41,317 bases of DNA from Malacoplasma sp. (GTDB taxonomy: Bacteria; Bacillota_I; Bacilli_A; Mycoplasmatales; Mycoplasmoidaceae): contig JABUSB010000005.1 in the NCBI GenBank assembly GCA_021444005.1, forward strand, positions 39,350-80,666, read 5' to 3'. The notes below the pieces were generated by a model. The model saw only the letters and a list, made by a program, of their open reading frames with translations. It was not told the DNA's origin and ran no database searches. Shown here piece by piece: positions 1-41,317 of this stretch. A program made the translations under genes and the position numbers. Each line of letters starts with the position of its first letter. The first letter of the stretch is position 1.

Positions 1-59
1 CAACTGGGGTTGCATTATATGTAATTCGCAGAAACAAAATCCGTAAGTTGATGAAATAA
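1..59 (+). CDS. C-terminal end of a membrane-anchored protein (partial)
   Basis: The third frame is open from the window edge to TAA at 57-59 and encodes a tail reading TGVALYVIRRNKIRKLMK. A short hydrophobic run followed by a lysine/arginine cluster is the end expected of a C-terminal membrane anchor, as in the other large surface proteins of this window. A terminator-like hairpin follows. The rest of the gene lies outside the window, so no function can be given. Confidence 0.55.
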   Translation, partial: TGVALYVIRRNKIRKLMK

Positions 60-77
60 GAATCCATTTTTATAACG

Positions 78-106
78 AAAAGCCCTATTTATGGGTTTTT
101 TGTTTT
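78..106 (+). terminator. Rho-independent terminator
   Basis: AAAAGCCC (78-85) pairs with GGGTTTTT (93-100), with one G-T pair and a 7-nt loop, and is followed by more T residues. It ends the partial gene at the left edge. Confidence 0.6.
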
Positions 107-232
107 CTTAATATTATTTATATTAATTTAGACAAGTGTAGCAACTGGTTTTAATATCTTTATTTGTTACAATTCCTAAATCAATTTGTCTTAAACAAAA
201 ACCCAAAATGATAGTATTTTTAATTTTACAAA

Positions 233-3200
233 ATGACTAAAAAAGCAATTTCATATTTAACTAAGTTTTTAGCAATGAACTTTATCCTTGTTGTGCCATT
301 AGCAACAACTAGTATTTTAATTGCTGATTTTGTCCACTCTGCTGCGATTGTAAAATCAGATAACAATGACAACAGTGGTGCTAATATAAATGATTGAAAT
401 ACGAATTCATTAGTTGTAGATTATGATAACAATTCTGATTTAAATACACCAAATGGTTATTTAACAATTAAAGATGGTGTAATTAGTTTAGTATCTTGAT
501 TTGGGAACCGAACTTGAAAATATGATTTAGCAAATTCTAATTTTTTAAAAACAATATCTGGTTTCAATCCATCATTGATCACATCTGTTCACGCTAAATA
601 CTTATCCAATTATGAAAGAGTATTAATCTTTGGAATTTACAATAATTCAACTTCATTTGTATTCCAAATTAATAATAGTGATGGAAGTGAATATTATGTA
701 AATCCAGAAATGGACAATAATACTAAAATTACTTCATCTTGCTTAATTTCAAACAGTAACAATAATGTTATTACTAATTTAAACAGCATTAGTATTGTAG
801 GACAAGATAGTGCAGTCTTACTTCCTAAAACCTTTGATGTTAGTAAAGCAAGTTTGAAAACAATTCAATTCTCACTTACAAATTATGCAAGTGTTGTTTT
901 AAATATTGATTTAAGTTTGTGAAGAACTAATAATACAAATAAAACTTATTTGAATAATAATGTTGGTGAAATCTTTAGTTTTAGTACAAATGCTTATAAT
1001 AGTGTTTCCTATCTTGGATTTAAGTCTTGACAAAAGACATCAAATTTATATTTAGTTTATGTATATTTTGTAAAATTGGTTAATAACCAATTTAGTGACT
1101 TATTAAGATACCAAGTTGCCCAAACTTCAAGTGCACCCAACTTGGACAAACTTTATGTTAAAAGCGTTACTACATTTGCAAATAATACTCCAATAAACTA
1201 TGTGAGTTGCGTTTATAATGACAATGATGTGCAATCCCAAGTTTTAGGGAATAGCAAAACCAATTCAACTACAATCAATTCTTGTTTTTACAAAGTTGAT
1301 GCAACAAACTCGAAAATTGATTTTTACTACACTAATAACCATAACTTTTTAAACTTTGATTTAATTTTAAATCCGACTAATAACCAAGTGTTTTTATTAG
1401 CTAAAAATACATCTGACGCTACAAGTTTGGCAATTTTGGATTTAACAAACAGTTCTTTGTTTACATCTGTTGCTACAAACCGCTTTACATATGATTTTAG
1501 CAACACTTTTAGCTTCACAGATTCTATCACTTCATCATCACGTTATAGTTTAAGCTTTATGCCCATCTTTGACAGCTACACAAACAACAGTTGGATGTCT
1601 GGAATTTATAGTCTTACAGTTTATAGTAATAACACTGATAATACAATTGCAAAAACTGTTGTCAAAAGATTTAGCATAAACTATACAAATAGTAAGTATA
1701 GTTTAACCACTTCTGATTTTTATGCAGCAGTGATAAACTCTTATGATGCAATTGCTTCTGATTATGCAAACTATTTACCACAAGATATCACATTAGACAT
1801 CTTTGAAAAATACATCTATTTAGTAAATCCAGATACTAATACCAAATTGAATTATGAATCATCGATTTCTTATGTCCCCAATAGTTTAACAATTGATAAC
1901 CAAAACGGAACATTAAAGGGTATTTTAAATCTAAATGTGAAAGATTGGTGGGTCAAAAACACTGGACAATCAAGCCAAACAACTGTATTTCAAGTGCCAA
2001 TTGACATCCAAAATCTTGCAACCAACAACAGCTTAGCCTTTAGTTTAGTCACATCATCTGATGTTGATGCAACTAAATTTAATAAGATTAATAATTTGAA
2101 GCAAAACTTTTATCCTTCCCAAATTGCAGCACAACAAATTTTGGATGACTTTTTGCAATTTGGTGACAAAATCAACATCACTGTTGATGACATTGCAATC
2201 AATAATAAAAATGCGAATAAAGCAATAAATGTTACCACAGATGATAACAAAGGGACATTAACGATCACGTATGATATAAAGCAAAAAGTGTCGCCTTCTG
2301 TGCAAAACATTAGTGGTACTTTCACTTTTAACAACTTTAAAAACTTAGAAGGGTTTTTACCAATCACTTTAAACAATACTGCTTTTAGTGCTCTTAAAAA
2401 ATCCAAGGCTCCTTTTCAAATTACGTTATCTGATTTAATAAGTTGTTTAAACCTAGCTTCAAGTTATGAAACTGATCCTAAATACTGAACGTGAACACCC
2501 CAATATACAGAAACTAGTAATAAAAGCGATTATATTGACCAAAACCTTAAAGGAATCTTGCAAGGGACAATATCATACAACCGTGAATTAGGGAATGTAC
2601 CCACTAATGTAAATCAAAATAATACTTTGTTAAAAATTGATCAAACAACAGGTAGTGGATTTTTAACAATTTATAATTTAATTGGTAACACGAACTCAAA
2701 TGCAATCCAATTTTTTAGTGATAATGCAACTAAAATTGCAGCATCATACACACTAAATGATGTACAGACAAACTTTACAAAAATCTTGGATAATGCAGTC
2801 AGTTTTTACAATAACTGAACCACAATTGATAACTTGAAATACCAAATTAATAGCACAAATAATAATACAATTGTGTTTAACTTATCATTCAATGATCAAA
2901 TCACAACTAACCTAAAAACCGCATCTGATACAAATTTAGTATTAGATAGTGATTGAATTAAGCAAATTAATGCGAGCAGTGATATCCTTAAATTCAATAC
3001 CAATTACGAATTTAACTATGATTTAGCAGTAATTAATTTTAATTACAATTTAAATAGTGCAAACAGCATTATTAACATTAATGATTTAGAAAGCAAAATT
3101 GATAATAACAATTATCAAAATGAATCTGCAACTAAATTTATTAGTACCTTTTTTGACGAAAACAATAACAACTACAATTCTTTCCAAAATGCAATTAATT

Positions 3201-3712
3201 TAATTGCATTACCAACCAATACTGCCGCGATTAACTACTACCAAATTAATGATATCCAAATGTTTTCCAATGATGGATTGGGTAATGTGACAATTTCATA
3301 CACTTTCTATTTTCCCAATGCTGGTGGGCTTAAAGGTAGTACAATTTCAAAAAATGTATTAATCACTGGATTTAAAACAACAAGTGCATTTAACTTTATG
3401 TGATTTAAAATTATTGTTATCATCACAGCAATCGTGTGTGCAATCATCATTCTAGTATTAACATCAATTATCATTAATAAAAAGCGCTTTAATCAACCTT
3501 TATTAAAATATGGTAAAAAAAGTAAGGCAAAAAACTTAAACTTAGCAACTGTTGACCACTTTGAAGTTAAAAATAGTCAAAATCTGAAAAGAACTTGCAA
3601 TACAATCAATAGCTATACTTTGCAAAACACCACAAAAATTGATTTAAAAACAAATCTTAAAAAATACAATAAAAAAATCAAGCACCTTAAAAAAGTTATT
3701 AAGTATAACTAA
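233..3712 (+). CDS. Large membrane-anchored surface protein (1159 aa)
   Basis: One frame runs from ATG 233 to TAA 3712 when TGA is read as Trp; several in-frame TGA codons (for example 920, 2486, 2816) would otherwise break it. The N-terminus (MTKKAISYLTKFLAMNFILV and on) has a basic start and a hydrophobic stretch at about residues 14-32, a signal peptide or uncleaved anchor. A second membrane helix lies at about residues 1057-1080, followed by a basic cytoplasmic tail, so the bulk is probably outside the cell. The ectodomain is rich in Asn, Ser and Thr. From about residue 515 it holds several weakly repeated units of the type YPSQIA...DDNKGTLTITYDI, resembling the lipoprotein-associated repeat (Lipoprotein_17-like) of mycoplasma surface proteins. 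It is a paralogue of the minus-strand protein at the right edge. I see no lipobox cysteine and no catalytic motif. The exact role is unknown. Confidence 0.8.
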
Positions 3713-3733
3713 TTTAAAATACTTGATTGAATT

Positions 3734-3764
3734 AAATAAGATCTAAATGATCTTATTTTTTTGT
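3734..3764. terminator. Bidirectional terminator between the surface protein gene and pta
   Basis: AAATAAGATC (3734-3743) and GATCTTATTT (3749-3758) form a perfect 10-bp stem with a 5-nt loop. T residues follow on the plus strand and A residues precede it, so it can serve both convergent genes. The pta stop codon lies inside the hairpin. Confidence 0.8.
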
Positions 3765-4733
3765 TTGTAAAGCAGTAACGTACGTTAATGAAACTACTTC
3801 ATCAATGTTAGCACCACGGCTTAAATCATTAATTGGTTGGTTCAACCCAATAATGATCGGACCTGTTGGATTGTATTTTCCAAGTCTTTGCATAATTTTG
3901 TAACCAATGTTACCAGCATCTAAGTTTGGGAAAATAAATAGGTTTGCTTTGTCAGTTCAAGTACAATCTGGGCATTTTTTCTTACGAATTGAATCAACTA
4001 CTGCTGCATCAAATTGCATTTCACCATACACACTAGCTTTTGGATTTTGCTTTTCATATTTTTCTTTATAAATTTGATAAGCTTTTTTCACTTTGTCCAC
4101 AGATGCACCGGCACCGCTACCACTAGTACTATAGCTTAGCATTGCAGCATTAACTTGACCATAATTGATTTTGTTAACAATAAAATCAATTGAATTATCA
4201 GTTAACATTGCCAACTCTTCTGCAGTTGGGTCTAGCATTAATCCAATGTCAGTTGCAAAGAATGTATCATCATCTTTTTCAAAAATCATAATACTGTTAA
4301 CTACTTTTTCTGGTTTTGCTTTAATTACTTGTAGTGCTGCTCTTAAAGTGTCTTTTGTAGTGTATTCAATTCCACAAACACCACCCCAATTTTCATTATT
4401 CTTTACCAAAATTGAGCATAAATAATTTGATTGTTGCACTAGTTTTCTAGCCTCTTCTAGTGTTAATCCCTTGTTTTTTCTAAGCTCATATAAAAAATTA
4501 GCATTCTTTTCAATATCAGTTTCAGCAATCACAATAGTTTTTATATTTAATGCATTATCAAATTGGGCTTTTTCTGCATTGTTATTAAAAATTAAAACGG
4601 GTTCTACAATGTTTTCTTTTTTAATAACATTTGCAGCTTCTTGGATTGTTTTGTTATAACCTTCAGCAAATACAATTGTTGGTTTGTAGTTTAAACTTTT
4701 TAAATTATTTTTAATACTTTCAATTACTTTCAT
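3753..4733 (-). CDS. pta: Phosphate acetyltransferase (phosphotransacetylase)
   Basis: It interconverts acetyl-CoA and acetyl phosphate in the cytoplasm; with acetate kinase this gives ATP from acetyl-CoA, a main energy route in fermenting mollicutes. The protein is 326 aa, the usual length of the short Pta form. The C-terminal region carries the family pattern FIFPNLDAGNIGYKIMQRLG, then GPIIIGLNQPINDLSRG; the middle has STSGSGAGASVDKVKKA. One TGA codon at 3957-3959 (Trp in a WTDKANLF context) would falsely truncate the protein by about 68 residues. The start at 4733 is supported by AGGAG a few bases upstream. The unknown gene at 4769-5422 lies 35 nt upstream on the same strand, so the two are probably cotranscribed. 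No acetate kinase gene is seen in the window. Confidence 0.95.
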
Positions 4734-4768
4734 TTTGATTCTCCTAAATTAAAGATTGATTAAATTGT

Positions 4769-5422
4769 TTATTTCACTTCTTCAACTTCTGGTAAATTTA
4801 AATAACTTTGTAAAATTTTAGAAGTGACTTGAATAATGTGTTTTGAATAGTGGTTACTAGCAACTTTAGAGCTAATAAATTTAATAGCTGCTAAAAACAA
4901 TGCATTAACCATTTGTTCACTTGGCAAGATTTTAATAATTGAGACTGTATTCGTTTCATCTTGCCTAAACGTATCACACACTGGGCCATAAAACGCAGTA
5001 CTGACTGCACAAAAATACTCTTGTAAATTATCTTTATTTTTCTTTACTGTTTGACCAAGTTTTTTATTTGTAAATTCAATAAATTTTTTCCAGCTAAAAT
5101 CATACAAATCATTTTGCTTGATGATGTAGTTTTTCATTATGTATTTTTCATTCACTTTTTTAATTAAGGTTTCAATTTCTTTTTCGCTTAATTTCTTTTT
5201 GCTCATATCAAACCAAAAATTTAAACTCATTCCCAAATCAGTTGGTTTGTTATTAGTTTCAATAATTCAATTAGTTAAGTCATACCAAAATTCATAAATT
5301 TTGCTAACATATTGATCTATATTTGAATCATTTTCACTACTAAAACAAGCAATAGTTTTGGATTTACCAGTATAATCATTTAATTCTGGTCAGATTAAAC
5401 AATCAATTTTATTTTCCTTCAT
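4769..5422 (-). CDS. Conserved hypothetical protein (217 aa), upstream of pta
   Basis: The frame opens with ATG at 5422 behind a strong GGAGGAG ribosome site (5424-5430) and begins MKENKIDCLIWPELNDYTG; two early TGA codons are read as Trp. The short version starting at an internal Met near 5236 is rejected because the upstream part is open and has the better ribosome site. No membrane segment or signal peptide is visible. The centre is lysine-rich (MSKKKLSEKEIETLIKK), and a later stretch reads EYFCAVSTAFYGPVCDTFRQ. I do not recognise the family. Its position 35 nt ahead of pta suggests joint transcription but does not establish a role. Confidence 0.75.
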
Positions 5423-5445
5423 ACTCCTCCTTAATTAATATAAAA

Positions 5446-5451
5446 ATTATA
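5446..5451 (-). promoter_or_regulatory. -10 element for the unknown gene-pta operon
   Basis: The minus strand reads TATAAT here, about 24 nt before the ATG at 5422, leaving a short leader that carries the GGAGGAG site. No convincing -35 hexamer is seen, which is common in mollicutes. Confidence 0.5.
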
Positions 5452-5591
5452 ATCTTTTAACTCTAAATTAATTTAAAAATAAATTTAGTAGATTAATTCA
5501 CAGAAACACATAAATAAGTTTCAAAAAAGAATAAATAACTATAAACTTTTTCTTTACCCGGAAATTTTTAGTGAACCAAATGTAGTGTCTT

Positions 5592-5621
5592 TTGTTTTTA
5601 GTATAATAAATATACTATTAT
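5592..5621 (+). promoter_or_regulatory. Putative promoter of the first cysteine peptidase gene
   Basis: TTGTTT (5592-5597) and TATTAT (5616-5621) are 18 nt apart, about 18 nt before the ATG. An overlapping TATAAT (5602-5607) lies in a small inverted repeat, TAGTATA (5600-5606) with TATACTA (5611-5617), so the exact -10 is uncertain. No clear ribosome site follows. Confidence 0.4.
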
Positions 5622-5639
5622 AGGTATTATTGGATATTT

Positions 5640-8600
5640 ATGAAAAAAGTACATAAAAACTATTTTAAGTGAATTGGATTAACATCAATTTCTTCACTTT
5701 GTGCACTATCTGTTTTTGGGTTTAGTGAAAACTATGAAGAAAAGCATTTTGTTTTAAAAGACCAAAAACTACAAAGTAATAATCAAACAACAAATACTAA
5801 ATTAAGTGATGCACAACGCTTGGATTTAATGAAGTATTATTTTAGAAACAATACTTACAATATGGGATACAACTTTTTGGGGTCTTGTACCACAATTGCG
5901 TTCTCAATGATTTTGACATATTATGATACTTTTTTAAATGATGACTTAATCCCAGAGCAATTTGATGTACCAGCTTATACTACATCTGATGATAATTTCT
6001 TCCCATACTCACCCGGATCTTATAATGATGAACAAATTTTAAAGGGTAAGTTTAGTAATGTTTATGAATATCTAGCTGCACTAAAGCAATTAGAGTCTTT
6101 TGATCTACAAGCTAAGATAATTTCAATTGCAGATCACTTTAATTATTTAAAACTAAATAATTTAGGACCAGCATTGCAATCTTACCAAGCAATTAAATCA
6201 ATTCGTTTGTTTTTGGAAAATTATGCAAAAACAAATTACCAATTGAATTTCACAGAAATTTGACCATCAAGTGGTGACTGACAAAAACCAATTCGTGATT
6301 ATATTGATAAAGGAATTCCGGTATGGGTTGCAGTTCGAAAGGATAACTTTGCCCACGCAGTAGTGGCATATGATTATGATAAAGACGGAAATGTGATCTT
6401 TAATTTTGGTTATGCTGGGCAAGATGCTGCTAGAAAACTAGATGGTTTCCAAATTTATGAAGCATATGCAGTTGATCTTAAAGCAGATTATAAAATGTCT
6501 GATAACTTCCAAAAAGTGACAATTAATAAAGATGGTGCAATCACAGCAGCTAGTGTGGTAACACCACAAGAGATTTATGATTCATTAAAAAATACAACAA
6601 AACCAAAAGCTGACAAAATCACTTATAACATTTCCCGAAATGACACATATAACGGATCAAGTTATACCTATGATGATGCGATTAATGATTTTAAATTCAA
6701 AGCATCAGATGTTAATCAAAACAACTTCCTAGAATTCAAATATGATGCAAACAAATATGAAGCAAAGGTTAGCAAAGATGATGTGGAACAAACTTTAAAC
6801 AGTTCATTTAAAACATCAACTTCTGGGACTTTGTGATTCCATACAAGTTTGCAAAATACTGGATTGTGAAAAGTAAAACTAGTTGATAAAACAAATTCTA
6901 ATAACTTTTCAACATATAGTTTTTACTTTGCAAAAGATGGTCCTCAATTTGTTTTTAAACAAGATTTGTTACCAATCAAAATTGATTGCAGTGATAAAGA
7001 TGTCAAAAAATTTCAATACAGTTATGAACGTAATGGTTATTTCTATGACTTTGACCCATCATGACTTTTTGTAAAACCGGGAATCATTACGGTTAAAGCA
7101 ATTGGTACTTCTGGGATTCAAGATGTTAAAGAATATACACTAACTAACAATTCTGCTTTTGAATTCCAATTTGATGATACTTCTAACATTTTCTTAAAAC
7201 CTTATATGAACCAAGCATTTTCAATTGTGAATAAAAACAATAATACAAATGCGAAACTTTCAGTTAAAAAAGATGGTGTTGAAATTTGTAAGGATAACAA
7301 AAAAGCAACAATTAATGCAAATGGTAAATACGAAATTAATTTAAGTGATGCTGGGAAAACTTTTAAATACAATTTTGAATTTAAAAAAGAGGATTTAAAA
7401 GGATATGAAACCAGCATTAGTGAGAATGCTAGTATCAAATCTGGCAAAATTGTTGCTAACAATGATTTAACAATTAGTGTTAAGAAAGACAACACAAATG
7501 ATTTTATAGTTGGTTCTAAATCAGTTGATAATAACAAAATTCAATACAACTTCTTCCAAAGTGGCAAATATGTTGTAACCGTTGCTGATAAGTTTAACAA
7601 CACTAAGCAATTAAGTTTTACTGTTAAACCATACTCTTATGAAGATGAGTATGAAGATGAAGATACTCAACCAGTTATCAACAATACAAATTCTAGTAAT
7701 TCTGGACAAAACAATTTTGACTCAAACACAGACTACACAACTGACTTAATGTATTACTCACAACGTTTTTTCCCAGTTGCACGTGATAACATTGACCTTA
7801 ATTTGGATAACGTAAATATCAATAATGTTGAAAACTATATGATGGATTACCCAACATATAGTAATGTTTTAACAATTCAATGTACTCTAAAAGAAGTTAG
7901 TGTTAATAAATCTGACAATAGTGTAACCTTAAAATATGAATTCAAAAAAGGAAATTCGGTTTATGTACAAATATATTTAGTATCTGATTTCTCAAAAACT
8001 GAAGTACAAGAAATTAATACTATAATCAATCCTGTTGCTAACCAAGATTTTAATCATCAAGTACAACAAGAAACAAATAATAGTAAACCTGTTGAAACAA
8101 ACAAAGACAATAGTCCAAAACCAGTTGAAACAAAAACTGAAACAAAACCAAATACTGATGCAAATAAGGATCAAAACAAAACAGATATATCAAATACAGA
8201 TACTGCAAATGCACAAGAAAACAATAATGTAAAAACTAAAGCTGATACTTTAGATACATTAATTCAAAATGATTTTAAAATTCAACCAATTGCCAAAGCA
8301 GATTCGCAAGCAAATGAAAGTGTTAATAGCATTACAAAAGACAATTTAAACCTTTTCTTTAACTTCACATCAGATTCAAATTCACAAATTAAATTTACAA
8401 TTTCAGATGTAAAACAAGATGATAAAGGCAATATTGTCATTACAGTTGACTTTAGTTTGTCAAATGATCCAACAGTTACTAAAATGCAACAATACCAATT
8501 TGCTGCATCAAGCTTTTCAAACCAAAACAATAATGCTGACAACAACAACAACAATAGTTTAGCAATTGGAATTGGTGTCGGAGTTGGTGTTAGTGCTTTT

Positions 8601-8672
8601 GTTATCATTGTTGCAGCAGTTTCATTTCTAATTTATAAGAAGAGAAAAATGCAATTTAGCAAACACAATTAG
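5640..8672 (+). CDS. Surface-anchored C39-like cysteine peptidase (1010 aa)
   Basis: The N-terminus (residues 1-27) is a basic plus hydrophobic signal or anchor. Residues about 60-260 form a papain/C39-like peptidase domain: the catalytic Cys is in GSCTTIAFSMILTYYDT (Cys83), His in HAVVAYDYD (His239), and a likely third polar residue is Asn255 in FNFGY. The pattern matches the putative cysteine peptidases of Mollicutes, from family knowledge. About residues 300-680 look like beta-rich extracellular modules. A Pro/Thr/Lys/Asn-rich linker follows (about 810-875), and a C-terminal membrane helix (about residues 980-1000) ends in a basic YKKRKMQFSKHN tail. The gene spans several TGA=Trp codons. 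A paralogue with the same spacing of Cys, His and Asn is at 32502-35264. The substrate is unknown; an external host protein is a guess. The gene converges with the acetyltransferase gene, 7 nt apart. Confidence 0.82.
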
Positions 8673-8679
8673 TTAATGA

Positions 8680-9513
8680 TTACCAAATATCATTACTAAA
8701 AATTGATTGATTTTCATTATTTAAAAACTTGCTATTATAAACTTTGGTTATAATAGCATTTTTTTGTGTGCTTTTAAAAAAACGTTTATCCAATTCAATA
8801 TAGCTTCTAATTTTAGTATCAAGCGGTAAAAGTGAAACCAAATAAATAAAATCTTTTAAATTTAAATACGCATATTCAATGATTTCTTTTTCATCTTCCC
8901 AATAAATTAAGTAAGAATTGTTTAAACACATTATTTTTGCATTTACCAATTGGTGTAGCTTTAAATACTTCTTATTTTCTTTAGAAGTTTTGTAATAAAA
9001 GTTTTTGATTTTGTTAACTTTGATAAACTGGTTATAAATCCAATTAATTTTGTCATAATTGATTTTATGATCAACCTCTATTGGTTTTAGAAATTGGTCC
9101 TTTTTTAAAGCGTAGTAATTTATTTCAAAACAACTTTTAAAATCAATGTGCTTGTATATGTTTCAATCATTTGCTTGAATAAAGATTAATTGCGAATTTA
9201 ATTGCATTTGGTTGATGAATTTTAAAAGGTTAGTGGTCATTATTTTTTGGTGTTGGTAATTTGGATCCACACTTACCCCATAGATTAAATACCCTTTTAA
9301 ATTTTGGTTATTAAAACGCACTCTTTTTTCAAGAAAAAAGCAATTCATTACTAAATAATTGTTATCAACAACTCCAAAATAAAAATCCTTTTTTGGATTA
9401 AAATAACTATTAAAAAAAGCATTGCAAAAAGAAGGGGGATCATCGAAAGAGCTTTGGTATAAATCCATCACTTTTTGGATTCCAATGCTGTTAATATCAC
9501 TAATTATTTTCAT
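8680..9513 (-). CDS. GNAT-family N-acetyltransferase (277 aa)
   Basis: Residues about 1-120 resemble the GNAT fold: an acceptor-side start MKIISDINSIGIQKVMDLYQ, then YGVSVDPNYQHQKIMTTNLL, which matches motif A (a beta strand, the acetyl-CoA pyrophosphate-binding turn Q/R-x-x-G/H, and a helix), although the usual glycine is not kept. The C-terminal 150 residues are Asn/Lys-rich and not recognised; the overall layout recalls two-part acetyltransferases such as the Eis type, but it is shorter. A TGA=Trp codon at 9163-9165 joins the two halves. The ATG at 9513 follows the stop of the WG-repeat gene (9515-9517) by one nucleotide, so the two form an operon. A small inverted repeat, TAATGAT/ATCATTA at about 8674-8695, overlaps the stop region. 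The substrate is unknown. Confidence 0.65.
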
Positions 9514-9514
9514 T

Positions 9515-10426
9515 TTAAAATGGGCTTTCTTTTATCTTTTTATCACTAATTATAAAATAACAGTATTTGTTATTTTTAATCCCAAATAAATAATCGTGTT
9601 CAATTCACAAGATTTTATCAAAGATGTTACCCACTAATTTATGACCCTTTTTGTTAATAAGGCCAAATTTAGTGTCTTTTTCAAAAATAGCAACCCCATT
9701 CTTAAAGTTGTCTAAAAAACTAAAGTTTTTGTAAAACAAAACTTCAAAGAAATCATTCATCACCCCAAATTTGTGATTTTTTTTAAACACAATGACATCA
9801 TCACAAAAAGCATCATTAAAAAGATATTGGTTATCTAATGTTTCTAAATATTTACTATTGTGTAAGTCAATAAAAAAAGTTTGACTATTGTTTTCTGTTT
9901 TGAATAAAAAAGATCCGTTTTGATAAATTTTGTCATACTGAAAATCAACTATAATTCTTCCTTTTTTATTAACGATGCCCCACTTTTTGTTTTGGCAAAC
10001 GCTTGCAAATTGGTCGATAAAAATAGTTGCATTTTCAAATTGATTATCAAATAGTTTTTCAAGTTTTAAATTGAGATAAAAATACTTATTGTTGTGTTTT
10101 ACTAGCAAAATTTCGTCATTAAAATCCACAAATTGATAAGGAATTTTGCTAACCTTTTTAGAATTATGCAAAACTAAATAAGATTCATTTTGGTTTTGTA
10201 CTACTGAATATTTAGGGTTATAAAACAAGATATTATCAAATTGATTTGGCAACACTAAATTGTTTTTATTATCAATTCAATTCCATTTATTGTCTTTTTT
10301 AACTCAAGCAAAATTATCATTCATTTCTCTAACTTCTTGAAATTGGGCTTCAATAATGATTTGGTTTTTGTTATTATAAAACCCAAACAAATTGTTTTTT
10401 TCATAGATAAATGCTTGTTTTGCCAT
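9515..10426 (-). CDS. WG-repeat (beta-repeat) protein (303 aa)
   Basis: The frame begins MAKQAFIYEKNNLFGFYNNK at ATG 10426 and contains at least five short units of the WG-repeat kind: aromatic-Gly, then hydrophobic, Asn/Asp-Lys-x-Gly, and a following strand. The clearest are KKWGIVNKKGRIIVDFQYDK, KFGLINKKGHKLVGNIFDKI, KWNWIDNKNNLVLPNQFDNI and KHKFGVMNDFFEVLF. Such repeats usually build all-beta scaffolds and often mediate binding. There is no signal peptide or membrane helix, so it is probably cytoplasmic. Three TGA=Trp codons lie in the frame. No good ribosome site precedes the ATG. It is translated just ahead of the acetyltransferase, which may modify or bind the same partner (inference). 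Confidence 0.75.
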
Positions 10427-10487
10427 AAAAAAATGTGACGAAGTTTAGAAATAAAACATAAACTTATAAAAAGAGTTTTTAATATTA

Positions 10488-10493
10488 TATAAT
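10488..10493 (+). promoter_or_regulatory. -10 element of the tRNA cluster (region shared with the divergent WG-repeat gene)
   Basis: TATAAT lies 24 nt before the first tRNA. The surrounding ATTATATAAT is nearly palindromic, so the same spot also offers a -10 to the minus strand for the gene ending at 9515. A weak TTATAA lies 18 nt upstream. Confidence 0.55.
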
Positions 10494-10516
10494 AAATAAG
10501 TGTTTTTTTAATAATT

Positions 10517-10591
10517 GGTGCCTTAGCCAAGCGGTAAGGTCAGGAGCTGCAACCTCCTTATTCGACAGTTCGAATCTGTCAGGCACCTCCA
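10517..10591 (+). tRNA. tRNA-Cys (GCA)
   Basis: The acceptor stem GGTGCCT pairs with AGGCACC, and the discriminator T and CCA are encoded. The anticodon loop CTGCAAC gives anticodon GCA. The T arm has GTTCGAATC. It is the first gene of a nine-tRNA cluster. Confidence 0.95.
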
Positions 10592-10595
10592 AAAT

Positions 10596-10672
10596 GCACC
10601 CTTAGCTCAATTGGATAGAGCGTCTGGCTACGGACCAGAAGGTTAAGGGTTCGACTCCTTTAGGGTGCGCCA
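10596..10672 (+). tRNA. tRNA-Arg (ACG)
   Basis: The acceptor stem GCACCCT pairs with AGGGTGC, followed by G and an encoded CCA. The anticodon loop CTACGGA gives ACG, whose A34 would be modified to inosine to read CGN codons. Confidence 0.95.
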
Positions 10673-10686
10673 TTAAAAAATACTTT

Positions 10687-10711
10687 AAAAAGAGATTATT
10701 TCTCTTTTTTT
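10687..10711 (+). terminator. Terminator-like hairpin inside the tRNA cluster
   Basis: AAAAGAGA (10688-10695) and TCTCTTTT (10701-10708) form an 8-bp stem and run into T residues. It lies between tRNA-Arg and tRNA-Pro. It may partly stop transcription or mark a processing point. Confidence 0.5.
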
Positions 10712-10714
10712 ACT

Positions 10715-10791
10715 CGGGATGTAGCTTAGCTTGGTAGAGCACTTGGTTTGGGACCAAGGGGTCGCAGGTTCGAATCCTGTCATCCCGACCA
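10715..10791 (+). tRNA. tRNA-Pro (TGG)
   Basis: The acceptor stem CGGGATG pairs with CATCCCG, then A and CCA. The anticodon loop TTTGGGA gives TGG. In the usual Bacillus/Mollicutes order a tRNA-Ala would follow; it is missing here. Confidence 0.95.
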
Positions 10792-10795
10792 TTTT

Positions 10796-10871
10796 GGCAG
10801 AGTATCTCAGCGGTTAGAGAACTCGGCTCATACCCGAGGTGTCGAGAGTTCGAATCTCTCCTCTGTCACCA
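10796..10871 (+). tRNA. tRNA-Met (CAT), elongator
   Basis: The acceptor stem GGCAGAG pairs with CTCTGTC, with CCA encoded. The anticodon loop CTCATAC sits on a CTCGG/CCGAG stem. It is assigned elongator because the 1-72 pair is intact and because of its place in the conserved order Met-Ile-Ser-fMet. Confidence 0.85.
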
Positions 10872-10873
10872 AA

Positions 10874-10950
10874 GGAGCTATAGCTCAACTGGTTAGAGCC
10901 CCCGACTCATAATCGGTAGGTTACAGGTTCAAGTCCTGTTAGCTCCACCA
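10874..10950 (+). tRNA. tRNA-Ile2 (CAT, lysidine-modified)
   Basis: The acceptor stem GGAGCTA pairs with TAGCTCC, with CCA encoded. The anticodon is CAT; its position second in the Met-Ile-Ser-fMet order suggests the isoleucine tRNA that reads ATA after TilS modification. The outermost anticodon-stem pair is a C-T mismatch. Assignment as Ile rather than Met is by synteny. Confidence 0.75.
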
Positions 10951-10981
10951 TTTATAATAAAAATAAATTTTTATGCTAAAA

Positions 10982-11011
10982 TTATGGAGTGTTGTGACAA
11001 TACTTCCATAA
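10982..11011 (+). other. Hairpin between tRNA-Ile2 and tRNA-Ser
   Basis: TTATGGAGTGTTG (10982-10994) pairs with CAATACTTCCATAA (10998-11011) around a TGA loop with one bulged base. There is no T tract, so it is not an ordinary terminator. It lies in the longest spacer of the cluster and could be an RNA-processing site. Confidence 0.45.
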
Positions 11012-11015
11012 CATC

Positions 11016-11108
11016 GGAGGATTACCCAAGCCTGGTTGAAGGGATCGGTCTTGAAAACCGAAAGGTGCAGAAATGTGCGCGGGGGTTCGAATCCCTCATC
11101 CTCCGCCA
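11016..11108 (+). tRNA. tRNA-Ser (TGA)
   Basis: The acceptor stem GGAGGAT pairs with ATCCTCC, then G and CCA. The anticodon loop CTTGAAA gives TGA. At 93 nt it has the long variable arm of a class II tRNA. Confidence 0.95.
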
Positions 11109-11130
11109 TTTTTAAATATATTAAGTTGTT

Positions 11131-11206
11131 CGCGGGATGGAGCAGTTGGTAGCTCGTCAGGCTCATAATCTGAAGGTCGTAGGTTCGAGTCCTACTCCCG
11201 CAACCA
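11131..11206 (+). tRNA. Initiator tRNA-fMet (CAT)
   Basis: It begins CGCGGG and ends CCCGCAACCA, so position 1-72 is the unpaired C-A typical of initiators. The anticodon loop is CTCATAA. Confidence 0.92.
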
Positions 11207-11209
11207 TAT

Positions 11210-11285
11210 GGTCTTGTGGTGTAGTGATTAACATGCCTCTCTGTCACAGAGGAGATCGCGGGTTTGACTCCCGTCAGGACCGCCA
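11210..11285 (+). tRNA. tRNA-Asp (GTC)
   Basis: The acceptor stem GGTCTTG pairs with CAGGACC (one G-T pair), then G and CCA. The anticodon loop CTGTCAC gives GTC. Confidence 0.95.
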
Positions 11286-11288
11286 TAT

Positions 11289-11364
<76 letters not shown>

Positions 11365-11381
11365 TTTAAAAATTAAATCTT

Positions 11382-11411
11382 AACTAGAATCATAAGATTC
11401 TAGTTTTTTTA
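11382..11411 (+). terminator. Terminator of the tRNA cluster
   Basis: AACTAGAATC (11382-11391) and GATTCTAGTT (11396-11405) form a perfect 10-bp stem with a 4-nt loop, followed by T residues. Confidence 0.85.
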
Positions 11412-11475
11412 TTTGTATTAAATTAAAATTTTATTGATAAACTTTAAAGATATTAATAATAAGATTAAATTAGTT

Positions 11476-12336
11476 ATGAAAGCCAAAAAAATTCAAATCA
11501 AAGTTAAAAAAGCAAATAATAGTGGTTTAAACTCCTTTAATTTTTTAAATAAACTTAATTTGAAAGTTAACAAAACTAATTTAGAGGACTTAAAAATTGA
11601 TGAATCAAGTCCAATTGATATCAAGTGCATTAATGTTGACAAAGCCACTAAAGAAATTGGAAGTGAAAAGAATTTAATTTTAAAAAAGATTAATTTAGAA
11701 ATTAATAAGGGTGAAATTGTCATTATTTTAGGACCAAGTGGAAGTGGGAAAACAACCCTCCTTAACGTAATTGCGGGAATTGATAAAGTAAGCAAAGGGC
11801 AATGTTTAATTAAAGGTGTTGATATTAACAAAATTAGTGATAGCCAATTGGTTAAAATTAGACGCCTTTATATCTCATATATTTACCAACGCTATGGATT
11901 AATTCCAATCATTAGTTGTTATGACAACATTCGGTTAGGTCAATATTTAGTCCCAAAAGACAAAAGGGTTTTAAAGATTGATGAAATTGTCAAAATTGTG
12001 GGGATTGAAAATTTATTAGAAAAGTTTCCCCACGAATTATCAGGAGGGCAAAACCAAAGGGTAGCGATTGCAAGAGCAATTGTAAAACAACCCCAAATAA
12101 TGTTGTGTGATGAACCAACAGGGGCACTAGATTCACAAACTTCTGCTAAAATTATTGATCTGTTTTTAGTGATTAATAAAATGTTTCACACTACAATCGT
12201 GATGGTAACCCATGAGCCTTCATTTGTTAGAATCGCAACAAAAGTAGTTTATTTGAAAGATGGCCAAATTGAAAAGATAGTTGTCCGCAAATCTGTTAAT
12301 AATAACACTACTACAACCCAAGCTAGTGCTAATTAA
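11476..12336 (+). CDS. ABC transporter ATP-binding protein, MacB/LolD type (286 aa)
   Basis: Walker A is GPSGSGKTT (residues 86-94), the signature LSGGQ (188-192), and Walker B IMLCDEPTGALD (catalytic Glu213). The Q-loop region and a terminal TTIVMVTHEP H-loop are present, so the ATPase should be active. The sequence between the motifs (NVIAGIDKVSKGQ, RRLYISYIYQRYGLIP) fits the LolD/MacB/FtsE group that drives FtsX-like permeases. A lysine-rich extension of about 50 residues precedes the domain. I take ATG 11476 as the start; an in-frame TTG at 11434 would add 14 residues. No permease gene is adjacent, so the partner must lie elsewhere. It follows the tRNA terminator. Confidence 0.88.
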   Translation: MKAKKIQIKVKKANNSGLNSFNFLNKLNLKVNKTNLEDLKIDESSPIDIKCINVDKATKEIGSEKNLILKKINLEINKGEIVIILGPSGSGKTTLLNVIAGIDKVSKGQCLIKGVDINKISDSQLVKIRRLYISYIYQRYGLIPIISCYDNIRLGQYLVPKDKRVLKIDEIVKIVGIENLLEKFPHELSGGQNQRVAIARAIVKQPQIMLCDEPTGALDSQTSAKIIDLFLVINKMFHTTIVMVTHEPSFVRIATKVVYLKDGQIEKIVVRKSVNNNTTTTQASAN

Positions 12337-12420
12337 TATTTATTTTGAAAACTTTTAAATTAAAATACTTTCCCCTGTTTTAAAATCTATTTTAATCAAT
12401 TGTTTAAAGGTGCTTTATAT

Positions 12421-12840
12421 ATGGAAAAAAATAATAACCTTGATTGCCTGTTTTGCAAAATTGTTAACAAAACAATTCCTTGTAATTTAATTGCAGAATC
12501 TGAAAATGCAATTGCATTTTTGGACATTAACCCAGTAAGTGATGGGCATACTTTAATAATTCCTAAAACCCATTGTACTAATTTAGTAGATGCTTCTGAA
12601 TCACAACTATTTGAGGTGATGAAGTTAGTACCAATTGTTACTAAAAAAATTGCTCAAGTTTTTAGTCCTGCTGGTTTTAATTTCTTATCAAATATGAATG
12701 CCGTTGCTGGACAAGCTGTTTTTCACTTTCACATTCATATTATGCCCAAATATGAAAAAGACACAGGTTTTGTATTTAGTGGTGTTCAAAAAAATTTGAG
12801 ACCAATTGATGAAGTTTTTAACCTTTTAAAAAAGAATTAA
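12421..12840 (+). CDS. HIT-family nucleotide-binding protein (139 aa)
   Basis: The histidine triad HFHIHIMPK is at residues 102-110, with His102, His104 and His106 the signature His-x-His-x-His. The N-terminus has CLFCKIVNKTIPC, the usual Cys-x-x-Cys and KIxxxxIP start of Hint-type proteins. These hydrolyse nucleoside phosphoramidates or related AMP conjugates; the cellular substrate in mycoplasmas is not settled. Length is typical. An in-frame TTG at 12400 is possible, but ATG 12421 with AAAGGTG upstream is better. The gene is 18 nt ahead of plsX, likely in one operon. Confidence 0.9.
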   Translation: MEKNNNLDCLFCKIVNKTIPCNLIAESENAIAFLDINPVSDGHTLIIPKTHCTNLVDASESQLFEVMKLVPIVTKKIAQVFSPAGFNFLSNMNAVAGQAVFHFHIHIMPKYEKDTGFVFSGVQKNLRPIDEVFNLLKKN

Positions 12841-12858
12841 TAAAAAAGGAATTTGTTT

Positions 12859-13851
12859 ATGATTCTTGCAGTTGATGTAATGGGTTTTGAAAATGATGTT
12901 AGTCAAGCTATCAATGCTTGCTACCAGTTTTGTCAAAAAAACAAAGATGTTTTTATTATTTTAGTGGGGGACCAAAACCAAATCTTAAAACATTTAAAAC
13001 CCAACCATCCTTTTAAAATTCACCACTGTAGTGAAGTTATTTTAATGACCGATTCTCCCATTGCAGTACGTAATAAAGTTAATAGTAGTATGTATCAAGC
13101 AATTATGCTTGTCAAAGAGAATAAAGCAGATGCGGTATTATCAGCTGGGAACACAGCATGTTATGTATTTTTGACAACACTATTGTTAGGAAGAATTAAA
13201 GGCGTTAGCAAAAGTGCTTTTATGCCCTTTATGCCAACTCGCAATGGAGTGGGTGTCAATTTTATCGATGTGGGAGCAAATAAAATAGTTGATGAATTTG
13301 ATTTATTATCCTTTGCCAAAATGGGTAAGATTTATGTTGAAAAGGTTCGCAATATTATTAACCCCAGAATTGGGATTTTAAACATTGGCACAGAAGATGA
13401 CAAAGGATTGGATTATCACATTAAAGCTAATAAACTATTAAAATCAGAATCAAGTTTGAATTATGTTGGGTTTATTGAATCCCGTGAGTTGTTAGAGGGC
13501 AAAATTGATTTAATCATCGCAGATGGGTTTACGGGAAACCTCGTTCTAAAAGCAATGGAGGGAACTTTTAAAACAGCATTATATTCTTTATTAGATACTC
13601 TTAAAAAACCACTCTTTGGTTGATTGTGGTTTTTAATGTCAATTCCCAATTTGCTAACTGTTAAAAACAAGTATGATTATAAAAACAATGCGGGTGCAAT
13701 TGTGATTGGGTTAAACAAAATCGCGATCAAAACCCATGGGAGTGCGGATAAGAAACAGTTTTACAGTTCTTTAAGATTAATGAAGCAAACTGTATTAGCT
13801 AATTTAGTTAATGTTTTAGAAAGTGAATTTTATGAGCAACCAAAACAATAA
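12859..13851 (+). CDS. plsX: Phosphate acyltransferase PlsX
   Basis: PlsX makes acyl-phosphate from acyl-ACP (or works together with fatty acid kinase products) for PlsY, which acylates glycerol-3-phosphate in phospholipid synthesis. The 330-aa length is typical. Family features are the start MILAVDVMGFEND (usually AVDAMGGD), AVLSAGNTACY, and GFIESRELLEGKIDLIIADGFTGN. A TGA=Trp at 13621-13623 lies in FGWLWFLMSIP; ending there would lose the last 76 residues. AAGGA precedes the ATG. The 3-prime end overlaps rnc by 20 nt; plsX-rnc adjacency is common in Mollicutes and Firmicutes. Confidence 0.93.
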
Positions 13852-14569
13852 AAAAAGTGTTCAAGTTTGGGATATTCGCAATTTGTTAAAGCAATTTGAT
13901 ATCTTTCCTAAAAACTACAAGTATTATGTAGAAGCTTTAACCCACAACTCTTATAACAATGAAAAAAAGGTGGGATACACTTACCAACGCTTGGAATTTC
14001 TAGGGGATGCTTTAATTCAAAAATTGATTTCTGTATTTTTGTTTAAAAATCAAAATTTGGATGAGCAACAAATGACTGAAATTCGCAAAAATTTAGTTAA
14101 AACTGAAACCTTTCGTAAAGCTTCTGAGGAATTGAATTTAATCAACTATGCTTTTATTGGCAAAGGAATTAATTTAGAAAAAGACACCCTTAAAATTAAG
14201 TGCGATTTGTTTGAATCAATTGCGGGTGCAATTTTTTTAGATTTGGGAGAAGATGCGGTTTTTAAGTTTTTAGAAAACACAATTTTAAAATATTATTACA
14301 ATAATGAATTAGTAGACCCAATTGATTACAAATCTCGAATTCAGGAATTGTTTCAATCCAATATTTCTTCCCGTCTTAAAAAAGCCCATATTTGTTACCA
14401 AACAGTGGAATTGGAAGATGGTAGCTTTAAAGCCGTTTTACATTTTGATAACATTGTCTATGGTACTGGAAGCGGTAAAACTAAAAAGGATGCGCAAAAA
14501 GCCGCAGCGAAAATGGCATATGAAAAATATGTGTACCAAAATGAAGAAGGCAACAAAGAAAATGAATAA
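13832..14569 (+). CDS. rnc: Ribonuclease III
   Basis: It cleaves double-stranded RNA in rRNA and mRNA maturation. The catalytic signature YQRLEFLGDALIQ is at about residues 51-63, with the conserved Glu and Asp. The second acidic site is in CDLFESIAGAIFLD. A C-terminal double-stranded RNA-binding domain covers about residues 165-240 and includes GSGKTKKDAQKAAAKMAY. Length is 245 aa, normal for the family. The ATG lies inside the end of plsX, indicating translational coupling. It is also the candidate processing enzyme for the long hairpins of the 28-30 kb region (inference). Confidence 0.95.
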   Translation: MSNQNNKKSVQVWDIRNLLKQFDIFPKNYKYYVEALTHNSYNNEKKVGYTYQRLEFLGDALIQKLISVFLFKNQNLDEQQMTEIRKNLVKTETFRKASEELNLINYAFIGKGINLEKDTLKIKCDLFESIAGAIFLDLGEDAVFKFLENTILKYYYNNELVDPIDYKSRIQELFQSNISSRLKKAHICYQTVELEDGSFKAVLHFDNIVYGTGSGKTKKDAQKAAAKMAYEKYVYQNEEGNKENE

Positions 14570-14606
14570 AAATCACTAACCTTTTTTGGCTAGTGATTTT
14601 TTTATT
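14569..14606. terminator. Bidirectional terminator after rnc
   Basis: AATCACTA (14571-14578) pairs with TAGTGATT (14591-14598), with flanking A and T tracts extending the stem on both sides. It serves rnc and the convergent membrane protein gene whose stop codon lies in it. Confidence 0.8.
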
Positions 14607-15198
14607 TTTGTTTAAATTTAACCTTTTTTGATTTCTCTGCTCTTTTGTTTTTGCCCACATTGCGGGTCATAAACAAAATCAAAAATGTACCAATAGAAAC
14701 TATAAAAATGATAACCCCAATACAAAATCCCGCAATTTGGGGTGATTCACTAATAGTTCGGTTTAGTGCGTGGGTTCCAGTTTGTATGTAATTAGTTACA
14801 AAAGCACTGTAACTATCGCTGTTGTTTGCATAAGTTAGTTTTGCAGCATTATCTAAATCGTTAAAGAATGTATTAACATCATTTTTGTATTGGTTTAATT
14901 TTGTACTATTAAAGATTTTTGCAAAATCATTGTAGGGAATTTGCTCTAAATTATTTGTGTTGTTTGCAGCATTCAAATTTGCAACTCCTTGGTTGTAATA
15001 GGTTGCAGTATTATGGATACGAATGTAGTTTCAGTAGTGATCAGTTTCAACTGCAAATACAATTAATCCAACAATTGCTGTAGTACCAAAAAATCCAAAT
15101 GTTAATAGCTTTTTATTTTTAATGCTTAAAAAGGATTTTTTATTATTTTTTTTATTATCAGCATTAGTTTCAATTGCTTTGTTAGAATTATTTTTCAT
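14602..15198 (-). CDS. Two-TM membrane protein of unknown function (198 aa)
   Basis: It begins MKNNSNKAIETNADNKKNNK, a basic cytoplasmic start, followed by a membrane helix at about residues 31-49 (LLTFGFFGTTAIVGLIVFAV). An Asn/Tyr-rich stretch of about 95 residues follows, then a second helix (about 150-173, IAGFCIGVIIFIVSIGTFLI), and a lysine-rich tail. The loop is therefore probably outside. One TGA=Trp lies in DHYWNYIRI. A minus-strand TATATT lies about 12 nt upstream of the ATG, implying a very short leader. I do not recognise the family. Confidence 0.7.
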
Positions 15199-15277
15199 AG
15201 GCTAAAGATAATATAAAGTTTATATTTATTTTAAATAATTATAGTTATAATATCATTAAATTATGTTAATAATTTCA

Positions 15278-15304
15278 CCTAGTTTATGTATAAACTGGGG
15301 TTTT
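15278..15304 (+). other. Terminator-like hairpin in the leader of the ABC exporter operon
   Basis: The 283-nt gap between divergent genes (15199-15481) has TATAAT at 15246-15251. Then CCTAGTTTA (15278-15286) pairs with TAAACTGGG (15291-15299) around TGTA, followed by TTTT. If the TATAAT is used, this would be an attenuator-like element in a leader of about 220 nt. A second -10-like TATATT at about 15452 lies just before the ribosome site AAAGGAG. The rest of the gap shows nothing clear. Confidence 0.35.
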
Positions 15305-15481
15305 ATGAGTGCAGATAAATAAAATAAATTTTTGATAATTAATCTTATTTTTAATTTGTAGTTTTGACTGCATTTAATGGTATTATTTCATAATTAACAA
15401 ATATACTCAAATTTTTTATTTGAATTATTTTTAACAAATCTTAATTTAGTATATTTTGTGTTTATTTAAGAAAGGAGAATT

Positions 15482-17242
15482 ATGTTTAAACTGTTAAAAT
15501 ACATGTCTAAAAGAGATGCATTTGTTTCCTTTTTATGTATTTTTATTTGTTTATTACAAGCTGGATGTGACATTGCACAGCCCTTTTTATTATCCTCTCT
15601 AAACAGCACCACAAGCACATCGATTGCAGAAATGTGGAAACTTGTTGGGGGGATGATTGGACTTGCAGTTTTAAGTTTCATCTTTGGGACTATTGTTGCA
15701 TTAATGTCATCGCGGATCACAATCCAAGTGGCTAGTAATATCAGATTTAGTATGTTTAATAAAATTCAGTGATTAACAGGACCTGATATTGATAAACTAA
15801 CACCAGCTTCTTTGATAACTCGAATGACAAATGACATTACCCAATATCAAAATACATTAATTTTGATGATCCGGGTGTTATCAAGAGCGGTGTTTTTATT
15901 TATTGGTGGAATCATTGCATCCTTTATTTTCAGCTCAGAATTAATTGCAACTAATGGTGATAACCTTTGGTGGTTAGCATTTATTATTTTGGGTTGTATT
16001 TTCATAATGCTATTAATAATTTCAATATTAATGGTATTTGCTGTTCCTAAATTTAAACAACAACAAAAAGAAACTGATGATGCAAATAAACTAATGCGTG
16101 AAACAATTTTGGGAAGTAAAGTTGTCAAAGCATTTAATTTGCAAAGTGAACAAATTGAAGTATTTGATAAACAAAATAAATCATTAAGACGTACATCAAC
16201 ATTAGCACAAACGATTATTTTTGTCTTAATGCCTGTAATTCAATTTTTTGTACAAGTTTCAATTGTTATTCTATTAATTGTAGCTGGGGTTTTAATGCAA
16301 AACTCATCAGCACAAACATCATCAACACCAGTTGTGCTTGTGTTTATCCAAATGGTTTCATTAATTGTAATGGGCTTTATGATGTCTTCAATGACAATTG
16401 TGAATATGGCGCAAACTAAGGCTTCAACTAACCGGATTCACGAAGTTTTCAATACTATTCCTTCAATTGCAAAAAATGAATCTAGCAATTACATTGAAAA
16501 TTCAGATGTTGTATTTAAAAATGTTAACTTTAAATACATTGATAGCAAGGATTCGTTAAGTGTGTTACAAGACATTAGTTTTGAAGCAAAAGCTGGGGAA
16601 ATGATTGGAATCATTGGACCAACAGGAAGTGGAAAAACAACACTTGTTAATCTAATAATGCGAAACTATGATGTGGATGAAGGAGAAGTTAGTATCTCTG
16701 GATTTAACATTAAAGACATTAACTATGATTCTTTAAGAGATTCAATTCGATATGTCCCTCAAAAAAACGTCTTGTTTGCTGGAACGATTCGAAGCAATTT
16801 ACTCTATGGTAAAAATGATGCGACTGATGAAGAATTGGTATTAGCTGCAAAACGTGCGCAAGCACTTGAGTTTATTCAAAAGAAAGAAAATTATTTTGAC
16901 TCAGTTGTTGACCAACGTGGGGGGAATTTCTCTGGGGGTCAAAAACAAAGATTATCAATTGCAAGAGCGCTTGTTAAAGTTCCTAAAATTCTAATTTTAG
17001 ATGATTCAACAAGTGCGCTTGATATGATAACAGAAGCTAAAGTACAAGAAAACATTCGCAAGCTTGAAAACACAACAACATTCTTAGTAGGACAAAGAAT
17101 TTCAGCAATCAGTCGGGCTGATAAAATTATTGTTTTAGACCAAGGTAAAATGGTAGGGTATGGAACTCATAACCAACTATTAAAAAAATGTGCATTATAT
17201 AAAGAAATTGCTAAATCACAAGCAATTGGAGTGGAGGAATAG
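15482..17242 (+). CDS. ABC exporter subunit 1, with degenerate ATP site (586 aa)
   Basis: This is a full half-transporter: six membrane helices in the N-terminal 330 residues, then an ATPase domain with Walker A GPTGSGKTT (379-387) and signature FSGGQ (483-487). Walker B is ILILDDS: the catalytic Glu is replaced by Asp508. The H-loop reads LVGQRIS with Gln538 in place of His. This matches the non-hydrolytic half of heterodimeric type IV exporters (TM287/288 and BmrCD type). Start ATG 15482 follows AAAGGAG. TGA=Trp at 15770 joins the segments. The partner begins one base after the stop. Substrate unknown; drugs, lipids or peptides are all possible for the family. Confidence 0.92.
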
Positions 17243-17243
17243 G

Positions 17244-19187
17244 ATGAATAAAGCATTATCAAATAATTCTGCATCTTCTACAAGTTCTGCATATTACAAA
17301 AAAAACCCAAATAAAAAAGAAGGATTGAACTTTAAATTAGCATTTAAGGTTATTCGAAAATATTTAGGGTTTTACAAAAAATCAGTCCTTATTGCTTTTC
17401 TATTGTCACTAGTTGCTACTGCTTTTAATATCTTAGCAATTATTGGTTTGGGTGATTTGCAAACAATGTTTAGTACCATTATTGTTAGAGGTGGTACTCA
17501 AGTAGTTTCAGAACAATGGTATTTAACATTTGCCGGTTTATTAATTGTATATTATTTCATAAATGCCTTTGTACAATGGATTATGAATTTAGTTGTGATC
17601 CGGTTAGCACAAGGTGCTGGGTATAAGTTAAGAATGGATTTGTTTAACAAAGTCCAAATCTTGTCAGTTAAATACTTTGATACTCACGAAAGTGGGGATA
17701 TGATGAGTGTACTAACTAATGATGTGTATAACATTGTCCAATTTGTTTCGCAAAACTTAACCCAAACGTTATACGGAATTGCGACAATGTTGGGAATGCT
17801 TATTTTAATGTTTATCATTTCCCCAGTTTTGGGTGCAATGATAATGGGAATTCTAATCATTCTCCTATCACTTGTATTTATCTTGATTAAAAAAAGTGGG
17901 CCTGCATTTATTGGTCAACAACGACAATTGGGGGAAATTAATGGTTATATTGAAGAAAAGATTTCAGGACAAAACATCATTAATTTCTACAAACAACAAA
18001 ATACTGTCCAAAATGAATTCCAAGAAATTAATATAAGACTGACAAAAAGCTCTAAAATATCACAATCAATTTCTGGGCTTTTAATTCCTTGATTGAATTT
18101 CTTAACTAACTTTACATTTGCAATCGCGTATGGAGTTGGGTTTACAATGATTATAAATAATGTGTCATTTTATGGTGCAGGGGTTGCTGTTACATTGGAT
18201 AAATCATTAACTGATACTCTTTACCAAATTCCAGGTGAGGCTGGAAGAATTGCAGCTAATATGGCATTATTAACTTCATTTACATTAGCATCAAGAAACT
18301 TTGTTAGCCCTATCAACCAAATCATTGCAATGGTTTCACAAATGAACTTAGCAGTGGCAGGGTGTACTAGAGCTGATGAAATTCTTGTACAACAATCAGA
18401 ATTTAAACCTTTTGAAACAAAAGAGGTTGAAACTGATCTAAAAGGAAAAGTGGAAATTAAAGATTTAAGTTTTAGTTATGTAGAAGGCAAACCAGTCCTT
18501 AAAAATGTTAATATTACCGCCCTTCCAGGACAAACAATTGCGATTGTGGGACCAACTGGAAGTGGTAAAACAACAATCATCAATTTGTTAACCAAGTTTT
18601 ATGACATTGAAGAGGGTGACATTCTAATTGATGGTTATGACATTAAAACTTTAACTAAACAAAGTATGCGAAAGCAAGTTTCAATTGTTTTGCAAGATAC
18701 ATATTTATTTAGTGGGACAATTATTGAAAACATTCGGTTAGCAAAACCAGATGCAACAGATGAAGAAATTAAAGAAGTTGCAAGACTTGCAGATTGTGAA
18801 GACTTTATTTTAAAACTTGAAAATGGGTATGACACAGTGTTGTCAGAAAATGCAAGTGAATTGTCAAGTGGGCAAAAACAATTAATCGCGATTGCCCGTG
18901 CAATGATTTCCCCTTCTAGCATTCTAATCCTTGATGAAGCCACAAGTAATGTCGATACGCGAACAGAAAAAATTGTGCAAGGGGCAATGCTAAAACTGAT
19001 TAAAAACAAAACTTCATTTGTCATTGCGCACCGTTTATCAACTGTCAGAAATGCGGATAAGATTGTGGTATTAAAAGACGGAATGGTATTAGAAACTGGT
19101 AACCACAAAGATTTAATGAAACTAAAAGGTTTCTATTACAATCTAAATATGTCAAAAACTGACAACCTTGATGTTGAAAGTGATTAA
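17244..19187 (+). CDS. ABC exporter subunit 2, with catalytic ATP site (647 aa)
   Basis: The ATPase domain has Walker A GPTGSGKTT (436-444), Walker B ILILDEAT with Glu565, and H-loop IAHRLST with His596, all canonical. The signature is LSSGQ (540-544) rather than LSGGQ. In the heterodimer this altered signature would face subunit 1's degenerate Walker site, while subunit 1's intact FSGGQ would face this subunit's good site, giving one working and one regulatory ATP site. The N-terminus has an extra basic, Ser/Asn-rich segment of about 30 residues before the first helix. ATG 17244 follows GGAGGAATAGG. The TM domain carries an insertion near residues 295-340 (GVAVTLDKSLTDTLYQIPGE), perhaps an external loop. 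Confidence 0.92.
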
Positions 19188-19218
19188 AAATTAAATACAA
19201 ATTAAATTTATCTAAATA

Positions 19219-20610
19219 ATGGAAGCTACTAAACTTTTTACAATTTTTGAAAAGCAAAAGAATTTTGTGCAACTCAATAACCAAAATAGTTTTGCCAATA
19301 TTCAAAAAAGACTATTAAATTTTGTTTCTGTTTACAAAATGCACCAAAAAGAACTTATTGAAACAATCAATAGCTGTTATAACAGCTCTTTGTGGGATGT
19401 TTTGTATTATGAAATTAAGATAATTAATCGGGAAATCGATTATTTTGTTAAAAACATTAAAAAGTTTGCCAACAGTTTTAGTTTTAAAAATAAACTAAAT
19501 GCTTTTATGTTTGCAAAACCAATTACGATTAATCAGCCATATGGGTCTGTACTGTTATTGTTTAACCACGTTTTCCCACTTTCGAAAATCTTTAGGTTGA
19601 TATTAGCAGCACTAGTGTGTGGCAATGTAGTTGTTGCAAAATTACCAAAACTAAATGTTGAATTAGCCAATCTTGTTAAGAAAATTTTTAGTAGTGCATA
19701 CAATGAAAATTTACTGTATTTTTTAGATGAAAACATATCTGAAGCTGATTTAAAAGCAGTATCTGATTTTGGGTTTGATTTAATTTATTATAATGGCGAT
19801 AGTGAAACTGCAAAATCATTAGTGCGAAATTATGCTACAAAATTTTGTAAAGTAGTTTATGAAATTCGCAATAAAAATCCCGTAATAGTGGATGAAACTG
19901 CAGATTTAAATAAAGCTGCAAAAAAGATTGTGTTTTCCAAACTTTTGTTTAGTGGCCAAACTGAGCAATCTATTGATTTCTTAGTGATTCATGAATCAAT
20001 TATTCAAAACTTTATAACTGCACTAAGATCTGAGTTTCAAAAACAATTTGACAAAGAAGATTCAATTAAAAATTTTACTAAAATCGGGACTAATGCAGAG
20101 TTTGAAGAAATTAATAATACTTTAAAAAAGTTTTTAGTTAAAAACCGGATTATTTTTGGGGATCACAATAACTTTGACCAAAAGATTAATTTCATTCTAA
20201 TCCAAGTTGATGATCTTAAATCCAACTTGTTATTAGACGATATTGCATCCCCTATTTTACCAGTTGTGATTTTTAACAGCTTTGCGGATGTAAAAGGGAT
20301 TATTGAGCACAACGATTGCCCTAAATGTGTTTATGTATTCTCTAAAAACAAATCACGGATTAACCAACTATTAAATGATGTTGAATCTTGTAATTTTGTT
20401 GTAAATGACACAATGCTTCCTTATTTAAATAATTTAGAATTTGGGGGTATTAAATATAGTGGATCCAATTTATTAGGTGCATTCCAATCCTTAAGTACAT
20501 TCAGTTACAAAAGGTATTTAATTTATAAAACCAGAACTTCTAAAAAAACCTATTTAAATGTGAAAGCAAAAAACGAAATTGCAAAGCAAAAAATAGCTAA
20601 AATTAAATAA
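19219..20610 (+). CDS. Aldehyde-dehydrogenase-like protein lacking the catalytic cysteine (463 aa)
   Basis: The layout is that of an aldehyde dehydrogenase: QPYGSVLLLFNHVFPLSKIF (the usual PxGVVxxIxPWNFP region), CGNVVVAKLP (GNxVVxKP), EIRNKNPVIVDETADL (normally ELGGKNPxIVxxDADL), and ILPVVIFNS near the end. At the active-site motif, where NxGQxCxA is expected, the sequence is FSGQTEQSIDFLVI: the nucleophilic Cys is Glu249. The Gly-Gly of the ELGGK motif is also lost, although the Glu remains. It is therefore probably not an oxidising enzyme; it may be a pseudoenzyme or a binding protein, or the reaction may differ. It lies 31 nt after the ABC exporter and ends in a strong terminator, so it is likely in that operon. 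Confidence 0.78.
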   Translation: MEATKLFTIFEKQKNFVQLNNQNSFANIQKRLLNFVSVYKMHQKELIETINSCYNSSLWDVLYYEIKIINREIDYFVKNIKKFANSFSFKNKLNAFMFAKPITINQPYGSVLLLFNHVFPLSKIFRLILAALVCGNVVVAKLPKLNVELANLVKKIFSSAYNENLLYFLDENISEADLKAVSDFGFDLIYYNGDSETAKSLVRNYATKFCKVVYEIRNKNPVIVDETADLNKAAKKIVFSKLLFSGQTEQSIDFLVIHESIIQNFITALRSEFQKQFDKEDSIKNFTKIGTNAEFEEINNTLKKFLVKNRIIFGDHNNFDQKINFILIQVDDLKSNLLLDDIASPILPVVIFNSFADVKGIIEHNDCPKCVYVFSKNKSRINQLLNDVESCNFVVNDTMLPYLNNLEFGGIKYSGSNLLGAFQSLSTFSYKRYLIYKTRTSKKTYLNVKAKNEIAKQKIAKIK

Positions 20611-20612
20611 TA

Positions 20613-20660
20613 AAAAATCCCTTTAAAAAAAATCAAAAATGATTTTAGAGGGATTTTTAT
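20613..20660 (+). terminator. Terminator after the ALDH-like gene
   Basis: AAAAATCCCT (about 20613-20622) pairs with AGGGATTTTT (about 20648-20657); inner A and T tracts extend the stem, and T residues follow. Confidence 0.8.
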
Positions 20661-20715
20661 TTTTAACTTGCTTGAAATTATATTATTTTTTTTAATACAA
20701 TAAAACAATAATATA

Positions 20716-20721
20716 TATAAT
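20716..20721 (+). promoter_or_regulatory. -10 element of the Asp23-like/fakA operon
   Basis: TATAAT about 37 nt before the GTG start of the Asp23-like gene. The -35 region is weak. Leader of about 30 nt with no clear ribosome site. Confidence 0.45.
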
Positions 20722-20757
20722 ACTATAAAATTCAATTTTATATGTAAGTGCAAAGTT

Positions 20758-21015
20758 GTGTTAAGTCAAAAAATTACTAAAAAAATTATTGAACAAATTT
20801 TTAATTCAACATTGGGAGTGGTTTCTAAATTTTCAATGAGTGATTTAAACATTGTTAATGAATCAAATTGTGTTGTAATTAATATCAACATTAAAATAGA
20901 CGTTAGTGCTGTTAATGTTTTAGAGACTGCAAAAATGGTTCAAAAACGTATTTTTTATGAATTATCTGACAAAACCGATTTAAAAAATTTAATTATTAAT
21001 TTACTAATTAACTAA
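20758..21015 (+). CDS. Asp23/Gls24 (YloU)-like small protein (85 aa)
   Basis: The protein reads MLSQKITKKIIEQIFNSTLG then VVININIKIDVSAVNVLETA. The pattern of an N-terminal helix, a Gly-Val turn and alternating hydrophobic strands followed by a helix of the AxxVQKRI type fits the short Asp23/YloU family. In Firmicutes and Mollicutes yloU precedes the DAK-domain kinase gene (yloV/fakA), exactly as here, 18 nt apart. It starts at GTG 20758; no in-frame ATG or other start gives the full domain. Its molecular role is not established; a link to envelope or fatty acid metabolism is inferred from synteny. Confidence 0.72.
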   Translation: MLSQKITKKIIEQIFNSTLGVVSKFSMSDLNIVNESNCVVININIKIDVSAVNVLETAKMVQKRIFYELSDKTDLKNLIINLLIN

Positions 21016-21033
21016 ACAAGGATTATTAAAATA

Positions 21034-22773
21034 ATGAAGAGCATTGAAACTAATCTTTTAATTGAAATGCTAGCAGCGGGATCTAAGGAAATCGCTGATA
21101 ATTTTGAGTATATTAATAATCTTAATGTTTTTCCTGTACCCGATGGGGATACGGGGACTAATATGAAAATCACTACAATTAGTGCGATTGAAAATTTAAG
21201 AAATCAATCAAATAATAATTTATCCATTTTTGCAATGGGTAAAATTTATTGCAAACAATTATTAATGAACGCGCGGGGAAATTCTGGAGTTATTTTTTCT
21301 CAAATTATCCGCGGTTTTTTTATTCCCATTAAAGAGGATCATAATGCAATTGATGTCCCACTTTTAATTGAATGCTTTAAAGGTGCAAAAGAAAGAGCTT
21401 ACAAAGCTGTTGTTAACCCAGTTGAGGGGACAATATTAACCATTATCCGTGAAATTGCAGAACAAATTGAAAGTTTTGAAAACAGTGATATTGAAACAAC
21501 TTTTAAAAATGCACTAGACATTGGATTAACAGCCCTTAAAAAAACACCTGAAATTCTACCATCTTTAAAAGAAGCTAAAGTGGTGGATTCGGGGGGTTAT
21601 GGACTTTGTAAATTTATTGAAGGAATGTATTTGTATTTAATTAACTTTGCAACTAACGCAATTGATGCAAATGCATTAGTTGCAATTCAAGGTGAAATCA
21701 ATAAAAGTGAAAAAGAAGCACTTGAAATTACATTTAGTAGTAAAAACACCTTTATCCAATCCCAAAACCGTTACACCATTAATGAAGAAGGGTTTGGCTA
21801 TTGCTGTGAATTTGTTATCCAAAAAAACTTTATTACCCACGAACGCCAACCCAAAAAATCAGATTTTAATTTAAAGAAATTTGAAAAAGAAATTTTATTA
21901 ACCGGCGATTCGCTAGTGGTTGTGGAAGACAATGAAATTGTCAAAGTTCACGTCCATTCTGTTTATCCAAGTCTTGTTTTTGAAGTGGGACAAAAATATG
22001 GTGAATTTTTAAAAATCAAAGTGGATAATATGACCCTTCAATACTTGGAAAACCACCCAGAAATTAGTACTGAAGAATTATTTTTTAAATTTAATTTAAG
22101 TGATGAAATTAAACTAGTCGTGACCTGTCCTTCCAAGAAAATGAGTGAATATCTAAAAAATGAATTTCAAATTGAAAATGTCATTAATACTGAAGAAACC
22201 GGAAATCCTTCAACTAATGAAATTATGAACCAAATTACTAATTCTAAAAGTCGTAATGTAATTGTATTAACTGATGACTCAAACATTTTATTAAGTGCCA
22301 ACCAAGCAGCTGATTTTGTCAAAGAAAGAATTAATGTGAATGTGATTCCATCAAAAAATATTGTTGATGTGATTTGTGCATGTTTAGTTTTTGACGCAAA
22401 TAAACTTGTTAATGAAAATGTAAAAGCAATGAAAAAAGCAATTAAGAAATTAGATTGTGGATGTATAGGTAGTTCGATTAAAACCTCACAGTTTAATGGT
22501 GTTTTTGTTGAAAAAGGTGACTACATTGGGATTTGCGATAAAAAAATAGTATTGGCTGAAAAACGCCGCGAAGCTGCAATTATTGAACTATTGAAAAGAC
22601 TGTGTGTTCGCAAGAATGCTAAAATTGTGTACATCGTTTATGGACAAGATGTTAAGATGCGTGAAATTAACAACATTGAAAAAGTTGTTAATGAAACTTA
22701 TGGATTAAAGTGTAAGTTCATTGATGGTGGTCAAAAAATTTATAGTTACTTTGTTGGTGTGTTCCGTAACTAA
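21034..22773 (+). CDS. fakA: FakA-like fatty acid kinase, DAK domain (579 aa)
   Basis: The kinase domain has PVPDGDTGTNM (residues 34-44), in which the Asp residues bind Mg-ATP, and MNARGNSGVIFSQIIRGF. A second DhaL signature is PVEGTILTIIRE. The C-terminal half contains the FakA-type middle and cap domains (YGYCCEF-like FGYCCEFVIQK; DNEIVKVHVHS; LTDDSNI). FakA phosphorylates fatty acids bound to FakB (DegV family), giving acyl-phosphate for PlsY/PlsX. No FakB gene lies in the window. Start ATG 21034 follows AAGGA at a spacing of about 10. Residue count is typical of YloV. Confidence 0.9.
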   Translation: MKSIETNLLIEMLAAGSKEIADNFEYINNLNVFPVPDGDTGTNMKITTISAIENLRNQSNNNLSIFAMGKIYCKQLLMNARGNSGVIFSQIIRGFFIPIKEDHNAIDVPLLIECFKGAKERAYKAVVNPVEGTILTIIREIAEQIESFENSDIETTFKNALDIGLTALKKTPEILPSLKEAKVVDSGGYGLCKFIEGMYLYLINFATNAIDANALVAIQGEINKSEKEALEITFSSKNTFIQSQNRYTINEEGFGYCCEFVIQKNFITHERQPKKSDFNLKKFEKEILLTGDSLVVVEDNEIVKVHVHSVYPSLVFEVGQKYGEFLKIKVDNMTLQYLENHPEISTEELFFKFNLSDEIKLVVTCPSKKMSEYLKNEFQIENVINTEETGNPSTNEIMNQITNSKSRNVIVLTDDSNILLSANQAADFVKERINVNVIPSKNIVDVICACLVFDANKLVNENVKAMKKAIKKLDCGCIGSSIKTSQFNGVFVEKGDYIGICDKKIVLAEKRREAAIIELLKRLCVRKNAKIVYIVYGQDVKMREINNIEKVVNETYGLKCKFIDGGQKIYSYFVGVFRN

Positions 22774-22806
22774 TTTTTTATAAATTACTTTGTTGATTTT
22801 AAAAAA

Positions 22807-22852
22807 TATAATAAAATATTGCTATTGTGAAAAAATGAGAAAACAATATTTT
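22807..22852 (+). promoter_or_regulatory. -10 element and inverted repeat upstream of topA
   Basis: TATAAT (22807-22812) with TTACTT about 16 nt upstream. Immediately downstream AAAATATTG (22813-22821) is the perfect complement of CAATATTTT (22844-22852). If transcription starts about 7 nt after the -10, part of the first arm is outside the RNA, so this may act as DNA (operator) or as a shorter hairpin. Ribosome site AGAGG precedes the ATG at 22873. Confidence 0.45.
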
Positions 22853-22872
22853 AATCAAAAGAGGTTTACATA

Positions 22873-24990
22873 ATGGATAAACTATTAATTATTGAGTCAC
22901 CCAATAAGATCAAAACACTTTCCAAATATTTAGGTAAAGGTTTTGAAATCTTTGCAACAATTGGGCACATTCGTGATTTATCCCAATTTGGAATGGGTTT
23001 TGATAGTGACTTTGAACCAAAATGAGTTATCCCATCACTTAAGAAAAAAAGTAATACTAGTAAGAAAATTGTTGAAACTAATAAAAAAGAAATTGTTGAC
23101 AAGTTAAAAAAAGAAGCACATAAAGTCAAAGAAATCTATATTGCAACCGACCCTGATCGTGAGGGGGAAGCAATTGCTTGACACGTTTATGATATCTTGG
23201 ATGAAAAAGACAAATCCAAGTGTAAACGGATTACATTTAATGAAATTAGTGAATCTGCGATTTTAGAATCGTTCAATCACAAAAGAGAAATTGATATTAA
23301 TTGGGTTCATTCCCAATTTGCAAGAAGAATTATTGACCGATTAATCGGGTTTAGGCTTTCAAAATTGTTGAAAGCAAAATTGGATGCTGATTCAGCTGGT
23401 CGGGTGCAATCAGTTGCTTTAAAGTTCATTGAAGATCGTGAAAAAGAAATTGCTGCTTTTGTTAGCGAAAAGTGGTGAACTATTGAAACAATGCTTAAAA
23501 ATAAGGTTAGTTTAACCTTAAAAAAAATCAATCCTGAATTTAAAGATATTAATGTCTGTGACAAAAAGTTCTCAGCTAGTGGAATTGATTTAAAAGATGC
23601 AACATCTGCAAATAATTTATTAAAGCTTTTGGATAAGAATTTTATTGTTAGTGCAATCGAAGCATCAACTTTTTACACAATTAACCCAAAGCCTTGTTAC
23701 AAAACTTCAACATTACAACAAGATGCGATTAACAAGCTGGGATGAAATACGAAAAAAACCACACTTATTGCCCAACATTTATATGAAGGGGTAGATGTGG
23801 GGGGTAACCAAATTGCATTGATTTCATATCCAAGAACTGATAGTGTGCGATTGTCCCCAACTTTTAAAGCAACTGCATTTGAATTCATTGAAAAAACTTT
23901 TTCTAAAGAATATGTTGGCAAATATGATGATAGCAATTCTAAAAAAGCAAATGTACAAGACGCCCACGAGGCAATCCGACCCATCGACCCTTATTTAACA
24001 CCTGAAAAAGTGAAAGATAAAATTAGTAAAGATGAATATGCATTATATAAATTAATTTATAAAAGAACAATTGCAGCACTTATGAGTCCTGCAAAATTTA
24101 AAAGAACTAATATTAAATTTACTAACAATGGTTGTGAATTTTATGCAGCTTCTAAAGAATGTATTTTCTTAGGTTTCAAAAAACTGATGAATGAAGAAAA
24201 CGATGAAGAAGATGTTTTCATTAATTTAGATGATTTTAAAGTGGACAAAGCTTTTGAAGCACAAAAAATTGAAGCCAAAGAGCACGACACTCTTCCCCCG
24301 CAACGCTATACACAAGCAACATTGATTGCTGATCTTGAAAAAGCAGGAGTGGGGCGACCAAGTACCTATAGTAGTATGGCAAATATCGCACTAGAACGTG
24401 GTTATGCGAACTTAGAAAAGAAGTGTTATATAATGAATGAAATTGGCAAAATGGTTGTTAATAAATTAGAAGAGTTTTTTCCTGATGTTATTAATAAAGA
24501 TTTTACCAAACAAATGGAAGAGCACCTTGATGAAATTGCAAATGGAAATGAGCAATGGAAAGACTGACTAAAAGAATTTTCTCCAAAATTTGATGAAGAC
24601 ATTAAAAAAGCTTACAACGAAATGGAGAAAATTGCTGATCAAAAAGTTGGTAGAAACTGCCCCCAATGTCAAAAAGGTGAATTAATCATTAAAAAAGCAC
24701 GTAAGACTGGTAGTAAGTTCATCGGGTGTGACAGCTATCCAGATTGCAAGTATTTAGAGCCACTTAATAAACCAGAAATTTTATCCCAAATATGTCCTGA
24801 ATGTAGTAGTCAACTAATTAAAAGAAAATCAAAAAGACAACAAAGTTTTATAGGTTGTAGTAGCTACCCCAAATGTAACTACATTCTAAGTGAAAAGGTT
24901 TTTAACAATTTTATTAAAAACAACCCCGAAGCCCCTCTTCCTAAAAAAGAAAAGCTAGAATTGGATGCTAAAAAAAAGGAAATGAGTTAA
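22873..24990 (+). CDS. topA: DNA topoisomerase I
   Basis: It relaxes negative supercoils. The Toprim domain starts MDKLLIIESPNKIKTLSKYL and carries the acidic triad in ATDPDREGEAIAWH. The active-site Tyr is Tyr319 in LISYPRTDSVRLSP. Then HEAIRPIDP and LPPQRYTQATLIADLEKAGV GRPSTYSS mark the gate domains. Two C4 zinc-ribbon modules close the protein: from about residue 596 (CPQCQKGEL ... GCDSYPDCKYL) and about 645 (CPECSSQLI ... GCSSYPKCNYI). Length is 705 aa. Five TGA=Trp codons, all at plausible Trp positions, split it if the standard code is used. AGAGG precedes the ATG. Confidence 0.95.
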
Positions 24991-24998
24991 AAATGAAT

Positions 24999-25032
24999 TA
25001 AAAATGATTGCACTATTGCAATCATTTTTTTT
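24999..25032. terminator. Terminator after topA (bidirectional)
   Basis: AAAATGATTGCA and TGCAATCATTTT form a perfect 12-bp stem around CTAT, with T residues after and A residues before. The minus-strand gene ending at 25036 also stops here. Confidence 0.85.
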
Positions 25033-25035
25033 AGA

Positions 25036-25767
25036 TTAATTTGCAATTATTAATGGTTTTACTTTTTGTGATTGTCTTTCAAGACTTCTAGTATCGGTAA
25101 TTAACAAATCAAAAGGAAGGTTGTTAAAATTGTGCTGGAAGTGGTAGACAATGCAAATTGCTTCTTCTAATTGTAAATTTTTCAATAATACAATCGGATT
25201 TGTCCCATAATTTTCAAGGGCAATTTTTGGTGAGAAAAAATCATATGTATTGGATGAATTGGCTTTGAGAAATTTGCTAAAAAACTCAAAGAATTCTAAT
25301 GCAATTTGCTGGTTATAGTTTGAATAAAAATCAGGTTTAATTTTATAAAAATTACTAGTTCAGCTAATGATAGTAAAGTCACGGTTTTCAGGTTTTTTAA
25401 TAAAAGCATGGACAATTGCTTCGTTGTATTTTTTTAAACTACTATAAATTCTTAAGGCTTCACTTTTAGAAAGCACTAAGAAAAATGAATATGGTAATGA
25501 GTAGGTGAGAATTTGCCGAATTGTGCTTTTTAAATAATAGTATGGTTGTTTGTAAGATGTTATCAAGTTGTGGATGATATCAGTAATTTCGTCAATTATT
25601 AGTTCATCTTTTATCGGTTCATTAAAAAAATCTAAAATTGCTTTAATAGTAATTATGTAGGGACGGTTATCACTATTAAGTGTTTTTTTTAACCGCATAA
25701 TCGCTTTTTGAGTGTTGATGTTTTTTAAAAAAATTAATTCATCTTTTTTGTTAATTGAGTTATTCAT
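25036..25767 (-). CDS. Hypothetical protein (243 aa), probably leaderless mRNA
   Basis: It starts at ATG 25767 and reads MNNSINKKDELIFLKNINTQ; TGA=Trp at 25360-25362 (SWTSNFYK) joins it to a second half that ends LITDTRSLERQSQKVKPLII. It has no signal peptide or clear membrane helix and is rich in Leu, Ile, Phe and Lys, perhaps largely helical. I do not recognise it. TATAAT on the minus strand (25774-25779) ends 6 nt before the ATG, which would place the first transcribed base at or next to the start codon. It follows the ACP gene on the same strand by 60 nt. Confidence 0.7.
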
Positions 25768-25773
25768 ATAAAA

Positions 25774-25779
25774 ATTATA
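25774..25779 (-). promoter_or_regulatory. -10 element directly abutting a start codon
   Basis: The minus strand reads TATAAT, then 6 nt, then ATG. No room for a ribosome site remains if this promoter is used, so leaderless translation is implied. Confidence 0.55.
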
Positions 25780-25827
25780 ATGATTTTAAAAATTAATAAC
25801 AATTTAAAACAATGTTAGAAAACAAGA

Positions 25828-26076
25828 TTATTTTTTATTTTTGATCTTGTCTATTAAATCAATTAAATCTTTAACAGTTTTTAATTCTAAAAGTTTTTCA
25901 TCAGGTAATGTGATGTTTAATTTTGATTCAATCGCAACTACAGTTTCAATCATTTGCAAAGAATCAATCCCGCTGTCTTTAAAGCTAATGTTTGTATTTT
26001 TTTCAGTAATTTTTGCATTGATGTTTTTTTCTTTTAAGACTTTATTTAGTTCACTAATGATTTCATTAATTGTCAT
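25828..26076 (-). CDS. acpP: Acyl carrier protein (82 aa)
   Basis: The phosphopantetheine site is GIDSLQM with Ser39, and helices flank it as in all ACPs (ISELNKVLKE; KLLELKTVKDLIDLIDKIK). A good AAGGA lies before the ATG. Mycoplasmas usually lack de novo fatty acid synthesis, so the ACP probably serves acyl transfer with PlsX or lipoprotein/lipid repair (family knowledge and inference). No ACP synthase gene is in the window. Confidence 0.93.
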   Translation of the reverse strand: MTINEIISELNKVLKEKNINAKITEKNTNISFKDSGIDSLQMIETVVAIESKLNITLPDEKLLELKTVKDLIDLIDKIKNKK

Positions 26077-26145
26077 TTTGGATTCCTTTTTTTGATTTCA
26101 TTATTATTTTAATAGTAGCATTACAGTTTCTAATAAACAATTTCA

Positions 26146-26174
26146 AGCTTATTTTAAGGTAATTATAATAAGCT
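26146..26174. other. Inverted repeat in the ACP-MATE divergent gap
   Basis: AGCTTATT (26146-26153) is the exact complement of AATAAGCT (26167-26174), with a 13-nt loop; AAGG in the loop could also pair with CCTT just after. The gap 26077-26336 separates divergent genes, so an operator or the end of a small RNA is possible. Nothing else stands out in the gap except the promoter at 26290. Confidence 0.4.
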
Positions 26175-26289
26175 ATCCTTTTTATAATTCTGATTGCTTA
26201 TAAAGTTTTTTGTGGTTCTAAAGTATTAATAAATTTTAATATTTTTTATAAGTATTTTAAATTTTTGATAATTTTGGTTCGATAAATAA

Positions 26290-26295
26290 TATAAT
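26290..26295 (+). promoter_or_regulatory. -10 element of the MATE transporter gene
   Basis: TATAAT about 41 nt before the ATG; the leader contains AGAAAAGAA but no strong ribosome site. The -35 is not clear. Confidence 0.4.
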
Positions 26296-26336
26296 AAATC
26301 CAATAGTTTAGAAAAGAATTTTATAAATAATATATT

Positions 26337-28046
26337 ATGAATAGTTTAAATGAGAAAAAGATTTTTGATGTCTATGGAAAAATGAACATTTGAAAACTTG
26401 GTCTTAATGTTATTATTCCATCGCTTCTTTTAACGCTATTGTTTGGTATTTATATTTTTGTGGATCAAATGATTATTATTAATTTGGTACCAAATGATGG
26501 TCATAATTATTTACTAAACTGGTTTACTAGTCAAAACCAAGCTGATTTGTATAACCGTGTTAGTGATTATATTGCACAAAACCCCAATGAAAATCTTGTA
26601 GTGTCAAACAATATTCATGGGTTTATTGTGTATCCAACCTCGAATTTGATTGGACCTTTTAGCTTGATTATTCTGTCTTTTGGTTATTTTATCAGTGCTG
26701 GAAGTGCAGTTATTTTTAGTAAAGCGCTAGCTACTAAAGATTACCAGCTAAAAGACAAAGTTTTGTGAAATTCGTTTTATGCAACAATTGCATTCAGTGT
26801 AGTAGCAACTATCATTATGGTTTTAATTCAAAACTCAGTGTTAAACCTGATGGTTTCTAAAACCCACACTGTGACTACTGTAATTGGGAACAACTCTGAA
26901 GGTGTAACAGCAGCTGATTTAAATAATTATTTAACACTTTGGTATAATGGGACAATTGATTTAGCTAACCAATATATTTACTGAATGAATGGGGCAATTT
27001 TATTTAGTTGTTTATCAAATTTATTTGTCTTCTTTATTAGAGCCGAAGGGTACAATTTATGAATTACATTAATTGGAATCTTTGCTAACATTGCAAACAT
27101 TATCTTTGATGTTATTTTAATAGTTGTCTTGAAAAAAGGAATAATGGGTGGGGGAATTGCAACATTTTTAGGTCAGTTTCTAAATTGTTTTGGCCTATTG
27201 GTGTATTTAGTAATTTTAAACCATAAGGATAAAACATTCATTAAATTTAGATCATTATTTAAAATTAAAGATTGTTTTTCAGCAAAAATCATTTTTGATT
27301 CTTTTTTGTTAGGTTCAAGTACATTTTTAAGAAAACTTTCATCTGCAGTTGCTAATATTGTTTATGTACCAGTTTTTATGGCAACAATGCAAGCAATTAG
27401 TCCTGTAGCTTTGAATTCATATAGTCAGTTAGCACCAACCCCAATTTATAATTTATTCTATTTTGCTATTTTTGGGATCATTGATGGAATGCGTCCAATC
27501 ATAAGCTATAACTATTCGCAAAAAAATTATAAGCGGGTAAAAGAAGGTTTTTGAATTGGAATCTTTACTGCAATTGTTTATTCATTTATTGTAATCAGTC
27601 TTGTGTTTTCGATTGTGCCAAACAATAATGCAATTCTAAAATCATTAAATGCAAATAGTGACTATGATAAACAAAACCTATTTTATCTAATGCTTTCACA
27701 AATGTGACAATTCCCATTCCTAGCATTATCGGTTGGGGGATTAGCTTTATTTCAGTCAACTAATAAAAAGACTTGAAATATTATCGCTTCCTTAACCCCT
27801 GGTGTATTTTGTTTCTACCCAATTATTTTTATTATGAGTTCAATCGCAATCCAAACAAATGCGGTAACAGTGATGGTATTTACTGGATTTACAAATAATG
27901 TTGTATCATCTTTTGTGTTGTTAGCATATTCAATTTACTTTATCGCTTTGTTTAGTAATAAGAAACTACAAGATTTTAATAATAAAATTGTTAAATTTTT
28001 CCAATTTAATAAGAAAACAAAATATAAAACAATTCAGATTAAATAA
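26337..28046 (+). CDS. MATE-family multidrug/toxin efflux transporter (569 aa)
   Basis: About twelve hydrophobic segments are visible, in two halves. Typical MATE sequence features are GPFSLIILSFGYFISAGSAVIFSKALATKDY (the G-x-G-x-A-x-x-x-S-x-x-x-G region of the first half, here with Ser/Ala), RAEGYNLWITLIGIFANIANIIFDVILI, and FGIIDGMRPIISYNYSQKNYKRVKEGF in the second half. The family exports cations and drugs by Na+ or H+ antiport; the substrate here cannot be told. An insertion of about 55 residues follows the first helix (DQMIIINLVPNDGHNY and on). Several TGA=Trp codons lie in the frame. It ends in a strong terminator. Confidence 0.88.
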
Positions 28047-28068
28047 TAATCTTTATTTCTAGAACTCT

Positions 28069-28098
28069 AAACCTGGTTTTGATACCAGGTTTTTTGTT
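28069..28098 (+). terminator. Terminator after the MATE gene
   Basis: AAACCTGGT (28069-28077) and ACCAGGTTT (28084-28092) form a perfect 9-bp stem followed by T residues. Confidence 0.88.
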
Positions 28099-28181
28099 TG
28101 TTGGTTAGTTGAAGTTGATAAAGTTTTATTTAATTATTATAATTTTTGCAAAAATAACCCATTAATTTTTAAAAAAATAAA

Positions 28182-28233
28182 AATTTTTGGATTTTTTTGG
28201 GGTTTTTTTCAAAAAATCTTACTTCTTTATATT
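28182..28233 (+). promoter_or_regulatory. Repeated promoter module, copy A
   Basis: A conserved block runs from a T-rich stretch through GGGGTTTTTTTC, AAAAAATCTTACTTC and TTTATATTG. TATATT (28228-28233) is the probable -10. T and A tracts repeat about every ten bases upstream (near 28184, 28192, 28203, 28211), as in curved DNA or UP-like elements. Copies B, C, D and F (28385, 29964, 30158 and 35445) match it almost base for base. Confidence 0.6.
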
Positions 28234-28369
28234 GAGGACCACCAGATAGAGGGTGAGCCTTATGGAAATAAACTTAAACAATAAAAGTGGTTTTAGAAAA
28301 TGTTTGATAATTTAAAACTATAAATCTCTATCCAATTAATGCACAATAGTTGTACTTTTATTTATTTTT
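28234..28369 (+). ncRNA. Putative structured small RNA, copy A
   Basis: No credible gene is present. Right after the promoter module, AGG/CCT (28235-28237, 28258-28260) and CACC/GGTG (28240-28243, 28252-28255) close a loop AGATAGAG (28244-28251). TGGTTTTA (28288-28295) pairs with TAAAACTA (28313-28320). CTCTATC (28326-28332) is the exact complement of loop bases 28245-28251, which would make a long-range loop contact. A weak hairpin, GCACAA/TTGTAC (28341-28355), with T residues follows as a possible terminator. The same plan recurs in copies C and D. The 5-prime end is uncertain by several bases. Confidence 0.5.
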
Positions 28370-28381
28370 AAAAAAATAAAA

Positions 28382-28420
28382 ATTTTTGGGGTTTTTTTCA
28401 AAAAATCTTACTTCTTTATA
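28382..28420 (+). promoter_or_regulatory. Repeated promoter module, copy B
   Basis: Same conserved block (TTTTTGGGGTTTTTTTC, AAAAAATCTTACTTC, TTTATAGTG). The -10 is TATAGT (28417-28422). It stands in front of the coiled-coil protein gene, which supports a promoter role. Confidence 0.65.
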
Positions 28421-28575
28421 GTGTAGAAGGATAAAAAGTCTAAATAAATAAGATAATGCTTCTACAAAAAAATGATAAAAACTTTAATAATTTAATGTAA
28501 TAAGATTAATAAATTATTTGCTAAAATTATTTTATAAATTAGTTTTTATCATTTAAATCAAAAAAATTTTATAAG
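28421..28575 (+). promoter_or_regulatory. Structured leader of the coiled-coil protein gene
   Basis: TGTAGAAG (28422-28429) pairs with CTTCTACA (28459-28466). A perfect 14-bp stem joins AAATGATAAAAACT (28470-28483) to AGTTTTTATCATTT (28541-28554), and inside it AATAATTT (28486-28493) pairs with AAATTATT (28511-28518). The leader ends at the ribosome site AAGGAGG. It has the look of a cis-acting RNA or RNase III substrate; I do not recognise a known riboswitch. Confidence 0.55.
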
Positions 28576-28585
28576 GAGGCACAAT

Positions 28586-29218
28586 ATGCCTAAGAAATTA
28601 AATGATTTATTTGAAAATGACGAAACTAATATTGAGGAAACAAATGCATCTGAAAAAGAATTTTTAGGACTTGTTAGAGGTTCTAAAACCATAATTCTTA
28701 GAAAATGCAAAGTTACTAAAGAAATTTTTGAAGACGAAAATGGAAATGTTTTCGAAATAACTAGATTTAAGGGAGGTATCGAATTTATGAAAACTGTAAA
28801 GTTGAGTGAACCAAAGGATCCGATTAAATTAATCTTTGAGATGATGAAAGATTTCAAGGACGAAATGACTAACTTCAGGAATGATATGAATAGTTTTAAA
28901 GATGAGCTTAATAATTTAAGATCAGATATGAACGAATTAAGAACAGATGTGAATGGTATAAAAGCAGATATGAATGAGTTAAGATCTGATGTAAATGCTC
29001 TAAAAGCAGATGTGAATAATTTAAGATCAGAAATGCAAAAAGGATTTTCTGAAGTCAATGCAGAGATCACTTTAATTAAAGAAGATATTTCTGTTCTTAA
29101 AAAAGATGTAGCAGTTCTTAAGAAGGACGTTTCAGTTCTTAAAGAAGATGTTGCCGATATTAAACAATGTCCAACAATCCAAAGAGAACTTAAAGAAATT
29201 AGAAAGAATAAAAAATAA
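28586..29218 (+). CDS. Coiled-coil protein resembling mycoplasma DUF16 proteins (210 aa)
   Basis: The ATG follows AAGGAGG. Residues 1-66 are an acidic, non-repetitive head (PKKLNDLFENDETNIEETNA). After FKGGIEFMKTVKLSEPKDPI (about residues 60-80) a long heptad- or undecad-like repeat follows: MNELRTDVNGIKADMNELRS, then VNALKADVNNLRSEM, later ISVLKKDVAVLKKDVSVLKE. This is a strong coiled coil, ending in a basic tail. DUF16 proteins of Mycoplasma pneumoniae have the same kind of C-terminal coiled coil; the link is by resemblance only. Within the gene, AAGGGAGG (28769-28776) sits 10 nt before an in-frame ATG (28787), so a 143-aa shorter product is possible. The paralogue remnant at 29589 has the same internal site. 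Confidence 0.78.
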   Translation: MPKKLNDLFENDETNIEETNASEKEFLGLVRGSKTIILRKCKVTKEIFEDENGNVFEITRFKGGIEFMKTVKLSEPKDPIKLIFEMMKDFKDEMTNFRNDMNSFKDELNNLRSDMNELRTDVNGIKADMNELRSDVNALKADVNNLRSEMQKGFSEVNAEITLIKEDISVLKKDVAVLKKDVSVLKEDVADIKQCPTIQRELKEIRKNKK

Positions 29219-29341
29219 TATTAATTTCTTTTAAACATTTTCAGTATAAGGATTCATTAAATTTATCTTTGTTTTAATGTTGTTTTAATTATTTAGTATT
29301 TTGCATTTATAAAGTTTCAAATATTTTCAGATAATAAAACA

Positions 29342-29378
29342 AAAATGTACAGTTATTAATTGCTGTACATTTTTTCTT
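29342..29378 (+). terminator. Terminator after the coiled-coil gene
   Basis: AATGTACAG and CTGTACATT form a perfect 9-bp stem, followed by a T run. The 120 nt between the stop codon and this hairpin shows nothing else. Confidence 0.8.
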
Positions 29379-29410
29379 TTTTTAAATAAATTAAAAAATA
29401 AAATTTTGTT

Positions 29411-29460
29411 TTTAGATTTTTTTATTGTATGAGGTTCAAGAGATGAACATCTCCTAAAAC
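29411..29460 (+). repeat. Possible decayed copy of the RNA module
   Basis: A T-rich run and TTTATTGTATGAGG resemble the promoter end of copies A and D (TTTATATTGAGG). GTTC/GAAC (29434-29437, 29445-29448) or GAGAT/ATCTC (29440-29444, 29449-29453) could form the first hairpin. The loop motif AGATAGAG and the GGGGTTTTTTTC block are lost, so this is only suggestive. Confidence 0.25.
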
Positions 29461-29545
29461 AATTCTTAATTAATAATAGTAAACAAGGACTCTTTTAAAT
29501 CAATGTTTATTTTAAAAATATAAATTAATAAGTGAAAGTTAAAAA

Positions 29546-29582
29546 GATACCTCCTTTAATTAGTAATTTTAAAGGAGGTATC
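29546..29582 (+). promoter_or_regulatory. Hairpin that sequesters a ribosome-binding site
   Basis: GATACCTCCTTTAA (29546-29559) is the exact complement of TTAAAGGAGGTATC (29569-29582), with a 9-nt loop. The second arm contains AAAGGAGG, the ribosome site of the 48-aa gene at 29589. The 14-bp stem would hide it unless melted, cut, bound or translated through from upstream. Confidence 0.65.
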
Positions 29583-29588
29583 AAATTT

Positions 29589-29735
29589 ATGAGTACTAAA
29601 AAAATAAGTAATGGAAACAAAGAACCTTTTGCTATCATTTTAGAAATGATGAAAGAAATGAAAGAAGATATGAAGAATGAATTCTTAGAAGTAGATATTG
29701 AAATGACCTCAATAAAAGAAGACATTTCTTACTAA
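29589..29735 (+). CDS. Short paralogue of the coiled-coil protein (48 aa)
   Basis: ATG 29589 lies 10 nt after AAAGGAGG. The product reads MSTKKISNGNKEPFAIILEM and then MKEMKEDMKNEFLEVDIEMT, ending SIKEDISY. It matches the region of the 210-aa protein from MKTVKLSEPKDPIKLIFEMM onward but lacks the long coiled coil. An in-frame GTG at 29532 would add FKGGIKFM, also conserved, so this may be a truncated descendant of a full-length gene. Whether the short protein is made is open; its ribosome site is inside a perfect hairpin. The region 29736-29960 after it shows nothing I can support. Confidence 0.5.
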   Translation: MSTKKISNGNKEPFAIILEMMKEMKEDMKNEFLEVDIEMTSIKEDISY

Positions 29736-29961
29736 TGAATTTGCCTTTACTTAATTTTCTTATTTGTCACAAGACTATTGTATCTTATAGTTTTTTAAAA
29801 ACAACAATTATTTTATTTTTTTATTAAAAAGGTTGCTTTAAAACTAAGCATTAAGTAAAGAACGTGGTTTTTATAACTTAGTTCCAGTATTTTTAATCTC
29901 TTTTAAAGCATTGATTAATTTATTTAAAAATTTCCAAAAAAGAAAAAAATAAAAATTTTCC

Positions 29962-30003
29962 AATTTTTTTGGGGTTTTTTTCTAAAAATCTTACTTCCTT
30001 ATA
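29962..30003 (+). promoter_or_regulatory. Repeated promoter module, copy C
   Basis: Conserved block with two changes (TTTCTAAAAATC in place of TTTCAAAAAATC, and TTCCTTATAGTG in place of TTCTTTATAGTG). The -10 would be TATAGT at 30000-30005. Confidence 0.6.
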
Positions 30004-30130
30004 GTGTAGAGACCTAGATAGAGGATGCTCTACTAAAACCATTTTTAAATAAATAATTAATGTGGTTTTATAAATGGTTATTAATTAATAGCCATTTAAA
30101 TCTATCTAGAAATTAAAATAATAAATCCTC
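30004..30130 (+). ncRNA. Putative structured small RNA, copy C
   Basis: GTAGAG (30006-30011) pairs with CTCTAC (30028-30033), enclosing the conserved TAGATAGAGGAT. TAAAACCA (30034-30041) pairs perfectly with TGGTTTTA (30063-30070). AAATGG (30072-30077) pairs with CCATTT (30092-30097), extended by TATTAA/TTAATA inside. TCTATCTAG (30101-30109) is the exact 9-nt complement of the loop bases 30014-30022, and ATCCTC (30125-30130) complements GAGGAT (30021-30026). No coding potential is seen. The 3-prime end is uncertain; no clear terminator. Confidence 0.5.
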
Positions 30131-30154
30131 CATTCATTTTTTAAAAATTTTTAC

Positions 30155-30194
30155 ACTTTTTTGGGGTTTTTTTCAAAAAATCTTACTTCTTTAT
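30155..30194 (+). promoter_or_regulatory. Repeated promoter module, copy D
   Basis: Conserved block identical to copy A over GGGGTTTTTTTC, AAAAAATCTTACTTC and TTTATATTG. The -10 is TATATT (30192-30197). Confidence 0.6.
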
Positions 30195-30330
30195 ATTGAG
30201 GACCATTAGATAGAGGATGGTTCTTCTAGAACTTCATTAAACAATTAGTGATGTACTAAAGATAGCTTAATAGTTATCTATCTCTATCTCTATCAGAAAA
30301 TTTAATCATATTAACAATAGATGTTAAATT
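30195..30330 (+). ncRNA. Putative structured small RNA, copy D
   Basis: GAGGACCAT (30198-30206) pairs with ATGGTTCTT (30217-30225) in 9 continuous pairs including two G-T, closing the loop TAGATAGAGG. AGATAGCT (30260-30267) pairs with AGTTATCT (30272-30279). CTCTATC occurs twice downstream (30282-30288 and 30288-30294), each the exact complement of the loop bases GATAGAG. AAATTTAA/TTAAATTT or TTAACA/TGTTAA (about 30299-30333) could form a 3-prime hairpin. No gene is present. Confidence 0.5.
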
Positions 30331-30447
30331 TGAGACTCCATTTATAAATTTTTATTTTTCTAAGTTTTTTCATATAAAAATCCTTTATGCCTATACAAAT
30401 TAATGGATTAGTTTGATAGTTTTGAAACTTATTTAGAATATCATTAA

Positions 30448-30500
30448 ATAATTAGTGGTGTTCATTAAAAAATATTTAATAGTTATTTATCTAAACCACA
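30448..30500 (+). repeat. Degenerate partial copy of RNA module D (copy E)
   Basis: CATTAAATAATTAGTGGTGT matches CATTAAACAATTAGTGATGT of copy D, and TTTAATAGTTATTTATCTA matches its CTTAATAGTTATCTATCT. The promoter block and first hairpin are absent. The AGATA/TATCT stem of D is AAATA/TATTT here, a paired G-C to A-T change. Around it, 30331-30447 and 30501-30720 hold only small AT-rich hairpins such as AAAAGAATTAATAATTCTTT near 30580 and ATTAACTT/AAGTTAAT near 30610-30635. Confidence 0.45.
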
Positions 30501-30730
30501 TTATTTATATATAATGGTTTTCTTCTTATATTCTTTCCGCAGTTAATGAATACATTCATTGCATTTAAAAATATTTATAAAAAAAGAATTAATAATTCTT
30601 TTAAAAAATTATTAACTTAATCAATCAAGTTAATAAACCAAAGTTAAAATCACAAATAATTTAGTAAATAAATATTTAATCTTTCTTCTAAAATATAATA
30701 TGCTATATGAATTTCTAGGAGATTTATTAA

Positions 30731-31222
30731 ATGAATTACAAAGAAATTATTATTAATGAGCTTCGTAAAGCAAACCTAACTTTAGGGATTGCTGAATCTG
30801 TAACTGGGGGAATGATTGCATCAACATTTGTGGATGTTGCGGGTGCTTCCAAAGTTTTTAAAGGCGGCATTGTAGCTTACACTGATTTTGCAAAAAGCAA
30901 ATTATTGGGAGTAAGTACTGATGTCCTTGAAAAATATAGTGCCTATTCTGCAAATGTTGCCCGTGAAATGGCTAAAGGGATCCGAAACCGACTAGGAACT
31001 GATATTTCAATTTCAGTTACCGGATTTGCTGGCCCATTTAATGAAAACATTCCCTATGATGATAAAAAATGCATAGTTTACTTTTGTATTATCATTATTG
31101 ATAAAGTTTATGATTATGAAATGGTTTTAGTTGATGAAGGACGGACTAATAACCGAATTACAATCGTTTCTAAAATCATTGAAGAATTGTTTAAACTAGT
31201 TTATCAACCAGCTAATTTCTAA
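30731..31222 (+). CDS. CinA C-terminal-domain protein (nicotinamide-nucleotide amidohydrolase-like, 163 aa)
   Basis: The protein has the CinA C-terminal signature: AESVTGGMIASTFVDVAGAS, then FKGGIVAYTDFAKSKLLGV and SISVTGFAGP. Single-domain forms (PncC/YgaD type) deamidate NMN to nicotinate mononucleotide in NAD recycling. In Firmicutes cinA lies next to recA, as here (70 nt apart). The ATG follows CTAGGAG. The long AT-rich stretch ahead belongs to the RNA module region. Confidence 0.9.
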   Translation: MNYKEIIINELRKANLTLGIAESVTGGMIASTFVDVAGASKVFKGGIVAYTDFAKSKLLGVSTDVLEKYSAYSANVAREMAKGIRNRLGTDISISVTGFAGPFNENIPYDDKKCIVYFCIIIIDKVYDYEMVLVDEGRTNNRITIVSKIIEELFKLVYQPANF

Positions 31223-31292
31223 TTCTTATTTTCTTTAATTTAAAAATGTGGTTTTAACTTCTTTCTTAAAATTTTAATTAGAGGTTATCACT

Positions 31293-32273
31293 ATGAACGA
31301 TACTATGAACGAACGTGAATTAAGTTTAGCGCTTAAGGAAATTGAGAAAAAGTTTGGCAAACAAACTTTTAATCAAACTGAAAGTTTTTCTAACGAAGTT
31401 ATTTCAACTGGTAGCATATTACTTGACAAAGCTACTGGAGTTAATGGATTCCCAAAAGGGAAGATCATTGAAATCTATGGTAATGAATCATCTGGAAAAT
31501 CAACAATCGCATTACAAGTTGTAAGAGAATGTATTAACAATAATGGTAATGTCGCCTATATTGACCTAGAAAATTCACTTGATAAAAAATACCTTGATTC
31601 TTTAGGAATAGATGCTAGCAAAGTTTTAATTGCCAACCCAGAATATGGCGAACAAGCTTTTTCAATCATTGAAGCACTATTAAAAACGGAAATGATTGAT
31701 TTAATTGTGGTCGATTCTGTAGCGGCAATGGTGCCAAAAAGCGATATGGATGCTTCAATTGAAGATCAATCAATGGGGACCCACGCCCGTTTGATGTCAA
31801 AAGGATTAAAAATCATCCAACCAGCAATTGCTAAATCCAATACTTGTGTTATTTTCATCAATCAAATTCGTGAAAAAATTGGGGTTGTATTTGGGAATAA
31901 CGAAATCACAACTGGAGGGAGAGCACTAAAGTTTTTTAGTTGCCTTCGTCTTGATGTGAGACGTAGTGAATTGTTAAAAAATGGTAATGACATAATTGGG
32001 ATTAAATCCAAAATTGTGATTACTAAAAACAAAGTTGGTATCCCTTTTAAATCTTGTTTTGTTGACATCTTTTTCAATCAAGGCTTTAATCCATTTAAAG
32101 AAATCATTGATTTTGCAATCCAGTATGACATTATCCAAAAATCAGGTTCTTGATTTTATTACGATAAACAAAAAATCGGCCAAGGTAGAAATAACTTAGA
32201 AAACTATTTAGCAAACAATAATGAACTTTTTGAAACTATTAAAAGTTTAGTATTGCAAAAAATAACTAATTAA
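31293..32273 (+). CDS. recA: Recombinase RecA
   Basis: It forms filaments on single-stranded DNA for homologous recombination. Walker A is GNESSGKST (residues 63-71), Walker B region LIVVDSVAAMVPKSDMD, loop L1 and L2 regions include DQSMGTHARLMSKGLKII and EKIGVVFGNNEITTGGRALKFF. The motif usually written AEHALD is LENSLD. One TGA=Trp (SGSWFYYDKQ) joins the last 40 residues, which include GQGRNNLENYL. Length is 326 aa, short of E. coli because the acidic tail is lacking. The ATG follows GAGG. In antigen-varying mycoplasmas RecA supports gene conversion (family knowledge). Confidence 0.96.
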
Positions 32274-32295
32274 GCCTTTTCTTAACACGTTTTAT

Positions 32296-32333
32296 AAAAA
32301 AAGTAGAATTTGAAAAAGTTCTACTTTTTTTAT
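32296..32333 (+). terminator. Terminator after recA
   Basis: AAAAAAGTAGAA and TTCTACTTTTTT form a 12-bp stem with a 10-nt loop and T residues. The gap to 32501 holds no gene; TTGTTT (32462-32467) and TATATC (32483-32488) may be the next promoter, with only about 8 nt of leader before the ATG. Confidence 0.85.
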
Positions 32334-32501
32334 TTTTTATTAATCCAAAGTTTGTTTTTAAATCTGGATTTGCTTAATTTGAGATGGTTAAAAACCAATG
32401 ATATCCAACTGTTTTTTATAATCAAAATTAAATTTATTAAGTTACTATCACATATTTAATGTTGTTTAATTTTTTATTAAAATATATCTAGTAAATTGAT
32501 T

Positions 32502-35264
32502 ATGAAAAGAAATTATTATTTAAATTTTTTAGCACTAACTGGATCGGTTGCTTCAATCGGGACCCCGATTGCAATATCCAATTTTAGTGAATCTAAAAAA
32601 GAGGATAACATTGAATTAAAAAAAGTTAATCGGCAAGCAGATGATAGTGGTTACCAAAGTGATGGATTAACACTTGAGCAACGGAAAGTGTTAATGAAAA
32701 ACTACTTTAAAAACAACACTGTTAACATTGGTTTTAATAAATTTGGGTCTTGTGTTGCAATTGCGTATGCAATGATTTTGTCATATTATGACACTTTTCT
32801 AAACGATGATTTGATTCCAGAAGTTTTTGATGCGCCAGTTTATAGTGCCTCTTCTGATAACTTTTTCTCATTTTCACCCGGAATTTATAACGATAAACAA
32901 GCATTAAGTTATAGCAACTTTAAAACATATCTTGATATGACAAAAGCTGTCGAGTCTTATGCACTGCAAGCTAAATTTGTTCAAATTGGTCAATATTTAA
33001 ATTTCATTAATGATAAAAAAACTGATCTTGCAATGGCTAGTGTTTGGATGGATAGTATTTTACAAACCTTTTTAGAAAAATATTCTCTTGAACAAAACTA
33101 CTCATATACTTTTGAAAACTTGAAGGCATCTAATGGGAAAACGATAGAAGATGCAATGAAAGAAAAGATTGACCAAGGCTATCCAGTGTATACTGAAATT
33201 ACAGGGAATGGACAACCATTACATGCTGTTGTTGCGTATGATTATGATGATAAAGGGCTTTTGTATAATTTTGGGTATTATGAATCAAAATCATTTAACA
33301 TCCATTTAAATCAAGCTGGCTATAGTAAAGTCACAGCTGCAAAAGTACTAAAGCTTTCAGCACCTTATAAGCTTTCTAATAACTATACTAAAATAAGTTT
33401 TCAAGAAGATAATAGCAGTGTTGAAACACCTTTAAAACCCATTGATTTATACAACAGTATTGAAGCTAAAAATCCTAGCATTACATCAGTTTTGTTTAAC
33501 AAAAACATTAATGGTGCATTAAAACAAAGCCCGGTTAATAAGTTTAAATTTAAAGCAACCAATCCAGCGCAACCAACTGATAATGTTGTTTTTAATTTTG
33601 ATAAATCACTAAACAGTGCAAAGGTTTTTAAAGATGGTGTTAATAAATCTTCAAGTTTTGCAACATCTATAAATAGTGGTAGTTTTAAAATAAACACCGG
33701 TCCTTCAAATGATGGTGTTTGAACTTTTGAGTTAACAAATATTAGCGATCAATCTAAAACTAGTCAATACCAGTTTTGTATTGACAATAATGCACCTGAT
33801 ATTCAATTTAATAATGATGGACTACCAGTTGTTGTCGCTTCTAATGCAAAAGATGTTAGTCAATACCAATATAAATATAGTGATCAAACTGATTTTAGTG
33901 ATTTTGATAAAAGCTATGCTTTTGTTAAAAAAGGAGATGTTAGTATCCAATTGAGTGATGATATTGGTAATGCCGCTTTGAAATCTGTTTCACTAAATGA
34001 TTCTCCATTTAATTTTGAATTTGATGATTCTTCGCAAGTTTTTCTAAAACCAAATATGAATTCCGCATTTACGATATCTGTTGATCCCAATAGCAATGCT
34101 TCTATATCAGTTAAAAAAGACGGGAATGAAATTGTAGAAAAAGGATCTGCTAGAGTTGAAAGTAACGGAAATTATGATGTTTTGTTAACTTATAATGGAA
34201 AATCATTTAATTACAGTTTTACTTTTTTAAACAAAGACCTTTTATTTGACTCTACAATCCAAAACAACGGATCTGCAAAAGATGTTGAAATTGTTGTTGA
34301 TAGTGATACTGTTGTAACTACAAAAAAAGATGCATATCAATTCTATGCAGGTAATGCAACAAGTGAAAATAAAACTAAATATAAATTCTTTGAAGAAGGG
34401 AATTACCAACTAAATTTTGTAGATAAATTTAATAATACTAATTCAATCAATTTCACAATTAATAAAACACTATCAAACAGTGTGGCAACTTCACAAGATA
34501 CGCAAATTCAATTGCAAAATTATGCTACTAAATTTTTACCATCAATTAAAACTGATGATGTATTAGTGGGTGAAATTGATAAAACAAATGTTGAAAAATT
34601 TGTTGATAATTTACCAGTTGATGATATGAAAAATAATATTAGTGTAGCCCTACATAATGTTTTATATGATCTAAATAGTTTGTCATTAACACTTGAATAT
34701 TCATTTACTAAAGATAGTGTTACATATAATTATGATTATTGTTTGAGTGGTTTAAACCTATATACTGATAAAACTGATTACAATCTTTTAAACAACTTTG
34801 TAAATGAAGTCAAAATAGAACCAATTCAAAGTCAAAATGATAGTGATAATTATTTGGATTTATCATTATTATCAAAAACAAATGTTAACAAGTTCTTTGC
34901 CAATTTACCCCAATCAAATAGCAATGTTGATGTAAATTTGCTAGAAATTAATTTTAAATATAAACAAAACACAGATGCAATCGATTCTGTGACTTTAGTT
35001 TATGAATTTAAGTGTGTTGATAATGCAAATGATTCTAAAAAACAATCATTTAGCTTTAATTCCACTAATTTTGAAAGCGAAAGTAATGAAATTAATAATC
35101 CTGTTCAAAATGCAAGTAATAATAGCAACACTTCTAATATTCAAATTAGTAAATATTGGTTTAATGTAATATTGATTTGTTGCATTGCAGTGATTTTAGT
35201 ATTACTAATATCACTTTTCATATTAATCGCTTATAAAATTAAGAAAACAAAAAATAAAAAATAA
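32502..35264 (+). CDS. Second surface-anchored C39-like cysteine peptidase (920 aa)
   Basis: It is a paralogue of the protein at 5640-8672. Residues 1-26 form a signal or anchor. The catalytic Cys84 lies in GSCVAIAYAMILSYYDT, His241 in HAVVAYDYDDKG and Asn256 in YNFGY; spacing matches the first copy within one residue. The phrase DTFLNDDLIPE is shared. From about residue 270 beta-rich repeats follow, including FEFDDSSQVFLKPNMNSAFT, which matches FQFDDTSNIFLKPYMNQAFS of the first copy. A C-terminal membrane helix (VILICCIAVILVLLISLFI) and KKTKNKK tail end the protein. It lacks the Pro/Thr-rich linker of the first copy. One TGA=Trp is at 33720. An in-frame TTG at 32496 is less likely than ATG 32502. 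Confidence 0.82.
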
Positions 35265-35283
35265 AGTCATTTAATTTTTTATT

Positions 35284-35311
35284 AAACCCTCTATTTGGAG
35301 GGTTTTTATTT
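35284..35311 (+). terminator. Terminator after the second peptidase gene
   Basis: AAACCCTC and GAGGGTTT form a perfect 8-bp stem around TATTTG, followed by T residues. Confidence 0.85.
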
Positions 35312-35439
35312 TGTTTTCTCATTTTTAAATAGCAAAAATACTAGCTTTTAATATTTTTTCTACTCTTTCAAATTGTAATTTTTAAGTAAAAAAAAGGGGT
35401 AAAAAATGGCATTTTTTTAAAAAAAATCAAAAATTTTGG

Positions 35440-35483
35440 CATTTTTTGGGGTTTTTTTCAAAAATTCTTACTTCTTTATAGTG
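35440..35483 (+). promoter_or_regulatory. Repeated promoter module, copy F, in front of ruvA
   Basis: The same block as copies A-D (TTTTTTGGGGTTTTTTTC, AAAAATTCTTACTTC, TTTATAGTG), with -10 TATAGT (35478-35483). TGTAGAGG and CCTCTACA (about 35483-35506) follow, an 8-bp inverted repeat at the start of the transcript. The ruvA ribosome site AAGGAG comes 20 nt later. Confidence 0.65.
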
Positions 35484-35535
35484 TAGAGGGGTAAAAGCCT
35501 CTACAAAATATATTTTTTAAAACAAGGAGAGCGAT

Positions 35536-36180
35536 ATGCTAACTTATATAATTGGAAAAGTAGTTTATATTAGTAAAAACTACATTTTATTAGAAAACAA
35601 TGGTCAAGGTTACAAAATATTTGTAAGTAATCCTGACCAATATAAAGATGGGTGTGATTGCAAAATCTTTATATTTACAAAAATTTATCAAAACAATAAA
35701 AATAATATTGTCTTTGAATTATATGGTTTCACAAGTGTTAAAGAAAAGATCTTTTTCGAAACCCTAATGCAGATTTCGGGAATTGGCCCCAAAACCGGAT
35801 TAATCATTTTAAAAAATGATTTATCAGTCCTTAAAAATTTAATTGTGAATGAAGACGTAAATTCGCTTGCAGTACTTGAAGGATTTACTAACAAAACTGC
35901 ACTTGCAGTTGTGTCTGCACTTTCATACAAAATGAAAACCGAAAAAAATTATGAACCACACCCAACAGAAAATACTCAAAATAATTGTGAAACACAACAA
36001 AACTATAATGCAACTCAAGATTTAATTTCTGCACTTAAAGCATTGGGTTACAAACCTCAAGTTATTGAAAAAACAGTTAATAACTTATTACCACAAATTG
36101 CCAATACTAAAGAGGAAGAGATTAGCGATCTGATAAGTATTGCTATTCGATCAATTGTTGATGACAGTATTTCAAGTTAG
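35536..36180 (+). CDS. ruvA: Holliday junction DNA helicase subunit RuvA
   Basis: RuvA binds four-way junctions and loads RuvB. The N-terminal OB domain starts MLTYIIGKVVYISKNYILLE with the family phrase NNGQGYKIFV. The helix-hairpin-helix region reads FFETLMQISGIGPKTGLIIL. The C-terminal domain has TQDLISALKALGYKPQVIEK, the RuvB-binding part. Length is 214 aa, slightly long because of an Asn/Gln/Thr-rich linker (about residues 137-155). AAGGAGAGCGAT precedes the ATG. It overlaps ruvB by 20 nt. Confidence 0.95.
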   Translation: MLTYIIGKVVYISKNYILLENNGQGYKIFVSNPDQYKDGCDCKIFIFTKIYQNNKNNIVFELYGFTSVKEKIFFETLMQISGIGPKTGLIILKNDLSVLKNLIVNEDVNSLAVLEGFTNKTALAVVSALSYKMKTEKNYEPHPTENTQNNCETQQNYNATQDLISALKALGYKPQVIEKTVNNLLPQIANTKEEEISDLISIAIRSIVDDSISS

Positions 36181-37117
36181 ACCACAAACCCTTAAAGACT
36201 TTTGTGGTAAAAAAGCAATAAAGAAAAATTTGCTAGCTTATTTAAATAGTGCAAAATTACGCAACCAAGCATTGGATCATTGTTTATTATATGGCCCTGC
36301 AGGTGTTGGCAAAACAACGTTATCTCGAATTATAGCTAATGAGTTAAACCAAAAATTAAAAATCATTCAAGGACCAGAATTGCAAGAAAAAAGTGATGTT
36401 ATTAACTTAATTTATTCACTAAAAGAAAATAGTGTTATCTTCATTGATGAGATTCACTCAATTAACCAGAAGTGCTTTGAATTACTATATTCTGCAATGG
36501 AAGACTTTTTAATTAATATCGAAATTGGTAAAGAATATAATAAAAAAACTACAACTGTACCAATTCCTCGGTTTACATTAATTGGAGCAACTACTAAATT
36601 AGGTAATATCCCCACGCCTTTTGAAGAACGTTTTGGAATTGTGATTAATATTGGCGAATACCAGGAAGAAGAAATTCTCAATATTTTAAATTTTGCTGTA
36701 AAGGTTTGCGAGCTAGAAGTTGACGAATCTGCCCTTGATCTAATTGCAAAAAGATCTAAAGGAATTCCCAGAATTGCTAAAAGAATTTTGTCCCGCTACA
36801 TCGACTATGCTTTAGCACAAAAAAATTTAAGTACGAAAAAGATACTTGAAAACATTGGAGTTTATGAATATGGATTAAATGAAATTGACCTTAATTATTT
36901 ATCATGTATTAAAGCAAATAAAAAAGTGGGACTAAAAACAATTTCCCAAATTCTTAATGTTGATGAAAAAACGATATTAGATAAAATTGAACCATTTTTG
37001 ATTAAAAAGAATTTGATTTTTAAGTCGATCAATGGAAGAAGTTTAAGTGAAAAAGGAATTGAATTCATCTCTAAGTTTGATAAGCAAAACAACTCAAAAG
37101 AGGTGGTCAATGTTTAA
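36161..37117 (+). CDS. ruvB: Holliday junction DNA helicase subunit RuvB
   Basis: The AAA+ motor for branch migration. RPQTLKDFCGKKAIKKNL opens the protein; Walker A is GPAGVGKTT (residues 45-53), Walker B VIFIDEIHSI, and sensor region RFTLIGATTKLGNIPTPFEERFGI with the arginine finger. The winged-helix C-terminus includes GLKTISQILNVDEKTILDKIEPFLI. Length 318 aa. ATG 36161 lies inside ruvA, so translation is coupled; an in-frame TTG at 36140 is an alternative. No ruvC is seen, as is usual in Mollicutes. Confidence 0.95.
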   Translation: MTVFQVRPQTLKDFCGKKAIKKNLLAYLNSAKLRNQALDHCLLYGPAGVGKTTLSRIIANELNQKLKIIQGPELQEKSDVINLIYSLKENSVIFIDEIHSINQKCFELLYSAMEDFLINIEIGKEYNKKTTTVPIPRFTLIGATTKLGNIPTPFEERFGIVINIGEYQEEEILNILNFAVKVCELEVDESALDLIAKRSKGIPRIAKRILSRYIDYALAQKNLSTKKILENIGVYEYGLNEIDLNYLSCIKANKKVGLKTISQILNVDEKTILDKIEPFLIKKNLIFKSINGRSLSEKGIEFISKFDKQNNSKEVVNV

Positions 37118-37997
37118 ATCAATTGAGTTTATAAAAACTGCTTTAGTTGAAAAAATCATTGCTAACTTAAATGAATTTAATGCGATTTGGAATCCAAATT
37201 ATTTACCTATTAAATCATTTAACTTCAAAACTAATAAAGCATATATGGGTTGTAATCAAATATTGCTATCAATTTGGGGAAGCCAATATAAAGATCCCCG
37301 ATGGTTAACATTTAATCAAGCTAAAAGTTTAGATTTAAAAATTAAAAAAAGTGCTAAACCAATTTCATTAATTTATTATGGGCAACAAAAACCAGATTTA
37401 TCAGAATCTAAAGTTATTAAAGTATTTGATGTCTTTAATGCATTACAAATTGAAAATATGCCACCACTTGAAAATACTCAAATCAAGATGACTAAAAAAC
37501 TTTTAAATGTATTTATTGACAAGATCTTGGATATTTCACCAGTTAAGATTGTTTTGAGTTTAATTGATAAAACACCATGCTATAAACCATTACAAAAAAA
37601 TGTTGTTAACCAAATTAATTTACCACTTAAAACAAAAACAGAAAGTAGTGGAGCAATGCTTAGTCTACTAATTCACGAATTGAGTCATGCTAGCAAATGA
37701 CAAAACCAAAACAATCAAATAAATGAAAATCCTTGATATTCAGAAAAGGATTATGCTTTTGAAGAACTAGTAGTGGCTTTAACCCAAATGTATGTCTTTC
37801 AAGAATATAATATTAAACCAATTGGTTTTGACCACAAACCTTATAGCAAATACTGAATTGAACTTTTAAAAAACGATGGTGAAATGCTATTTTTAGCAGT
37901 TAATAAAGCTGCAATTGCATTCAACTGGTTAAAGCAAAATATTCTAGTGCAAGCACAAAATGTTATTTATGAACGCAATAAACAGGATAACGAATAA
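37110..37997 (+). CDS. ArdC-like protein: ssDNA-binding N-domain plus zincin metallopeptidase domain (295 aa)
   Basis: The N-terminal part follows the ArdC pattern: MGCNQILLSIWGSQYKDPRW then LTFNQAKSLDLKIKKSAKPI, and VIKVFDVFNALQIENMPP (compare the family phrases G-x-N-x-x-L-L, PRWxTFxQA, G-x-KxxPI and VFNxxQ). The C-terminal part has the zincin motif HELSH (residues 189-193) and a downstream YAFEELVVAL (about 215-224), whose Glu is the likely third zinc ligand, with the typical spacing. ArdC proteins of plasmids and phages counter restriction and bind single-stranded DNA. Two further TGA=Trp codons lie after 37700. ATG 37110 overlaps the ruvB stop by 8 nt, behind AAGAGGTGG. A chromosomal copy fused into a ruvAB operon is unexpected; no other mobile gene is next to it. 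Confidence 0.75.
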
Positions 37998-38060
37998 AAT
38001 TCACCACTAAGTTATGTGCAAGAATTTAGTTAAAACAAAAATAAAGAAAAGGAATACTCT

Positions 38061-38129
38061 ATGATTTTATTAATAATCATTTTATTTGTCATTTACTACA
38101 TCAAGTTTATCAAGTTTATCTTCTTGTAA
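38061..38129 (+). CDS. Possible 22-aa hydrophobic peptide
   Basis: ATG 38061 follows AAAAGGAA at a good spacing. The product is MILLIIILFVIYYIKFIKFI plus FL, almost wholly hydrophobic, as in single-helix membrane peptides or type I toxins. It overlaps the 3-prime end of the minus-strand gene at 38082, so part of the sequence is constrained by that gene. A chance frame is quite possible. Confidence 0.25.
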   Translation: MILLIIILFVIYYIKFIKFIFL

Positions 38130-39002
38130 ACTTTTCGAATTATCAGAAGTCTTTTTAGCTTTTGAAGAATTAGAATTTGATTTTGAATTATTTTTTGATT
38201 GTTTTTTAGTTTGTTTACTTTTAGTGGTTTTTGAACCTTTGTTAGAATTTGTTTTATTAGACTTTTTTCGATTAGTTTTATTTTTTGGAGACTTAGGGAT
38301 TTGTTCAACCTCAATAATTTCAACAATTTCATTGTTTTTTGCATCATAGTAAATGTTATCAGGAGCTTGATCAATGTCTTGATTTAAATCAAATGCATTT
38401 GTATCATTAACAATTTCATATTCTTGTGAAAAATCATCATTGTCTTTCAATTCAGTTTCATTTTCATTTCATGTATTAAAAGAAATTTCATTTTGAACCT
38501 CTTCATTAGTGAAAACAGGTGCATTTAAATTATTTTCTTCAAATTGAATTGTCTCTTTCTTTCGCGATAAATACTTTATTTCTTTATCAACATTTGATTT
38601 GAATACATATAAAAATATGAATGGTAATAGAAAACATGACAATATTGCCATTCCAGTATAATCAAAATTAGTTTCTTCATTTTTGTTTTTAATGAGTTTA
38701 AGTTTAAAAGCAGTAAAAGCAGCATAACCCGCAATTGTTTCCCCAACAAGGAACGAAAGGATACCACCTAACAACATTAGCCCACAACTACTATATAATA
38801 GGGCAATTGATAAATTTTGTTTGCTTTGATATTGGGCGTTAAAGTCAGCAACAGAAGAAATATTAAATGATGCATCAACTATTGTTGGTCTTAAAATAAA
38901 TAATAATAAACCAGCCATAAAGATGATTATTCCAAAAATCCAAAAGTTTGCTGCACTATTAGCTTTTTTAGAAATTTCTTTTAAAACAGCAATCCGTTCC
39001 AT
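38082..39002 (-). CDS. Four-TM membrane protein with a lysine-rich cytoplasmic tail (306 aa)
   Basis: The N-terminal 150 residues hold about four membrane helices (FWIFGIIIFMAGLLLFIL; IALLYSSCGLMLLGGILSFL; a middle AGYAAFTAFKLKL stretch; MAILSCFLLPFIFLYVF). An acidic segment (about 165-225) and then a Lys/Ser/Asn-rich low-complexity tail (NKTNRKKSNKTNSNKGSKTT and on) follow, ending DVVNDK. A TGA=Trp codon at about 38466-38468 joins what otherwise look like two genes. ATG 39002 follows AGGTG; minus-strand TATAAT at 39025-39030 gives a leader of about 16 nt. An in-frame TTG at 39020 is less likely. The tail could bind nucleic acid or another acidic partner (inference). I do not recognise the family. 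Confidence 0.75.
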
Positions 39003-39024
39003 TGTTGCACCTACATTCAAAAAA

Positions 39025-39030
39025 ATTATA
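39025..39030 (-). promoter_or_regulatory. -10 element of the four-TM protein gene
   Basis: TATAAT on the minus strand, with the start codon and AGGTG site shortly after. The gap 39031-39204 has no gene; AAAACC/GGTTTT near 39176-39190 is a weak hairpin that may end the upstream minus-strand gene. Confidence 0.5.
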
Positions 39031-39204
39031 AAGGAAATTTATTGTATTTTTGATTCAAACGGTTACAAGATTAGCAAATGTCTTTAACAAACAAAAATAA
39101 ATCCTGCTTTTTTGCTCATTAATGTCTTTCAATAATATAAATATATTCAACAAAAAAAGTTAATTATTTCTTGAGGTTTTTTATAAAACCAAAAAAAGAA
39201 TGGA

Positions 39205-41317
39205 TTAACTTTTTTTCATCTTTTTTATAGTTCTAAATTTCTTTTTCTTTTTAAATGTTTTGAATAATAAAATGACAATTATAAGGATTAATACAAGAAT
39301 AACAAAAATAATTACTGGAATGATTCAAATGGGTAAATTTACATTTTCTTGACTTGATATTCAATTATTGTAAGTTAAATCATTATTAGTTGTATTTGCA
39401 AAATTAGAATATGTTAGTTTACCAGATTGTAAGTTTAAAGGAATAATTGCAGAATCAATTTTAAGTGATGACAAATCATAATTGATTGTTACACTATTGC
39501 TATTTTTAGTCACCTGAATTAATTGGTTATTATTTTGATCTAATTGATTAAGTAGCAATTGTTTTAAAGGTAGTGAAATATTATAACTTTCTAATCCATC
39601 ATTTAAAAAAGCAATTGCGTTAAAATCAGAAATACTGTATTTAGACTCAACAAATTTAGATCGGTTATCATTTATGGTTGATAGATCAAAATGAAATTCG
39701 TCTGCTTTATTAAGTGTTAAATTAATGTTTTTAACAATTGTGGTAGTTTCATTGTTTCACCAGTTATTTAAGACAACATTAATTGAACCTTTTATTGTTG
39801 CATTTAATGAATCTTGTACTAAGTTATTTGTAGTTTTGTCCAAATCAATTAATGATGAATCAATTATTGGTTTTGTAGCAGTGTTGATAGTATTATCATT
39901 TAATACTTGGAATGATAATACTTGTAAATAGCTTTGTAAAAAATCATTTTTAGAATTATTGTTGATTCAACAATTTGGATTGCTAATCGAATCAAGATTG
40001 AAATTATTGTTAACATTGGTTGCACAATAATTGGATTCTAGTTGGCTTTGACTCAATCCAATCTGAAAATCATTTAAATACAAGTTTACTAAATTAAATA
40101 TATTGTCATTTTGTTTTTCTAAACTAAAAAAGAAGTTGTTAGTACTAACTGTGTTGTTGCTATCTTCTTTTTGAATTTGCACATAATAAAAACTTGAGTT
40201 ATTTTTAACACCATTATTTACTGCATTAAAATTGTATGCAATTTTGTCACCTGCATTATAAGACCCCCATTTGTTTCAAAATTGATATTGGTCTAATGTT
40301 GTCGAATTTGCAGTTTTATCAAAGCTTTTGTCAAGTTTTAAAAAAGAAAATCAAATACTATTTTGGTTTTGATCATTACTAGTACTTAACACAACAGCAG
40401 ATGGTAAAGAATTAGTATTTTGAGAACCGATTAAGTTAGAAATTCCCAAAATTTGACCACTAAAATTGCTTTGTGAACTTGACCCTAAATTAGTTGGTAA
40501 TTGGTAGGTAGTAATGTATGGCAATTGATTATTAGAATCATCAAAAGTGGCTACAAAGATTTTATTAACTCACTCATTATTTGGAGTGATATTTGTATCA
40601 AGTTTGCCCCAATTAAATGAAATAAACATTTGAGGAATCGTGTTTTGAAATGAATAAATTACTGAAAAATTGTTAGTGTAATTTTTTAAAAATGATTTTA
40701 GATCATAGTCATTATTGATGTTAAACCCTTGTTGTAGCAATTGCGATGCACTAATGTTTTTAGCAAAAACAATAAAATCAAAAATTGTGTTTCCAGTATT
40801 GGTTGATTCTACTGGATAATTTTGCTTAAAAGCAGTTGTTTTTAAAGTGTTATTCGCAATTGTAAAGTAAATATCAATTATCCCAATATCGCAATAAGTG
40901 TTATAGTTTTTTAAGTATTTAAATGCAAAAATATATTGGTTATTTTGATAAACTACCCCGATTACTTCACCAAAAATGTAGTTGGTAAACTTCCCAATTG
41001 CAACTTGATTAAAAGTCTTAATAGTAGGATTAAAATTTGTATCAAAACTAATTTGGCTAAAAGATAAATAATAATCATATGAAGTTTTAGAAGCTTGTGT
41101 TTGGGATGGACTAACAATAATGGTTGATTCATCTATTACTGTTGCTAAATTGCATCATTGATTAAAGTATTGCTATTAATTCATGATTGGGAAATAATAA
41201 GTGAGTTTTTTACAATTGTGCCACTAGTGCTATCAATTAAAAACAAATATGCACAATTATCATTTGTGTTTCCATAGACTAAAACATTTGAATTATTAAA
41301 TTGCTTAACTTTCAGGG
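39205..41317 (-). pseudogene. Large surface protein, paralogue of the left-edge protein; 5-prime end outside window, apparent frameshift
   Basis: The frame from 41160 down to TAA 39205-39207 is open (about 650 codons, many TGA=Trp) and ends in a membrane helix (IWIIPVIIFVILVLILIIVI) and basic tail FKTFKKKKKFRTIKKMKKS. It has repeats like those of the 1159-aa protein, for example NSVTINYDLSSLKI and SGKLTYSNF. Upstream of 41160 this frame hits stops at 41173-41178, while another frame is open from the window edge to TAG at 41145-41147 and encodes VLVYGNTNDNCAYLFLIDST, matching VLIFGIYNNSTSFVFQINNS of the left protein. A one-base shift between about 41148 and 41172 would join both. It may be a true inactivated gene, a phase state or a sequencing error. 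There is no homopolymer of note at the point. Confidence 0.72.

Follow-up and report, generated by a model that had tools for sequence, protein, structure and literature searches.

Three short units (A, C and D), lying in the 41,317-nucleotide stretch of Malacoplasma DNA analysed here (the window), follow near-identical promoters and contain no gene, and the question raised by this locus is what such units might do. The initial annotation had taken them for a family of structured small RNAs, in each of which the loop of a first hairpin meets an exact complement further downstream. Every sequence string that it quoted was recovered in place in A, C and D, including the loop complements, one each in A and C and two in D (Table 1), and no conserved ORF is seen within the units themselves. 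Correct alignment of the copies yields three hairpins (H1, H2 and H3) common to the units, and a pseudoknot between the H1 loop, with the sequence AGATAGAG present in A, C and D, and a strand 3' of H3. The single middle stem compared in the annotation was rejected because H2 and H3 had been mixed, TAAAACCA/TGGTTTTA of C being H2, AGATAGCT/AGTTATCT of D being H3 and TGGTTTTA/TAAAACTA of A lying at the H3 position; what stands is that H2 and H3 each change with pairing kept. The paired change described for copy E (AGATA/TATCT to AAATA/TATTT) is real, and E is a decayed unit.

Table 1. Features of the locus and of the ruvAB region in window coordinates; H1 to H3 are the hairpins of the common fold, and promoters are predicted
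Feature	Sequence	Position	Strand	Basis
Intrinsic terminator of upstream MATE gene; 5' limit of locus		28069..28092	+	terminator scan
Regulon promoter of unit A	GGGGTTTTTTTCAAAAAATCTTACTTCTTTATATTG	28198..28233	+	11-member module, sequence
Unit A, most divergent copy		28232..28332	+	sequence, loop/tail pairing, stem alignment, folding z
Unit A H1	GAGG..CACC/GGTG..CCTT flanking loop AGATAGAG	28244-28251 (loop)	+	
Unit A hairpin at H3 position	TGGTTTTA/TAAAACTA	28288-28295/28313-28320	+	
Unit A pseudoknot strand	CTCTATC	28326-28332	+	
Regulon promoter B, for coiled-coil gene		28387..28422	+	11-member module
Leader B		28423..28585	+	
Leader B 5' hairpin	GTAGAAG/CTTCTAC	28423-28429/28459-28465	+	
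Leader B long stem	AATGATAAAAACT/AGTTTTTATCATT	28471-28483/28541-28553	+	
Coiled-coil protein gene, 210 aa (table 4)		28586..29218	+	
Intrinsic terminator of coiled-coil gene		29341..29374	+	terminator scan
Truncated second coiled-coil copy, Shine-Dalgarno inside 14-bp hairpin		29590..29735	+	E 3.2e-7
Regulon promoter of unit C		29970..30005	+	11-member module
Unit C		30004..30109	+	covariance model, stem alignment, folding z
Unit C H1	GTAGAG/CTCTAC	30006-30011/30028-30033	+	
Unit C loop	CTAGATAGA	30014-30022	+	
Unit C H2	TAAAACCA/TGGTTTTA	30034-30041/30063-30070	+	
Unit C H3	TGGTTATT/AATAGCCA	30075-30082/30087-30094	+	
Unit C pseudoknot strand	TCTATCTAG	30101-30109	+	
Regulon promoter of unit D; nearest such promoter upstream of cinA-recA		30162..30197	+	module, terminator scan
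Unit D		30196..30294	+	sequence, stem alignment, folding z
Unit D H1	GAGGACCAT/ATGGTTCTT, loop TAGATAGAGG	30198-30206/30217-30225	+	
Unit D H2	CTTCATTA/TTAGTGAT	30232-30239/30245-30252	+	
Unit D H3	AGATAGCT/AGTTATCT	30260-30267/30272-30279	+	
Unit D pseudoknot strands, two overlapping	CTCTATC	30282-30288, 30288-30294	+	
Copy E, decayed unit with H2 and H3 only		~30411..30492	+	sequence, stem pairs
cinA, downstream of C, D and E		30731..31222	+	PF02464 E 2e-39
recA		31293..32273	+	PF00154 E 3e-95
Same promoter with short 5' hairpin ahead of ruvA (start 35536)	TGTAGAGG/CCTCTACA	35447..35535	+	
ruvA and ruvB		35536..37117	+	

Compensatory pairs exceed those of arm shuffles in H1 (P 0.019), the hairpin whose stem had already been described as varying with pairing kept, as well as in H2 (P 0.0015) and H3 (P <0.0005); for all helices pooled the observed value was reached in 0/2000 shuffles, and for the pseudoknot columns by themselves the arm shuffle reached only P = 0.06. 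Loop and 3' strand change together across copies (GATAGAG/CTCTATC, GATAGAC/GTCTATC, GGATAGT/ACTATCC), and a copy's own loop and tail pair better than swapped ones, 20 of the 5040 tail permutations being as good. The folding z-scores are -4.7 for C, -2.8 for D and -1.6 for A, with -2.9, -5.5 and -4.8 for the copies C10, C8 and C5, and CTCTATC occurs seven times in the window, both strands counted, against 1.5 expected, a count reached in 0/100 shuffles. Compensatory change, together with the co-change of loop and 3' strand, supports the prediction that the units form a structured RNA family with kept hairpins and loop complement, as the annotation had proposed.

The same genome carries at least four further copies besides A, C and D, along with decayed ones that include E, C12:17982 and C12:16703. 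A covariance model recovered nine copies in its own genome, five with an E-value no higher than 2e-11, these five being the copies from which it was built. The covariance search in related Mollicutes that the annotation had suggested found 0 copies outside the source genome, with nothing at E <=0.1, first in 9 further genomes from the genus and then in 94 from the family; a match at E 0.96 in the genome G001 was discarded as chance. Because all the copies found come from a single genome, the covariation, also suggested for testing and duly seen among the copies of the source genome, rests on paralogues. Rfam 15 returned only 9 tRNAs for the whole window and no match for 28030-30730 even at E up to 5, in agreement with the earlier remark that no described family has this pattern: the units resemble Rfam structured families in being compact, multi-hairpin RNAs with a pseudoknot in 5' regions, but differ in that no family matches. 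They appear to constitute an undescribed RNA family in a single bacterium that lacks a cell wall and is a relative of Mycoplasma penetrans.

The near-identical promoters noticed ahead of the units belong to a module with 11 genome-wide matches at up to 3 mismatches, as against 0 for a reversed-pattern control; TTAC..T...TATARTG is kept, with GGGGTT at the -35 position, and the exact pattern gave one Bacillus match, judged chance, across the genome contig collection. The module is also found upstream of comEC (PF03772 E 4e-12), a C39-peptidase ABC exporter (PF03412) and a double-glycine peptide. A further instance, overlooked in the initial annotation, precedes ruvAB within this very window (35453). 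In the comparison genome G003, which we take to be M. penetrans HF-2, a matching promoter, ATGACA-N18-ATTAATATAATG (ATGACA-N18-ATTAAT), occurs at 19 sites (control 0) and stands before ruvA (L097), comEC, cinA-recA (L096/L059), the exporter and members of the coiled-coil gene family seen in the source genome. We propose from these sequences that the module marks a recombination and DNA-uptake regulon in two species. A sigma-70-like gene (L123:1435-2040(-); TIGR02937 E 4.3e-9 at 36.2 bits, below the 42.9-bit cut-off; weak Sigma70_r4_2) lies in the source genome at the classical sigH position, flanked by rlmB and rplK, and its counterpart L122 (TIGR02937 E 9.8e-10) has the same place in M. penetrans; we infer that the L123 product is the factor for the shared promoter.

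A hairpin-forming inverted repeat begins at the expected transcription start, or close to it, in 12/12 sites examined in the source genome, as would be the case were it an operator or recombination site functioning as DNA and not RNA. We deem this very improbable: the arms vary between sites with pairing kept (GTAGAG/CTCTAC, GAGAG/CTCTC, GAGGACCAT/ATGGTTCTT), which is unexpected if a protein were to bind one invariant DNA sequence, and H2, H3 and the pseudoknot would be left unexplained. Lipoprotein promoters of M. penetrans undergo site-specific inversion; such promoter inversion was rejected here, as the inverted repeat covers no more than the transcript start.

Comparable regulons are known. 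That of Mycoplasma genitalium sigma-20 (MG428) includes recA, ruvA and ruvB (PMC9262362). The source genome is similar in having an alternative sigma-70-family factor gene, at the sigH locus and likened to MG428 by family only, and in the placement of recA and ruvAB behind a shared promoter, which precedes ruvA in both species and cinA-recA in M. penetrans, with unit D upstream of cinA-recA in the window. The M. penetrans promoter partly fits the sigma-20 consensus TTGTCA-N18/19-ATTWAT, as Torres-Puig is said to have reported it in 2015, whereas the -35 element of the source species is GGGGTT-like. No structured leader units of this kind are described for the sigma-20 regulon in the literature searched, which did not extend to the primary sigma-20 studies. 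The late competence regulon of streptococcal ComX (SigX) comprises cinA-recA, a comEC gene, a double-glycine peptide and a C39-peptidase exporter, the same set that is found here under one predicted alternative-sigma promoter class; the promoter of the source genome differs. The coiled-coil proteins, with at least four gene copies in the source genome and 12 matches in M. penetrans, recall the multi-copy DUF16/UPF0134 proteins of M. pneumoniae, likewise coiled-coil and with an N-terminal 'EKEF' segment. This identity was rejected: PF01519 (DUF16) had no match over the cut-off in 59 genomes, and the only own-genome match among those listed (C9:11173-11346, outside the window) belongs to a different family. 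The coiled-coil N-terminus had no match among viral contigs.

Our best explanation, to which we give an even chance, is that the units are structured 5' leaders of sigma-dependent transcripts in this recombination and DNA-uptake regulon. They would form a paralogous family of structured RNA modules built from promoters of one alternative-sigma regulon, the RNA starting about 7 nt past the -10 box, inside or adjoining the 5'-terminal H1, with H2 and H3 next; pairing of the strand 3' of H3 with the H1 loop would then close the pseudoknot and give a compact 5' domain of ~100 nt. Its action would most likely be in cis, as leader of the next mRNA, that of a coiled-coil gene at other loci and that of cinA-recA for C, D and E, where the probable role of the fold is to protect the 5' end, to set translation or read-through, or both. 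We infer that the units are transcribed, depend on the sigma factor, are co-transcribed with the downstream gene and have a regulatory effect. The terminator scan of the window region detected no terminator between A and the coiled-coil gene, nor between C/D and cinA-recA, so that the units may be leaders. At other loci a coiled-coil gene comes immediately after the unit; at the C5 locus the unit runs into it, with no second promoter found between, and at the C10 locus the long stem of leader B is kept with changed sequence (GTGAATGAAAAACT/AGTTTCTTCATTCAC). Several observations count against this explanation: the next promoter follows within ~50-60 nt of the pseudoknot strand in A and C10, short hairpins with U-rich stretches lie there in A, C10 and C8, and the M. 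penetrans leaders of cinA, ruvA and comEC are short and lack these units. The restriction of the family to one genome and the P value of the pseudoknot columns weigh on the same side.

A next promoter close behind A and C, and an own promoter for every intact unit, would also suit free-standing, trans-acting small RNAs of the same regulon, ~110-150 nt long and with a weak terminator, in which the AGATAGA loop and its 3' complement would alternate between two states, paired with each other as a closed pseudoknot or paired with a target or another copy. This possible but doubtful reading gains from the short hairpin and U-rich stretch behind A, C10 and C8, from the lack of a conserved ORF, from the fold being kept in C and D though no coiled-coil gene is directly next, and from cross-copy pairing that is sometimes better than a copy's own, as for the C8 loop with the C10 tail. 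Against it, the terminator scan called no unit end in the window, units elsewhere directly precede a coiled-coil gene, and a duplex-energy test on the start regions of eight regulon genes gave no consistent target, the best duplex (C8 with recA, z -3.4) not being common to other copies. Of the small RNAs first proposed, the structured family is upheld while their free-standing nature is unsupported, a leader role with a regulon promoter upstream and no detected terminator fitting at least as well.

The decayed copies, the partial coiled-coil copies beside the units here and also present in M. penetrans, and the recombination genes in the regulon are what one would expect if the units were passenger or reservoir DNA, namely leader and promoter remnants multiplied with the coiled-coil genes by recombination and transcribed only as a by-product; non-coding donor regions of M. 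genitalium are reportedly activated by sigma-20. We hold this to be unlikely, as compensatory change has preserved all three hairpins, and with them the loop/tail pairing, in the intact copies, an upkeep not expected from neutral decay.

We tentatively suggest that this multi-copy, lineage-specific pseudoknotted RNA could be a working part of the regulon in a near-minimal bacterium. It might, for instance, be a riboregulator that keeps cinA-recA and the coiled-coil genes in check until the loop/tail knot is undone by a signal, or the copies might exchange it as a trans-acting RNA. To our knowledge, few regulators are known for mycoplasma recombination, which switches on in rare cells. The conserved regulon predicted here from sequence alone in two species, with a sigH-locus sigma factor, ruvAB, comEC, cinA-recA, a C39 exporter and a peptide, would be joined, in a reduced genome, by a structured RNA family not described before; since the promoter, the RNA and the genes behind it are each defined, control of recA and of DNA uptake by RNA structure lends itself to simple reporter tests.

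When the equivalent stems of the units are aligned, a common order emerges: hairpin H1 at the expected transcript start, then H2 and H3, and finally a 3' strand that is the complement of the H1 loop and would pair with it as a pseudoknot. The clearest compensatory change is in H3 (GATTATT/AATAATC, GGTTATT/AATAGCC, GGATATT/AATATTC, GACTATT/AATAGTC). Scoring paired cells and double changes against shuffles of the whole 3' arm gave P below 0.0005 for H3, 0.0015 for H2, 0.019 for H1 and 0.06 for the pseudoknot on its own, values to be read as guides rather than probabilities because the helix arms rest on a manual alignment and all copies are paralogues from one genome. The H1 loop and its complement change together, namely GATAGAG/CTCTATC in A and D, CTAGATAGA/TCTATCTAG in C, GATAGAC/GTCTATC in the C10 unit, ATAGAC/GTCTAT in C8 and GGATAGT/ACTATCC in C5, and only 20 of 5040 permutations of the tails do as well as each loop with its own tail. 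CTCTATC is itself commoner than chance in the window, which spans positions 39350-80666 of contig C9 (7 versus 1.5 expected). Units C, C8 and C5 fold at energies far under those of dinucleotide shuffles (z -4.7 to -5.5), D and C10 moderately so and A weakly. All strings quoted in the initial annotation are present in the window; its middle-stem series had matched non-equivalent stems (H2 of C, H3 of D and the stem at the H3 position of A), although its point that pairing is kept despite sequence change holds once equivalent stems are compared.

A covariance model (R1, from alignment A2) built on five copies recovered nine in the 983,880 bases and 13 contigs of this genome, in which TGA encodes tryptophan: the five at E 2e-11 or better and the remaining four at E 6e-6 to 0.6. 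Run with this model, the search of related genomes that had been suggested earlier covered the remaining genomes of the genus and, in the family, 94 genomes besides this one, and returned no copy at E 0.1 in either set, so that the units were found in their own genome only. Rfam gave no hit even with E values up to 5 allowed. Runs of N mask parts of the coiled-coil genes on C8, C10 and C12, as well as of one unit.

Coordinates of the units, promoter sites and sigma-like gene (C, contig; L, locus)
Feature	Location	Strand	Remark
Unit A	window 28232-28332		
Unit C	window 30004-30109		
Unit D	window 30196-30294		
Copy E	window ~30411-30492		decayed
Further unit	C5:144589		found by reading other promoter sites
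Further unit	C8:113753		found by reading other promoter sites
Further unit	C10:31437		found by reading other promoter sites
Further unit	C12:17769		found by reading other promoter sites; 3' part inside N run
Unit	C12:17982		decayed
Unit	C12:16703		decayed
Promoter before ruvA-ruvB	window 35453		
Promoter before comEC-type competence gene	C5:145739		PF03772 E 4e-12
Promoter before C39-peptidase ABC exporter	C10:29535		
Promoter before small double-glycine-leader peptide	C7:27921		
Sigma-70-like gene, own copy	L123:1435-2040	(-)	TIGR02937 E 4e-9; NCBIfam score under curated cut-off

The promoter module TTTTTTCnAAAAATCTTACTTC has 11 matches genome-wide with three mismatches allowed, and its reversed control has none. 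It also precedes the coiled-coil genes, and together with the tabulated sites it marks a predicted regulon. At 12 of 12 sites examined a hairpin starts at or a few bases from the expected transcript start; at some sites, C5 among them, the stem does not stand out from shuffles (P up to 0.10). The arms vary in sequence between sites with pairing kept, which argues for action as RNA rather than as a DNA operator. Such hairpins also occur at many M. penetrans sites, with none at its ruvA, comEC and exporter.

Terminators were found only at 28069-28092 and 29341-29374, and the scan detected none between A or B (the promoter and leader of the coiled-coil gene) and that gene, or between C, D or E and cinA-recA; hence A and B lead to the former and C, D and E to the latter. 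The C5 unit likewise continues into a coiled-coil gene, no second promoter having been found between them. These uninterrupted runs favor the units being cis-acting leaders of the following genes, a reading we hold with middling confidence. That they instead act in trans appears rather unlikely: A, C10 and C8 do bear short hairpins with U-rich tails, and the fold of C and D is kept although no coiled-coil gene lies behind them, but no consistent target came out of a duplex scan that covered the start regions of eight regulon genes. At the end of H1 in unit D, CTTCTAGAA (window 30223-30231) is complementary to TTCTAGGAG (30713-30721) just 5' of cinA, a possible Shine-Dalgarno contact with a weak z of -2.2.

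The coiled-coil gene leader has a second structured domain (window 28471-28553) containing a conserved TTTGCTAAAATTATTTTA, whose closing stem shows a paired change between the C9/C5 and C10 loci with pairing kept. Within the coiled-coil genes lies an internal Shine-Dalgarno and ATG (GGAGGTATnnAATTTATG; window 28756-28807 and 29558-29609), and in the shortened copy (29590) that Shine-Dalgarno falls within a 14-bp hairpin.

A pattern derived from the M. penetrans coiled-coil genes (ATGACA...TTTTTACATnnATATARTG) has 19 sites there and no control match, lying before, among others, ruvA, comEC, cinA-recA, the C39 exporter, a double-glycine peptide (behind four tandem promoters) and coiled-coil genes. 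Its comEC is preceded by three tandem units of promoter and non-coding sequence, ~165 nt each (L092, 1501-2040), whose fold differs from that of our units; they are closed by stems like GAGAGGGTAA/TTACTCTC. Three closely similar 5' leaders of ~150 nt (L098, L099, L101), closed by GTATTGA/TCAATAC and with GATAGAG within, follow the same promoter class and precede another coiled-coil subfamily. Ahead of ruvA in two more species (G004, G007) stands a related promoter, with a hairpin after it.

In at least five genomes, this one included, the classical sigH position between rlmB and rplK is occupied by a sigma-70-like gene, and we infer that its product reads the regulon promoters. The comparison with sigma-20 draws on a review (PMC9262362) and, apart from that source, on the sigma-20 promoter consensus.

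Adjoining ruvA-ruvB on its 3' side, and so apparently in the operon of that promoter, is a gene for an ArdC-like anti-restriction protein (window 37059-37997; ArdcN E 1.8e-13, zincin-like MPTase-PolyVal E 2.9e-15); M. penetrans lacks it at the corresponding place. As ArdC-type proteins protect incoming DNA during conjugation, this protein may serve DNA uptake. In both species the small double-glycine-leader peptide (L040:8003-8308, L084:2142-2444) and the C39-peptidase ABC exporter stand behind the same regulon promoter, and the pair is a possible bacteriocin or pheromone system coupled to recombination.
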